Shown piece after piece: positions 1-57,296 of a stretch of 57,296 nt of DNA. The stretch is from Bacilli bacterium (GTDB lineage Bacteria; Bacillota_I; Bacilli_A; RF39; UBA660), in contig JAFXOW010000031.1 in NCBI GenBank assembly GCA_017528315.1, positions 1 through 57,296 of the forward strand, written 5' to 3'. Both the position numbers and the translations under genes were made by a program. Below the pieces are notes generated by a model. The model had not been told where the DNA came from and did no database searches. It was given only the letters and a program-made list of their open reading frames with translations. Each line of letters starts with the position of its first letter. Positions within the stretch are counted from its first letter, which is position 1.

Positions 1-238
1 AGGCTTTTACTCCCAATTCTTCATACTCTTCTCCTACATATATTGTTACTTCTTCTAATCCTTTTAATTCAAATATTATTTCTTCTTCCGTTTCTTCTGT
101 TTCTTCTGGTTTTTCTTTTTCTGCGTATGAAGTATCATTTGTTTTACTAGGAATACATAATACTATTATTAATACAGTTATTATTCCTATTAAACATATC
201 CAGACCATCTTTGAATTTAATATATTTTTCAAGATCAT
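1..238 (-). CDS. Partial membrane-anchored surface protein, DUF5011-like domain start
   Basis: This is the 5' part of a gene that runs off the left edge. Translation from the ATG at 238 gives about 79 residues. An N-terminal hydrophobic segment (about residues 11-28, ending in VLIIVLCIP-type sequence) is followed by a Glu/Thr-rich linker with EETEE runs. The last residues, VTIYVGEEYEELGVKA, match the opening strand pattern of DUF5011/HYR-like bacterial Ig domains. A GAGATGAT stretch upstream of the ATG is the likely ribosome binding site. The signal anchor and linker suggest an extracellular protein. Its full length and function cannot be seen from this window. Confidence 0.6.
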   Translation of the reverse strand, partial: MILKNILNSKMVWICLIGIITVLIIVLCIPSKTNDTSYAEKEKPEETEETEEEIIFELKGLEEVTIYVGEEYEELGVKA

Positions 239-422
239 TATATATCATCTCTTTTCATAATTTATTATCTATTATAGTAGTAGTATACTAAATATTAAAA
301 ATAATTTCTAGTATTTTAATTATTATTATAAATTATTTTTTTAAAAATAAATATGTTATTTTTTTTGTAAATTAAATATAATTAAATTTTAATACATGAT
401 ATAATTTTATAGAGGTGATTAA

Positions 423-2009
423 ATGACAGATTATGAAATTAGTAAAACTAAAAAATTGCTTCCTATTACAGAAGTTGCTAAAAAACTTAGACTTAAAGAA
501 GAAAATATTCTTCCATATGGAAAATATATGGCTAAAATTGATAATATAAACGTTAATAGTACTAAAGGAAAACTAATTTTAGTAACATCTACTAATCCAA
601 CACCTTACGGTGAAGGTAAAACTACTCTTGCTATAGGACTTACAGATGCATTAAATAAAAATGGTTATAATTCTTGTGTTGTTTTAAGAGAACCATCTTT
701 AGGTCCTGTATTTGGTAATAAAGGTGGTGCAACCGGTGGAGGTATGAGTCAAGTTGCTCCTATGAATAATATCAATTTACATTTTACTGGAGACTTTCAT
801 GCTATTACTAGTGCTAACAACTTAATCTCAGCTATGATTGATAATCACATCTTTCAAGGTAATAAATTAGGTATTAAGAATGTTTATTTTACAAGATGTA
901 TGGATATAAATGATCGATCTCTAAGAAATATTTCAACTAATTTAAGAAATGATCACTTTACTATAACAGCTGCCAGTGAAATCATGGCCATCTTTACTTT
1001 AGCACAGGATATAAATGACCTAAAAGAAAAACTAAATAATATTTTAATTGGTAAAAGTTTTGATAATAAAGATATTTTCTTAAAAGATATAGGTGGAGTT
1101 GGAGCGGTTTTGGCTTTACTAAAAGATGCTTTAAAACCTAATCTTGTTCAAACTTTAGAAAACAATCCGGCTATAATTCACGGAGGACCATTTGCTAATA
1201 TTGCCCATGGATGTAATTCTATCATTGCAACTAAATTAGGACTAGCTCTTTCTGATTACGTAATAACTGAGGCTGGTTTTGGAAGTGATATGGGAGCTTT
1301 AAAATTTTTAGATATTAAATGTAAATTAAATAACCTGTATCCTGATTTAATTGTTTTAAATGCAACCATTAGAAGTTTAAAACATCATGGAGAAGGTGAT
1401 ATTAATAAAGGTATAGGAAATCTTGAATATCATATTAAAAATATGCAAAAATTCACTGATAATTTATTAGTTATTTTAAATAAATTTGCAGATGATACAG
1501 ATGAGGAAATTAAACTCATAAAAAAATTATGTAAGAGTTTAAATACCGAGATGTTAATTAGTAATATGTATAAAAACGGAAGTAAAAATACTAAAAAAAT
1601 TGCTGAAACTATTGTCAAATATTCTAATCGAGAGAATAAAAAAAGATATAATATTTATGAAGATGATGATGATATAATTACTAAGGTTGAAAAATATTGT
1701 AAAAATATGTTTGGAGCTAAAGAAATTATTTATAATGATAACATTAAAGAAGAATTGAAAAATCTCAATTCCAAGTATAAGAATTTTAGAATATGTATAT
1801 CAAAAACTCCTAGTTCTATAACCGATAATCCTAAAGTACTAGGATATCCTAAAGATTTTACTATGACTGTTACAGGTTATAAAATAAACAATGGTTCAGG
1901 TTTTATAACTATTTTAATGGGTAATGTATTAACAATGCCAGGATTAGTTCAAAATGCAAATTATTATAACATTGATGTTATTAATGATGAAATAATTGGA
2001 ATATTTTAA
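423..2009 (+). CDS. fhs: Formate--tetrahydrofolate ligase
   Basis: ATP-dependent formyl-THF synthetase, which makes 10-formyl-THF from formate and THF in cytoplasmic one-carbon metabolism. Family signatures are clear: the P-loop-like TNPTPYGEGKTT near residue 60, EPSLGPVFGNKGGATGGG near residue 95, and a C-terminus with VLTMPGL. At 528 aa it is slightly shorter than the usual ~555. A few normally conserved C-terminal residues differ, such as KTPSSITDNP where KTQYSLSDDP is usual. The start follows an AGAGGTGAT ribosome binding site. It is monocistronic and ends at a bidirectional hairpin shared with convergent trpS. The identification is firm; whether it serves purine synthesis or acetogenic flux cannot be told. 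Confidence 0.96.
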   Translation: MTDYEISKTKKLLPITEVAKKLRLKEENILPYGKYMAKIDNINVNSTKGKLILVTSTNPTPYGEGKTTLAIGLTDALNKNGYNSCVVLREPSLGPVFGNKGGATGGGMSQVAPMNNINLHFTGDFHAITSANNLISAMIDNHIFQGNKLGIKNVYFTRCMDINDRSLRNISTNLRNDHFTITAASEIMAIFTLAQDINDLKEKLNNILIGKSFDNKDIFLKDIGGVGAVLALLKDALKPNLVQTLENNPAIIHGGPFANIAHGCNSIIATKLGLALSDYVITEAGFGSDMGALKFLDIKCKLNNLYPDLIVLNATIRSLKHHGEGDINKGIGNLEYHIKNMQKFTDNLLVILNKFADDTDEEIKLIKKLCKSLNTEMLISNMYKNGSKNTKKIAETIVKYSNRENKKRYNIYEDDDDIITKVEKYCKNMFGAKEIIYNDNIKEELKNLNSKYKNFRICISKTPSSITDNPKVLGYPKDFTMTVTGYKINNGSGFITILMGNVLTMPGLVQNANYYNIDVINDEIIGIF

Positions 2010-2013
2010 TTAT

Positions 2014-2049
2014 AAAAGTTGATTTACTATCTATGTAAACCAACTTTTT
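2014..2049. terminator. Bidirectional terminator between fhs and trpS
   Basis: A 10-bp stem, GTTGATTTAC (2018-2027) with GTAAACCAAC (2035-2044), has one mismatch and a 7-nt loop. It is flanked by A4 on the left and T5 on the right, so it can terminate fhs on the plus strand. The plus-strand hairpin overlaps the last codons of trpS. Confidence 0.75.
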
Positions 2050-3007
2050 CTTTTAACGATTCATATTTTTCTTTAGCAATAGTAGATGTTTTTTTAAGTC
2101 CTTCATCTAATATTTTATCTATTTCATTATTTTCTAATAACTTATAATATCTTTCTTGAATAGGAATTAAAGTATTTATAATTATGTCTGCAACATCACT
2201 TTTAAATGATCCATAGTTAGAATCTTTATATTTTTCTTCAATATCTTTAATACTTAAATTAGATAAACTTGTATAAATATTTATTAAATTACTTATTCCT
2301 GGTTTATTTTCTGGATCAAATACTACTCTCGTCTCTGAATCAGTTGTTGCTGACATTATCTTTTTACGAATAATTCTCTCATCATCTAACAAATATATAA
2401 CACCTTTAGGATTTTCACTAGATTTACTCATCTTTTTAGTTGGATCAACTAAATCCGCTATTTTCGCTCCCTCGGTTGGAATAAGAGGTTCTGGCACTTT
2501 AAAAATATCACCATATTTTTTATTAACTCGTTCAGCTATATTTCTAGCAAGTTCAACATGTTGCTTTTGATCGCGCCCAACCGGAACATAATCAATATCA
2601 TATAGAAGTATATCACTAGCCATTAAAACAGGATAAGTTAAAAGTCCAGCTCCAAAATTAGCATTTTTTTCTTTTTTATCTTTAAATTGAGTCATTCTAC
2701 CAAGTTCTCCATAAGGAGTTAAACATTCAAGTATCCAAGATACATTAGCATGATATACATTTTCAGATTGTAAAAATATGGTATTTTTCTTTGGATCAAC
2801 GCCACATGCTAAATAAATTGCAAGTAAACTTCTAATATTTTCTCTTAGTTTAATAGGATCTTGAGGTACAGTAATTGCATGCATATCAGCAACAAAAATA
2901 AAACTTTCATACTCCTCTTGATATTTTAATATTTGTCTAATTGCACCTATATAGTTACCTAAAGTTAATTCTCCACTTGGTTGTAATCCTGTTAATACTT
3001 TTTTCAT
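2027..3007 (-). CDS. trpS: Tryptophanyl-tRNA synthetase
   Basis: Class Ic aminoacyl-tRNA synthetase charging tRNA-Trp. The HIGH-type motif is TLGNYIG at residues 15-21, the KMSKS loop is at 193-197, and the conserved PVGRDQKQH is at 142-150. At 326 aa it is the normal bacterial TrpRS length. An AGAGGTGG ribosome binding site precedes the ATG. It is transcribed divergently from aspS across about 165 bp, and I see no T-box in its short leader. Confidence 0.97.
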   Translation of the reverse strand: MKKVLTGLQPSGELTLGNYIGAIRQILKYQEEYESFIFVADMHAITVPQDPIKLRENIRSLLAIYLACGVDPKKNTIFLQSENVYHANVSWILECLTPYGELGRMTQFKDKKEKNANFGAGLLTYPVLMASDILLYDIDYVPVGRDQKQHVELARNIAERVNKKYGDIFKVPEPLIPTEGAKIADLVDPTKKMSKSSENPKGVIYLLDDERIIRKKIMSATTDSETRVVFDPENKPGISNLINIYTSLSNLSIKDIEEKYKDSNYGSFKSDVADIIINTLIPIQERYYKLLENNEIDKILDEGLKKTSTIAKEKYESLKEKVGLHR

Positions 3008-3098
3008 ATATCCACCTCTTGAACTATTTTTCTTTGCTTATAAAATATCATATTTTTTATAATTAATCAACTTATTTATCTTAAATCCCTAAAAAATA

Positions 3099-3127
3099 TT
3101 GAAAAGAAAAATAAAAAGTTTTATAAT
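3099..3127 (+). promoter_or_regulatory. Promoter of the archaeal-type aspS
   Basis: TTGAAA at 3099-3104, a 17-bp spacer, and TATAAT at 3122-3127. The start codon follows about 48 bp downstream. Confidence 0.7.
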
Positions 3128-3174
3128 ATTAAGAGATTTTAATAAATAAATTAAAAGATTTTAAAGGAGTGTTT

Positions 3175-4491
3175 ATGAACAAAATAATGATTAAAGATTT
3201 AAAGAATTACTATGAACAAAATATTGAACTTCAAGCAACTATCGATAATATTAGAAATTTACAATGGGTACAATTTGTTATTTTAAAAGACTCAACTGGA
3301 AAAGTACAAATGACTATTGAAAAAAATGATGAAAATAAAGAATTAGTAGAAATAGTTAATGGTTTAACCATTGATAGTACCCTTAAAGTTAAAGGCATTT
3401 TAAAAGAAGCTCCTAAAGTTAAAATGGGTGGAATGGAATTAATTCCTGAAAAAATTGAAATTACCAGTTTAAGTGAAGAAGAAAAACCATTTAATTATAA
3501 TGATTTAAATAACGTTAACCTTGATACTAGACTTGATTATAGATTTATTGATTTAAGAAATGAACGTAATAAAATGATTTTTAAAGTTCAAAGTACTTTA
3601 ACAAGATTTTTAAGAGAATATTTGTATAATAATAATTTTACAGAAATTCATACTCCAAAATTAATTGGAGCTGCAAGTGAATCGGGAAGTGAAGTATTTG
3701 AAGTAAAATATTTTGATCGAAAAGCTTATCTTGCTCAAAGCCCTCAGTTCTATAAACAAATGGCTATAGCTTCTGGATTTGATCGAGTATTTGAAGTTGC
3801 TCCTTGCTTTAGAGCTGAAAATTCTAATACATCAAAACATGCAACCGAATTTACTAGTTTTGATGTAGAATTTGCTTATATAAATAGTTATGAAGATGTT
3901 ATGCAACTTGAATCTGAAATGATTGTATATGCTTTTACTAAGTTAAAAGAAGAATTGGGAGATGAAATTAAAAGAGTATTTGATGTTGATATTAATATTC
4001 CTACATTACCATTTCCATGTATGACTTTAAGTGATATTTATAAAGAATTAGAAGAAAGATATAATTATAAAGTTAAGGAAGAAGAAAAAGTAGATTTAAC
4101 AACCGAAGCTGAAAAGTTATGTAAGCGTCTTGCTAAAGATAAATTTAATCATGAATTTATATTTGTTGTTGATTTTCCAGCTGAAAAAAGAGCTTTCTAT
4201 CATATGAGAGATGAAAATGGAAAATTACTTGGATATGATTTAATTTGGAATGGTATAGAAATAACAACGGGCGCTGAACGTGAGCATAGATATGAACAAA
4301 TTGTTAAAAATGCTAAAGAAAAAGGGTTAGATGAAGATGTTAAATTCTATTTAGAATTCTTTAAATATGGTTGTCCTCCTCATGGTGGATTTGCTATAGG
4401 ATTAGATAGATTAACTATGCTAATGTTAAATATCCCAACTATTAAAGAATCAATGTTCTTATTTAGAGGACCAAATAGATTAAATCCATAA
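3175..4491 (+). CDS. aspS: Archaeal/eukaryotic-type aspartyl-tRNA synthetase (AspS2 type)
   Basis: Class IIb synthetase. An N-terminal OB anticodon-binding domain (about residues 15-100) precedes the catalytic domain with ESGSEVFEVKYF, YLAQSPQFYKQ, VFEVAPCFRAENSNT (motif 2) and GGFAIGLDRLTM (motif 3). The E-S-G-S-E motif, short 438-aa length and lack of the bacterial GAD insertion place it with the archaeal-type AspRS group, often annotated aspartate--tRNA(Asp/Asn) ligase in bacteria. The ATG at 3175 lies 5 bases after AAAGGAG. The in-frame GTG at 3169 is inside that ribosome binding site, so I reject it. A true AsnRS (asnS) lies 0.9 kb downstream. It is therefore unclear whether this enzyme is discriminating or the cell has redundant Asn-tRNA routes. 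Confidence 0.88.
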   Translation: MNKIMIKDLKNYYEQNIELQATIDNIRNLQWVQFVILKDSTGKVQMTIEKNDENKELVEIVNGLTIDSTLKVKGILKEAPKVKMGGMELIPEKIEITSLSEEEKPFNYNDLNNVNLDTRLDYRFIDLRNERNKMIFKVQSTLTRFLREYLYNNNFTEIHTPKLIGAASESGSEVFEVKYFDRKAYLAQSPQFYKQMAIASGFDRVFEVAPCFRAENSNTSKHATEFTSFDVEFAYINSYEDVMQLESEMIVYAFTKLKEELGDEIKRVFDVDINIPTLPFPCMTLSDIYKELEERYNYKVKEEEKVDLTTEAEKLCKRLAKDKFNHEFIFVVDFPAEKRAFYHMRDENGKLLGYDLIWNGIEITTGAEREHRYEQIVKNAKEKGLDEDVKFYLEFFKYGCPPHGGFAIGLDRLTMLMLNIPTIKESMFLFRGPNRLNP

Positions 4492-4497
4492 TTATTT

Positions 4498-4523
4498 AAG
4501 ACTAAATTAATTTTAGTCTTTTT
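4498..4523 (+). terminator. Terminator after aspS
   Basis: The stem AAGACTAAA (4498-4506) pairs with TTTAGTCTT (4512-4520) and is followed by a T-run. It lies 7 bases after the aspS stop codon. Confidence 0.75.
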
Positions 4524-4597
4524 CTTTACATTTTTTCAAAATTCTTTTATTTACTAATTAATTAATCTATGCTATTCTTAAATTAAGGTAGGTAGTT

Positions 4598-5365
4598 ATG
4601 AAAGAAATTACATTGATAATAGCAATCTTAATATCAGTAATACCAACTATATTACTAGGATATTATTTTTATAAAAAAGATACTATTAAAGAACCCCAAA
4701 AAATTATAAATAGTTTATTTATATCCGGAATATTTTCAGGAATAATAGTTGTATTTATATCAATTATTGGTTTAATTTTATTTCCAAGTTTTACTAATCT
4801 TAATGAAATAGATAATTTATTTATTTTAATATTTTATTCTTATATTTTTATTGCTTTAATTGAAGAATTAGCTAAGTTATTAATGATCTATAAAATAAGT
4901 TATAATTCTCGTGAATTTGATCAAGCTTACGATATTATTTTATATTCAGTATTGGTTGGACTTGGATTTGCTTGTTTTGAAAATATAATTTATATATTAG
5001 GAAATCCTAATATAAACACAGCAATAATAAGATGTTTTACTGCCGTTCCTGCTCATATTTCATTTCAAGTTATTATGGGATATTTCTTATATTTAAGTAA
5101 GATTAAAAAGAAAAAGAAAAATATTACTCTAGGACTATTAATACCTGTTTTATTACATGGTACTTATGATATATTAGTTTTTACTGGCAACATCTTATTA
5201 ATATTAATTGATATAATTTTCTTAATTATTTTATTAATTTATTCTGCAACCAGAATTAAAAAACTAATTGATATAGATAAACGTAATATGCATGGTTCAT
5301 TTTGTCCAAAATGTGGTACCAAAATTAATTATCTATATTGTCCTAATTGTGGTTATAAAAAATAA
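4598..5365 (+). CDS. prsW: PrsW-family intramembrane metalloprotease with C-terminal zinc ribbon
   Basis: A multi-pass membrane protein of about 8 hydrophobic segments with the PrsW-family motifs in order: EELAKLL (the EE..K glutamates), FACFENIIYILG, PAHISFQVIMGYF and LLHGTYDIL. These supply the Glu/His residues of a membrane-embedded metal site. The last 20 residues hold a zinc ribbon, CPKCG...CPNCG. In Bacillus subtilis PrsW performs site-1 cleavage of an anti-sigma factor, but no ECF sigma/anti-sigma pair is adjacent here, so the substrate is unknown. The gene stands alone between two terminators, with AGGTAGGT before the ATG. Confidence 0.85.
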   Translation: MKEITLIIAILISVIPTILLGYYFYKKDTIKEPQKIINSLFISGIFSGIIVVFISIIGLILFPSFTNLNEIDNLFILIFYSYIFIALIEELAKLLMIYKISYNSREFDQAYDIILYSVLVGLGFACFENIIYILGNPNINTAIIRCFTAVPAHISFQVIMGYFLYLSKIKKKKKNITLGLLIPVLLHGTYDILVFTGNILLILIDIIFLIILLIYSATRIKKLIDIDKRNMHGSFCPKCGTKINYLYCPNCGYKK

Positions 5366-5390
5366 CTAAAGAATATAATCTTTAGTTATT
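5361..5390. terminator. Bidirectional terminator between prsW and asnS
   Basis: A perfect 12-bp stem, AATAACTAAAGA (5361-5372) with TCTTTAGTTATT (5379-5390), and a 6-nt loop. A-rich and T-rich flanks suit both convergent genes. Confidence 0.8.
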
Positions 5391-5397
5391 TTATTTT

Positions 5398-6771
5398 TTA
5401 ATAATCACAGTTACCTGGTGTTCTTGGATATGGAATTACATCTCTTATATTTTCAACTCCAGTTAGATAAATTAACAATCTTTCAAATCCCATACCGAAT
5501 CCTGAATGATAACATCCTCCAAATTTTCTTAAATTTAAATACCATTCCATTCCTTCAACTGGTACACCCATTTCTTTCATTCTCTTTATGAGTTTATCAT
5601 AATCAGCTTCTCTTTCAGAACCACCTATTAATTCTCCTGCTCCTGATACTTCTAAGTCAACAGCTGCAACTGTTTCTCCATCAGGATTTAACTTCATATA
5701 AAAAGCCTTTATATCTTTTGGCCAATCTTTAATAAAAACTGGTCCATTAAAGTATTCGGTAATATATTTTTCATGTTCTTTAGCTATATCTTCCCCATAT
5801 TCTGGTTCAAACTCCCATTTAACTTTGGCTTCTTTTAATATAGTTATAACATCATGATGACTAATTCTAGTAAATTTACTGTTAATTAACTTGTTTAATT
5901 TATCAAGTAATCCTTTTTCAACAAACTTATCAAAGAATTCCATTTCTTCTTTAGCGTGTTCAAGTACATATTTTACAACATACTTTAACATATCTTCTTC
6001 TATATCCATTACTCCTTCAAGATCACAGAAAGCAATTTCTGGTTCAATCATCCAAAATTCACTAGCATGGGTTTTAGTATTAGAGTTTTCAGCTCTAAAT
6101 GTTGGTCCAAATGTGTATACTTTTTTATAAGCTAAAGCATAAGTTTCGGCTTCAAGCTGACCTGATACAGTTAAAGCTGCACTTTTTCCAAAAAAGTCTT
6201 TTGAATAATCTACTTTTCCACTTTTAGCAACTCTTTCTAAATCGAGAGTTGTTACTTGAAACATTTGACCAGCTCCTTCACAGTCACTGGCAGTAATTAA
6301 TGGAGCATGAAAGTATACATAACCCCTCTCCTGAAAATAGGTATGAATTGCCATAGCTGCAACACTTCTTACTCTAAATACAGCATTAAAAAGATTTGTT
6401 CTTGGTCTAAGATAAGCTTGTTCTCTTAAAAATTCTCTCGTATGTCTTTTAGGTTGAATAGGATATTCATCAGGACAATCTCCAATTAATTTAATCTTTT
6501 TAACTTTAATTTCAAATTCTTGCCCTTTTCCTTGAGATTTAATAACAGTACCTTCTACTTCTATGCTTGATCCAACTTTAATCTTTACTATTTCATCAAA
6601 TCCATCTAAAGTATTATCATAAACAAGTTGAATTGTTCCAAAACTAGTTCCATCTGAAAAATCAATAAATCCAAATTCTTTTTGTTTACGATGATTTCTA
6701 ACCCAACCTGATAATTTAACTTCCTTATCTAAATATTTTTTCACATCTTTTACTATGTCTTTTACATCCAT
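5398..6771 (-). CDS. asnS: Asparaginyl-tRNA synthetase
   Basis: Class IIb AsnRS of 457 aa. The N-terminal OB fold includes VKLSGWVRNHRKQKEFGFIDF. The catalytic domain has the AsnRS-specific ASDCEGAGQMF in place of the AspRS-type motif, FGPTFRAENSNTKTHASEFWM (motif 2) and GFGMGFERLLIYLTG (motif 3). It charges tRNA-Asn directly with asparagine. The leader is a T-box riboswitch whose specifier candidate reads AAC, an Asn codon, so expression should respond to uncharged tRNA-Asn. Confidence 0.97.
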   Translation of the reverse strand: MDVKDIVKDVKKYLDKEVKLSGWVRNHRKQKEFGFIDFSDGTSFGTIQLVYDNTLDGFDEIVKIKVGSSIEVEGTVIKSQGKGQEFEIKVKKIKLIGDCPDEYPIQPKRHTREFLREQAYLRPRTNLFNAVFRVRSVAAMAIHTYFQERGYVYFHAPLITASDCEGAGQMFQVTTLDLERVAKSGKVDYSKDFFGKSAALTVSGQLEAETYALAYKKVYTFGPTFRAENSNTKTHASEFWMIEPEIAFCDLEGVMDIEEDMLKYVVKYVLEHAKEEMEFFDKFVEKGLLDKLNKLINSKFTRISHHDVITILKEAKVKWEFEPEYGEDIAKEHEKYITEYFNGPVFIKDWPKDIKAFYMKLNPDGETVAAVDLEVSGAGELIGGSEREADYDKLIKRMKEMGVPVEGMEWYLNLRKFGGCYHSGFGMGFERLLIYLTGVENIRDVIPYPRTPGNCDY

Positions 6772-6786
6772 ATATATTCCTCCTTT

Positions 6787-7017
6787 ATATAAATAAAAAG
6801 CATTAACAAAAGAGGCTCAATAATAAACGGTACCACTCTTCTTATCAATGCTTGATATCTCTTTTTGATAACGGATTTTTATCCGACATTTTCTACTATT
6901 ATTTCAAAAACATACTCCCTAGTGTTCTTCTTATATTCTTCCTATTAACTCACACCAACCGTTAACTCTCTTAAAGTAACTAAATATAATACTCTCTAGT
7001 TCTTCGCTTTTTCAAAG
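6787..7017 (-). promoter_or_regulatory. T-box riboswitch, Asn-responsive, upstream of asnS
   Basis: On the minus strand the leader contains the T-box core AAGAGTGGTACCG (about 6830-6842). The conserved stem I element GGTTGGTGTGAG lies at about 6949-6960. A candidate specifier AAC at 6926-6924 sits in GAAGAACACT. A long terminator stem begins AGCATTGATAA... and closes with ...TTAATGCT, followed by TTTTTATTT, and it buries the T-box core in its upper stem and loop. This is the standard terminator/antiterminator switch. The match between the AAC specifier and downstream asnS supports the call. Exact ends are estimated. Confidence 0.9.
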
Positions 7018-7020
7018 TTT

Positions 7021-7049
7021 ATTATAAACGTTTTATTTCTCTAAGTCAA
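7021..7049 (-). promoter_or_regulatory. Promoter of the T-box/asnS transcript
   Basis: On the minus strand, TTGACT (7049-7044), a 17-bp spacer and a perfect TATAAT (7026-7021). The -35 lies 13 bp from a DnaA-box palindrome. Confidence 0.85.
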
Positions 7050-7062
7050 TTATTTTTTGATT

Positions 7063-7084
7063 TTATCCACATATTTGTGGATAA
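7063..7084. repeat. Palindrome of two inverted perfect DnaA boxes (copy 1)
   Basis: TTATCCACA (7063-7071), a 4-nt spacer TATT, and TGTGGATAA (7076-7084). Each arm is the exact DnaA-box consensus. It begins 2 bases after the truA stop codon and lies just upstream of the asnS promoter. It could also fold as a hairpin, but in the truA direction it is followed by AATCAAAAAA rather than a T-run. Confidence 0.65.
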
Positions 7085-7086
7085 AA

Positions 7087-7818
7087 TTAGTATTTAACAC
7101 TTACAAGATATAATCCTTCAGGATGAGCTGTCCTAAATCCTTGACTTCTATCTAATTTTTCAATTATTTCTTTAACACAATTTTTATCTTTCTTACCTAG
7201 TCCTATTTGAATTAATAATCCTACCATATTTCTTATTTGATATTTTATAAAACCATTTCCTCTAAAAGTAAAAGTTACAATATCATTTTGAACATCTATA
7301 TAAGCGTCATAAATTTCTCTTTCATAGTTTTCTCGTTTTTCTTTACTCTCCGTAAAAGATTTAAAATTATGTTTACCAATAAAATCTTTAATAGCATCAT
7401 TCATTAAATCAACATCTAATTTTTTATTAAATTGGTAAATATAATTTCTCTTAATTGGATTATATTCACCCATATTAAGTTTATATTCATATACTTTTTC
7501 TTTAACCATGTATCGTGCATGAAAATCTTTATCAACAACCTCGGTATTAATAACATGAATATCATTTGGCAATAGACTATTCATAGCTCTTTTTAGTTTA
7601 TAAGGAGTTATTTCAACATCTATATCAACATGTCCCGTTTGAGCAAAGGCATGAACTCCTTTATCCGTTCTACCACTAGCAACTATTTTAGTACTCTTAT
7701 TATTATTAATGTATTTTAAAACTTTATTAATTTCATTTTCAATAGTTCTATATTTAGGTTGACTTTCAAATCCATGAAAATTTGTTCCATCATAAGAGAA
7801 AGTTATTAAATAACGCAT
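7087..7818 (-). CDS. truA: tRNA pseudouridine(38-40) synthase
   Basis: TruA family, converting U38-U40 of the anticodon stem-loop to pseudouridine. The catalytic-Asp motif GRTDKGVHAFAQ is at about residues 49-60. Other family motifs are SYDGTNFHGF at the N-terminus, LPNDIHV in the middle and RGNGFIKYQIRNMVG near the end. At 243 aa it has normal length. It is last in the run after the ECF-like trio with 4 bp spacing, the same position truA holds after ecfT in Bacilli. Confidence 0.95.
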   Translation of the reverse strand: MRYLITFSYDGTNFHGFESQPKYRTIENEINKVLKYINNNKSTKIVASGRTDKGVHAFAQTGHVDIDVEITPYKLKRAMNSLLPNDIHVINTEVVDKDFHARYMVKEKVYEYKLNMGEYNPIKRNYIYQFNKKLDVDLMNDAIKDFIGKHNFKSFTESKEKRENYEREIYDAYIDVQNDIVTFTFRGNGFIKYQIRNMVGLLIQIGLGKKDKNCVKEIIEKLDRSQGFRTAHPEGLYLVSVKY

Positions 7819-7822
7819 ACTA

Positions 7823-8512
7823 TTACCTCACAATCAAAACCAGTATTAGTATTATAACATGAATTAATAAAAACAACAAATTAAATACATTAAAATTATT
7901 CTTATAATTATATTTTTTATTTTTATAAAATCTTAAATATTTAATCCAAACATATTCTTCTAAATCATTTTTAACTTTATTATCAATATTATTTTCAATT
8001 ACTTTAAAATAATCACTATCCATAGATATATTATTATCTTCTAAATAAGCTTCAACTTCATTATTAACTTTCTCTCTAAATTTATCTTCTTTTCTCTTTC
8101 TTAATTCTTTAAAAGTATATTTCTTTTTATTTCTTTTTGAAATATTTTTAATTTTAATAGCTTTAGTTTTAAAATAATAATATAAAATACTAATATAATC
8201 TATTAGTAATAATACTTTAATTATAATTCTAAACGTTTTAAAGGTTTCTTTTTCAATAAAAACAAAATTTATAAAATGAATTAAAAAATATCCAAATATT
8301 ATAATTGGCAATAAACTAGAAACAAATTTAATTATAGGTTTCTCATAGTATCTTGCCAAATATAAAACAAATAAATAGATTATTATAATTAAATAGACAT
8401 TACTAACAAAATATAAACTAATAATAAATATTATAAATGATAATATCACTACAAAATTATTTAAGTCATATATATTAAATTCCTCTAACTTATCTCTTAT
8501 TCTATCTAGCAT
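7823..8512 (-). CDS. Degenerate EcfT-like membrane protein
   Basis: I call this from position and topology rather than motif. Four hydrophobic segments (about residues 20-37, 39-53, 62-84, 97-112) are followed by a long charged, helix-forming cytoplasmic stretch (about 115-205) and a last membrane segment (about 208-227). This is the general layout of the ECF energy-coupling T subunit, with coupling helices before the terminal TM. The typical Ala-Arg-Gly/Ser coupling motifs are not visible. It sits exactly where ecfT lies, after two ABC-type genes and 4 bp before truA. The ATG at 8512 is preferred because AAGGA precedes it; an in-frame ATG at 8524 overlaps that site. Its true function is unknown. 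Confidence 0.5.
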   Translation of the reverse strand: MLDRIRDKLEEFNIYDLNNFVVILSFIIFIISLYFVSNVYLIIIIYLFVLYLARYYEKPIIKFVSSLLPIIIFGYFLIHFINFVFIEKETFKTFRIIIKVLLLIDYISILYYYFKTKAIKIKNISKRNKKKYTFKELRKRKEDKFREKVNNEVEAYLEDNNISMDSDYFKVIENNIDNKVKNDLEEYVWIKYLRFYKNKKYNYKNNFNVFNLLFLLIHVIILILVLIVR

Positions 8513-9206
8513 TTCTATACACATCCTTAATTAAATCATTTATATTATTATAATAATTAATTTTTTTCCCATATCCACCTGCAATCAAACTAAACTTTAT
8601 TAAATCTGGTATTTCAATATTATTATCTATTAAAAAGTCAATATCTTTAAAAACATTACTAACTTTATCATATATTAATAAATTATTGTTTTCAAATATT
8701 ACTAATGAGGTACACATTTCATATAAAATATTTATATTATTATCTATTATTATAATTGTTTTTTCATATTTCTTTTTTAATTCTAAAAGTATTTTTTTAA
8801 TTAATTGTTTGTTTTTTCTATCTAAATTATTAAAAATATTATTAAATATTATTACATCGGGATTTGTTATTAATGAAGTTGCTAGTTCTAGCAAAATTTT
8901 TTCAGAATTTGATAAAGTTGGTATATCTTTTTCTAAATAATCACTTGATAAACCAACCATTTCTAAACATGATACTATTTTTTCGATATAGTTGTCTTTA
9001 TCTTTAGTAATATGTTTTGAAAGATAAAATTCATCACTTATAGTTTTGGTTAAAAAATCTTTATAATTTATATAACTAATTAAATACTTGTTATTGTTTA
9101 ATTCATCTTTAATACTTTCTTTATATAAAATATTATCTTTATCAATAACACCTGTTATTTCTTTATTATTAAATTCTATACTTACATCTTTTAAATTTAC
9201 TACCAT
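8502..9206 (-). CDS. Catalytically dead ABC ATPase-like protein, EcfA2 position
   Basis: 234 aa, with the ABC fold still recognisable from the D-loop region NNIFNNLD and helical domain. The Walker A P-loop is gone: GVIDKDNILYKES stands where GxxGxGKS/T belongs. The signature LSGGE is LSNSE (98-102). The Walker B Asp-Glu pair is Asn122-Asn123. The H-loop His is Asn156. It should neither bind nor hydrolyse ATP in the usual way. The frame is intact and overlaps the upstream ABC-like gene by 7 nt and the EcfT-like gene, so it appears maintained rather than decaying. Family knowledge: ecfA1-ecfA2-ecfT-truA is a common Bacilli order. Confidence 0.7.
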   Translation of the reverse strand: MVVNLKDVSIEFNNKEITGVIDKDNILYKESIKDELNNNKYLISYINYKDFLTKTISDEFYLSKHITKDKDNYIEKIVSCLEMVGLSSDYLEKDIPTLSNSEKILLELATSLITNPDVIIFNNIFNNLDRKNKQLIKKILLELKKKYEKTIIIIDNNINILYEMCTSLVIFENNNLLIYDKVSNVFKDIDFLIDNNIEIPDLIKFSLIAGGYGKKINYYNNINDLIKDVYRNAR

Positions 9207-10000
9207 AAACTACTCTCCAATTCTTCCATATTAAAATATATTTTATCTAATAAGTCATAAGACATAAGTTTTAAAGACAATTCAACAACAATTGGAATAC
9301 TTAAGCCTATTTTAGTTAAATAAGAGTCTTGCTTTAATATTTCTTCTACACTTCCTTCTTTTTCTATTTTAAAATCTTTCATAACTAATATTCTATCACT
9401 TTTATAAATAGTATTTAAATTACTAGTTATATTTAAAACTGTTAATCCATTTTCTGTTAAATTATAAAGTCTTTTTAACATAAATTCTCTAGTATCTTCA
9501 TCCATATTATTAAAGGCATCATCTAAAACTAATAGCTTCGGTTTATGAACTAAAGCTAATATAATTAATAATTTACTTTGATCACTTTGACTTAAACTAT
9601 CAATATTTTTATTTAATAAATCTTCTATTTCAAAAAATTCACTTATATTATTAATTAGTCTATTTATTTTATAATTACTATAACCTAAATTTTCTAATGG
9701 ATATTCTAATTCTTCGCGAACTTTTTTATATAAAAAAGGCTTTTTAATATCATTAGTTACTATTCCTATCTCTTCTATATATTCTAAAACATTTTCTTTA
9801 TTTAAAGAAATATCATTTAAAATAAACATATCATAAGTTGGAATAATTGCACATAAAAGTTTTGTTAACATAGTTTTTCCACTTTGATTAGGCGCTATTA
9901 TACTTACAAATTCTTGTTCTTCTATTCCTAAATTAAATTCTTTAAAAAAAATTTTATCATCTATATTATAATTTAAATTATTAACAGTAAATAATGGCAT
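9200..10000 (-). CDS. Degenerate ABC ATPase, EcfA1 position
   Basis: A 266-aa ABC-type ATPase. The Walker A region reads APNQSGKT (36-43), which keeps the GKT but loses both upstream glycines. The signature is LSQSDQ instead of LSGGQ. Walker B is LLVLDD, so the catalytic Glu is Asp161, and the switch His is Ser193 (ITSN for ITHD). It may still bind nucleotide weakly. The protein continues about 65 residues beyond the ATPase core, as EcfA proteins do. It is first in the tight four-gene unit ending with truA and is separated from the preceding gene by a terminator. Confidence 0.75.
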   Translation of the reverse strand: MPLFTVNNLNYNIDDKIFFKEFNLGIEEQEFVSIIAPNQSGKTMLTKLLCAIIPTYDMFILNDISLNKENVLEYIEEIGIVTNDIKKPFLYKKVREELEYPLENLGYSNYKINRLINNISEFFEIEDLLNKNIDSLSQSDQSKLLIILALVHKPKLLVLDDAFNNMDEDTREFMLKRLYNLTENGLTVLNITSNLNTIYKSDRILVMKDFKIEKEGSVEEILKQDSYLTKIGLSIPIVVELSLKLMSYDLLDKIYFNMEELESSLW

Positions 10001-10043
10001 TTCCTACACCTCTTCCTACTTTAATTATATAATAAAATATTTT

Positions 10044-10070
10044 AAAAAAAAGATTAATTGACATTAATCT
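10044..10070 (-). terminator. Terminator after the thioredoxin-like gene
   Basis: The stem AGATTAAT/ATTAATCT (10051-10058 and 10063-10070) has a 4-nt loop and is followed on the minus strand by TTTTTTTA. It overlaps the stop codon of the upstream gene and separates it from the ECF-like trio. Confidence 0.75.
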
Positions 10071-10612
10071 ACATAAGAAAATAAAATATTTTTTATAGAA
10101 TTATAATCAGTATAATTTTCTATTACTTTTCCATCACTTACTTTAATTAAAGTTGGAACAGAAAGTTTTAAACTAGCTAAATCACTGGTAATATTAGCAG
10201 TATCAGCACGACAAATATTATTTCTACTATTTCCTAAATCTATTTTATATATAGGAAGTTTATTGGTAGCATTATTATATTTTTCAATAATAGATTCATA
10301 TAGCATTGCATTATCTTCATTCATTTCATATGCTAAAACATAATATTCAGAATCTTCTCGATTTAAAAGACTTCCACATAAAATCTTTATTGATTGCACC
10401 TCAGCACTATAAGTAATAGAATTTTCTCTGGTAAATAAATTCCATTCTCCAGTTTTAATTTTGGTAAATACAAGCATTAATAAAACAAAACCTATAACAC
10501 AAACAGCGATAATAACAAATGATTTTACACTTATTCCATGATTAGATTCTCTATATTCTTTCATATCTTTCTTTTCTTTTGCTAATCTTTTTTGATATTC
10601 TTTCTTTTTCAT
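10064..10612 (-). CDS. Membrane-anchored thioredoxin-like protein without CxxC
   Basis: 182 aa. A basic N-terminus rich in Lys and Glu (residues 1-30) and one TM segment (about 33-53, FVIIAVCVIGFVLLMLVF) precede an extracytoplasmic domain. The end of that domain, with SVPTLIKVSDGKVIENYTDY, matches the cis-Pro and last strands of a thioredoxin fold. No CxxC is present, so it is probably not a redox enzyme. The reading frame extends to a GTG at 10624, but GAGG lies 6 bases before the ATG at 10612, which I take as the start. It follows sigH by 75 bp. I do not recognise the family. Confidence 0.55.
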   Translation of the reverse strand: MKKKEYQKRLAKEKKDMKEYRESNHGISVKSFVIIAVCVIGFVLLMLVFTKIKTGEWNLFTRENSITYSAEVQSIKILCGSLLNREDSEYYVLAYEMNEDNAMLYESIIEKYNNATNKLPIYKIDLGNSRNNICRADTANITSDLASLKLSVPTLIKVSDGKVIENYTDYNSIKNILFSYVD

Positions 10613-10687
10613 AATCAACCTCACGTTCTATATTTTATCATAAACATTCTTAATTTTAAATATTTTTACTCTTTTTAGACATATTAA

Positions 10688-11281
10688 TTATTCTAAACAC
10701 ATTTTATTTCTAGCATATTTAAATGCATTATAAATAGTCATCTTATCCATCTTCATTAAATCAGCTATTTCACTAGTTGTAAAACCTTCATTTTTCATTT
10801 CATAAACAACAGCTATTTCAAATGGTAAATTATTAATAAAGTTTTTATATTTTTCTTGTTTTTCTTCAAATATTAAATAATCAATAGGATCAAATATATT
10901 TTTATCTTCAATTAGATCTAGTAATGTTACATCAGTTCCTGGAATTACTTGATCAATTGATAAGGATTTATTTAAAATCATTTGTTTATCAGTTTGCTGA
11001 GCTCTTAAAGAAGTTCTAATATTATTCTCAATACAATTAATTGCAAAGGTATAAAACAGGGTATTTCTATTATCTTTATAATATTTAATAGCATTTATTA
11101 AAGATATATTAGATATTTGAACTAAATCTTCTAATTCATATCCTACTTTTTTACCTATTTTTTCATATTTATAACATATTTTATTAATAATGGGTTTATA
11201 TCTTTCAAGCATTAATTCTAAACTATCATCACTGTCATTTATCATATATAAAACTTCACTGTCATTTATTTCTTTATACAT
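10688..11281 (-). CDS. sigH: Sigma-70 family RNA polymerase sigma factor, SigH (Spo0H) type
   Basis: 197 aa with region 2 (GYELEDLVQISNISLINAIKYY..., then TFAINCIENNIR) and a region 4 helix-turn-helix (GFTTSEIADLMKMDKMTIYNAFKYARNKM). Region 3 is abbreviated. SigH directs early stationary-phase and sporulation genes in Bacillota. The context is decisive: it lies after cysS-mrnC-rlmB, the order in which sigH occurs in Bacillus. The yacP gene normally between rlmB and sigH is absent here. The presence of spo0A elsewhere in the window fits. It could instead be a general alternative sigma factor. Confidence 0.8.
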   Translation of the reverse strand: MYKEINDSEVLYMINDSDDSLELMLERYKPIINKICYKYEKIGKKVGYELEDLVQISNISLINAIKYYKDNRNTLFYTFAINCIENNIRTSLRAQQTDKQMILNKSLSIDQVIPGTDVTLLDLIEDKNIFDPIDYLIFEEKQEKYKNFINNLPFEIAVVYEMKNEGFTTSEIADLMKMDKMTIYNAFKYARNKMCLE

Positions 11282-11287
11282 AATTCC

Positions 11288-11986
11288 CTACTTTCTAATT
11301 AGTTCATATATCATAATACCTGCTGCAACTGAGGCATTTAGACTATTTATTTTTCCATTCATAGGGATTTTAACTATATAATCACATGATTCTCTAACTA
11401 GTCTAGAAATTCCAAAGCCTTCACTACCTATAATTAACACTGACTTGTCAGGATATTTGACACTTTGATAATTCTCACCATCCATATCGGTTCCTATTAT
11501 CCAAAATCCCTTCTTTTTAAGTGTTTTAATGGTCTGATTAAGGTTAGTAACTTGACAAATATTTACATTAAATAAGGATCCAACACTGGTTTTCATAACC
11601 GTTTCATTGACACTGACCGTTCTATTTTTAGGAATAATAATACCATTAACTCCACTAGCCTCAACGGTTCTAATAATAGCTCCCAAATTATGAGGATCTT
11701 CTAAATGATCAAGAATAATTAATTTAGAAGGATTAGTTCTAAGTAATTCATCAAGTGATAGATAATTAAAATCACTAGTAATCATTATTATACCTTGATG
11801 ATTATTTTTTGCAAGTCTATCCAATTCAAACTTTTCTTTAAATTCTAAAGGCAAATTCATTTTTTCAACTAAAGACAAAATATCTTTTTCATTAAAGTTT
11901 TTAGTACAAATTACCTTTTTTATTATATTTTTTTCTTTAAAATTTTTTAAAATTTCTTTAACATTATTTCTTCCACTTACTATCAT
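11288..11986 (-). CDS. rlmB: 23S rRNA (guanosine-2'-O-)-methyltransferase, TrmH/RlmB family
   Basis: SPOUT-class SAM methyltransferase of 232 aa. An N-terminal L30e-like substrate domain precedes the three SPOUT motifs: DPHNLGAIIRTVEASG, IGSEGFGISRLVRESCD and IPMNGKINSLNASVAAGI. It methylates G2251 in the peptidyl-transferase region of 23S rRNA. It lies 6 bp upstream of sigH and 15 bp after mrnC. I see no clear Shine-Dalgarno sequence before its ATG, so translation may be coupled to mrnC. Confidence 0.93.
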   Translation of the reverse strand: MIVSGRNNVKEILKNFKEKNIIKKVICTKNFNEKDILSLVEKMNLPLEFKEKFELDRLAKNNHQGIIMITSDFNYLSLDELLRTNPSKLIILDHLEDPHNLGAIIRTVEASGVNGIIIPKNRTVSVNETVMKTSVGSLFNVNICQVTNLNQTIKTLKKKGFWIIGTDMDGENYQSVKYPDKSVLIIGSEGFGISRLVRESCDYIVKIPMNGKINSLNASVAAGIMIYELIRK

Positions 11987-12001
11987 ATTTTAAAAAAAGA
12001 A

Positions 12002-12376
12002 TTAATTTTTTAATATTTTATTCATTAATTCTTCTATCCTTTCTATATTATTTTCCAGTTTTAAATATCCGATTAAGGCTTCAAGTGATGTTGCTTCTTT
12101 ATAAGTTATTATGTCAGTATTTTTAGGATGGGAATTGGTTTTAGTATTTCTGGCTCTTTTTATTATTTCAATTTCTTTATTACTAAAGAAATTTTCATTA
12201 ATTAATTCTTTAAGGATTCTAGCTTGACTTTTAGCACTAACATATTCTAAAGATTTTTCTTGTAAATCTTTAACATGATTTATTCCTTTTTTAATTAAAT
12301 ATAATCTAACATAGTTTTCATAAACAGAATCTCCAAGATAGGCTAAAACTATACTATTTATTTCTATTGTTTTCAT
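12002..12376 (-). CDS. mrnC: Mini-ribonuclease 3
   Basis: 124 aa, an RNase III catalytic domain without the dsRNA-binding domain. The signature LAYLGDSVYENYVRLYL (about residues 11-27) carries the catalytic acidic residues, and the second helix TYKEATSLEALIGYL holds the paired Glu residues. It matures 23S rRNA ends in Bacillota. It overlaps the stop of the upstream peptidase gene by 1 nt (TAATG), and the order cysS-mrnC-rlmB is the Bacillus one. Confidence 0.93.
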   Translation of the reverse strand: MKTIEINSIVLAYLGDSVYENYVRLYLIKKGINHVKDLQEKSLEYVSAKSQARILKELINENFFSNKEIEIIKRARNTKTNSHPKNTDIITYKEATSLEALIGYLKLENNIERIEELMNKILKN

Positions 12377-13077
12377 TATCTTCTTCTATTTCTATTACTT
12401 GCAATTAAGACTAATCTTAAAACAGAAAGTAATGTTGATAAAACACTTGCAACATATGTTAAAGCAGCAGCATTTAACATTTTTTTGCTACCAGTTTGTT
12501 CACTTTTTTCAACTAATGCTTCTAAAGCTAAAAATTTAGCTGCACGATTAGAAGCATTTATTTCAACTGGTAAAGTAATAATTTGAAATAATAAAATTAC
12601 CATTTCAAGAGCTATACCTATCCAAATTAAATTAGTAATACCAGCAACTAAACCAATAACTACTGCTATATAACCAATTTTGGATGAAATATTAGCAAAA
12701 GGTACCATAGCACTTCTAAATCTTAAAAAGAAATATCCTTCCTTATCTTGAACAGCATGTCCACATTCATGAGCTGCTATACTAGATGAAGCAATACTTT
12801 TTCCATGATATACATCAGTTGATAGTCTTACTACCTTACGACTAGGATCATAATGATCACTTAATTCTCCTTCAGTTTCCACTATATCAATATTATTTAA
12901 CCCGTTACTATTTAATATTCTTCTTGCAACCTCATATCCATCAAGTCCTGATTTTGTATTTATTTTTTTATATTTACTATAAGAACTTTTAATATATAAT
13001 TGAGCAATTAAAGTTATTAAAAATCCTATAATTACTAATACATAAGTATAATCAAATCCATATCCATAATAATTCAT
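12376..13077 (-). CDS. Neutral zinc metallopeptidase, YugP-like
   Basis: 233-aa membrane protein of the Zn_peptidase_2 family. An N-terminal TM (residues 12-30) is followed by a cytoplasmic domain with SIAAHECGHAVQD, the HExxH-like HECGH zinc site (about residues 103-107), and by at least three C-terminal TM segments. The substrate is unknown. It is translationally coupled to mrnC (overlapping TAATG) and preceded by AGGAGG. Confidence 0.87.
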   Translation of the reverse strand: MNYYGYGFDYTYVLVIIGFLITLIAQLYIKSSYSKYKKINTKSGLDGYEVARRILNSNGLNNIDIVETEGELSDHYDPSRKVVRLSTDVYHGKSIASSSIAAHECGHAVQDKEGYFFLRFRSAMVPFANISSKIGYIAVVIGLVAGITNLIWIGIALEMVILLFQIITLPVEINASNRAAKFLALEALVEKSEQTGSKKMLNAAALTYVASVLSTLLSVLRLVLIASNRNRRR

Positions 13078-13089
13078 ATTTTCCTCCTA

Positions 13090-13287
13090 TTATTTTTTAA
13101 ATATACTTTTTATCTTTTCTTTTATACTTTCTTTATTTTTAATTTTGTTTCTTAATTTAGATACTTTTAAAATCAATTCTTCTTGCTTATCTAATTCTAA
13201 TCTACAAAACTCTTCAATAGTCATACCATAAAAATCTATAAAACTTCTTTCCACTATCTCTCTTGTTTGATTATCTATTTCTGACAT
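13090..13287 (-). CDS. Small unknown protein (65 aa)
   Basis: A charged, probably all-helical protein ending in a strongly basic Lys-rich tail (KNKESIKEKIKSIFKK). It has a good ribosome binding site (GAAAGGATATAATT before ATG) and lies 4 bp after cysS and 12 bp before the YugP-like gene, so it is clearly in the operon. I do not recognise a family. Confidence 0.7.
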   Translation of the reverse strand: MSEIDNQTREIVERSFIDFYGMTIEEFCRLELDKQEELILKVSKLRNKIKNKESIKEKIKSIFKK

Positions 13288-13291
13288 ATAA

Positions 13292-14677
13292 TTATATCCT
13301 TTCTATTTTTACTCCATCTCTAGTATCAATTATTTTATATCCACGTTTCTCTACTTCATTTCGAATTCTATCTGCTTCAAGAAATTTTTTTTCTTTCTTA
13401 TAATTGTTTCTTTCTTCAACTAATTCTTTAATTTCCTTAGGTATTTCTATATCTTCTATTTTTAATAAATCAAGTGATAAGACTTTATCAAATTTTTCTA
13501 TTAATTTAACTTTTGTATAATCATTTATATCACTTTTTAAAACATCATATAAGATTGTAATTGCCATAGAGGTGTTTAGATTATTTCCAATTGACTCTTT
13601 AAATCTATTATCAAACTCTCTAAATCTTTCTTCATCTATTAAATCTTCATTTTTATTTAATAAACTTATTTTATTCTTTAATTTTTTATATTCAATTTCT
13701 GACGCATCAAGTGCCTTATATGAAAATTCTAAGGGTTTCTGATAATGGCTATTTAAAACCATATATCTATAGCTTAAAGGATTATATCCTTTTTCTTTTA
13801 AAAGCGATAGTTTTAAAAATTCTCCATTACTTTTACTCATTTTACCATTTGTGGTAATTAAGTGTTCAACATGAAACCAATAATTACACCATTTATGACC
13901 TAAGTAAGATTCACTTTGAGCAATTTCATTAGTATGATGTGGAAAAATATTATCAACACCACCACAATGAATATCTAAATATTCTCCTAAATATTTCATA
14001 GATATACCAGAACATTCAATATGCCATCCTGGATATCCTACTCCCCAAGGAGATTCCCATTTTAATTCCTGATCTTCAAACTTAGATTTAGTAAACCATA
14101 AGACAAAATCGGTTTTATTCTTTTTATTTAAATCTTCTGAAACCGAATCTCTTACTCCAACCATTAAATCTTCTTCATTATGATTGGTTAATACATAATA
14201 ATCTTTTAATTTAGATGTATCAAAATAAACATTACCATCTGCAATATAAGCAAAGCCTTCAAGAAGTAATTTACTAATTATTTTAATATATTCATCTATT
14301 TCAGTTGTTGCTGGTACAACAGTTTCAGGCTTTTTGATATTTAAATCATCACAATCTTGAAAAAAACAATCTGTATAAAACTTAGCTATGTCTAAAACCG
14401 ATTTATTTTCCCGTTTTGCTCCTTTTAACATCTTATCTTCCCCAGTATCAGCATCACTTGTTAAATGTCCAACATCTGTGATATTCATAACTCGATTAAC
14501 TTGATAACCAAGATACACAAGTGTCTTTTCTAAAACATCTTCTTCTATATATGTTCTTAAGTTTCCAATATGAGCAAAATGATAAACTGTTGGTCCACAT
14601 GTATATAAGTTAACTATTTTCTCTTTATTAGGAATAAATTCTTCTATTTTTCTCGTTAAAGTATTATAAAATCTCAT
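13292..14677 (-). CDS. cysS: Cysteinyl-tRNA synthetase
   Basis: 461 aa class Ia synthetase. Cys27 is in YTCGPTVYH and the HIGH motif is HIGN (36-39). The zinc-ligand region is WHIECSGIS...HCGGVDNIFPHH, and KMSKS occurs in NGKMSKSNGEFL. The C-terminus is a helical anticodon domain. The start was moved from the GTG at 14683 to the ATG at 14677, which lies 5 bases after GGGAGG. It leads the operon that runs through mrnC, rlmB and sigH. Confidence 0.96.
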   Translation of the reverse strand: MRFYNTLTRKIEEFIPNKEKIVNLYTCGPTVYHFAHIGNLRTYIEEDVLEKTLVYLGYQVNRVMNITDVGHLTSDADTGEDKMLKGAKRENKSVLDIAKFYTDCFFQDCDDLNIKKPETVVPATTEIDEYIKIISKLLLEGFAYIADGNVYFDTSKLKDYYVLTNHNEEDLMVGVRDSVSEDLNKKNKTDFVLWFTKSKFEDQELKWESPWGVGYPGWHIECSGISMKYLGEYLDIHCGGVDNIFPHHTNEIAQSESYLGHKWCNYWFHVEHLITTNGKMSKSNGEFLKLSLLKEKGYNPLSYRYMVLNSHYQKPLEFSYKALDASEIEYKKLKNKISLLNKNEDLIDEERFREFDNRFKESIGNNLNTSMAITILYDVLKSDINDYTKVKLIEKFDKVLSLDLLKIEDIEIPKEIKELVEERNNYKKEKKFLEADRIRNEVEKRGYKIIDTRDGVKIERI

Positions 14678-14703
14678 AAACACCCTCCCGTCTTTATATC
14701 AAT

Positions 14704-14744
14704 ATTATATACTTAAATAAAAGAAATGACAAGATATCTTATCA
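14704..14744 (-). promoter_or_regulatory. cysS promoter with overlapping imperfect palindrome
   Basis: Minus-strand TTGTCA (14732-14727), a 17-bp spacer and TATAAT (14709-14704). An 18-bp palindrome with one mismatched pair (14727-14744, core AAGATATCTT) covers the -35. It could be an operator, or a weak hairpin after the upstream gene, whose stop is at 14754. Confidence 0.65.
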
Positions 14745-14753
14745 CTTCATATT

Positions 14754-16220
14754 TTATTTAATTGACTTATGATTTTCTATAATATCATCATTATTTTTAC
14801 TATATTCAGTTATTTCTTCGAGCATTTTATACTCTAGTGCTAGTTCTATGCAATGATTTATAACCTCATCTCTATCAAAAGCATAACGAGTTGCATCCAT
14901 CATCTCATATCCATTTGGTAATATTATACTTCTATAGCCTAATACATCATTTTGAATAATTCTCCATCTTTGACTTGGATCGATATATGTCATCCTATTA
15001 TGACTTCTATTACTAAGTAATGTAAAATTAAGATTATTAATTGGATCAATAGTGGTTTGAGTTCCACTCCATCCAGCTGCTGCAAAACTTTTCCCACTTA
15101 AAAAGTGTCTCACTTCGCTACTTGCTAAAATTGGATTTTTAGAATAAACAAGCATACCAAAGTATTGAGCATAATTTTTGGTACCATCTGGCTTAATAAA
15201 TGCATAGCCTCGTCTATTTTTAGCCATTTCATCTCGAATTTCTAAATTTAGAATTTTATTTTCTATCAAGGCTCTTGCAAGTTTAGTCATATCACTTACT
15301 GTTGAAAATAAGCCTGCATGACCCGATAAATTTCCCTCGGGTTGCCCTAAAATTCTTGCTTTATCATCAGTTGCAATTCCTTTAAGGGCTTTGGTTCTAA
15401 TAATAAGATTTCCGTGTTTATCATATCTTCCATCATAATTACCATTAGATACTCTATCTATTTTTTCCTTAGGAATATTTACTAAAGTATCATTCATATT
15501 AATTTTATCTAGTACTTCTTGTTTTAAAAAATCATAATATTTCATTCCTGTAATATTCTCTATTACATATTTCAAAGCCATAGGTGCTATATCATTATAT
15601 ATACCAGTTCCGTTAGATTCTCGTCTTGTAGCTTGAAATAAGATATGCTCGGCTTCGTTTCTATCTTCAGTACTATCAATTTTTTCAGGTGTTTCTAGAG
15701 GTTCAAAGGTTAATAAATCCAAAATAGTTACTCCATTTAAATATTTAAATTCTGGAACATACTTAACTAATTCATCATCTAATTTTAAGAGATTATCTTG
15801 AACTAATTTTAAAATACAAATAGAAGTATACATCTTAGTAGTAGATGCTAAATCAAAAATAGCATCTTCACTCATTATTTCCTTCTTGAGTACTAATGTA
15901 CCATTTTCCATTATTACTTCTTGCTTATTACCAATAGTAATTGTTTCCTGATAATTTTTAGTACCATAACTAATTACAGCTCCCGGAGCATTTTTTAAAT
16001 CTAAAAAGAAATCTCTAATCATATATTCTAAATTAGATTGTTCATATAATTTATTTCTTAATTCTTCTATACTAGCATCTTTATTATCTCTTAATACTAA
16101 TAAAACATTTTGTAATAACCTTAAGTATTTTTCTTTGGAATATAAATTCTTTTGAGTTTTATCAGCTCCAATATTTTGATTTTGATATAAAGTATCTATG
16201 TAACTATCTAAATCTTTCAT
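14754..16220 (-). CDS. Beta-lactamase-family (class C-like) serine hydrolase
   Basis: 488 aa. The SxxK nucleophile motif is S126-T-T-K129 in FDLASTTKMY. A Tyr motif YND occurs in GTGIYNDIAP, and GHAGLFSTVSDMTKLARAL is typical of the penicillin-binding-protein-like serine hydrolase family. Residues 1-75 form an extra helical N-terminal region. No signal peptide is apparent, so the protein is probably cytoplasmic. Members include esterases and D-amino peptidases; resistance to beta-lactams should not be assumed. It has its own ribosome binding site, and cysS follows with a separate promoter. Confidence 0.85.
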   Translation of the reverse strand: MKDLDSYIDTLYQNQNIGADKTQKNLYSKEKYLRLLQNVLLVLRDNKDASIEELRNKLYEQSNLEYMIRDFFLDLKNAPGAVISYGTKNYQETITIGNKQEVIMENGTLVLKKEIMSEDAIFDLASTTKMYTSICILKLVQDNLLKLDDELVKYVPEFKYLNGVTILDLLTFEPLETPEKIDSTEDRNEAEHILFQATRRESNGTGIYNDIAPMALKYVIENITGMKYYDFLKQEVLDKINMNDTLVNIPKEKIDRVSNGNYDGRYDKHGNLIIRTKALKGIATDDKARILGQPEGNLSGHAGLFSTVSDMTKLARALIENKILNLEIRDEMAKNRRGYAFIKPDGTKNYAQYFGMLVYSKNPILASSEVRHFLSGKSFAAAGWSGTQTTIDPINNLNFTLLSNRSHNRMTYIDPSQRWRIIQNDVLGYRSIILPNGYEMMDATRYAFDRDEVINHCIELALEYKMLEEITEYSKNNDDIIENHKSIK

Positions 16221-16274
16221 ATTCTTTTCCTTCTTCCAATTATATATTACTATTTTTTAATGATATCGTAAATA

Positions 16275-17636
16275 TTATATATTAGTAATTAATTTTTTTA
16301 CTTTATCATTCTGTATCTTTTTAAATTCAATATTTTTAATCATATCTAATACTATTTCGACATTTAAATCTTCTCTTAATGATGTTAAATAACTACATTC
16401 TATAATATTTTCTTGGGTAAATAAATTTATCCAAATAACAATCGTTTTTAAATGCATAGCAAAGTAACTATGTTCTAACTCTTCTATATCAATTGAATCA
16501 ATATTTTCATAAGTTTCCATTAAGTATAACAATGCTAAATTTCTTAATACTTCTCTTTGATTTTTATAAGAATATCTATCTTTAATTTTTAAAAATAATT
16601 CATTTATCTTATCTAGTTTTTTAATATCTAAATCTGTTTTACTATCCTCATGATTTAGTAAATTATCAAAATATTCTTTCTTTAAATTATTTAATGTTTC
16701 TAATATATCTTCTACTTCTCTTTTTTTAAATATTAAATAAAATTCTAATTCTCCTGCAAATAAGGAAAGGGTTGCCAAATTAAAATTTCCATCTAGTAAA
16801 CTTTCATATTTCTTCATATACTCTAAATATAAGTCTTGATTAATATTTTTAAGTTTCATTAAAGAGTAATCTATATCTTCCATTAATGATGTTTCATTAC
16901 TCTGTTTTTCTTTTGCAACTTTTATTTTTTCTTTTTTCTCTTCAAGACTAAAATTTTCTTTGAAAACATTCTTATTAGCAAGAGTAATAATATGCTTTTT
17001 AAAATCATCTAAATTTATGCTATTTCTTCTAAATGATCTCTTTTGACTAAATTTTCTCTCGTAAGCTTCTAAATCATTTTGATCTGCAACTTGATGGTTT
17101 ACTATTATTTCAGTTGTTTTGAGTAAGCTTGATACTTCTATAAAACATTCTATGGTTAAAAAATAATTATGCCAATCATGTCCTTTATCTTTTTCTACTC
17201 TTAACTTAAAATCAAATGCCTGACACTTATTATTATAAATTGGAAATAATGCTTTCGTATAAATTTCTCTTCCAAATAAATTGCCTTCCCTATCTTTAAC
17301 TAATTCATAAATTATAAAAGTTGAACCACCATTTGAAAGGTTTGTATTATTAATAATATCTATTTGTTCATTTATAAATGGTTCGAAATTCTTTTCAAAA
17401 TATTTACAAATTTTTTTATTTTCATCTGGAGTTATTCCCCTCTTAATATTATTAAGAATATCTCTTTTCAACATTTTTCTTATGTCATCTGGTATATCAG
17501 CTAAAATATCATAATCAAGTCCAATATCATTTAAATCATTAACTTTGTTTGCCCATATATCTTCACCTATTTTTGTTTTATATTTATGACTTTTAATATA
17601 GGTATCTGAAACAATAAAACCTTTATAATAAATCAT
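16275..17636 (-). CDS. Unknown 453-aa protein downstream of rpoC
   Basis: Soluble and mostly charged. An N-terminal half of mixed alpha/beta character (about 1-190, with GGSTFIIYELVKDREGN and FKLRVEKDKGHDWHNYFLTIECF) precedes a long Lys/Glu-rich helical half with coiled-coil tendency (about 215-360). No TM, signal peptide or known motif is evident. The ATG follows GAAGGTGAT. It is codirectional with and 56 bp after rpoC, so it may be cotranscribed. I cannot assign a function. Confidence 0.65.
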   Translation of the reverse strand: MIYYKGFIVSDTYIKSHKYKTKIGEDIWANKVNDLNDIGLDYDILADIPDDIRKMLKRDILNNIKRGITPDENKKICKYFEKNFEPFINEQIDIINNTNLSNGGSTFIIYELVKDREGNLFGREIYTKALFPIYNNKCQAFDFKLRVEKDKGHDWHNYFLTIECFIEVSSLLKTTEIIVNHQVADQNDLEAYERKFSQKRSFRRNSINLDDFKKHIITLANKNVFKENFSLEEKKEKIKVAKEKQSNETSLMEDIDYSLMKLKNINQDLYLEYMKKYESLLDGNFNLATLSLFAGELEFYLIFKKREVEDILETLNNLKKEYFDNLLNHEDSKTDLDIKKLDKINELFLKIKDRYSYKNQREVLRNLALLYLMETYENIDSIDIEELEHSYFAMHLKTIVIWINLFTQENIIECSYLTSLREDLNVEIVLDMIKNIEFKKIQNDKVKKLITNI

Positions 17637-17692
17637 AGTATCACCTTCGAGTTTTATATTTTATCATAAAGTAAAGAAAAAGAAAACTATTT

Positions 17693-20600
17693 CTAGTTTT
17701 CTTCAATAAACTCATTTTCAAGTACTTCAATTGGTTCACTATCAGAGAAAGCTGTTTCTAGATCAAAGTCTACATTTTGATAGGCTTTAATACCAGTTCC
17801 TGCTGGAATTAATTTACCAATAATAACATTTTCTTTTAATCCTTCTAAGTGATCCACTTTTCCACGAATTGCAGCATCGGTTAAGATACGAGTCGTTTCT
17901 TGAAATGATGCAGCACTTAAGAATGAATCTGTTTCAAGAGATGACTTAGTTATACCAAATAATACTGGTACAGCTGTTGCAGGATGTTTTCCTTCAAGAA
18001 TTGTTTTCTTATTTCCTTCTGTAAATTCATAGAAATTTACAAGTGAACCTGGAAGTAAGAAAGTATCTCCTGAATCAACAATTCTCATTTTAGATATCAT
18101 TCGACTTGCTATTACTTCAACGTGTTTATCACTTATTTCAACACCTTGACTACGATAAGCATTTTGTACTTCTTTTAAGATATATTCTTGAGTAGTTAAT
18201 GGGTCAGTTACTTGAAGTAATTCTTTAGGACTAATTGCACCTTCTGTTAATTTATCACCAGGAGATACTGTATCTCCTTTTTCTACTCTAAGTTTTGCAC
18301 CATAGTTAGTAACATGATCTTTTGTTTCAAGACTATTTTTAATACTAATCTTAAATTTACCATGATCTTCGGTAATTTTAGATACTTTACCTGCAATTTC
18401 AGCAATAGTTGCTTTTCCCTTAGGATTTCTAGCTTCAAATAATTCTTGAACACGAGGAAGACCTTGAGTAATATCTTCTTCCCCAGCAACACCACCTGTA
18501 TGAAATGTTCTCATAGTAAGCTGTGTTCCTGGTTCTCCAATTGATTGAGCAGCCATAACTCCAATTGCTTCTCCTACTTCAACAATATTTCCAGTTGCAA
18601 GATTTCTACCATAACATTTGCAACATACACCATGACGAGTAGAACATGTTAATATTGAACGAATTTCAACTTCTTCTATACCAGCTGATATAATTTTTTC
18701 AGCTTTTGATTCGGTTATAAGTTCATTTCTTTCTACAATAACCTCTTTGGTCTCTGGATGAACAATTTTCTTATTTGAAAAACGTCCTACTATACGATCA
18801 TATAATTTTTCAATAACACTTCCATTTTTATCGTTTATGAAAGCACGAACAACAACACCTTGGTCAGTTCCACAATCTTCTTCTTTAACAATAATATCTT
18901 GAGATACATCAACAAGACGTCTTGTTAAGTAACCAGAGTCGGCTGTTTTTAAAGCCGTATCAGCTGATCCCTTACGAGCACCGTGAGTTGATAAGAAGAA
19001 TTCAGATACAGATAATCCTTCAATAAAGTTTGAAGTAACTGGGATTTCAACCGGTTCACCATTTGGTTTAGCCATTAATCCACGCATACCAGCAAGTTGA
19101 GTAAAGTTAGAAATATTACCACGTGCTTTGGAATTCATCATCATGAAAATTGGATTATCAACTTCTGTTTTTGCATATTCTTCAAGTTCTTTTTGAACTT
19201 CATTTTTAGCATTGTTCCAAACTTCTATTACTTTATTAAATCTTTCTTCATCAGTAATTAAACCACGAGTATATTGTTTATTGATTGTATTAACAATCTT
19301 TTCTGCTTCTTCAATTATTTTTTGTTTATTTTTACTTGTTGTAACATCACTTGCTGAAACCGTAATACCTGCTATTGTTGAATACTTAAATCCTAAGTCT
19401 TTTAGTCTATCAAGCATGATACTTGTTTCAGTTGTTTTATAACGTTTAAATGTTTGAGCAATTATACTTTCAAGAGTCCCTTTTGCAAATGGTTTAACAA
19501 GAGGCATTTCAGATATTGCTTTTTTGATATCCGTTCCACGATCTAAGAAATACTTATTAGGAGTAATCTTTTGAATGTTTTCATCTGTTGGTTCATTTAT
19601 ATAAGCAAATGAATCTGGTAAGATTTCATTAAATATTAATTTTCCTGGAGTAGTAACTAAATATTTACCCTTTTGACTTTCAGTAAATAATTTATATTTA
19701 AATGAATTAACTGGTACAACTATTCTTGTATGAAGTGTAATTTCACGTCTTTCGTATGCCATGATAGCTTCATTAGAATTTTTAAATACCCTTCCTTCTC
19801 CTTCAAGACCTGCTTTTTCCATAGTTAAATAGTAGTTACCAAGTACCATATCTTGTGATGGAGTAACAATTGGACTTCCATCCTTTGGATGTAAGATATT
19901 GTTAGCACCAAGCATTAAAAGTCTTGCCTCAGCAATTGCTTCTTCTGATAAAGGTACATGGACAGCCATCTGGTCTCCATCAAAGTCAGCATTAAAAGCC
20001 GTACAAACAAGTGGGTGAAGTCTAATAGCTTTACCACCTATTAATTTAGGTTCAAATGCTTGAATACCAAGTCTATGTAGAGTTGGTGCACGGTTTAACA
20101 TTACTGGATGTTCTTTAATTACATCTTCAACGATATCCCATACAATCGGATCTTTATTTTCAATTAAACGTTTAGCAGCTTTAATATTAGATGCTAAATT
20201 TCTAGTAACTAAACCATTAATAACATGAGGTTTAAATAATTCTAAAGCCATATCTTTAGGAATTCCACATTGATACATCTTAAGATCTGGTCCAACAACG
20301 ATAACAGATCGCCCTGAATAGTCAACACGTTTACCAAGCAAGTTTTGACGGAATCTTCCTTGTTTTCCTTTTAACATACTAGATAAAGATTTTAAAGGTC
20401 GATTTCCAGCTCCCGTTACACTTCTTCCACGTCTTCCATTATCAAATAAAGAGTCAACTGCTTCTTGAAGCATACGTTTTTCATTTTGAATAATAATTCC
20501 TGGAGCATTTAAATCTATTAATTTTTTTAAACGATTATTACGATTTATTACACGACGATATAAATCATTTAAATCACTAGTAGCAAAACGTCCACCATCA

Positions 20601-21331
20601 AGTTGAATCATTGGTCTTAAATCTGGTGGAATAACTGGAATACAATCCATAATCATCCATTCAGGACGATTCTCAGATTGATAGAAAGCATTTAAAACAT
20701 CAACTCTTTTTAAAAGTCTAATCTTCTTTTGTCCTTGAGCCGTTTCTAGTTCTTCTTTAATATCTTTAATTTCCTTCTCAAGATCAACTTGTTTTAAAAG
20801 TTCTTTGATAGCCTCAGCTCCCATACCAACTTTAAAACCATCACCATATTTTTCATAATAAGCACGATATTCTTTTTCAGATAAAGTTTGCTTATTTTCA
20901 AGAGGAGTAATTCCTTTATCAATTACAACATAGCTAACAAAATATAAAACTTCTTCTAAATCACGAGGAGACATATCAAGAACTAATCCCATACGACTTG
21001 GTACACCTTTAAAGTACCAAATATGGCTTACTGGACTTGCAAGTTCAATGTGTCCCATTCTTTCACGTCTTACTTTTGCACGAGTAACTTCAACACCACA
21101 TCTATCACAGACAATGTTTTTATATCTTACACGTTTATATTTTCCACAAGCACATTCAAAATCCTTAGTAGGTCCAAAGATTTTTTCACAGTAAAGTCCA
21201 TCACGTTCTGGACGAAGAGTACGATAGTTAATAGTTTCTGGTTTTTTAACTTCTCCATAACTCCATGAACGAATCATTTCAGGGGATGCAATACCTATTT
21301 TTAAGGCTTCAAATTTATTTACATCTATCAT
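17693..21331 (-). CDS. rpoC: DNA-directed RNA polymerase subunit beta'
   Basis: 1212 aa. The N-terminal zinc finger is [20 protein letters not shown] (about residues 60-79). The catalytic triad loop [12 protein letters not shown] holds the Mg2+-binding aspartates. The second zinc site ([13 protein letters not shown]) and the trigger-loop region ([18 protein letters not shown]) are present. The start overlaps the rpoB stop by 1 nt, and the GGAGG ribosome binding site lies inside the last rpoB codons, so the two subunits are translationally coupled. Confidence 0.98.
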
Positions 21332-24300
21332 TATAATTCCCCTCCTTCATCAAATTCACTATCGTCTAAATTATCAAGTTCATTATCATCAAAATCATCT
21401 TCTTCATCAAATTCTGATTCAGAATCTTCTTCATCATCACTTTCAAAATCTTCGCTCATATCAGGTTCAAAACTTTGAGGTAATTCGATTTCATCTATAT
21501 CAAGTTTAATGTCTTCTTTATATTCTTCTTCCTCAATTTCCTTTAAATCAAGCGTTCTATTTTCATCATCTATAATCTTTAAGTCAAGTCCTAATGCTTG
21601 GAACTCCTTCATTAATACTCTAAATGATTCAGGAACTCCTGCTTGATTAATATCTTGTCCTTTTACAATAGCTTCATATACCTTAACACGTCCTAAGATA
21701 TCATCTGATTTAACGGTCATAATTTCTTGAAGAGTATGAGCAGCACCATAAGCATAAAGAGCCCAAACTTCCATTTCTCCAAATCTTTGTCCACCAAATT
21801 GAGCTTTTCCTCCAAGTGGTTGTTGAGTAACTAATGAATAAGGTCCTGTTGAACGAGCATGAAGTTTATCGTCAACCATGTGGTGAAGTTTAATCATATA
21901 CATTACACCAACTGCAACCCTATTTTCAAAAGGTTCACCAGTACGTCCATTATAAAGAACTGTCTTGCCATCAGGATCCATTCCTGCTTCTTTCATCATT
22001 TCAGCTACTTCTTCGCTAGTTGCACCATCAAATACTGGAGTTGCTATATGAACATTTAAAGTTTTTGCAGCATATCCTAAATGAAGTTCTAGGATTTGTC
22101 CAATATTCATACGACTTGGAACACCCATTGGGTTAAGCATGATATCAACTGGTCTTCCATCTGGTAAATATGGCATATCTTCTTGAGGTAAGATAAGGGA
22201 AATAACACCTTTATTACCATGACGACCTGACATTTTATCTCCAACTTGAATTTTACGTTTTTGAATTATATAAATTCTGATTACCTTAGAAACACCTGCA
22301 GGTAACTCATCATTTTCTTTTCTTGAATAAATTTTAACATCATGAACTATTCCATCTCCACCATGTGGTACACGAAGGGATGTATCTCTTACTTCACGAG
22401 TTTTTTCTCCAAATATTGCATGAAGTAATTTTTCTTCACTTGTTAGTTCAGCCATTCCTTTTGGTGTAACTTTACCAACTAAAATATCTCCTTCTTTTAC
22501 TTCAGTTCCAATCATAACAATTCCGTTTTCATCTAAGTTTTTCTTAGCATCTTCAGAAATATTTGGAATATCACGAGTTATTTCTTCTGGTCCAAGTTTT
22601 GTATCCCTACATTGCATTTGATAATCTTCCATATGAAGAGATGTATATACGTCATCCTTTACTAAATTTTCATTTAAGATAACAGCATCCTCATAATTAT
22701 ATCCATTGTATGTCATGAAAGCAACAACAACGTTTTTACCAAGAGCAAGTTCTCCCTTATCAGTACTTGGTCCATCAGCTATTACTTGTCCACGTTTAAC
22801 CGTATCACCATGTCGAACAATTGGTCTATGATGTTGACAAGTACCAGCATTTGATAATTCAAAGTTTGCAAGATGATATACATCTTGTCCAGTTGCATTT
22901 TTAACAACAATTTTCTTTGAATCAACATAATCAACTACACCATCAGCTTTTGATACAATTACAGCCCCAGAATCTTTAGCAGCAATTGACTCAACACCGG
23001 TTCCAATAAATGGAGCTTCGCTTTTTAAAAGAGGAACTGATTGACGTTGCATGTTAGCACCCATCAAAGCACGAGTTGCATCATCGTGTTCCAAAAATGG
23101 AATACAACTAGTTGTAACAGCTACAACTTGTTGAGGTGATACATCTACATAATCTACATTATCAGCTGATGCTAATATATTTTCACCCCTATAACGAGCA
23201 GTAACTTGATCATCAACTATTCTATCATTTTTATCAGTTGCAATAGTTGCTTGAGAAATAATATAATCTTCTTCTTCATCAGCAGTTAAATAATCTACTT
23301 GATCAGTTAATTTTCGGTCAGTAACTTTTCTATATGGAGTCATAATGAAACCATATTCATCAACTTTAGCATAACTTGCTAAAGATGTAATAAGTCCAAT
23401 ATTTTGTCCTTCAGGTGATTCAATAGGACATATTCTACCATAGTGTGATGCATTAACGTCACGGACTTCTACACCAGCTCTATCTCTTGATAATCCACCT
23501 GGTCCTAAAGCACTTAAACGTCTTTTATTAGTAAGTTCCGCAAGTGGATTAGTTTGATCCATAAATTGAGATAATTGGCTACTTCCAAAAAACTCTTTCA
23601 TAGCAGCAGTTACCGGTCTTATATTAATTAAAGTTTTAGGAGTTACTTCTTCCATTTCTTGAGTTGTCATACGTTCACGAATAACTCTTTCCATACGAGC
23701 AACACCTATTCTAAATTGATTTTGTAAAAGTTCTCCAACTTGACGAATACGACGATTTCCTAAATGATCTATTTCATCATAATTACCAATACCATGTAAT
23801 AAATTTAAGTAATATGAAACACTAGCATATACATCTGATATAGTTAATCTCTTAACATCTATATGATGATCATTTCCAATTATAGTCAATTTAGTTTTTT
23901 TATCATTTGGATTATAAACTTTAATTGTTTGAACTTTATTGTAGGTATCCAAATCTTCATTTATCTTAACTTCTACTAAATTATAATCATCCTCAAATAT
24001 TTTCTTAATATCATCTAGCTTATCTTTAGTAATTACAGTATCCTTAGCAAATTTAACTTCACCATCAATAGTAATATCTTCGGCTAAAGTTTGACCTAAT
24101 AATCTATCTACTACATTTAATTTACGATTAAATTTATAACGACCAACACGAGCTAAATCATATCTAAATTCATCAAAGAATCTAGTAATAAGCTGGTTTT
24201 TTGAACTATCTAAAGTTGCAGGCTCACCCGGTCTTAGTTTCTCATATATTTCTATTAAAGCTTCATCAGTATTTCTGGTAGAATCTTTAGCTATAGTATT

Positions 24301-24954
24301 TTCAATATATGGGTCTTTACCAAATACTTTATAGATATCTTCATCACTTGAAAGTCCAAAAGCACGAAGAAGTGTTGTTAAAGGAACCTTTCTTGTTCTA
24401 TCAATTCTTACATATAGAACATCTCTAGCATCAATTTCAAATTCTAACCATGTACCACGAGTAGGTATAATTTGAGATGTAATGACACTACGACCATTTT
24501 TATCTATTTCACGATTAAAATAAACACTAGGACTTCTTACTAATTGTGACACAATAACACGTTCTGCACCATTAATAATAAATGTCCCACTGTCAGTCAT
24601 AATAGGCATATCACCTAAAAATATTTCTTGTTCCTTTACTTCCCCTGTTTCATGATTAAAAAGACGCACATCTACTTTTAAAGGAGCTGAAAAAGTAGTC
24701 TCACGATCACGACATTCACGAATTGAAAATCTTGGTTCATCAAAATGATAATCACCAAATTCAAGTGATAAAGTACCCGAAAAATTTTCAACCGGAAATA
24801 AATCTTCAAATACTTCCTTAATACCAGTTTCTGTAAACCACTGATAACTCTTTTTTTGAATTTCTAATAAATCTTTTAATTCATATGTTCTCTTGATTTT
24901 TGAAAAAGTTCTTCTTTCGCGATAATCGCCACATTTGATAAGCTTATAAGCCAT
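21331..24954 (-). CDS. rpoB: DNA-directed RNA polymerase subunit beta
   Basis: 1207 aa. The rifampicin-pocket region [18 protein letters not shown] is followed by [12 protein letters not shown], in which the residue equivalent to E. coli His526 is Asn (codon 23527-23529). [12 protein letters not shown] and the C-terminal clamp region are normal. About 60 terminal residues form a very acidic Asp/Glu tail ([19 protein letters not shown] and onward). The frame extends to a GTG at 24975, but AGGGGTG lies 6 bases before the ATG at 24954 ([15 protein letters not shown]), which also fits the family start. Confidence 0.98.
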
Positions 24955-25023
24955 TAAATTCACCCCTATACACACTAATTTTCTCTATAACATATTAAAT
25001 TTCTAATACGCCGCCAATTTATA

Positions 25024-25052
25024 TTAATAACACAATTTTTAAAAGTAGTCAA
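25024..25052 (-). promoter_or_regulatory. Candidate rpoBC promoter
   Basis: Minus-strand TTGACT (25052-25047), a 17-bp spacer and TATTAA (25029-25024), inside the gap between the methyltransferase gene and rpoB. The -10 is imperfect. Confidence 0.5.
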
Positions 25053-25080
25053 TATAATTTTTATATTTTCTAAACTTTTT

Positions 25081-25668
25081 TTAAACTTTTAAGGAAATTA
25101 TGCAAAAACCCTTCTTTTTTTCTAATATTTCAACCATATATATACTTGAAAAATCTCTAATAAATGTTTTAGAACCCTGTTCTTTTCTAATAACTAAATA
25201 TACTTTACCTTTTCTATTTAAATAATATTTACAATCTTTAATTAAACTATATAATTTTTCTTTTCCTACTCTAATTGGAGGATTCGTAATTATATAATCA
25301 TATTGTTTATTTATATTACTAAATCCATCACTTTCCAAACAATCAATATCTAAACATTCATTATCTTTAATATTCATTTTGGCTAAATGAATTGCTCGTT
25401 TATTTATATCAATCATTGTTACCGAACAATTTAAAATTTTATTTATAATAATTCCAATTGCACCGTAACCACATCCTAAATCCAAAACTTCTCCTTCAAT
25501 ATTTTCTTTAATTACGGTTTCTATTAATAATTTTGTTCCAAAATCAAGTTCTCCTTTAGAAAATACACCATTATCTGTTTTAAATTTAAAATTATTATCT
25601 AATATTTTAATTTTAATTTCTTTTATTTCACTTTTTAAATTATCATCGTTTACAAAATAATGTCCCAT
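25081..25668 (-). CDS. Class I SAM-dependent methyltransferase, RsmC/YbxB-like
   Basis: 195 aa. Motif I is VLDLGCGYGAIGI, the acidic loop after strand 2 is MIDINKRAIHLAKMN, and the catalytic NPPIR motif is typical of N6-adenine or N2-guanine methyltransferases (MTS domain). A short beta N-terminus (HYFVNDD...) matches YbxB, which lies directly upstream of rpoB in Bacillus. The probable target is 16S rRNA guanine by family analogy. An AAGGAG ribosome binding site precedes the ATG. Confidence 0.87.
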   Translation of the reverse strand: MGHYFVNDDNLKSEIKEIKIKILDNNFKFKTDNGVFSKGELDFGTKLLIETVIKENIEGEVLDLGCGYGAIGIIINKILNCSVTMIDINKRAIHLAKMNIKDNECLDIDCLESDGFSNINKQYDYIITNPPIRVGKEKLYSLIKDCKYYLNRKGKVYLVIRKEQGSKTFIRDFSSIYMVEILEKKKGFCIISLKV

Positions 25669-25742
25669 TTCTACTCCTTAAAAATAGAAAAGAAGCAACC
25701 ATCTTTTTTTTAAAAATATAGTCACTCCTTTCTTGTTACGTT

Positions 25743-25771
25743 ATTTTACAACAAAAGTTTTAAATTTTCAA
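25743..25771 (-). promoter_or_regulatory. Promoter of the RsmC-like gene
   Basis: Minus-strand TTGAAA (25771-25766), a 17-bp spacer and TAAAAT (25748-25743). The roughly 70-nt leader contains an extra AAAGGAG (about 25726-25732) with no convincing reading frame after it. Confidence 0.6.
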
Positions 25772-25777
25772 GCAATT

Positions 25778-26080
25778 TTAAATAAAATCTATTAATTCTA
25801 TATTATTTACATCAAAATTAAGTGATTTAACTACTGTATCAAGTTCATATTCATCAAATGATGTTTGAATTTCCTTCTTGGTTTTAAAAAAGAAACTTAC
25901 TTGATTTATAAAAATATCTTTAACAGCATTCTTTTCAATACCAATTTCTAACAAATATCTAACTATTTCTGTAATATTTTTAGAATTTAAACTTAAATTA
26001 TCTATTATATAAGGATAGTTAGCATCTAATATAGCTTTTATATCTTCATCGGTAAAGAACAAATCTTTAAGATAATCCAT
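25778..26080 (-). CDS. Unknown 100-aa protein, last gene of a three-gene operon
   Basis: A small, acidic, probably all-helical protein with a pattern of hydrophobic heptads (NITEIVRYLLEIGIEKNAVKD). No TM and no known motif. The start lies 1 nt after the stop of the 763-aa gene, with AGGAGG upstream inside that gene, so it is coupled to it. Its stop is followed closely by the RsmC-like promoter. Confidence 0.7.
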   Translation of the reverse strand: MDYLKDLFFTDEDIKAILDANYPYIIDNLSLNSKNITEIVRYLLEIGIEKNAVKDIFINQVSFFFKTKKEIQTSFDEYELDTVVKSLNFDVNNIELIDFI

Positions 26081-26081
26081 T

Positions 26082-28373
26082 TTACATACCTCCTAAAGTG
26101 TTTTCTACAATATTTACAATTTTTTCATATTCTGTTGTCTTAATAACACTATTATATGTTAAAGCAACAATTAATGCTTCTTTCATAGATAGCTTACTTT
26201 TTAATAAATTATAAATTCTTATAGCTTTAATTCGTGATATTAAAACACCATCAATATTATATTTTAATTCATCTACTTTATAACTTGCATCTAATTTATT
26301 AATATTAGCATCCATTGTCATATCAATATTTTTTATATTTCCAATAATATCTTTTAACTCATTTTTATTGATAAATGTATATTTTCCATTAAAGTATGTA
26401 TTTAAATAATCATCTGAAAGTTTAATAACATCTACTTTAGGATTAGATATTTCACTAGATAAAATTCCTGGTTTATTACTATATATCTTTCCTCCCTTTT
26501 CCGTTGTATATCTTAAATTTAATAAAGTATCTCTTGATATACTATTTAATTTATAAGGATTTTTCTTAATATAGGAAATTCCATCAAAGTGATCTATTTT
26601 TCCTAAAAAGCCTTTTTCATAGCCCATCGCTTCTATATAATAATCTAAATTTTCTAATAAATTCTTGTTATATAATAAATATTTAACATTATCACTATTA
26701 ATTTCTAATCCATAACTCATTACTTTATAATAATTATCAACTAGCATTTCATTATTCATAATTAATAATTCACGATAATTATCAAATATATTTATAATAT
26801 TAATATCTTTTTCTTTAAAGAACTTCAAATTTTCTTTAAATGAATTTAAAGCATCATTATTTGTAAAAATAATTGGCATAGTTTCTATTGCAATTGTGTA
26901 AGTATCATTTAATTCATTTTCTTTAACAATTAAATTTTCTTTTACTAATTGAAGAACTTCTTTTAAATTATTACTATTGCTATTATTAATTACTAATTTT
27001 AAAACATTTAAATTTGTTTTAAATTCTTCTAATAAATTATTTTCACTTAAGATATTTAACATTATATCTACATCATCTAAATTAAAGTTAGTAATCTCTA
27101 AATCTGGTAAAGTATATTTATTTATTAAATCATTAATTGTAATTTTAGATACACTAGTATCCATATTTTCTGCTATAGGTTCTTGAATTGGCTGTTCAAC
27201 TTCAATATTTTGGGATTTTTCTACGGTTTCTGTTGCTGGGACTTCAAAAGATTGAACTTCTTCCATCGGTTTTTCTATTTCATCTATTTTTTCTTCATCA
27301 TGTTTAATTTCAACTTCTTTACTTTCTACAGGAATATTCGTATTTTCTTCCATCTCTTTTAATTTAGCATCTATTTTTTTTATAATATCATCAAGTTCAA
27401 TTGTATTTAATTCATGCTTTTCTTCTTGAGATTCTGCTGCTGGTACATCAAACTCTGGTAAATCATTAAATTTAGGAAGATCATAATTTAATGTAAAATT
27501 ATCTAAATCTGGAAGATCATCTGTTGCATTAATATTTGAAAATTCATTATCAACTTTTTCTTCCTTATTTTCTTCAGGCAAATTATCTAAATTAAGTTTA
27601 ATATCCTCTAAATCATTCTCTTTTTCTATTTCCTCTTTTGCTTCATCCTTATTATCTGTTGGCACATCTACATCAATTTTATCAAATGTTGGTAAATTAA
27701 ATTCATAATTTTCTTCTGAATTATTTTCTTCAATATGCTTATCTAAATCTTCTTCTTTATTATTTAAATATATTTTGGAATTATATTTTAAAATATATTC
27801 AAATATATCTGATTTTTCTTCCACTGAAACACTTGCAAAACTTAATGCATCACTTATTTCATCTATTTCTGTTAAATATAATTTATTTTCAAACTTAGAA
27901 ACGATGTCATTATATAAATCCAAATTATTAGTTAAAACAGTTAAATCTGTCTCAGGCAATCTATTTTTACTTTCTGATAAACTATTAATTGTTTCAAGCA
28001 AGTTAACTTTCTTTTCTTTCATTCCTAAAATAAATGCCATAATTGCTTTATTTTGATCTTCAGTTAACTCTAAACTAATAGATTTTCTAATTCCTTCAAT
28101 TATATAAATAATACCATCATAATTACAGGTCTTATCTTTAAATATATCTGAAACATTAGTATTAATCATTAATAATATTTTATCAAATTCATCTTTTGAT
28201 ATATTATCAAAGTTTAAAATATCATTATCTTTAAATAATCCAATTTTTTCATCAATATATTCTAAATCAGCATTATTTCTTTCTAACTCTCCATTTAAAT
28301 AATTTAAATTATCAATGTTTCTATTAATTGCATCAATTTTAATTTTTAATATTTTTAATATCTTATCTTCCAT
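26082..28373 (-). CDS. Unknown 763-aa protein: helical N-domain, acidic linker, mTERF-like helical C-domain
   Basis: Residues 1-205 are helical. Residues 150-205 resemble residues 130-190 of the upstream 432-aa protein: TEIDEISDALSFASVSVEEK here versus IEDIDEFITFLDLNELDSEK there. Residues about 208-405 are a Glu/Asp/Pro-rich linker, probably disordered. Residues about 415-763 are helical. Within them, 522-630 contain 34-37-residue units with NxxLL and G-turn spacing (DNYRELLIMNN, LLYNKNLLENL, IKKNPYKLNSISRDTLLNL) that look like mTERF-type helix repeats. The ATG at 28373 is 6 bases after AGGAGG; the frame extends to 28388. No TM or signal peptide. Function unknown. Confidence 0.7.
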   Translation of the reverse strand: MEDKILKILKIKIDAINRNIDNLNYLNGELERNNADLEYIDEKIGLFKDNDILNFDNISKDEFDKILLMINTNVSDIFKDKTCNYDGIIYIIEGIRKSISLELTEDQNKAIMAFILGMKEKKVNLLETINSLSESKNRLPETDLTVLTNNLDLYNDIVSKFENKLYLTEIDEISDALSFASVSVEEKSDIFEYILKYNSKIYLNNKEEDLDKHIEENNSEENYEFNLPTFDKIDVDVPTDNKDEAKEEIEKENDLEDIKLNLDNLPEENKEEKVDNEFSNINATDDLPDLDNFTLNYDLPKFNDLPEFDVPAAESQEEKHELNTIELDDIIKKIDAKLKEMEENTNIPVESKEVEIKHDEEKIDEIEKPMEEVQSFEVPATETVEKSQNIEVEQPIQEPIAENMDTSVSKITINDLINKYTLPDLEITNFNLDDVDIMLNILSENNLLEEFKTNLNVLKLVINNSNSNNLKEVLQLVKENLIVKENELNDTYTIAIETMPIIFTNNDALNSFKENLKFFKEKDINIINIFDNYRELLIMNNEMLVDNYYKVMSYGLEINSDNVKYLLYNKNLLENLDYYIEAMGYEKGFLGKIDHFDGISYIKKNPYKLNSISRDTLLNLRYTTEKGGKIYSNKPGILSSEISNPKVDVIKLSDDYLNTYFNGKYTFINKNELKDIIGNIKNIDMTMDANINKLDASYKVDELKYNIDGVLISRIKAIRIYNLLKSKLSMKEALIVALTYNSVIKTTEYEKIVNIVENTLGGM

Positions 28374-29661
28374 CATAATCCTCCTCATTTATATCTAACG
28401 TATTTAGATCAATAGATATAATCAAATCTTCTAATTTAATATCTTTTAAAATTATATTCCTTTCATTATCATTTAATTCAATATTTTTTTTACTTTCCAG
28501 TGCTTCTTTTACTAAGTATTCATTTTTATTTAAAAAATCCTCTAACTCTTCTTTTTTTTCTAAAACTCCTAATACTACAATAAAATCATCTATATATGTG
28601 TAAACACTTTTAACAACAAATTCGTTTTTCACATAAAGATAATGGTTATTATAACACATTTTTGGTAAATTCAAAGCATTATTTGTTTCTAAATCCAATA
28701 AATTTTTATAAATACAAGGTTTATACTTAACATTTGTCTTTTCAAGATAATCTCTAACTAAAGATTTATCATTTTTAAATAAGAACCTTAATCTTTTATT
28801 TTTTCCTTTTTGTTTAACAAATTCTTTCTCTAAATCTATTATTTTTAAATATTCATGATAAAACTCTATTATTTCATTATATTTTTTTATATCATATAGA
28901 TTTTTAATTTTACTTACAACGTACTTCTTTCTTTCTAACAGAGAATCTTCTATTGTATCTATATTATTTTCTAAATATGTATCTAAATCAAATTGTTCAA
29001 GTTTTCTATCATAATCTAAATTTATTAACTTTAAATTATTTTTAATAATCTTCATTATATCTGATAAATTTATATTATCTCCAATATAAATATCATTAAT
29101 TGTTCTATACTTTTCTATATTACATTTATTTATATAAATAAGTATATCTAATCTTTTTTCACTATCTAATTCATTTAAATCTAAGAAAGTTATAAATTCA
29201 TCTATATCTTCTATAAAAATATTATCTTTATTTAATAAATTATAATATTTATTAAGTAGTTCTTGAATTTGCAATGCTTCTGACTTAGTTTCATAATCTA
29301 ATTCTATTTTTTTGTTTAAACCATATAAATATCCATATAGTTGTTCCATATAGCTAATTGATTCTTTAAATTGAGGTAATTCTTGTAATTTTGCATTATC
29401 ACTTTTAAGTAAATACTTTGAAACTTTGTATTTTTCAATTAACATATCAGCATTGGAATTACCTATTTTAATAGCTTTTAATATAAAATCTTGATCATAA
29501 AAATCCAAGATTTCTTTATAGGAATTTTGGCCTATTTCAATAAGTTCTTCCATTGTTTCATGAACACTTCTAAGACTAGTGCTTTCAACTCTATTCTCTT
29601 CTATATTTCGTATTTTAGGTTCTACTACTGCTAATAATTCTTTCAAACTATTATCACTCAC
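28363..29661 (-). CDS. Unknown 432-aa protein, first gene of a three-gene operon
   Basis: All-helical, strongly charged, without TM or signal peptide. It shares a segment (about 130-190) with the N-domain of the next protein and has long Lys/Glu helices (about 225-310). A GTG start at 29661 is used in the frame, and no strong Shine-Dalgarno precedes it, so the exact start is uncertain. It overlaps the start region of the 763-aa gene. I do not recognise the family. Confidence 0.65.
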   Translation of the reverse strand: MSDNSLKELLAVVEPKIRNIEENRVESTSLRSVHETMEELIEIGQNSYKEILDFYDQDFILKAIKIGNSNADMLIEKYKVSKYLLKSDNAKLQELPQFKESISYMEQLYGYLYGLNKKIELDYETKSEALQIQELLNKYYNLLNKDNIFIEDIDEFITFLDLNELDSEKRLDILIYINKCNIEKYRTINDIYIGDNINLSDIMKIIKNNLKLINLDYDRKLEQFDLDTYLENNIDTIEDSLLERKKYVVSKIKNLYDIKKYNEIIEFYHEYLKIIDLEKEFVKQKGKNKRLRFLFKNDKSLVRDYLEKTNVKYKPCIYKNLLDLETNNALNLPKMCYNNHYLYVKNEFVVKSVYTYIDDFIVVLGVLEKKEELEDFLNKNEYLVKEALESKKNIELNDNERNIILKDIKLEDLIISIDLNTLDINEEDYDGR

Positions 29662-29781
29662 TAGACACCACTATCCCTTATTATATTACAATGATACCAT
29701 AAAGTTTTTTTTAAATCAAGATAATTTATCCATTAAATTAATTATTTTTTTTAAAATTCATATATTATAAAAGGAGGGTTT

Positions 29782-30210
29782 ATGCCAATTATTAAATATA
29801 CAAGTAATGAACAAAATTTACTAGCAAGACTTATGAGAGCAGAGGCAATAGGTGAAGGAAATCTTGGAATGTTAATGGTTGGAAACGTTGTAGTAAATAG
29901 AGCCATTTCCAAATGTTTAACCTTTAAAGATACAAACACTATTTATAGTGTTATTTATCAAAATCCCGGCGGATTTTCGGGAACTCGTAGTCAATTATTT
30001 CAAGCATCTCCAACTAATAATGAATTAAAACTTGCTAAAAGAGTTTTGGATGGTGAATATTATTATCCCGCTACTAATGCTTTATGGTTTTATGCTCCAA
30101 GCAAAACAAGCTCTTGTGTTTCTTACTGGTATGATCAAAAATTAACTGGAAGATATCGAAGCCATTGTTTTTACGAGCCATTCCCAGGAATTTGTCCTGA
30201 AATACATTAA
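29782..30210 (+). CDS. CwlJ/SleB-type cell wall hydrolase
   Basis: 142 aa of the Hydrolase_2 (SleB) family: LLARLMRAEAIGEG with the catalytic Glu near residue 19, MVGNVVVNRAISKC, NPGGFSGTRSQLFQA, and ALWFYAPSKT...RSHCFYEP at the end. It lacks a signal peptide and peptidoglycan-binding domain, like CwlJ, which degrades spore cortex during germination. AGGAGG lies 4 bases before the ATG. With spo0A and sigH in the same window a germination role is likely, although non-spore roles exist in this family. Confidence 0.88.
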   Translation: MPIIKYTSNEQNLLARLMRAEAIGEGNLGMLMVGNVVVNRAISKCLTFKDTNTIYSVIYQNPGGFSGTRSQLFQASPTNNELKLAKRVLDGEYYYPATNALWFYAPSKTSSCVSYWYDQKLTGRYRSHCFYEPFPGICPEIH

Positions 30211-30212
30211 AA

Positions 30213-30243
30213 AAAATATGTTAGCAAAAAGCCAACATATTTT
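30213..30243. terminator. Bidirectional terminator between the cell wall hydrolase and slipin genes
   Basis: The stem AAAATATGTTAGC (30213-30225) with GCCAACATATTTT (30231-30243) has one mismatch and an A5 loop. Confidence 0.75.
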
Positions 30244-30994
30244 AATTATTCCCGTTTTTCTTATTAAATGTATCAAATGCTTTTAATACATCAAGTGGCA
30301 AAGCAAAAATAATTGTATTTGATTGATCACTACTTAAATCATTAATTGTTTCAAGCGTTCTTAAATGAACTGCTACTGGATTTTGAGCTAATGTTTCAGC
30401 AGCTTTCCTTAAGTTTTCACTTGCTTCAACTTCACCACGAGCTTTAGTAATAACTGCTTCTTTTTCACGTTCTGCTTCAGCAATACGAGCAATTACTCTC
30501 TTCATTTCTTCAGGAAGTGATACATCTTTAAGTTCAACATTTTCAACTTTAATTCCCCATGGATCAGTTGCTTTATCAATTATTTCACATATTTTTTGAG
30601 AAATCTTTTCACGTTCACTTAAAAGTTCATCTAAACTTACTTCACCAACTGCGTTACGCATTGTTGTTTGAGCAAGTTGACTAACTGCATAATAGAAATT
30701 CTCTACTTCAAGAATTGCTTTACTAGCATCAAAAATCTTATAATAAATGACAGCATTTATTCTAATTGAAACGTTATCTTTAGTAATTGCATCTTGTTCA
30801 GGAACATCAACGGCTTTAGTACGAATATCAACTTTTTTAAATGATTGAAATACAGGAAGAACAATATTCCATCCAGGTTTCATCATTTTACTATATTTTC
30901 CTAAAGTAAATTTAACTCCTCTTTCATATTGATCAATTTGTTTAATTGAAGCTAAAAGAATAATAACAATTATCCCTAGAATAGTATATACCAT
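30242..30994 (-). CDS. Slipin / SPFH-domain membrane protein
   Basis: 250 aa, stomatin-like. One N-terminal hydrophobic hairpin (residues 2-16) is followed by an SPFH core (YERGVKFTLGKY...KPGWNIVLPVFQSFKKVDIRTKAVDVPEQ...). Then come the helical ALREMLSEREKI-type region (QLAQTTMRNAVGEVSLDELLSEREKI) and the conserved WGIKVENVELKDVSLPEEMKR. Such proteins form membrane-microdomain oligomers that scaffold or regulate membrane proteins. No NfeD-type protease partner is adjacent. An AAAGGAG ribosome binding site precedes the ATG. Confidence 0.92.
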   Translation of the reverse strand: MVYTILGIIVIILLASIKQIDQYERGVKFTLGKYSKMMKPGWNIVLPVFQSFKKVDIRTKAVDVPEQDAITKDNVSIRINAVIYYKIFDASKAILEVENFYYAVSQLAQTTMRNAVGEVSLDELLSEREKISQKICEIIDKATDPWGIKVENVELKDVSLPEEMKRVIARIAEAEREKEAVITKARGEVEASENLRKAAETLAQNPVAVHLRTLETINDLSSDQSNTIIFALPLDVLKAFDTFNKKNGNN

Positions 30995-31083
30995 AATTTT
31001 ACTCCTTTCATGCTTATATTATATCATATTTTAACAAAAAAGTATATATGCATAAAAGATACTAAATTATATTTGATATTTTT

Positions 31084-31434
31084 TTAATTTGATTTTTTAT
31101 AATTTTTTAAATTTAATTTTTTCTCAATATCATCAAGTTCTTGCAAAATATAATTAGCTATTTTATTTTTTTCTTGTAAAAACAAATATTCTTCCCCTGG
31201 ACTAATTTGATCAAATTTTATTCTTGCTTCTTCAAAAATATGTGCTACTTTTTCTAATTTAAAAGTTAGCATTTGTCTAATTTCTTCATTTTCTATTTCT
31301 TTAATATTTCCAAGATTATTAACAATTCTTTCGTATATATCTACTTGATTAGTTTTATCTAATACTTCTTTATCTTCCAAATAACTAAATACCTGTTTTA
31401 CAAAATCTTTTAATAGTAATAATTTTTCTTTCAT
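31084..31434 (-). CDS. Unknown helical protein (116 aa)
   Basis: Charged, all-helical, no TM. Motif-like ISPGEEYLFLQEKNKIANYILQELDDIEKKL is near the end. The frame extends to a GTG at 31443; I choose the ATG at 31434 after AGAAGTGAT. It ends 89 bp before the slipin gene and may be cotranscribed with it. No family is recognised. Confidence 0.55.
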   Translation of the reverse strand: MKEKLLLLKDFVKQVFSYLEDKEVLDKTNQVDIYERIVNNLGNIKEIENEEIRQMLTFKLEKVAHIFEEARIKFDQISPGEEYLFLQEKNKIANYILQELDDIEKKLNLKNYKKSN

Positions 31435-31523
31435 GTCTATCACTTCTTTTTAAACGAAGTATATTTTATCACATAGAAACTAAAATGTGAATAAACTTTT
31501 TTTAATTTTCACATTATATAAAT

Positions 31524-31874
31524 ATGAAAACCAATTATAGAATAAATGGAAATGAATTAATAGTAAATATTGATTTTTTATATAATATAAAAGATTATTA
31601 CAATGAAGTATCTGATACAAGAAAATATATAAATAAACTTTTAGTAAATAATAATATTAAATTTTATGGTAATAAAATTATTATTTATCAAAATGGTATT
31701 TTAATTGGTATTTTTTATTTAACTAATTACTATTTAAGAAAGTTAAATTATATAATTAAAGATAAATATTTATCAAATAACAATAGTTATTTTTTTGAAA
31801 ATAGTTATGTTGAAATTTATCCTAAAAATAAACTAAAAAAGTTTAATGTGGCAAAAACACCTAAAAAAAATTAA
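31524..31874 (+). CDS. Unknown AT-rich small protein (116 aa), no ribosome binding site
   Basis: Asn/Tyr/Lys-rich with beta tendency (ELIVNIDFLYNIKDYY; FYGNKIIIYQNGILIGIFYLTNYYLRKL). No Shine-Dalgarno precedes the ATG; a TATATAA box is only 4 bp upstream, as for a leaderless mRNA. It is isolated on the plus strand between minus-strand genes. It is either a leaderless small gene or a chance frame; length and codon pattern favour a gene. Confidence 0.5.
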   Translation: MKTNYRINGNELIVNIDFLYNIKDYYNEVSDTRKYINKLLVNNNIKFYGNKIIIYQNGILIGIFYLTNYYLRKLNYIIKDKYLSNNNSYFFENSYVEIYPKNKLKKFNVAKTPKKN

Positions 31875-31891
31875 TGCAAATTATGCACTAA

Positions 31892-33157
31892 TTATTTTAA
31901 GTTAGCAACAGCTGTTACATTAATTGAATTGGCAACATCTAATAGTTCAATAGTATTCATAACGTCCGATACCATATAATATTCTACACCATTACTTATC
32001 CAATTAAGAGAATTATCAGTTATTGCTCCCACTGTATCATTTATAAGACCAGGTTCTCCATACGTTGGAATAATTGTAAACTCTGTTTCACGGGTGGCTG
32101 TTTCTTCAACAAGCGTAAATCCTTTATCACCTGCAAATGTTAAAATTACTCTTTCCCCATCAGTTTTACTTACTTTTTCTTGATCTTTTAAAACTGTTCC
32201 ATTTGGTAAATATAACGGATAAATAACATCTTCTAGAGTCGCAGTTGGTGTAACTTTTTCGGAAGTATCAGTCTCTACGTCTTCTAATCCATTCATAGTC
32301 ATAGTAATAGGCTTAACTGAATAACTTTTTACATTGCTACTTTGATTAGTTGCAGTATTATTTTCTTTTTTACATGTTGTATTAGTATTTGAATCACAAG
32401 TTTCGGAATTTGTAGTATCAGTACTATTATTTTCACTTATATTACTATTAGAATTTGTTCCATCATTTTGAGTATTATTTCCATTATTATTATTTTCTTT
32501 TTTATTATCTCCATTTAAACTATTATTATTCGTATTATTAATTATACTATTTACTTCAAAATAAGATTCGTCAAATGTTGGACTATAATCAGTACTATTA
32601 ACGGTAAATTTCATTTCAACATTTCCTTCAGAGTTTAATACTTCAACACTTTCCACAAATAAATCTTTAGTAACTATTACTTTTTGACTCACTAACTTAT
32701 TATTATTTGGATAAGTTACTTTACTAGTAAAGACATATTTTCCATCTATTTCTTCTTTAGCTGTTTCTTTATCTTTATTTAAATCATCAACAATTGAACC
32801 TAAAATATAGACTTGAGAATTATTATATGGCCAATCACTTTGAAATTTAAAACTTTTATTTAAACTGGGTGTTAAAACAAATACACCGTCATCATTTCTA
32901 AGTATAACTTGTTCATGATTATTTGCTGTATTAACTAACGTTACTCGAAACTTATCTTTGCTCATATAATTTACTTCTACATCATAGTTATAAGTATTAT
33001 TATTATTTTTAACATTCAAAACACCTTTAATAGTATAACTATTTAACTTATTAATCTTATTAGTAAAATCTTTAAAAACACTTTCTGCATTATCTTTACC
33101 ACATCCAGTTAGAAACATGATACCTACTAACATTACCAAAACAAATATTTTTTTCAA
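31892..33157 (-). CDS. LolA-like lipoprotein with DUF4367 domain (YdcC/GerS-like)
   Basis: Signal peptide with lipobox L-T-G-C, Cys19 after MKKIFVLVMLVGIMF. Residues 25-210 have the strand pattern of LolA/LolB-type carriers (NSYTIKGVLNVKN..., KYVFTSKVTYPNN...). A roughly 75-residue Asn/Thr/Ser-rich low-complexity linker follows. The end (about 300-421) is a DUF4367-like module (YPLYLPNGTVLKDQEKV...GVEYYMVSDVMN). The start is a TTG at 33157, 5 bases after AAGGGGG, which places the signal peptide correctly; the GTG at 33181 is upstream of that site. YdcC/GerS-type lipoproteins act in sporulation or germination, so that role is inferred. Confidence 0.75.
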   Translation of the reverse strand: MKKIFVLVMLVGIMFLTGCGKDNAESVFKDFTNKINKLNSYTIKGVLNVKNNNNTYNYDVEVNYMSKDKFRVTLVNTANNHEQVILRNDDGVFVLTPSLNKSFKFQSDWPYNNSQVYILGSIVDDLNKDKETAKEEIDGKYVFTSKVTYPNNNKLVSQKVIVTKDLFVESVEVLNSEGNVEMKFTVNSTDYSPTFDESYFEVNSIINNTNNNSLNGDNKKENNNNGNNTQNDGTNSNSNISENNSTDTTNSETCDSNTNTTCKKENNTATNQSSNVKSYSVKPITMTMNGLEDVETDTSEKVTPTATLEDVIYPLYLPNGTVLKDQEKVSKTDGERVILTFAGDKGFTLVEETATRETEFTIIPTYGEPGLINDTVGAITDNSLNWISNGVEYYMVSDVMNTIELLDVANSINVTAVANLK

Positions 33158-33263
33158 AATTTCCCCCTTCTTTCTTTTCACTTAATTATATTTAATGAAA
33201 ATTCAATTATTCATGAATAATTTTATTTTTTTTGTTTATGATAGTTAGTGTTAGGAGGAGTTT

Positions 33264-33461
33264 ATGCAAACATTACAAAAAGTAGCCTTAGTAATTACAA
33301 TTATTGGTGCTATAAATTGGGGATTTATTGGGATTTTCGATTTAAATCTAGTTGATGCAATCTTTGGTGCAGGCTCTGCTTTAAGTCGTCTAATTTATAC
33401 ACTAGTTGGACTTACTGGTTTAATTAATATTGGTCTATTGTTTACAAATTATCACGACTAA
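33264..33461 (+). CDS. DUF378 small membrane protein
   Basis: 65 aa with two TM helices. It starts LQKVALVITIIGAINWGFIG and ends RLIYTLVGLTGLINIGLLF, the hallmark of DUF378 (YuzA-like). The function of this family is not known. TTAGGAGGAG precedes the ATG, so it should be well translated. It is divergent from the lipoprotein gene. Confidence 0.9.
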   Translation: MQTLQKVALVITIIGAINWGFIGIFDLNLVDAIFGAGSALSRLIYTLVGLTGLINIGLLFTNYHD

Positions 33462-33505
33462 TATTTAATATTAAATATTATGAAAAACAGCTGTTTTTGC
33501 ATAAT

Positions 33506-33543
33506 AAAAGTCTCATAAGATATTTTCTTATCAGACTTTTTTT
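33506..33543. terminator. Bidirectional terminator after DUF378 and FNT genes
   Basis: AAAAGTCTCATAAGA (33506-33520) pairs with TCTTATCAGACTTTT (33526-33540), with one C/C mismatch. Flanking A and T runs fit both directions. Confidence 0.8.
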
Positions 33544-33544
33544 A

Positions 33545-34123
33545 CTATTTATTATAGTTTTTAGAAATGAGCCATATAAATATGGATCCTATAAAATTAC
33601 CTAAAATACATATAAAAATTGAATAATCAAATGTTTGAGCAACCCCCAATGTTATTATATTAGCAATACAGTGTTGAAATCCACAAAAGATAAATAATGG
33701 TATGCCAAAAATTATTCCTAAAGGTGTACCTTTCTTATACATATAAACAGCTATATACATAATAATACCACATAAAACCGATTTTATAAAAAATGCCCAA
33801 GAGATATCCCATGTTGCAACCTTACTTACTGCATTAGTAACAATATCCTTATCGGTTATAGAATATAATAAACCAAATAAATACCCAAATATTAAATTTA
33901 CTACTAATATTATTAACAAATCTTTAATTTTTATGTGATCTTCAAATAAAAATCCACATTTTCCAGTAAATAAATTAAGTCCCATATAACAAACACCAAG
34001 TAATCCTAAAGAAAAAATTACTGGTCCAATTGGGTTACCTAATTTTAAAAGAGCAAAGTTTCCAAGAGAAATTAATAAAGCTGCTCCAATACTTTTATTA
34101 ATTAGTTCTAAATATTTTTTCAT
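33545..34123 (-). CDS. Short formate/nitrite transporter (FNT) family channel
   Basis: 192 aa with six hydrophobic segments. The FNT hallmarks are NLFTGKCGF (for the usual NLFTG/E) and CGFQHCIANI, which carries the pore histidine of the G-F-x-H-x-x-A-N motif. It is shorter than the 250-285 aa of FocA/NirC because the N-terminus and loops are reduced. It may pass formate or another small monocarboxylate. A possible link with fhs at the other end of the window is only inference. It follows the acetyltransferase gene by 1 nt. Confidence 0.82.
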   Translation of the reverse strand: MKKYLELINKSIGAALLISLGNFALLKLGNPIGPVIFSLGLLGVCYMGLNLFTGKCGFLFEDHIKIKDLLIILVVNLIFGYLFGLLYSITDKDIVTNAVSKVATWDISWAFFIKSVLCGIIMYIAVYMYKKGTPLGIIFGIPLFIFCGFQHCIANIITLGVAQTFDYSIFICILGNFIGSIFIWLISKNYNK

Positions 34124-34124
34124 T

Positions 34125-34748
34125 TTAAACTCCTTTTTTTAATACTTTATTTTCTTTTTCATTTTTTAATAAATAATCATATAACTCATATATTTTTATC
34201 GTCCTTTCATTCCAAATACATTTTTTAAATCCTTTTTCCATAAGAATATTTTTAAATATTTCAAAAGTATTGTAAATTTTACCCATTTCACTTTCAGGAG
34301 ATACCATAATATTATTATCCTGATTAATAAAATTAATTACTTCTTCACATAATTTTTTAAATATTCCTTTACTTCTAAAATAATGATTTACTTCAACTGT
34401 ACTAATATAAGTCATAGGTTTAATTTTTTCACCAAAAAAATGATAATTTTCGTAATATATCATATCTGCAACTATAGTTTTTTTACCTATTTTATTATCT
34501 ACTATTCCCAACAAATAATTATAATCAATTAAACTACTAGGAGCATCAATTGTCAAATAATAAAGTCCAAAAGGGCAGTTAAAAATACCAGATTTAATAG
34601 ATACATATTGCCATAACTTTCTATCCAAATAATTTTCTTCATAAAATTTTCTTAAATCAATATTATTTAATTTTATCCACTCGATATTTTCTAAATTAAC
34701 CCCATGTATATATTCATTTTCCCATTTAAGAATTATTTTTTTATCCAT
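34125..34748 (-). CDS. GNAT-like N-acetyltransferase
   Basis: 207 aa. The core YISTVEVNHYFRSKGIFKKLCEEVINFI matches strand 4 and helix 3 of the GNAT fold (V-x-x-x-x-R-x-x-G). The C-terminal EKGFKKCIWNERTIKIYEL is compatible. The frame extends to 34820, but GGTGAT just before the ATG at 34748 marks the start. It is tightly coupled to the FNT gene. The substrate is unknown. Confidence 0.68.
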   Translation of the reverse strand: MDKKIILKWENEYIHGVNLENIEWIKLNNIDLRKFYEENYLDRKLWQYVSIKSGIFNCPFGLYYLTIDAPSSLIDYNYLLGIVDNKIGKKTIVADMIYYENYHFFGEKIKPMTYISTVEVNHYFRSKGIFKKLCEEVINFINQDNNIMVSPESEMGKIYNTFEIFKNILMEKGFKKCIWNERTIKIYELYDYLLKNEKENKVLKKGV

Positions 34749-34888
34749 ATAATCACCAACTTTAACATTATTATAATATAAATTATTATGTGTTAAAACA
34801 AGATAACAATAAGTTGACAAATATTTTTTTATTTTGGCTTGTAAATATATTTTTTTTAATATATAATTAATGATAGGTGATAATTGTA

Positions 34889-35728
34889 ATGAAAAAAAGA
34901 ATATTTATAATATTATTCTTTATTATTTTGCTAATATTAATTGGATTGATCTTTTATATAAAAAATTCACATGTAAAAACTTATTACGTCACTCTTGATA
35001 CAGATAGTGAATCAGGTACAATATTTTTAAAAGTTGAAGAAGGTAAAAAGCTTTCTATTCCTAAAAATCCTATAAAAGAAGGTTATGATTTTGTCGAATG
35101 GCAACTTGATGGAAAAGCTTTTGATTTTGAAAAACCCGTTAATGATAATATAACATTAAAAGCTTTGTGGAAAAAAATTCAATTAAATAATGAAATAAGC
35201 GAAGAACAAAAGATAACACCTGTAAAATATAAAGTGAATTTTTATCTATCTCATGATGTTTGTAATTGTGCTCAACCTTGTAATTGTACTTATGAATTAT
35301 ATGATACTAAGATAGTAAATGAAGGATCAAAGGTAACTATGCCATCAAATCCAACAGGTGGAGATTATTATGATTTTGTCGAATGGCAATTAAATGAAGA
35401 AAAATTTGATTTTAATACTCCAATAACTTCAGATTTAGATTTATTTGCTAAATGGGAAAAAAGTGAATACTACACAGTTATATTTTACACTCACTATGAA
35501 AGTCCTGATGAAAGTTATTGTAATTGCATTTCACCTTGTAATTGTCATAATGGACCAAAAAAATATATGGAACAAAAAATAAAAAAAGGTGAAAAAGTGA
35601 AAGTCCCAGAAAATCCAACCTTAAATGGTTATAATTTTGCAGGATGGTTACTAGATGGAAAAACTTTTGATTTTAATACTCCAATAACTAAAAATATTGA
35701 ATTGATAGCCAAATGGAAAAGTAATTAA
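34889..35728 (+). CDS. Membrane-anchored protein with three InlB B-repeat (Listeria-Bacteroides) modules
   Basis: 279 aa. An N-terminal TM anchor (about 4-24) is followed by three ~70-residue repeats. Each ends in the pattern GYxFxxWxLDGxxFDFxxPIT..L.A.W, as in Flg_new/InlB B-repeats. Repeats 2 and 3 each carry a cysteine-rich insert, CNCAQPCNC and CNCISPCNC. No LPxTG anchor is present, so it should stay on the outer membrane face through its N-terminal TM. The ATG at 34889 follows AGGTGAT; the GTG at 34877 overlaps that site. It could bind surfaces or metal. Confidence 0.82.
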   Translation: MKKRIFIILFFIILLILIGLIFYIKNSHVKTYYVTLDTDSESGTIFLKVEEGKKLSIPKNPIKEGYDFVEWQLDGKAFDFEKPVNDNITLKALWKKIQLNNEISEEQKITPVKYKVNFYLSHDVCNCAQPCNCTYELYDTKIVNEGSKVTMPSNPTGGDYYDFVEWQLNEEKFDFNTPITSDLDLFAKWEKSEYYTVIFYTHYESPDESYCNCISPCNCHNGPKKYMEQKIKKGEKVKVPENPTLNGYNFAGWLLDGKTFDFNTPITKNIELIAKWKSN

Positions 35729-35765
35729 AAAATAATAATGCCTAAATATTTTTACTTTTAAAACA

Positions 35766-35802
35766 TAAAAAAAATATAATGAAGAATTCATTATATTTTT
35801 TT
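35766..35802. terminator. Bidirectional terminator between the InlB-repeat and Hsp20 genes
   Basis: An ATATAATGAA/TTCATTATAT stem with a 3-nt loop centred at 35785, flanked by A8 on the left and T7 on the right. Confidence 0.8.
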
Positions 35803-35830
35803 ATTATTATAATATTTTTAACCTTTTATA

Positions 35831-36244
35831 CTACTTAATTTCAATTTGCTTTATTTCCTTGTTTTGATTATTTAATTCTTTTTTAGGTACTTCAATTTTT
35901 AAAATACCATTTTTAAATTCTGCTTTGATGTCTTTTTCTTCTATATCTTCTCCAACATAGAAACTTCTTGAACATTCACCATAGAATCTTTCTTGATGTA
36001 AGAATTTTTCATCTTCATTTTTTTCTTCTTTTGATGCTTTAGCAGATATATTCAAATATCCCTTATCAAGTGATAAATTAATATTTTCTTTTTCAAAACC
36101 TGGTAAATCAACATCAACAAGATACTTATCTTTAGTTTCTCTAATATCTGTTTTCATCAAATTTTTAGTATTCTTATTAAACAATCCATCATCAAAAAAG
36201 TCATCAAATAAATCAAAACTATTTCTTCTAGGCATTAACATCAT
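35831..36244 (-). CDS. Hsp20/alpha-crystallin small heat shock protein
   Basis: About 137 aa. The alpha-crystallin domain starts at MKTDIRETKDKYLVDVDLPGF and includes GYLNISAKASKEEKNEDE, ERFYGECSRSFYVGEDI, and the AFKNGILKIEVPK-type motif (AEFKNGILKIEVPKK). It is an ATP-independent holdase. Several ATGs compete for the start: 36244, 36241 and 36235. AAGGAAG upstream favours the cluster at 36244. It is controlled by a CIRCE operator over its promoter. Confidence 0.9.
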   Translation of the reverse strand: MMLMPRRNSFDLFDDFFDDGLFNKNTKNLMKTDIRETKDKYLVDVDLPGFEKENINLSLDKGYLNISAKASKEEKNEDEKFLHQERFYGECSRSFYVGEDIEEKDIKAEFKNGILKIEVPKKELNNQNKEIKQIEIK

Positions 36245-36338
36245 ATATATCATCTTCCTTTCACTTGTGTTATCAATGAATGGTAGCACAACATAATTTT
36301 AATACCTGTAACAAGTTCTTTTTCCTTATTACATTTTA

Positions 36339-36367
36339 ATAATAGCACTAATTTTAGCACTTGTCAA
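36339..36367 (-). promoter_or_regulatory. Promoter of hsp20
   Basis: Minus-strand TTGACA (36367-36362), a 17-bp spacer and TATTAT (36344-36339). The perfect -35 lies inside the CIRCE spacer. Confidence 0.85.
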
Positions 36368-36380
36368 GCATGAGTGCTAT
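36354..36380. promoter_or_regulatory. CIRCE operator (HrcA binding site)
   Basis: TTAGCACTT (36354-36362), a 9-nt spacer and GAGTGCTAT (36372-36380). This is the classic 9-9-9 CIRCE architecture with two mismatches to TTAGCACTC/GAGTGCTAA. A further half-site, TAGCACTAA, starts at 36343. HrcA repression of hsp20 is the expected consequence. Confidence 0.88.
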
Positions 36381-36394
36381 TTTTTGACATTTTT

Positions 36395-36976
36395 TTAACT
36401 ATTTGTACCTTCCATATAACAAGTACCACCATTTCTTTTAACATAATCATTTATTACATTAAAGATCTGATGAGCATCATTATATTTATCTAAATCTAAA
36501 ATATCTGAAAAATAAGCATCTCCTCCAAGTTCTATTGGACGTCCAGTTAATTCATCATATTTAATATCAAAAGAATGTTCTTCATTATAAATAGTACAAA
36601 TAATACTTTCTTCTCTTAAAACTTTTGTTTCATTATTTTTATTAACTCTAAATAAAATTACTAATAAAATAAATAAAATAATAAATGATGTAAAAGCTAT
36701 TCCAAATATTTTAATCAATTTTAAAATTAAACCAGCTAGTTTCTCAGTATTAGATATTTTTTGACTCATTATTTCCTGAATATTATTACCAACTAATTCA
36801 TCTAAACTAACATTAAATATTTTAGACAACTCTTTAGCCTGTTTTAAATCTGGACTTGTCTCTCCTAATTCCCACTTGCTTATTGTTTGTCTTGCAACAC
36901 CCATTTTTTCTGCTAATTGTTCTTGAGATAGATTTTTTTGTTTTCTTAACTCAAATAATTTCTTTCCAAACTCCAT
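36395..36976 (-). CDS. XRE-family regulator with a membrane anchor
   Basis: 193 aa. The N-terminal HTH_3 domain reads FGKKLFELRKQKNLSQEQLAEKMGVARQTISKWELGETSPDL (about 3-44). A linker and one TM segment (about 85-106, FGIAFTSFIILFILLVILF) follow, then an outer domain of unknown type with a Cys near the end. AAGGAG lies 5 bases before the ATG at 36976; the upstream TTG at 36991 is rejected. Membrane-tethered XRE regulators of this layout are common in Bacillota. The target is unknown; divergent fic shares its 180-bp upstream region. Confidence 0.85.
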   Translation of the reverse strand: MEFGKKLFELRKQKNLSQEQLAEKMGVARQTISKWELGETSPDLKQAKELSKIFNVSLDELVGNNIQEIMSQKISNTEKLAGLILKLIKIFGIAFTSFIILFILLVILFRVNKNNETKVLREESIICTIYNEEHSFDIKYDELTGRPIELGGDAYFSDILDLDKYNDAHQIFNVINDYVKRNGGTCYMEGTNS

Positions 36977-37158
36977 AAATTCTCCTTTCAAAAAAATATT
37001 TTAAATTATCTTTATTCTTAATTCTAGCAAATTTAATTGGAAATGATGCCCGAATTATTAACATCTACTTATTAAGTATATCACAATTTGTTTATTTTTA
37101 TTTTTTTTGCTATAATACTATTAGTTTAATTTAAATTATTTTATTAGGTGGTGATAAA

Positions 37159-38109
37159 ATGAACGAATTTGAACAAGAAAGAATTTATAAAGCTCAAAAA
37201 GAAATAGAAAGTATTATAGCATCCGGTGCTCCAATTGTAAAACTTGATATTTTTGATATTCTTGATAACTATGTTCCATCAGAAGATATAAGAAATCAAG
37301 TTGAATATACAATGGAATTATATTTAGATTTAGTTAATAAGCTAAAAGAATATAGTGATGAAGAACAACAAAATTTCTTACAAACTTTAAAAGAATCTGA
37401 TATTATTGATAATCAATCTATTGAAAAAGAAGATTCATTTTTAATAGCTTTACATAAAAAATTTGAACATTCATTTTCTATTGATTTATTAATTGAAAAA
37501 ATATGTACTAATACACCTATATCTAAGGAAGAATTTATAAGTATTCATGATACTTTATTACTTGGAACATCTTCTGAAGATAAATTAGGTTTACGTGATA
37601 ATGATTTAAAATTTGTTGGTTCATTTGATATAAACCCTAATACTAAATATCATTTTGAAAATCGAGCAATTAGTTATTTCCCTTTAAAACATACAGAAAT
37701 AGATATAGCTATCAATAAATTCTTAAATTTTATAAATAGTAATATTAAACCTAATGATCAATATGATGCTATGTTACTTCCTATTATCTGTCATGGTTTA
37801 ATTGCAACATTACAATTATTTAAAGATGGTAACACAAGATATGGAAGACTTTTTCAAAATGTTTTGATTTATAAACTTGCAAATGAAGAATTAAATTTAA
37901 ATCTTAACCTTCCTTTAGTATATGCAACAAGACAATACGCATCATTCCGAGGAGCATACCGTCAAAAGTTAGAAAATATAGTTTTAAATAATAACAATGA
38001 AGCTTGGGAAGAATGGATTAATTTTAATTTAAAAAGAATTCAAGATGGAATATTTTATAATTTTCATTGTTTAGATACTTTAGATGTCTATAAAGGAAAA
38101 ACAAGATAA
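37159..38109 (+). CDS. Fic-domain-like protein lacking the catalytic histidine
   Basis: 316 aa. An N-terminal helical region (1-115) precedes the Fic fold. The active-site loop reads QLFKDGNTRYGR (219-230), aligning with HPFx(D/E)GNGRxxR: the catalytic His is Gln219 and the second Gly is Thr226, while D-G-N and both Arg remain. RQYASFRGAYRQKLENI near the end fits the family. It should not perform normal AMPylation, but it could bind nucleotide. AGGTGGTGAT precedes the ATG. No partner antitoxin is adjacent, and the XRE regulator is divergent. Confidence 0.75.
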   Translation: MNEFEQERIYKAQKEIESIIASGAPIVKLDIFDILDNYVPSEDIRNQVEYTMELYLDLVNKLKEYSDEEQQNFLQTLKESDIIDNQSIEKEDSFLIALHKKFEHSFSIDLLIEKICTNTPISKEEFISIHDTLLLGTSSEDKLGLRDNDLKFVGSFDINPNTKYHFENRAISYFPLKHTEIDIAINKFLNFINSNIKPNDQYDAMLLPIICHGLIATLQLFKDGNTRYGRLFQNVLIYKLANEELNLNLNLPLVYATRQYASFRGAYRQKLENIVLNNNNEAWEEWINFNLKRIQDGIFYNFHCLDTLDVYKGKTR

Positions 38110-38141
38110 GGATATTTAAAGTATCTTTTTTATTTTTAAAT

Positions 38142-38169
38142 AAAAAAAATCCCAAATATTTGGGATTTT
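38142..38169 (-). terminator. Terminator of the rplM-rpsI operon
   Basis: The perfect palindrome AAAATCCCAAAT (38146-38157) with ATTTGGGATTTT (38158-38169) is followed on the minus strand by T8. It lies 5 bases after the rpsI stop. Confidence 0.85.
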
Positions 38170-38174
38170 CCATT

Positions 38175-38585
38175 TTATCTCTTACTAAATTGTGGTGCAC
38201 GACGAGCTTTTTTAAGACCATATTTCTTACGTTCTTTAACTCTTGCATCTCTTGTAATCATACCATTTACTTTTAATGGTTTTCTTAAACTATTCTCACT
38301 ATCTTTAGTAGCACTATCATAAACAAGTAATGCACGAGTAATTCCTAAACGAATTGCTCCTGCTTGTCCACGGAATCCTCCACCTTGAACCTTACAATCT
38401 ACATCAAACATTCCTTTTGTATTTGTAAGTTCTAATGGTTGCTCTAAATCCATAACAAGTGTTTCAAATGGAAAATATTCACGAACATCACGACCATTTA
38501 CAGTAATCTTACCATTTCCACTTGTTAAAGTAACTCTTGCAATACTACCTTTTCTTTTTCCAGTAGCTTGATATACTTTTGCCAT
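38175..38585 (-). CDS. rpsI: 30S ribosomal protein S9
   Basis: 136 aa. It begins [17 protein letters not shown], has [19 protein letters not shown], and ends [18 protein letters not shown], the basic S9 tail reaching the P-site tRNA. GGAGGG precedes the ATG at 38585; an in-frame ATG at 38591 is closer to that site and cannot be excluded. It follows rplM, the universal L13-S9 operon order. Confidence 0.97.
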
Positions 38586-38599
38586 ACTCATTACCCTCC

Positions 38600-39031
38600 T
38601 TATTTAACCTCAATGCTTACGGGTTTTTGTGCTGTATGAGGATGAGTAGATCCTTCATAGACAAATAACTTTTTACCCATAGCTCTTCCTAAACGATTAT
38701 GTGGAAGCATTCCTTTAATTGCTCTTTCAAGCATTTCAATTGGATAATTTTCACGCATTTCACGAGCAGTTCTTTCACGAAGTCCTCCTGGATACATAGA
38801 ATGATTATAATACATCTTATCATCTAATTTGTTTCCAGTTAAATTTACTTTCTTAGCATTAATGATTATTACATAATCACCACAATCAATATGAGGAGTA
38901 TAAGTAACCTTATGTTTTCCTCTTAAAATATGAGCAGCAAGTGTTGCAACTCTACCTAGAGACTTTCCTTCAGCGTCTATTACAACCCAAGAACGTTCAA
39001 CAGTCTCTTTTTTTTGCATATAACTTTTCAT
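38600..39031 (-). CDS. rplM: 50S ribosomal protein L13
   Basis: 143 aa: [44 protein letters not shown], and [20 protein letters not shown] near the end. The frame runs upstream to 39121, but the family start and an AAAGGAG at 9 bases support the ATG at 39031. It is the first gene of the L13-S9 operon. Confidence 0.97.
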
Positions 39032-39107
39032 TTTTTCATTCTCCTTTATATTTCTAGTTCTGTGTTCCCACCACAAAACTATATCGGGAATCAATGTACC
39101 GACATAA
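39032..39107 (-). promoter_or_regulatory. Structured rplM leader (candidate L13 leader)
   Basis: The roughly 70-nt 5' UTR between the promoter and the AAAGGAG contains inverted elements, TTCCC and GGGAA, that can pair around a 16-nt loop, and a GGTACATTG stretch. Ribosomal L13 leaders in Bacilli act as autoregulatory sites. The resemblance here is structural and by position only. Confidence 0.4.
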
Positions 39108-39136
39108 ATTATACAAAACAAGACTTAAAAAGTCAA
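39108..39136 (-). promoter_or_regulatory. Promoter of rplM-rpsI
   Basis: Minus-strand TTGACT (39136-39131), a 17-bp spacer and a perfect TATAAT (39113-39108). Confidence 0.88.
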
Positions 39137-39164
39137 TTGTTTTTTTATATAAATGGCTATTTTT

Positions 39165-39551
39165 TTAGAATTTTTTCAAAAAATCACTTTTTTTAAGTCT
39201 TTTTTCTGGTTCAGTTGTTAAAAACTTTTGCATTTCAAGAGAGCATTTTACAGATTCTTCCATTAAATTTAATCTATTAATTATTTCATTTTTATTTTTT
39301 TGAGTTAAAAACTTTAAAAATTTTGATACATCATAAGCATCACGTTCTAATACAGCTATACCTATTAATTTATAATCATTCTGATTAAATTCTTCTATAT
39401 TAAACCTTTCATTGATATCTGTATAGTATATTTCTTTTTTAGTTAGTAATTCTCTATATATTCCGCAATCTAAATATGCATATACAATTTCTGTTTTAGG
39501 ATTAGGTAAAAATACATTTCTTAAAGCTATTTGATAATATTTCTCATTCAT
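39165..39551 (-). CDS. Unknown protein (128 aa)
   Basis: A mixed alpha/beta soluble protein: YYQIALRNVFLPNPKTEIVYAYLD, then DYKLIGIAVLERDAYDVSKFLKFL. A basic C-terminal tail ends it. AAAGGAGAAA precedes the ATG. It lies between the helicase gene and rplM on the same strand. No family is recognised and no catalytic motif is seen. Confidence 0.65.
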   Translation of the reverse strand: MNEKYYQIALRNVFLPNPKTEIVYAYLDCGIYRELLTKKEIYYTDINERFNIEEFNQNDYKLIGIAVLERDAYDVSKFLKFLTQKNKNEIINRLNLMEESVKCSLEMQKFLTTEPEKRLKKSDFLKKF

Positions 39552-39609
39552 AAAAATTTTTCTCCTTTTTTTGATATATAATAATTAATTTAAAACAATT
39601 TGTCAATTC

Positions 39610-41136
39610 CTAAACATCAATTATTTCACATTTATTCTTTATTTCTAAAACAAATTTTGATTCATTATTCTTCTTAGTCATTAAGTAAACATTATTTTTA
39701 GTACGAGTAAGTGCTACATAAAAAAGTCTTCTTTCTTCTGCAAATAGATACTTTTCCCTATTTTTATACATTAATTTTAATACTTCATCATCTTCTATTT
39801 GATTAGGAAATCCCAGTAATTCATTACTTAAATTTAAAATAATAACATTATTCTCTTCTAATCCTTTAGCAGTATGCACTGTCAAATATCTAATATTCAT
39901 ATTTTTATAATCTAAATAACCATCTTTAATCGTATCCTTATAAACCATATTAATGTCATGATTACATCTTCCCAAAACCAAAATATCTTTTTTTCCTTCA
40001 TTGTTTAATTTATTTAATAATTTAATAAATTTATATTCATAATTACTTCTGGTATAATAAACTATTTTTATAGGATTAGAAAGTCTTTTATTAGATATTA
40101 ATATTTTACTTAATTGATAAGGATTTTTAATAATGAAGTGATAAGCAATTCTTATTAATTCAACTGAATTACGATAGGTTCTATTCATATATAATACTTT
40201 TCCATCTAAAAAATATTTTCGAAAATTAATAAATAAATCCATTGTACATCCTGAAAATTTATAAATTGATTGAAAATCATCTCCAACACATAATAATTTA
40301 CTATCACATTCATCTTGAATACTTTTTATTAATTGATAACGAATCATAGATGTATCTTGAAATTCATCAATGATTATATATTTATAATATTTTTTCATAC
40401 CATATTTTTCTATAATATTAGATGCATAATTAATCATCATATCAAAATCAATTCTTAAATTACTATTAAGTTCTTCTAAATAAATTCTATAGATATCAAA
40501 CATTATAATAAGAAAACTTATATTTTTTAATTTTTTATTTATTTTAAATGTATATTTATTTCTAATTATATATTTTTTAAAATCAATTATACTATGACCA
40601 TTACTTTTAATTAAATTAATAAATTTAATTATTAATTTTTTATAACTTATAAATAAATTACTATACTTAAGTTTTACTTTTTCTAAAGTTATATTTTTAC
40701 TATCTACTATATAATATTTAAAATAATTTATAATATAAATTAAATAATTTTTATAAAATAATTCACTTTCAAAATATTCATTAACAATATATTCTAATAA
40801 CTCACTTTCAGCTATTTTATAATATACTTTATGTGACTTTAATATCTCTAAACTTAGTTTGTGGAAAGTAAAAACATCTATATTATATTCTAATTTACTT
40901 TTTAAATTATTTACTGTTTCATTAGTAAATGATATACAAAGTATTTCTTCATTCTTAACTTGTTCTTTTTCAATTAAATATTTTATTTTACCAAGTATTG
41001 TTAAAGTTTTACCAGATCCTGCTCCAGCTACTACTAAAATATTATTAGATTTATCAAGAATTATTTTTCTTTGTTCTAAATCTAAAGAATATCCATTTAT
41101 ATTATCAAATATTGAATTATTTATATCTTCTGACAT
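39610..41136 (-). CDS. UvrD/Rep-family superfamily 1A DNA helicase, compact
   Basis: 508 aa with all core SF1A motifs: I GAGSGKT (about residue 38), Ia ISFTNETVNNL, II IIDEFQDTS, III VGDDFQSIYKFSG, V LTVHTAKGLE and VI RRLFYVALTRTKN. It is much shorter than UvrD/PcrA (about 720-740 aa); the 1B/2B domains are reduced and there is no nuclease domain. It is a probable 3'-5' helicase or translocase in repair or replication-conflict handling. The ATG at 41136 follows AGGTGATT; the GTG at 41145 overlaps that site. Confidence 0.88.
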   Translation of the reverse strand: MSEDINNSIFDNINGYSLDLEQRKIILDKSNNILVVAGAGSGKTLTILGKIKYLIEKEQVKNEEILCISFTNETVNNLKSKLEYNIDVFTFHKLSLEILKSHKVYYKIAESELLEYIVNEYFESELFYKNYLIYIINYFKYYIVDSKNITLEKVKLKYSNLFISYKKLIIKFINLIKSNGHSIIDFKKYIIRNKYTFKINKKLKNISFLIIMFDIYRIYLEELNSNLRIDFDMMINYASNIIEKYGMKKYYKYIIIDEFQDTSMIRYQLIKSIQDECDSKLLCVGDDFQSIYKFSGCTMDLFINFRKYFLDGKVLYMNRTYRNSVELIRIAYHFIIKNPYQLSKILISNKRLSNPIKIVYYTRSNYEYKFIKLLNKLNNEGKKDILVLGRCNHDINMVYKDTIKDGYLDYKNMNIRYLTVHTAKGLEENNVIILNLSNELLGFPNQIEDDEVLKLMYKNREKYLFAEERRLFYVALTRTKNNVYLMTKKNNESKFVLEIKNKCEIIDV

Positions 41137-41161
41137 GACAATCACCTAATTATAATATAAT

Positions 41162-41198
41162 AAAAAAAATTTCAAATTGTTAATTCAGTTTGAAATTT
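41162..41198 (-). terminator. Terminator after the P-loop kinase gene
   Basis: The stem AAATTTCAAA (41167-41176) with TTTGAAATTT (41189-41198) has a 12-nt loop and is followed on the minus strand by T8. It overlaps the stop codon at 41185 and precedes the helicase gene. Confidence 0.7.
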
Positions 41199-41766
41199 CT
41201 TTATTCAACAAACAATATTCATGTTCTTTTAATTTTATATAGTGAACAATGTCTTGTAAAACTTTATCTCTATTACATGATGTATCAAAATATTTAAATC
41301 TATATTTTTTACATTCTTTTTCTATATACTTAGAAAATTCTATATTATCTTGGCACCAAGACATTAATTTATCATCTGTTAGATTATAAGTCCAATAGTT
41401 TTCTTTATCATGTTTTCTTATTTTATTAAAACTTTCAGAAGGAGTTAATTTAGCATATCCTAAGTATATTACTAAAGTATCCTTCGTATCTATTAAATTA
41501 ACATCTTTTGGATATAGAAAAGGTATATCTATAATATAATTTTCTAATTGATAATTAGTATCAGTTTTATTATCTTTTATCATACGATTAATTATAGTTG
41601 CCATGATAGGTGATACTTTTTCCCAATTATCATATTCCAATTTATAAGCTTCACATATTCCTCTTTTAATAGAATCCATCTTATAATGAACGTAACCCAT
41701 CTCTTTTAACATCAAAGATAATGTTGTCTTACCAGCTCTTGCTGTTCCTGCTATTATTATATGCAT
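41185..41766 (-). CDS. P-loop nucleotide/nucleoside kinase-like protein
   Basis: 193 aa. The Walker A is GTARAGKTTLS (about 7-17), followed by the adenylate-kinase-like early acidic region YKMDSIKRG. The rest (LENYIIDIPFLYPKD; TLVIYLGYA) fits an NMP-kinase-like alpha/beta fold. The lid region is unusual, with the sequence RKHDKENYWTYNLTDDKL. It lies 7 bp after the HD hydrolase gene. The substrate is unknown; nucleotide metabolism is plausible from the neighbour. Confidence 0.7.
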   Translation of the reverse strand: MHIIIAGTARAGKTTLSLMLKEMGYVHYKMDSIKRGICEAYKLEYDNWEKVSPIMATIINRMIKDNKTDTNYQLENYIIDIPFLYPKDVNLIDTKDTLVIYLGYAKLTPSESFNKIRKHDKENYWTYNLTDDKLMSWCQDNIEFSKYIEKECKKYRFKYFDTSCNRDKVLQDIVHYIKLKEHEYCLLNKEISN

Positions 41767-41773
41767 ATAACAC

Positions 41774-42421
41774 CTACTCTTTTATTATTCCATCTTTTTT
41801 TAATTTTTTAATATATTCTCTTTGAACATTACAAAAATTTTCTTTATCTTCTAGTAACTTTCTTATATCTTTTAAAAAATTATTGTATTCATTGTCTTCA
41901 AAATAAAATTTAGCATAACCATTGTATCCAAACTTTTTAACTAAAGCATGATAAGCTCTTTCAAACAATTCATCATCAGTTAATCCTTCCGTATGAACCT
42001 TTCCATAGGTATAACTTCTTTTTAAACAATCTTCTACAGTATTATTTCTATCAGCTGTTGAGATAATTTTACCATAAATACTTCTTGGTTCATGATTACT
42101 TGATGCTCGATGATCTTCAATGGCTTCTTTTATAATTTTTAATTCAGAACAACTAAAATATTTCTTTAAATTTATATCTTTCTCCATAATTTCAGCCGAT
42201 ATTATTTCATGTCGTTTAGCATCAATATGATGTCCTATATCATGATATGCAGCAATTACATAAACCATATCATAGTTAATATCTGGTATTGTACTAGCAA
42301 ATTTAAAACTCCTATCTATTACATATTTTATATGGTCTAATCTATGTCCTTCTTCATTTTTCTCATAATCAGAAAATACATTATCTTCAATATAGTTTTG
42401 TAAATCTTTATTTATATTCAT
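41774..42421 (-). CDS. HD-domain phosphohydrolase
   Basis: 215 aa with the metal-binding HD pattern: HRLDHIKYV (first His), AAYHDIGHH (HD pair), IDAKRHEIISAEI and a distal Asp in STADRNNTVEDC. It probably hydrolyses a nucleotide or phosphate monoester. The start ATG at 42421 is preferred over the in-frame TTG at 42427. It has its own promoter and is first in a pair with the kinase gene. Confidence 0.85.
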   Translation of the reverse strand: MNINKDLQNYIEDNVFSDYEKNEEGHRLDHIKYVIDRSFKFASTIPDINYDMVYVIAAYHDIGHHIDAKRHEIISAEIMEKDINLKKYFSCSELKIIKEAIEDHRASSNHEPRSIYGKIISTADRNNTVEDCLKRSYTYGKVHTEGLTDDELFERAYHALVKKFGYNGYAKFYFEDNEYNNFLKDIRKLLEDKENFCNVQREYIKKLKKDGIIKE

Positions 42422-42446
42422 AACCAATTCTCTTTCTTAATTAATT

Positions 42447-42475
42447 ATTATATTTTATTCTAATATTAAAATCAA
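42447..42475 (-). promoter_or_regulatory. Promoter of the HD hydrolase-kinase pair
   Basis: Minus-strand TTGATT (42475-42470), a 17-bp spacer and TATAAT (42452-42447). Confidence 0.75.
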
Positions 42476-42558
42476 TGCTTATTTTTTATTATAATTTTAT
42501 CATCCAATTCTATTCCTAACTTATTGGTTATATTTTTTAAACAATTTATTTCTCATTA

Positions 42559-43326
42559 TTATTTTCTTAATATTAATTTTTTATTTTCATAAGCAGCTTC
42601 AGTATTTGGAAAATATTCTTTTGCTTCACTTACATATAATTTTTTTGATAAATGAGGCCAAAAGTGAGTAAGTAATAACTTTTTAACTTGAGCATCCCTT
42701 GCTATTTTTCCAGCTTCACTTGCATACAAATGTGTATCATTCATACGAAGCTGACCTTGTAAATAAGTTGATTCACATATTAATAAATCAGCATTCTTTG
42801 AAAACTCTCTTAAATTATTTTGACTACCTGTATCTCCTGAATAAACCATAACTCCAGCACTTGTTTCAAGACGAAAAGCATTAGCAGTTACTTGATGAGG
42901 AACTCTAAGAGATGTTATTTCTAGATCATGATCTTTTATATTTAAATTATCATAATCAATAACTTTAACAGGATACATATCTTCTAAAGAATGAATAAAA
43001 CTATAAGCTGTTAAAGTTTTATTAATTTCATCCTTAGAAAAAGGAATAAAGATTTCTAATTTACTTTTTAACATTCCTAATCTTTGAAATACATAAGCAC
43101 TTTGACATAAAACTGATAATTCTTCAAAATGATCTGGATGAAGATGAGTTATTAATACTTTTAAATTTTCTAAATCATTTGGAAAATCAATATATCTAGA
43201 AATACCATTACCCGCATCTAATAAATATTTTTTATCATTATAAGTTACTAAATATCCTGAACAATTCATTTTATCATAACAATATGGAGATACTGTACCT
43301 AAAGTTTTAATAACTAATTCATTCAT
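42559..43326 (-). CDS. MBL-fold metallohydrolase, RNase Z-like
   Basis: 255 aa. The metal motif is LITHLHPDHFEEL (HxHxDH), with further ligands in VMVYSGDTGS, DLLICESTYL, HLYASEAGKIARDA and LLTHFW. The HLxAxEAgxIA and LLTHxWP pattern is that of the YhfI/RNase Z-like subgroup. It is cytoplasmic. Its exact substrate cannot be said; tRNase Z normally has a longer exosite arm, which I do not see. Confidence 0.88.
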   Translation of the reverse strand: MNELVIKTLGTVSPYCYDKMNCSGYLVTYNDKKYLLDAGNGISRYIDFPNDLENLKVLITHLHPDHFEELSVLCQSAYVFQRLGMLKSKLEIFIPFSKDEINKTLTAYSFIHSLEDMYPVKVIDYDNLNIKDHDLEITSLRVPHQVTANAFRLETSAGVMVYSGDTGSQNNLREFSKNADLLICESTYLQGQLRMNDTHLYASEAGKIARDAQVKKLLLTHFWPHLSKKLYVSEAKEYFPNTEAAYENKKLILRK

Positions 43327-43351
43327 AAAAACACTTCCTTTTTGTTCGTAT

Positions 43352-43380
43352 ATTATAGAAGATAATTTCTAATAAATCAA
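43352..43380 (-). promoter_or_regulatory. Promoter of the MBL hydrolase gene
   Basis: Minus-strand TTGATT (43380-43375), a 17-bp spacer and TATAAT (43357-43352). Confidence 0.75.
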
Positions 43381-43424
43381 TAATAAATAAATATTATTGT
43401 TTTTTTGTATATATTTGTATAGTA

Positions 43425-43453
43425 GTTGTTCAAAAAAATCTAAAATGTTATAA
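43425..43453 (+). promoter_or_regulatory. Promoter of the pgk operon
   Basis: TTGTTC (43425-43430), a 17-bp spacer and TATAAT (43448-43453). The start codon follows about 41 bp downstream. Confidence 0.7.
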
Positions 43454-43494
43454 TATTATTAGATAAAAAATAAATTTAAATAGAAAGGATTTAT

Positions 43495-44661
43495 ATGAAA
43501 AGAATAGAAGATATTGATTTAAAAAATAAAAGAGTAATTATAAGAGTTGACTATAATGTACCACTTGATGATAAGTTAAACATAATAGATGATAATAGAA
43601 TAAGAGAAAGTTTAAAAACAATTAATTATTGTTTAGATAATAATTGTTCTATTATTTTATTATCTCATTTAGGTAAAGTAAAAGAAGAGAAAGATAAACA
43701 AACTAAATCATTAAAAGTAGTAGCAGAAAGATTATCAAAACTATTAAATAAAGACGTAATCTTTGTTAAAGAGGCTAGAGGAAAATTAGTAGATGAAGCT
43801 GTATCTAATATTAAAAATAAAGATATAATTTTACTTGAAAATACAAGATTTTTAGATTTAGAAGGAAAACTTGAAAGTGGATGTGATGAAGAGTTATCAA
43901 AGTATTGGGCTAATCTTGCTGATATATTTATAAATGATGCTTTTGGAACTTGTCATCGTGCTCATGCCTCAAATGTTGGAATTGCTAAATATAGTAAAGA
44001 AAAATGTTTAGGTTTTCTTGTTTTAAAAGAACTTGATAACTTAAAATTAGTAACTGATAATCCCAAAAAACCTTTCACTGTAATATTAGGTGGAGCTAAA
44101 GTAAGCGATAAAATTGGTGTAATAGAAAATTTAATTACAAAAGCTGATAGTATTTTGATAGGTGGTGCCATGGCCTATACTTTCTTAAAAGCTCAAGGAA
44201 ATGAAATAGGAGACTCTTTAGTTGATATGGATTCACTTGAATTTGCTAAAAATATGTTAAAGAAAACGAATAAAATAATTTTACCAATTGATCATGTAGT
44301 TGCCAATGATTTAAATAGTAATAATGCTATAAAAAATAAAATAGAGAAGGGTGAGATAGGACTTGATATAGGACCTAAAACCATAGAATTATTTAAAAAT
44401 TATATAGAAAATAGTAAAACCGTATTTTGGAATGGTCCAATGGGTTACTATGAAAATAAAAATTATGAAAAAGGAACTAAAGCTATCTGTGAAATAATTA
44501 GTAGATTAAATATAATAAGCATTGTTGGAGGAGGAGACTCTGCTTCATGTGTAATAAATATGGGTTATAAAGATAGATTTACTCATGTATCAACAGGTGG
44601 AGGCGCATCTCTTGAACTTTTAGAAGGAAAAGAATTACCTGGAATTGAGGTCATGAATTAA
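43495..44661 (+). CDS. pgk: Phosphoglycerate kinase
   Basis: 388 aa. The N-terminal VIIRVDYNVPLD holds the substrate-binding residues, with LLSHLGK and a basic-patch FINDAFGTCHRAHAS. The C-terminal domain has GGAKVSDKIGVIENL and the nucleotide site IVGGGDSASC...THVSTGGGASLELLEG. It makes ATP from 1,3-bisphosphoglycerate. AAAGGAT lies 6 bases before the ATG. Its stop overlaps the next gene by 1 nt. Confidence 0.97.
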   Translation: MKRIEDIDLKNKRVIIRVDYNVPLDDKLNIIDDNRIRESLKTINYCLDNNCSIILLSHLGKVKEEKDKQTKSLKVVAERLSKLLNKDVIFVKEARGKLVDEAVSNIKNKDIILLENTRFLDLEGKLESGCDEELSKYWANLADIFINDAFGTCHRAHASNVGIAKYSKEKCLGFLVLKELDNLKLVTDNPKKPFTVILGGAKVSDKIGVIENLITKADSILIGGAMAYTFLKAQGNEIGDSLVDMDSLEFAKNMLKKTNKIILPIDHVVANDLNSNNAIKNKIEKGEIGLDIGPKTIELFKNYIENSKTVFWNGPMGYYENKNYEKGTKAICEIISRLNIISIVGGGDSASCVINMGYKDRFTHVSTGGGASLELLEGKELPGIEVMN

Positions 44662-45794
44662 TGAAAAAATTACTAATAACGTATGCATCATATGGATCAG
44701 GTCACAAAAGTGTTGCTGAATACGTTGAAGATTATTTTAAAGAACATTCAAATGACTTTGAAATAAAAGTAATTGATGTTATGGATTATGCTAGTTTAAT
44801 TGCTAAAATGGATCAAAAAATATTTAATTTAAATTTTAAATTTAATAATAGTTTTTCCAATACAATTGGTTATGAAATAAGTGATAATAAAATTATAACG
44901 GCTCCTTATAAAGAACTTACTAAAGCATTTTTAAAGAGTAAACTTAAAGATGAAATATTAAAATTTAACCCTGATATAATGATTTCTACTCACTTTTTAG
45001 GTAGTATCTTAATGGGTTCTATTAATAAAAAATATGATACTAACACTAAAATAATCACTATTCTTACTGATTATGCTTCTCATTCTATGTGGCTTAAAAA
45101 CCATAAAAGAGAAGATGCTTTTATTGTGAGTAATGAATTAGTTAAAGAAGAATTAATGGAATTCGGTATTCCTGAACATAAAATTTATCCTTATGGAATA
45201 CCTCTTTCTAGTAAATTTAAAAAAATTGCTGATCCTATTAAAACAAAAGAAAAATATAAAGTAAATAACAATAAACTTACTTGCTTATTCTTTGGAGGAG
45301 GTTCACTTGGATCATCCTTTAGTTATTCGTATTTTAAACAATTATTAAAAGAAAATTTAGATATTAATATTATATTTGTAGCTGGAAAAAATGAAAAGTT
45401 ACAAGAAAAATGCCAAATATTAGTAGAGGAAAATAATTTATCTAATATAAATATTTTAGGATTTACTAAAGATGTATCTAATCTTTTAAATATAGCTGAT
45501 TTTGTTGTAACTAAACCCGGAGGATTATCAGTAACCGAAAGTTTAGAAATGAAAACACCTATGATTTTAATACCAGGAAATGGTGGTCAAGAGAACCATA
45601 ATGCTAAATTTATCACTAAAAATAAGTTCGGAATACGTACCAGAAATCCTTATAGTTTTGCTAGAAAAATAAGAAAAATAATTAATAATCCTAAATTAAT
45701 TAAAGAAATGTATAATAATTTAAAAAATTATCAAGAAAACAAATCAGTTGAAAAATTATTTAAATTAGTATTAAAAATGGAGAAAATGAAATGA
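44661..45794 (+). CDS. Diacylglycerol glucosyltransferase-like (MGDG synthase/UgtP family)
   Basis: 377 aa GT28-type enzyme. The N-terminal domain starts LLITYASYGSGHKSVAEYVEDYF, the MGDG-synthase acceptor domain with the GxGH motif. The C-terminal domain has CLFFGGGSLGS and the donor site FVVTKPGGLSVTESLEMKTPMILIPGNGGQENHNAKF. It would transfer sugar from UDP-glucose to diacylglycerol at the membrane, giving glycolipids and lipoteichoic-acid anchors. It is sandwiched between pgk and tpiA with overlaps of 1 and 4 nt, so it is cotranslated with glycolysis genes. Confidence 0.85.
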   Translation: MKKLLITYASYGSGHKSVAEYVEDYFKEHSNDFEIKVIDVMDYASLIAKMDQKIFNLNFKFNNSFSNTIGYEISDNKIITAPYKELTKAFLKSKLKDEILKFNPDIMISTHFLGSILMGSINKKYDTNTKIITILTDYASHSMWLKNHKREDAFIVSNELVKEELMEFGIPEHKIYPYGIPLSSKFKKIADPIKTKEKYKVNNNKLTCLFFGGGSLGSSFSYSYFKQLLKENLDINIIFVAGKNEKLQEKCQILVEENNLSNINILGFTKDVSNLLNIADFVVTKPGGLSVTESLEMKTPMILIPGNGGQENHNAKFITKNKFGIRTRNPYSFARKIRKIINNPKLIKEMYNNLKNYQENKSVEKLFKLVLKMEKMK

Positions 45795-46501
45795 AATTAA
45801 TATGTTGTAATTTTAAAATGAATTTATTAAAAAAAGATATTATAAATTATTTAGATGTAATTAATAATAAAATAAAGAAAGATAATTTAATCTTTTTTCC
45901 AAGTATTCCTTATATTTCAATGTTTAATGAAGCAGGTTTCAAAGTTGGAAGTCAAGATATATCATTTAAAGAATTGGGAAGTATAACAGGAGATACATCT
46001 ATATTACAATTAAAAGAATTAGGAATAAGTTATACAATTATAGGTCATTCTGAAAGACGAGAATATTTTGATGATGATAAGTATATTTCTAATAAAATAA
46101 ATTTAGCTTTAACTAATAGTATTAAAGTAATTCTATGTATAGGAGAAAAAATTAAGCAAGAAAAAATAGATACTGAGTTCTTAAAAAAAGAAATAGATGA
46201 AGCATTTAAGAATAATTTAAATCTAATTAACAATAATAATTTAATAATTGCTTACGAACCAATATGGGCAATTGGAAGCGGAGAGATTCCTTCGAATATT
46301 TGTATTGAAGAAACAATTTTCTTTATTAAAAAGCATATATTTGACAAATATAAAATCAACATAAATGTACTATATGGAGGTAGTGTAAGTCTTGATAATA
46401 TTGATATTCTTGAAAGTGTTAAAGGAATTGATGGTTATTTAATTGGAGGATGTTCTCTAAAACCTGAGAATATTCTTAATATATCATCAAAGTTAATGTA
46501 A
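45791..46501 (+). CDS. tpiA: Triosephosphate isomerase
   Basis: 236 aa TIM barrel. NFKMN carries the active-site Asn/Lys, GHSERR the catalytic His, AYEPIWAIGSG the catalytic Glu, and LYGGSVS and GYLIGGCSL form the phosphate-binding loops. It is slightly shorter than usual (~250). Its ATG overlaps the upstream stop as ATGA. It is the last gene of the pgk operon, with spo0A 87 bp downstream. Confidence 0.97.
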   Translation: MKLICCNFKMNLLKKDIINYLDVINNKIKKDNLIFFPSIPYISMFNEAGFKVGSQDISFKELGSITGDTSILQLKELGISYTIIGHSERREYFDDDKYISNKINLALTNSIKVILCIGEKIKQEKIDTEFLKKEIDEAFKNNLNLINNNNLIIAYEPIWAIGSGEIPSNICIEETIFFIKKHIFDKYKININVLYGGSVSLDNIDILESVKGIDGYLIGGCSLKPENILNISSKLM

Positions 46502-46502
46502 A

Positions 46503-46509
46503 GTCGACA
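46503..46509 (-). promoter_or_regulatory. Candidate Spo0A box upstream of spo0A
   Basis: The minus strand reads TGTCGAC, 6 of 7 to the 0A box TGTCGAA, within a TTTTTTTGTCGACTT context. It lies about 21 bp upstream of the candidate -35 and suggests autoregulation. Confidence 0.4.
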
Positions 46510-46529
46510 AAAAAAGCTAAAAAAAATCC

Positions 46530-46557
46530 TTGAAAAAAATGTAGAATACTATATAAT
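46530..46557 (+). promoter_or_regulatory. Candidate spo0A promoter
   Basis: TTGAAA (46530-46535), a 16-bp spacer and TATAAT (46552-46557). A GTAGAATAC stretch between them resembles a SigH -10, but I do not find an AGGA-type SigH -35. Confidence 0.55.
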
Positions 46558-46588
46558 TATAATTGCGTGCAGTAGGAAAGGATAAAAG

Positions 46589-47356
46589 ATGAAAAAGATT
46601 AGAGTACTTATGATCGACGATAATAAACAACTTGTCGATATGGTAAAGGAGTATTTTAGTAGTCACGCAGTAATTTCATTAGACTTAGTTGCTAATGATG
46701 GAGTAGAAGGACTGGAAGTAATTAATAAGCATAAGGATGAATTTGACTTAGTTTTACTTGATTTAATTATGCCTAAAAAAGATGGGGTATCACTTCTAGG
46801 AGAAATAAAAGATATTAAAAATTTCCCAAAGATTATTGTTTTAACATCCTATAATACACCCGATATTATTCGGAAAGTATCTAGTATGGGAGTAAATTAC
46901 TTTATGTTAAAGCCATTTGAACTACCAGAGCTTGAAAGAAAAATACTTGAATCAATGGATGAAATTAAAAGTGGTCCTAAAAATATTGAATTATATCATA
47001 ATAACTTACAAATTGCCGTTACAAATGTCTTACATGAACTTGGAGTACCATCTCATATAAAGGGTTATTCTTATATAAGAGAAAGCATTATGGAAATATT
47101 TTTTAATCCTGATATGATAGGAGGTATTACCAAAGAATTATATCCCAAAATTGCTAAAGAGTTTAATACAACCGTATCTCGAGTAGAAAGAGCAATCAGA
47201 CATGCAATTGAAGTAAGTTGGAATAGGGGAAACTGGGACTTAATGCAAGAGATATTTGGTTATAGTGTTGATATAGATAGAGCTAAACCTACTAATTCAG
47301 AATTTATAGTTACAGTTGCTGATAAATTAAGACTTGATTATGCTCATATTAAATGA
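46589..47356 (+). CDS. spo0A: Sporulation transcription factor Spo0A
   Basis: 255 aa response regulator. In the receiver domain, the acidic pair is Asp10-Asp11, the phosphoacceptor is Asp58 (VLLDLIMPKKDG), Thr is in VLTSY and Lys in LKPFEL. A linker and the Spo0A-specific DNA-binding domain follow, with GYSYIRESIMEIFFNPDMIGG, ITKELYPKIAKEF and TVSRVERAIRHAIEVSWNRGNWD, the recognition helix almost identical to Bacillus. It controls entry into sporulation through 0A boxes. AGGAAAGGAT precedes the ATG. No kinase or Spo0B/F gene is in the window. Confidence 0.97.
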   Translation: MKKIRVLMIDDNKQLVDMVKEYFSSHAVISLDLVANDGVEGLEVINKHKDEFDLVLLDLIMPKKDGVSLLGEIKDIKNFPKIIVLTSYNTPDIIRKVSSMGVNYFMLKPFELPELERKILESMDEIKSGPKNIELYHNNLQIAVTNVLHELGVPSHIKGYSYIRESIMEIFFNPDMIGGITKELYPKIAKEFNTTVSRVERAIRHAIEVSWNRGNWDLMQEIFGYSVDIDRAKPTNSEFIVTVADKLRLDYAHIK

Positions 47357-47381
47357 AAAGTTAATTAACTTTTCTTTTTTT
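47356..47381 (+). terminator. Terminator after spo0A
   Basis: The palindrome AAAAGTTAA/TTAACTTTT (47356-47373) is followed by a C and T7. It begins at the stop codon. Confidence 0.7.
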
Positions 47382-47502
47382 ATATAATAAAATTATTAAA
47401 TATCTATGTTATCCAAATATTAAATGAATTTGTAATTGAATTTATATAGCATAATATGATAGAATAATAATGTGTATAAGTATACAATAAATGGAGATAA
47501 AT

Positions 47503-49608
47503 ATGGAAAATAATAAAAAAATTTTATCAAAAAAAATGATACTTTTTTTTGGAATAATTATTATAATTATTATTTTATGCATGATATATTTATATAAAAC
47601 ATATTATTCATTTACAACTATTTCTAATTTAGATCTAACAGACAAAAAATCATATCAAATTCAAATAAAATCATTATATTTAAAAAATAATAGTAATCAA
47701 GACTATACTTGGAATATTGAAAATGAAAATATTGCAATAGTTTCTACAGATGGTATTATAACTCCAATACAAAATGGAAAAACTATTCTTACAATCAAAT
47801 CAAAAAAAGGATTTAATACTAAAAAAGTCGTAATTAATATTTCAGGACTTATTGAAACAAATCAAGAAACAGATTTAATAGATAATATTAATAATATAGA
47901 TAAAAATGATTTAATGATTTCTGATATATATTTAACAGTTGGATCAAAGCAAAAAATAAACATAGATAATATTAAATTAGAAAGTTATTCAAAAAATATA
48001 ATTGAAGTAGATAATTCAAACGTCATTAAAGCAATAAATATTGGTGAAACAATAGTTAAAGCAACAGCAGAAGATGAAAAAATTTCATATTTTAAAGTAA
48101 TAGTAACTAATAAAGATATTGAAATGATAGATATTTTATTAAATAAAAGTAAAATTACATTGAATATTGGAGATACCGAACAATTAAAAGCTACTTTAAA
48201 GCCTATTAATGCTACCAATATTCAATTAAATTGGACTAGCAGTGATACAAAAGTTGCTACAGTCGATCAAAATGGAAAAATAACGGCAAAAGAAAATGGG
48301 ATGACATTGATAACAGTTCAAAGTAATAATGGTAAAAAGAGCACATGCGAAGTAATAGTAAATACTAAAAATGAAATAATCAATATAGATATAACAAATA
48401 TCAATATTAATAAAAATAATATTACGATGTATGTTGGAGATACAGAACAATTATTTGCAACTATAGAACCAAATAATGCAACTAATAAAGATATCTCCTG
48501 GTTAAGTGACAATACAAATATTGCAACAATTGATCAAACTGGAAAGGTAACTGCTTTAAATCAAGGATATGTAACCATTACTGCTGTAAGCACTAATGGA
48601 GTAACAGCAAAATGTCAAATAAAAATAGAACCTAAAACCAATCCTATAATAGATACTAATATAGAGGTTACTAACATAATATTAAATGAAACTAGTAAAA
48701 CAATTTATTTAAATTCAAATTCAAAAACAGTTAATTTAACTGCAACTGTAGAACCAAGTAATGCAACTAATAAAAATATTATTTGGACAAGTAGCAATAA
48801 TAATATAGCTAAAGTTGAAAATGGTAAAGTTACGGCTTTAAATACAGGAACAGCTACAATAACTGCCAAAATAGAAGGGGATAAACATGAAGCATCTTTT
48901 AAATTAACTGTTAAAAAGAAAATAATTATTGTTATAGGAGCATCACAAGTCACAAGAATGAACAATTATAAAACTTCTTATAATTCCACTAATTATAATT
49001 ATTCAGTTAAAAATAAGACTTTAAATTATATTTATTCAGGTGGAAGCGGATTTTCTTATCAAACTGGTAGTGGCTGGAACAAAGCTAAATCAATAATTGA
49101 AACCTATAAGTCCCAAAAAGACAGTATTGAATTTTTCGTTTTTTTCCCTTTATCTGGAAATGATATTAAAAAGTTTAAATGTAGTGATATTTCTTCAAAC
49201 AATTCAACAATGAAAGGATATGCTGCTAATTATAATAATATTATATCAAATATCAAAAAAAGTGGTTATAATGTAACAGCATTTGTTGTTTCAATGCATC
49301 CTCTGAAAGTTAGTCAAAGTTCAAGTTCATATGTTGTTACCAATGAAAGTTCTAATTCATGTAAAAAAAATTATCGTTCTAATAAAAAATATAATGAATT
49401 TAACAAAGCAATGCGCACTATTATAAATAATTCTTATACTAATAACTTAAATTTTGAATATCTATTTGAATATATTATGAAAATCAATGATAAAGGCAAA
49501 AATTTCTCATATAAGGTTACTTATAATACAACAGATGGAATTCATTGGAATAGTTCTACAACAAATTATTATGTTAATTTAATGTTTAATAAAACTAATT
49601 TATTATGA
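47503..49608 (+). CDS. Surface protein: Big_2 Ig-like repeats plus C-terminal SGNH-hydrolase-like domain
   Basis: 701 aa. An N-terminal TM anchor (about 10-31) is followed by about five Ig-like units. The last three are clear Big_2 modules with the pattern LNxxxxTLxxGDTxQLxATxxPxNATNxxxxWxSxxxxxATVDxxGKVTAxxxGxxxIT. The C-terminal domain (about 474-701) begins IIIVIGASQVTRM, then has SGND near residue 551 and DGIHW near residue 677, in the order of SGNH/GDSL blocks I, III and V. The block I residue after IG is Ala rather than Asp, but the Ser is present. It is probably an extracytoplasmic esterase or acyl hydrolase. The ATG at 47503 is 6 bases after GGAG. Confidence 0.75.
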   Translation: MENNKKILSKKMILFFGIIIIIIILCMIYLYKTYYSFTTISNLDLTDKKSYQIQIKSLYLKNNSNQDYTWNIENENIAIVSTDGIITPIQNGKTILTIKSKKGFNTKKVVINISGLIETNQETDLIDNINNIDKNDLMISDIYLTVGSKQKINIDNIKLESYSKNIIEVDNSNVIKAINIGETIVKATAEDEKISYFKVIVTNKDIEMIDILLNKSKITLNIGDTEQLKATLKPINATNIQLNWTSSDTKVATVDQNGKITAKENGMTLITVQSNNGKKSTCEVIVNTKNEIINIDITNININKNNITMYVGDTEQLFATIEPNNATNKDISWLSDNTNIATIDQTGKVTALNQGYVTITAVSTNGVTAKCQIKIEPKTNPIIDTNIEVTNIILNETSKTIYLNSNSKTVNLTATVEPSNATNKNIIWTSSNNNIAKVENGKVTALNTGTATITAKIEGDKHEASFKLTVKKKIIIVIGASQVTRMNNYKTSYNSTNYNYSVKNKTLNYIYSGGSGFSYQTGSGWNKAKSIIETYKSQKDSIEFFVFFPLSGNDIKKFKCSDISSNNSTMKGYAANYNNIISNIKKSGYNVTAFVVSMHPLKVSQSSSSYVVTNESSNSCKKNYRSNKKYNEFNKAMRTIINNSYTNNLNFEYLFEYIMKINDKGKNFSYKVTYNTTDGIHWNSSTTNYYVNLMFNKTNLL

Positions 49609-49678
49609 TTTAAAAGTAATTTATATAATTTTTAATATTTTAATTTTACTATTCATAAACTTAACTGGTGAATTATTT

Positions 49679-50773
49679 ATGAATAAATATAAAGTATGTG
49701 TATATGCTATTTCTAAAAATGAAGAAAAGTTTGTTAAACGTTGGTTTAATTCTGTTAAAGAAGCCGATGATATATATGTATTAGATACCGGATCAACTGA
49801 TAATACTAAAGAACTTTTAGAAAAATTAGGGGTTCATGTCAGTCAAATTATCTTTGACCCATTTAGATTTGATAAAGCTCGCAATGAATCTTTAAAATTA
49901 GTGCCTAATGATGCTCAAATATGTGTTTGTTGTGATTTAGATGAAGTATTTTTACCAGGTTGGAGAGAAAAATTAGAAACTATTTGGCAACCTGATACCA
50001 CCAGACTTGCTTACAATTATAATTGGAGAGTAGATCGAGAAGGTAAACCTGAAGTTAATTTTTATATAGAAAAAATTCATTCAAGACATGGTTATATATG
50101 GAAACATCCTGTTCATGAAGTTTTATATCCAATTGATAATTTTAAAGAAAATAAAATTACTACTGATGAAATAATCCTCAATCATTATCCAGATGATAAA
50201 AAGAGTAGGAGAAGTTACTTAAAACTTTTAGAGTTATCAGTCAAAGAGGATCCAGAGAATGATCGTAATATGCATTATCTAGGACGGGAATATATGTACT
50301 ATGGTAAATGGAATGAAGCAATTGATACTTTAATAAAACATTTATCACTTAAAAGTGCTACTTGGAAAGATGAAAGATGTGCATCAATGCGTTTTATTGC
50401 TAGGTGCTACGGGGAACTAAATAGAATAGAGGAAGCTCGGATGTGGCTTGATAAAGCTATAAAAGAAGCACCTTATTTAAGAGATCCATATATGGAAAGA
50501 GCTATACTAGAATATAATGAACAAAATTTTAAAGATGTTGAGAAATATTGTCTTAAAGCTCTAAAGATAAAATCTCACGAAAAAACTTATATAAACGAAA
50601 TATTTAGTTGGAATAATACTGTATACGATTTACTATCTGTTTCAGAATATTACTTAAATAAATTTGATCAAGCCTATAAACATGCTAAAATGGCTCTTAA
50701 TATGAATCCAAATGATGAACGTATTAAAAATAATCTTAGATTAATTGAAGGTAAAATTAAAAGATCTAGTTAA
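49679..50773 (+). CDS. Glycosyltransferase family 2 with TPR repeats
   Basis: 364 aa. The GT-A domain (about 1-180) has VYAISKNEEKFVKRWFNSV, IYVLDTGSTDNT, FDPFRFDKARNESL, and a D-x-D-like VCCDLDEVFLPGW. The remainder (about 190-360) forms TPR helices (EDPENDRNMHYLGREYMYYGKWNEAI; AYKHAKMALNMNPNDERI). It is a probable cytoplasmic transferase acting on a surface glycan or glycoprotein. It follows the Big_2/SGNH gene by 70 bp and may modify surface material, but this is inference. Confidence 0.85.
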   Translation: MNKYKVCVYAISKNEEKFVKRWFNSVKEADDIYVLDTGSTDNTKELLEKLGVHVSQIIFDPFRFDKARNESLKLVPNDAQICVCCDLDEVFLPGWREKLETIWQPDTTRLAYNYNWRVDREGKPEVNFYIEKIHSRHGYIWKHPVHEVLYPIDNFKENKITTDEIILNHYPDDKKSRRSYLKLLELSVKEDPENDRNMHYLGREYMYYGKWNEAIDTLIKHLSLKSATWKDERCASMRFIARCYGELNRIEEARMWLDKAIKEAPYLRDPYMERAILEYNEQNFKDVEKYCLKALKIKSHEKTYINEIFSWNNTVYDLLSVSEYYLNKFDQAYKHAKMALNMNPNDERIKNNLRLIEGKIKRSS

Positions 50774-50777
50774 TTTA

Positions 50778-51089
50778 CTAAAGCTTTTTAATTTTTATTT
50801 TTTTAGTAACAATAGCATGAAAAACTATTGTATCCGTTTTAGGATTTTTAACTCTATAACAAAATATCCTATTATCATTATTTTTTAAATCATTAAGTAT
50901 TCGTTCAATATTAGCATTTGATAGACCATAAAAAGATATCTTATAGGGTAATTCTAACATATTTTTTAAATATTCTATATTTGTATTATTATATATATAT
51001 AAATTATTGTTAACTTTAAAATATATACTAGAATCATTACTATAAAATTCTATCTTAGGTTCTAAACTATTATACTCTTTTATATTCAT
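50778..51089 (-). CDS. Unknown small protein (103 aa)
   Basis: Asn/Tyr/Ile-rich, mixed alpha/beta, with a basic C-terminus (VTKKIKIKKL). No TM, no motif. The ribosome binding site GGAAGG is 7 bases before the ATG. It has its own candidate promoter, TTGTAA with a 16-bp spacer and TATAAT, near 51140-51170, downstream of DnaA-box palindrome copy 2. The stop is 4 bp from the convergent GT2 stop. Confidence 0.6.
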   Translation of the reverse strand: MNIKEYNSLEPKIEFYSNDSSIYFKVNNNLYIYNNTNIEYLKNMLELPYKISFYGLSNANIERILNDLKNNDNRIFCYRVKNPKTDTIVFHAIVTKKIKIKKL

Positions 51090-51202
51090 AAACGCCTTCC
51101 ATCAACTTATTAATAAATCACATATTTAATAAATTACCTATATTATACTTATTTATATTATTTTTACAAGATATTTGACATATAAATACTTAAATTATTA
51201 TT

Positions 51203-51224
51203 TTATCCACATTAATGTGGATAA
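51203..51224. repeat. Palindrome of two inverted perfect DnaA boxes (copy 2)
   Basis: TTATCCACA (51203-51211), a 4-nt spacer TTAA, and TGTGGATAA (51216-51224). It has the same 9-4-9 geometry as the copy at 7063-7084 and starts 3 bases after the stop of the ABC permease gene. In the permease direction it is followed by AATAATAATTT rather than a T-run; on the plus strand T5 follows. Confidence 0.65.
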
Positions 51225-51227
51225 TTT

Positions 51228-52838
51228 TTATGTAATATTATTAAACCACTTATCACATTTTTTATTTAATATGTATATTAAGATAAAGGCAATTATTAGA
51301 TAAATAACTAGAAATAATAAAATAATTACATTATTATTTAAACCTGTATCTAATAAAATAAATAAAGAACATATAGTTATTCCTAGTAATCCCATTCCAA
51401 TAATTGTTGATAAAAATGAACTCATACTTTGTTTAACTACTTCTGTATCATTAGAAGCATCAATTTTAGGATATTTTAAATTTATAATAATACCAATTAA
51501 CTCCGTTACTGTTGGTATTAATATAGTTGCTATTAATATTAATAATATATTAATAAAACTTAAATTAAATCTTATAAATAAAATTATATTTCCTATTAAT
51601 ATACAAGGAATAATAATGATTAAAGAAGTTAATACTTTATATAAAATTATATTTATAGGTTTTATAGGAAGAGCTTTTAATAAATTTATCTTTCCTCCTT
51701 CCAATGAAATCATAGAACTAGTAATAGAAGTCATTAAAGAACCAAAACAGACTAAACCAAATATTAAAACAGGTAATTGATTGGTAATTTTTTCTACAGT
51801 CATAGATGAATTCATTTCTAAAATACTAGTAACAATCATATCAAATTTCAATGAAAAGAGTATACAACCTATTATAAATAAAACCAGTCCAAATCCAGCA
51901 TTAGTAATAAATACAGGTGTTGAAAAAAATCTATTTAATTCTTTTTTAATAAAAGCTTTAGCTTTACTATTAGTTTTAATTATATAATTTTTATTTTTAT
52001 TATCAATTATTACCTTTTTAGAATTAGAATTAACTTTAAAATAAATCTTACTTAAAACAAATAAAGTAATTATTATAATTAATATATGTATTAATATATA
52101 TGTAATAAGTGTCATTACATCAAAATTATTTACTAATAATATATAGGTTCCAACTGGATAATATAATTTAACAATATAATTATTTATACTTAAGGCATTA
52201 CTAATAAAATTAGATACTAACATTTCTGATCTAAACATAAAGTACATAAAAATAAATATAAATACTATGGTTAATATAGTTTGAATTATGTTTTTTCCTT
52301 TAAAATGAGAAGATAAATAAGTTATTATAAAACCTATTATACAAGATATAATTATAGGTATTATTGGTAATAATAATAGAGATACAAAAGAAACTAAATA
52401 ATATTCTACCTCTGGAGACATATAATATGCATATACTAACATTACTGGTAATATAAATAAAGAATTATATAATAATTCAAATACATAAAATTTAAACATT
52501 CTAATAAATAATATTGTTCTTTTACTTATAGGCATCGACATTAAAAGATTATCATCTTTACAATTAAATAGTAATGTTCCAGATTTATAAATACCTTCCA
52601 TCAAGCATAACATTGATACACCTAAAGCAAAAATAGTCAGAATAGTATATTCTAAATGAGTTGTCATTAAATTTTTCATCATTAAACTTGCATACATAGC
52701 AATTATATACATAAAATAAGCAATTAAACATAAAGGTAAAATTATTTTAGAGTATTTTCCTTGTTTCTTTTTATTAATTTTAAATATATTCATATCATGA
52801 TTTAAACTTACTTTAACAAGCGATAATAATTTTTTCAT
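51228..52838 (-). CDS. ABC transporter permease (putative exporter)
   Basis: 536 aa with about 12 hydrophobic segments in two halves joined by a basic loop (about 265-300, KVIIDNKNKNYIIKTNSKAKAFIKKEL). The SRTILFIR-like motif SKRTILFIRMFKFY near residue 103 and LLKALPIKPINIILYKVL in the second half are the paired cytoplasmic contact segments of ABC-2-type exporters. The substrate is not predictable. It begins 1 bp after the ATPase gene's stop, so the two form one exporter. Confidence 0.82.
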   Translation of the reverse strand: MKKLLSLVKVSLNHDMNIFKINKKKQGKYSKIILPLCLIAYFMYIIAMYASLMMKNLMTTHLEYTILTIFALGVSMLCLMEGIYKSGTLLFNCKDDNLLMSMPISKRTILFIRMFKFYVFELLYNSLFILPVMLVYAYYMSPEVEYYLVSFVSLLLLPIIPIIISCIIGFIITYLSSHFKGKNIIQTILTIVFIFIFMYFMFRSEMLVSNFISNALSINNYIVKLYYPVGTYILLVNNFDVMTLITYILIHILIIIITLFVLSKIYFKVNSNSKKVIIDNKNKNYIIKTNSKAKAFIKKELNRFFSTPVFITNAGFGLVLFIIGCILFSLKFDMIVTSILEMNSSMTVEKITNQLPVLIFGLVCFGSLMTSITSSMISLEGGKINLLKALPIKPINIILYKVLTSLIIIIPCILIGNIILFIRFNLSFINILLILIATILIPTVTELIGIIINLKYPKIDASNDTEVVKQSMSSFLSTIIGMGLLGITICSLFILLDTGLNNNVIILLFLVIYLIIAFILIYILNKKCDKWFNNIT

Positions 52839-52839
52839 T

Positions 52840-53544
52840 TTAACCCTCTAAATCAAGAAATACCTTTTCTAAAGATTTATCACCTTTAATGTCTTTCATA
52901 CTACCAGTTTTAATTAATTTACCTTCTTTAATAATAGCTACTTTAGAACATAATTTTTCAGCAACATCCAATATATGAGTTGAAAAGAATACTATTTTTC
53001 CTTCTTTAACCATTTCATTCATTATTTTTTTTACATCAAAGACGGCTTTAGGATCTAATCCAACAAATGGTTCATCCATTACTAATATTTTAGGTTCATG
53101 AACCAAAGCAGCTATTAAAGCCACTTTTTGTTTCATACCATGCGAAAATGAATCGATTGTATCATTTAAATTATCTTCTATCTCAAATAATTTAGCATAT
53201 TTATGAATATTCTTATTTCTCATATCCTCATTTACATCATACATATCACATATAAAATTAATAAAATCGATGGCTTTCATATTTTCATATAATTCGGGAT
53301 TATCAGCAACAAATGCCATATCTTTTTTACAAGCAATTGGATCATCCTTAATCGATTTACCATTTATAATAATATCACCCATATCAAAATCATGAATACC
53401 CACCATAGATTTAATAAGAGTAGTTTTACCAGCACCATTATGTCCAATAAAAGCAAATATTTCTCCATCATTAATCTTAAATGATACATCATTTAACGCA
53501 ATTGTTTCCCCATATTTTTTAGTTACATTTTTTATTTCTATCAT
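52840..53544 (-). CDS. ABC transporter ATP-binding protein
   Basis: 234 aa, fully intact. Walker A is GHNGAGKTT (about 34-42), the signature FSHGMKQK, Walker B ILVMDEPFVGLDP and the H-loop STHIL. The signature with HGM rather than GGQ is usual in ABC-2 exporter ATPases. It powers the adjacent permease. GGAGAAA precedes the ATG. It contrasts with the two degenerate ATPases at 8.5-10 kb. Confidence 0.95.
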   Translation of the reverse strand: MIEIKNVTKKYGETIALNDVSFKINDGEIFAFIGHNGAGKTTLIKSMVGIHDFDMGDIIINGKSIKDDPIACKKDMAFVADNPELYENMKAIDFINFICDMYDVNEDMRNKNIHKYAKLFEIEDNLNDTIDSFSHGMKQKVALIAALVHEPKILVMDEPFVGLDPKAVFDVKKIMNEMVKEGKIVFFSTHILDVAEKLCSKVAIIKEGKLIKTGSMKDIKGDKSLEKVFLDLEG

Positions 53545-53604
53545 ATTTTTTCTCCTGTAATTATCATTATTTTATCACAAAATTCATTTATTTTTTTTAA
53601 TTTA

Positions 53605-54492
53605 TTAAAATAAAGCAATTTGTTCACTTTTTTTAATTTCTTTCTTATAAGATTTAATAATATCATTCATGTTATATAGTATTCCATACTTATTACATTC
53701 CAAAGTAAATATCTTATATAATTTTTTATAATTTAAAACCATACAATTATATCTTTCTCCATAATACTTTTTATATTTTTCTTTCATATATGGAAAAAAT
53801 TTATCTAATTGTTCATAGTAATAATCTCTTTGATTTTCTCTTAAAGTTACACTCATATTCGTATAAATAAACTTGGCTCCATATTCATGAGCGAGTTTTA
53901 CTAACTTCTTAATATCTTCTTCTTTATCAGTAATAAAGGGTAATACTGGATTCATCATTATTCCAGTAAATATTCCATTATAAGTTAATGTCTTTATAGC
54001 TTGAAGTCTTTTAGATGAAACACAAACTCCAGGTTCTATTATCTTAGATAAATAATCACTTGGAGTTGTAATAGTAAATTTAATTATAACATTATTTTTA
54101 GTATTAATTTCTTTAAGTATATCTAAATCTCTTAAAATCAAATCACTTTTAGTATCAATTGAAACTCCAAAATTATATTTGGATAATAATTTCAAAGCTT
54201 TTCTTGTTTGTTCATACTTTAATTCATATGGATTATAAGTATCTGACATTGATCCAATACCTACAACACCTTTTACTTTCTTTTTTGATAACTCATTTTC
54301 TAATATTACTAAAGCATTTTCTTTACCAACTGGTGTATCAAAGTTATCAATATGATAACAACTACTTCGACTATCACAGTATATACATCCATGAGGACAT
54401 CCTCTATAAAGATTCATATTATAATCTATTCCATACCATTCATCACCATATTTGACTTTCGTTAGTATGGTCTTTGTTTTTATAAATTTCAT
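53605..54492 (-). CDS. Radical SAM protein, SPL-like family
   Basis: 295 aa. The [4Fe-4S] CxxxCxxC motif lies in YRGCPHGCIYCDSRSSCY (about residues 30-47). GVVGIGSMSDTYNPYELK and SIDTKSDLILRDLDIL follow, typical of the SPL/Rv2578c-like radical SAM group. It shares the fold of spore photoproduct lyase, but this subgroup's reaction is not established. It is 1 bp after the acetyltransferase gene and part of its operon. Confidence 0.87.
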   Translation of the reverse strand: MKFIKTKTILTKVKYGDEWYGIDYNMNLYRGCPHGCIYCDSRSSCYHIDNFDTPVGKENALVILENELSKKKVKGVVGIGSMSDTYNPYELKYEQTRKALKLLSKYNFGVSIDTKSDLILRDLDILKEINTKNNVIIKFTITTPSDYLSKIIEPGVCVSSKRLQAIKTLTYNGIFTGIMMNPVLPFITDKEEDIKKLVKLAHEYGAKFIYTNMSVTLRENQRDYYYEQLDKFFPYMKEKYKKYYGERYNCMVLNYKKLYKIFTLECNKYGILYNMNDIIKSYKKEIKKSEQIALF

Positions 54493-54493
54493 A

Positions 54494-55237
54494 TTATTTA
54501 ATTAACTTCTCTAAGGCATTAGCATTTAAAATTGTATTAGAAATAAATTTTCCTTTATAAAAATTAGCCCAGTTATTAAAAATACATGGAGCGTTTTTAG
54601 CTAATTCTAGCGAATCTATTTTTACAAAATTTAATTTAATATTTTTTGATTTAGCATAATCAGATAATTCTTTCACTTCATATTCGACATAAGGACATTC
54701 ACTACTATAATAAATTGTAAAGTCTTGATTTTCTATTGCCATCTTTCTTGCACTATCACTAAATTTAGGAGTTTCTTTAGCATCGAAGGAAAGTACCATT
54801 AATTCATAATCATCAATAGTATCTATTACTTTAAATTTAAAATGTTCAAAAAATTTTTTTTCTCCCAAAAATGGTTTCTTCTTTTTAGAAACTAATGTAC
54901 AAATACCACTCATTTTTTTATTCTTAGCATCATTTATAGCATATTCTAACAGTTCTTTTCCAATACCTTTTCCCTTAAAACTTCCAGCTACCCATAAACA
55001 ATAAATATACATATAATTTTTACCAATAATTGGAACCCAAGCTGTTTCAATTGGTTCATATTCAATAAATATTTTACCTCTTTCCTTTAATTTTCTAAAT
55101 ACGTGTCCATCTTTTAATTTATTTTTTATCCATTCTTTCTTCTTATCAACACCCGCTTGATGTTTAGGATCTCCTATTGCACAACAAATATGTTCTTCTT
55201 CAATATTATCTTCATTTAAATTAATATACTCATTCAT
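54494..55237 (-). CDS. GNAT N-acetyltransferase with YoaP C-terminal domain
   Basis: 247 aa. The GNAT domain has YIYCLWVAGSFKGKGIGKELLEYAINDAK with the acetyl-CoA-binding G-x-G-I/K-G (about 92-97). The C-terminal part, FTIYYSSECPYVEYEVKELSDYAKSKNIKLNFVKIDS with a C-P-Y, fits the YoaP thioredoxin-like module. The length is close to Bacillus YoaP. It is the first gene of the operon with the radical SAM gene. The substrate is unknown. Confidence 0.87.
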   Translation of the reverse strand: MNEYINLNEDNIEEEHICCAIGDPKHQAGVDKKKEWIKNKLKDGHVFRKLKERGKIFIEYEPIETAWVPIIGKNYMYIYCLWVAGSFKGKGIGKELLEYAINDAKNKKMSGICTLVSKKKKPFLGEKKFFEHFKFKVIDTIDDYELMVLSFDAKETPKFSDSARKMAIENQDFTIYYSSECPYVEYEVKELSDYAKSKNIKLNFVKIDSLELAKNAPCIFNNWANFYKGKFISNTILNANALEKLIK

Positions 55238-55265
55238 TTTTAACTCCTTTCAAAGAACTATTTTT

Positions 55266-55294
55266 ATTATAACTAATCTATAAATTATAGTCAA
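55266..55294 (-). promoter_or_regulatory. Promoter of the YoaP-like / radical SAM operon
   Basis: Minus-strand TTGACT (55294-55289), a 17-bp spacer and TATAAT (55271-55266). It starts right after the GGDEF-gene terminator. Confidence 0.85.
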
Positions 55295-55326
55295 ATAAAA
55301 AGACTAGAATTTATATTCTAATCTTT
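55295..55326 (-). terminator. Terminator after the GGDEF gene
   Basis: On the minus strand AAAGATTAGAAT pairs with ATTCTAGTCTTT (one G-U pair, 4-nt loop) and is followed by TTATTT. It lies 4 bases after the stop at 55331. Confidence 0.8.
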
Positions 55327-55330
55327 AATA

Positions 55331-56350
55331 CTAACGTCTTCTATCTATTTGATATTTTTTATACATTTTACTTTTGTCTTCTTTCATTATTTCATCTGCT
55401 CTAATAGATGTTTGTTTTAAATAATCTCCGGAAATATGTTTTACTATACCATAATTTAATCCTAAAATTAAATTATCTTCAATACCTAAATCTATATTAC
55501 TTGTTTCCTTTCTTGCTAATTCTGCTTTAATTAAAGCTTTTGAAAGACTATCTATTTTTGTTAATAAAACAAATTCATCTCCGCCAATTCTATATATACA
55601 ATGTCCTGTATCTATATGACTTTCTGTTAAATCATCATTTATTATATTTTTTTGCTTTGGCCAATATTTATTTAATATTTTAGCTACCGATTTAATGTAT
55701 AAATCTCCTTTTAAATGATTATAATTATCATTAATATAATTTAATCTAAATAAATCAAATATTCCAAATACTAAATCTTCATCTGCTTCATTTATACTTT
55801 GAATTCTCATTTCATAAGAATTTCTATTATCAAGACCCGTTAATAAATCAGTAGAAATAGCTGCTATATTTTTTTCATAACTAATAGCTCTTTTTAAAAT
55901 TATTTGCATAGTATCTTTAACTCTTTCAAAAAACTGTGATTCAAGTTCTTTTGTTTCATCATTATTTATAATAGCAAGAATATAATCACAATCATCTACC
56001 ATAATATTAAGCAATGTTACATTATTAATATTTTCAGATAGATTAAGATTCAATTTTAAAATACTTTTTTGTTTGGCTAAATCTTTTGTTTTATTAACTA
56101 TCAAACCAACAGGTTTAGTCAAATCATTCATTTTAGAATCACTTATTTGAAAAGTATAAAAATTATCACTATTTTTTCTATATAATGATATATTACCTGA
56201 ATTTAAAAAAGTCCTTAGTAAAGAAAAAGATTTATTAATACCTTCCTTAACATCATCTGTTTTTAATGATTGTACCATCATTTCATAAAACAAATAAAAT
56301 TCATCTTGTTTAATAAGATTTATTTCTGGAAATAAAACTTCATTATTCAT
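55331..56350 (-). CDS. GGDEF-domain diguanylate cyclase with GAF-like sensor
   Basis: 339 aa. The N-terminal region (about 15-160) is GAF-like, with hydrophobic strand pairs and no TM. The GGDEF domain (about 165-330) has STDLLTGLDNRNSYE, Asp199, Asn207 and Asp216 at the metal and guanine positions, and an intact RIGGDEF at 254-260. The RxxD inhibitory I-site before GGDEF is absent. It probably makes cyclic di-GMP in the cytoplasm without product feedback. The loop around Asp199 is divergent (FDLFRLNYIND). Confidence 0.87.
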   Translation of the reverse strand: MNNEVLFPEINLIKQDEFYLFYEMMVQSLKTDDVKEGINKSFSLLRTFLNSGNISLYRKNSDNFYTFQISDSKMNDLTKPVGLIVNKTKDLAKQKSILKLNLNLSENINNVTLLNIMVDDCDYILAIINNDETKELESQFFERVKDTMQIILKRAISYEKNIAAISTDLLTGLDNRNSYEMRIQSINEADEDLVFGIFDLFRLNYINDNYNHLKGDLYIKSVAKILNKYWPKQKNIINDDLTESHIDTGHCIYRIGGDEFVLLTKIDSLSKALIKAELARKETSNIDLGIEDNLILGLNYGIVKHISGDYLKQTSIRADEIMKEDKSKMYKKYQIDRRR

Positions 56351-56382
56351 ACAAACTTCCCCTTTTTATAAATAACGCATAT

Positions 56383-56411
56383 ATTATACATTATTTATAT
56401 GAATTTGTCAA
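56383..56411 (-). promoter_or_regulatory. Consensus promoter of the GGDEF gene
   Basis: Minus-strand perfect TTGACA (56411-56406), a 17-bp spacer and a perfect TATAAT (56388-56383). Two imperfect 0A-box-like sites (56417-56423 and 56437-56443) lie just upstream. Confidence 0.92.
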
Positions 56412-56448
56412 CAAAAGCCGACATTTACAATCAAAAATCGACTTTTTT

Positions 56449-56790
56449 CTACAAAAATAAGACTTTTAATTTTTTAAATAATTTATTAATTATAATTCCT
56501 AATCCTATTCCAATAAATGAAATAATTAAATACCATAAAGAATGAACTAATGCTGAATCATTATAATATATAAATATAGACGGAATAAATAATATTGAAA
56601 TTATTATAGGATATAAATATTTTATTTTTTCTTTTGATAAACTACCAATTAATATTGATAAAATAAATGTTAATAATATTATTAATACTATTAATCCCAT
56701 TGTATCACTAGGACCAGCAAATAATGGCATTATATAAAATACTAATAGATGAATTATTAATATAATTATTTCTTTTAGATATTTTTTCAT
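56449..56790 (-). CDS. Small integral membrane protein of unknown function (113 aa)
   Basis: Four predicted TM segments (about 6-24, 29-50, 56-73, 82-104) with a basic C-terminus. No family is recognised. The ATG at 56790 lies 9 bases after GGAG; the GTG at 56805 overlaps that site. It directly follows the TfoX-N gene and is probably cotranscribed. Confidence 0.65.
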   Translation of the reverse strand: MKKYLKEIIILIIHLLVFYIMPLFAGPSDTMGLIVLIILLTFILSILIGSLSKEKIKYLYPIIISILFIPSIFIYYNDSALVHSLWYLIISFIGIGLGIIINKLFKKLKVLFL

Positions 56791-56804
56791 AATATTTTTC
56801 TCCA

Positions 56805-57098
56805 CTATTTTACTAAATCCTTACAGGTATCTAATACTATCTGTTTTAATATATCTTGATTATCTATATTATCTACTAAATACATTGGTTTTGCACTTTC
56901 ATAAGGAATAGATTCTTGCATATTATATTTTTTATTACTATCAACTATTTTAACAAGTAATCTATTATCATATATTCCTCCAAATAATATATCATTATAA
57001 TATAATAAATACTCTCCCATCATAGACTTACAAGTTATATTATCTAATAAGTTTAATTGTTCTAAAATAAAATCTCTATAATCTTTTGTAGTAGCCAT
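56805..57098 (-). CDS. TfoX N-terminal domain protein
   Basis: 97 aa consisting of one TfoX/Sxy N-terminal domain: RDFILEQLNLL, then CKSMMGEYLLYYNDILFGGIYDNRLLVKI, and PYESAKPMYLVDNID. TfoX is a competence regulator in Proteobacteria, but standalone N-domain proteins in Bacillota have no known role and competence should not be inferred. AGGAGTTGAT precedes the ATG. Confidence 0.87.
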   Translation of the reverse strand: MATTKDYRDFILEQLNLLDNITCKSMMGEYLLYYNDILFGGIYDNRLLVKIVDSNKKYNMQESIPYESAKPMYLVDNIDNQDILKQIVLDTCKDLVK

Positions 57099-57127
57099 AC
57101 TATCAACTCCTATAATTAATTATAACA

Positions 57128-57153
57128 TAAAAGAACGAATTTTCATCCGTTCT
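57128..57153 (-). terminator. Terminator after the right-edge membrane protein gene
   Basis: On the minus strand, AGAACG and CGTTCT pair around a 10-nt loop (57132-57153) and are followed by TTTT. It lies 24 bp after the stop of the partial gene. Confidence 0.75.
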
Positions 57154-57177
57154 ATATATCTTAATATGACGATCCTT

Positions 57178-57296
57178 TTATTTATCAAATTTGAATAATT
57201 CAAGAACAATAGAAACTATAAAAAGAGTAATACCACTATATAAAAATGTATATCTAATTATATTCCAATGTCTATCATCAGGAAATATACGATTTA
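57178..57296 (-). CDS. Partial membrane protein (C-terminal 38 residues)
   Basis: Only the 3' end is in the window. The frame reads ...RIFPDDRHWNIIRYTFLYSG, then ITLFIVSIVLELFKFDK and TAA at 57178. It contains one hydrophobic segment of about 20 residues and a short charged tail. The family cannot be told from this piece. Confidence 0.55.
   Translation of the reverse strand, partial: NRIFPDDRHWNIIRYTFLYSGITLFIVSIVLELFKFDK

Follow-up and report, generated by a model that had tools for sequence, protein, structure and literature searches.

Three overlapping genes in the window, the 57,296-nucleotide stretch of Bacilli DNA analyzed here, are derived from the energy-coupling module of ECF transporters. 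Two of them, A1 and A2, descend from the ATPase genes ecfA1 and ecfA2, and the third, T, probably descends from ecfT. In the genus to which the window belongs, losses of ATPase motifs are fixed, the genes evolve under purifying selection, and the platform on which S-components dock has been lost. At the contact between the ATPases and T, docking residues track the presence of T. We favor the interpretation that the products form a pseudo-ECF complex, maintained by selection, that holds a single ATP and acts in signaling or as a scaffold instead of in transport, and we assign it a probability of roughly 0.55.

The only known role of ECF modules, to our knowledge, is to drive transport, and we found no description of such a degenerate module in the literature searched, which lies mostly outside subscription journals. 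If our interpretation is correct, a naturally hydrolysis-incompetent EcfA1A2T that is fixed in a genus under strong selection would demonstrate that roles other than transport are open to the module, and the genes described below would be natural examples of the stepwise conversion of an ABC ATPase into a pseudoenzyme. Intermediate stages are present in sister genera, such that the order of events can be tested. An annotation of "EcfA/EcfT" in a reduced genome need not then signify vitamin import.

Gene order and descent of the module

All genes of the module lie on the reverse strand. A1 (9200-10000; 266 aa) is an EcfA1-derived ABC protein, as judged from its match to TIGR04520, its motifs, its conservation in 17 species and its omega value. 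A2 (8502-9206; 234 aa) is an EcfA2-derived ABC-fold protein that lacks a P-loop and keeps the trans signature LSxSE, an assignment based on TIGR04521, a profile match to PDB 4mki, a predicted model and omega. T (7823-8524; 233 aa) is a probable EcfT derivative by position, hhalign comparison, hydropathy and omega. It is followed by truA (7087-7818), the fixed downstream neighbor of ecf genes in Bacilli and therefore our synteny anchor. A preliminary description of this DNA had equated the order A1-A2-T-truA with that of the Bacilli ECF module and had noted overlapping genes. The order is indeed that of the reconstructed ancestral Bacilli operon, ecfA1-ecfA2-ecfT-truA (PMC8046335), which is the arrangement of a group II ECF module. 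Overlaps of 7 nt (A1/A2) and 23 nt (A2/T) are found, and a gap of 4 nt separates T from truA.

The two ATPase-like proteins are distinct, with EcfA1 as the best family for A1 and EcfA2 as the best for A2. A1 matches TIGR04520 over its full length (5.5e-41, 140.8 bits), and A2 matches TIGR04521 (1.8e-19, 69.9 bits). Both scores fall far under the equivalog cut-offs (315 and 330, respectively), as expected for eroded members. Profile comparisons agree with these assignments: genus profiles of A1 and A2 retrieve EcfA1 and EcfA2 chains from the PDB, with A2 matching the EcfA2 of PDB 4mki at 2.7e-23. Thus, by sequence, A1 is a descendant of EcfA1 and A2 is a descendant of EcfA2. The lack of an ABC fold in the 234-aa protein had been named beforehand as grounds for abandoning the proposal. 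The structures that best match its predicted model (mean pLDDT 60, pTM 0.57) are EcfA chains, and this supports an ABC fold moderately, the underlying alignment consisting of three window proteins only.

Other genes near the module were also noted. A membrane-anchored protein with a thioredoxin-like C-terminus (VPTLI) and no Pfam match is encoded directly upstream of A1 (10064-10624) in all 17 genomes of the genus. It was considered as a partner of the module and rejected: the gene occurs family-wide away from the module (in other genera; in G021 it lies near T). Between positions 7087 and 14683, cysS, rlmB, a sigma-like factor and the ecf-truA genes are grouped together, as if the ancestral Bacilli cysS and ecf operons had been fused and the core cluster relocated. 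A PrsW-family intramembrane protease with a C-terminal zinc ribbon is encoded near truA (4598-5365), and in G008 it also adjoins truA.

Motifs and composite nucleotide sites of A1 and A2

The motif losses that the preliminary description had listed for A1 are confirmed. Walker A reads APNQSGKT (residues 36-43; positions 9872-9895, reverse strand), keeping the P-loop, whereas the LSGGQ signature is lost, with LSQSDQ in its place. Walker B (LLVLDDAF) carries Asp for the catalytic Glu, the switch (NITSN) carries Ser for His, and the Q-loop Gln is replaced by Asn. Among 17 species of the genus, GK[ST], the Q-loop Asn and the Walker B Asp are each found in all 17. The residue after the Walker B Asp is Asp in 16 species and Ser in one, and the switch residue is Ser in 16 and Asn in one. 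The A1 signature varies across the genus and is not more conserved than random sets of columns, and conservation of Walker A as a whole is marginal by the same comparison (P=0.09).

A2 is degenerate in a different manner. It has no GxxxxGK[ST], reads VIIFNN at Walker B and IIDNN at the switch, and lacks the P-loop in all 17 species; its switch position is variable and never His. Walker A, Walker B and the switch vary in the genus, the first two being no more conserved than random column sets. The signature, LSNSEK in the window, retains LSxS[ED] in 16/17 species, and its conservation exceeds that of random column sets (P=0.0034). Thus the earlier account of A2 as lacking a P-loop, the Walker B pair and the switch His holds for the window, but it must be qualified by the conserved signature and by the DEP that several genus-mates retain at Walker B. 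The window A2 is ~35 aa shorter than most, and no other A2 of the genus sits on so long a branch (0.72); additional erosion in this lineage is therefore possible.

ABC dimers bind nucleotide between the P-loop of one subunit and the signature of the other. By this geometry, the site composed of the A1 P-loop and the A2 signature is preserved and the other site is gone: A1 GK[ST] and the Walker B Asp are conserved in 17/17 species, and A2 LSxS[ED] in 16/17. Both ATPases lack residues of hydrolysis, but the two are not equally affected, and the residues of one composite site appear preserved. One ATP would probably be bound there, with the A1-A2 heterodimer held on the EcfT-derived membrane protein.

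Hydrolysis by the known ECF mechanism is not expected. Neither a P-loop, nor the catalytic Glu with the switch His, nor an LSGGQ-type signature is found in both proteins, and, as had been proposed, the module is without the residues that ECF modules need for hydrolysis: Glu, His and the Q-loop Gln are replaced in A1, and the P-loop is gone from A2. In the Lactobacillus delbrueckii ECF module, mutating either catalytic Glu abolished both ATPase activity and transport (PMC10368641). The hydrolysis-dead mutant 2EQ from that work has a natural likeness in the window module, in which the nucleotide-binding residues of A1 are kept and its catalytic Glu is replaced. In the window module, however, ATP could be bound at no more than one composite site, and the platform of T is altered as well. 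Asymmetric sites with Asp for Glu at the degenerate site are also a feature of TM287/288, TAP, CFTR and MsRv1273c/72c. Those proteins keep one full catalytic site, whereas neither composite site of the window module combines a P-loop with Glu and His.

The T protein, S-component docking and A-T contact

The N-terminal part of T is hydrophobic and membrane-embedded by prediction, a last TM segment is kept, and in place of the coupling domain there is a charged segment of ~80 aa. It has no significant match in Pfam, NCBIfam or the PDB, a profile search of the PDB included, and no CbiQ match. Alignment with canonical EcfT by hhalign is weak (E=0.004) and colinear, and position and hydropathy fit. 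Two arginines in the cytoplasmic segment, Arg142 and Arg198, are invariant, and Arg198 aligns with an Arg of the last coupling helix. The earlier view that T keeps only topology is nearly correct given the lack of database matches, but it leaves out the colinear EcfT match and this aligned Arg. T is probably a much-changed EcfT, as far as such comparisons indicate. A single-sequence structure model of T (pTM 0.27) was discarded.

In real ECF modules, the S-component docks on a hydrophobic platform formed by coupling helices (PMC4820897). The window T has no such hydrophobic domain. The GRAVY value of its coupling segment is -1.45, and those of 15 T proteins of the genus range from -1.00 to -1.51, compared with +0.02 to +0.49 for 13 canonical T proteins. 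A search of the window genome (G000; a 93%-complete draft) that covered three S-component families, PF12822, PF09515 and PF07155, gave no match, and no CbiQ was found in the same draft. S-components would thus not be docked on T and vitamins would not be imported, consistent, at the level of sequence, with the earlier proposal that this is no longer a vitamin importer. The accompanying suggestion that an intact ECF module might exist elsewhere in the genome is not borne out, as none was found in this 93%-complete draft. Three of the 17 genus genomes (G001, G006 and G015) carry, apart from the module, a small ECF operon in which one intact ATPase is paired with a CbiQ-type T of ~180 aa; an S-component is seen in the operons of G006 and G015, and in G001 the contig ends there. 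The presence of these operons suggests that the native module is not a general engine.

The A1-A2-T complex itself seems to be kept, judging from the conservation of its contact residues. Within the genus, no part of A1 is better conserved than the Q-helix block (72% identity), which by position sits in the groove for the EcfT coupling helices. The A2 docking position, Asp or Glu in canonical modules, is acidic at 32/32 loci with T and at 1/7 loci without T, although these loci are related and do not represent 39 independent cases.

Retained contacts, and the continued linkage of all three genes in the genus, would also be expected if the module were still a transporter. In such an unusual ECF-type complex, one site with Asp for Glu would hydrolyze ATP slowly, and an unrecognized membrane partner would replace the S-component. 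Some heterodimeric ABC exporters do tolerate one degenerate site (PMC12038006). However, such exporters keep one complete catalytic site, whereas here neither site has both Glu and His and A2 lacks a P-loop; mutating one Glu alone is enough to inactivate a real ECF module (PMC10368641); the S-docking platform is hydrophilic; and T has disappeared on three or more occasions in the family with A1-A2 retained. We consider continued transport improbable.

Selection in the genus and changes across the family

The preliminary description held that selection maintains the three genes and proposed a search for the same synteny in relatives. The module is present in all 17 genomes (species) of the genus that were examined. 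A1 and A2 are open in every one. Of the T genes, 15 are full length, one is divided between two contigs, and another (G016, contig C3) contains one in-frame TAA. The G016 T is otherwise well conserved, and the stop codon represents either a recent loss or a draft-assembly error. Median protein identities in the genus are 56% (A1), 48% (A2), 44% (T) and 72% (TruA). For the pair G006/G009, omega is 0.072 for A1, 0.073 for A2, 0.085 for T and 0.034 for TruA, and omega=1 is rejected with 2ΔlnL of 87 (A1), 101 (A2) and 56 (T), as it is for TruA. This is the sole unsaturated pair and does not include the window species; omegas of the other pairs, with dS from ~2.6 to >60, were set aside. Omega values of 0.07-0.09, together with the rejection of omega=1, therefore argue that the locus is not decaying in the genus. 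Intact close homologs accompanied by frameshifts in sister strains had been named as the mark of a decaying locus. No genus member with intact motifs was found, and the only lesion is the one TAA in T.

Translational coupling to truA might in principle be the sole reason why the frames stay open, their products being inert. The overlapping starts and stops are compatible with this, as is the A1/A2 junction, tATGGAAATA, which is nearly invariant across the family. But coupling needs open frames and not conserved amino acids, and along the entire genes dN is much lower than dS. Many residues are invariant, and conservation extends over the whole length instead of being confined to the overlaps. 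Coupling as the sole reason for retention is thus highly improbable.

Species trees of the family were built from rpoBC with FastTree and a quick IQ-TREE run. Canonical or near-canonical modules occur in sister genera (G031, G017, G019, G022, G026 and G032). A P-loop-less A2 is combined with a changed T in the window genus, G024 and G030, and is found without T in G025, G020, G029 and G033 and in G028, G023 and G027. In G023 (C8:26500-31500), A1 has shrunk to 149 aa, of which mainly the C-terminal part is kept, and A2 to 183 aa, yet the genes still overlap each other and truA. In G034 (genus g19; contig C39), A1, A2 and T are gone from the site and truA directly follows a short-chain dehydrogenase gene. 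Because it is shrunk in G023 and absent from G034, the module is dispensable somewhere in the family. Parsimony on the rpoBC tree requires at least two changes for P-loop loss and three for T loss, although a single origin of P-loop loss is not rejected (p-AU 0.41).

This series from canonical modules, through loss of T or of the A2 P-loop, to a truncated module and an empty site could reflect the slow decay of a functionless ECF remnant whose frames are not yet broken. The nonsense codon in the G016 T and the long branch of the window A2 also fit decay. It is nonetheless unlikely given the omega values of the genus, frames that are open in 17/17 A1 and A2 and 15/17 T at median identities of 44-56%, and non-canonical residues that are fixed and not variable.

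Conservation within A1 and A2 points to an additional feature of the family. In canonical family members, the C-terminal domain is more conserved than the ABC core (54% versus 39% for A1; 54% versus 41% for A2), the reverse of the outgroups (26% versus 46%), although the A1/A2 gene overlap places a further constraint on the last residues. This pattern suggests, at the level of sequence, that the C-terminal domains acquired a role specific to the family before the ATPase was lost. Function might even reside in these domains alone, independently of ATP (for example, in binding a cytosolic partner), with the ABC cores and T as passive carriers. Both the family pattern and the part of A1 retained in G023 fit this arrangement. 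In the window genus, however, conservation of the A1 core matches that of the C-terminus, and neither the A1 P-loop nor the A2 signature has been lost. The overlap constraint on the last residues also weakens the argument. We regard an exclusively C-terminal function as doubtful.

For the window genus, we favor a signaling or scaffolding complex in which the charged cytoplasmic domain of T would mediate an ATP-gated regulatory or scaffolding action. Across the family, action might proceed via the C-terminal domains of A1 and A2, which in most members are under stronger constraint than the ATPase core. A broader scenario, to which we give somewhat less than even odds, is that the whole family is converting an ECF engine into a non-transport complex. 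Constraint would have moved to the C-terminal domains before the motifs were lost; the window genus would have kept T with a new charged domain, and at least three other lineages would have dropped T and kept a soluble A1-A2.

The closest known system is the group II EcfA1-EcfA2-EcfT module, such as L. delbrueckii ECF-FolT (PDB 5jsz, 5d3m and 8bms). The window module shares with it the truA gene order, A1/A2 descent, a membrane T gene and the A-T docking positions. It differs in its P-loop-less A2, in the replaced catalytic Glu, switch His and Q-loop Gln of A1, in a coupling domain of T that is charged and not hydrophobic, and in a genome with no S-component of the three families searched. By analogy only, a complex that binds nucleotide without transport would resemble ABC nucleotide sensors of the SUR1 type; the window module, however, has no known channel partner, and its membrane part is unrelated.

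G017 belongs to a genus in which the module is canonical; its sole PF12822-like protein (C42:74500-78500) is encoded next to ApbE-like and FMN-binding-like genes, a neighborhood resembling a flavin electron-transfer cluster.
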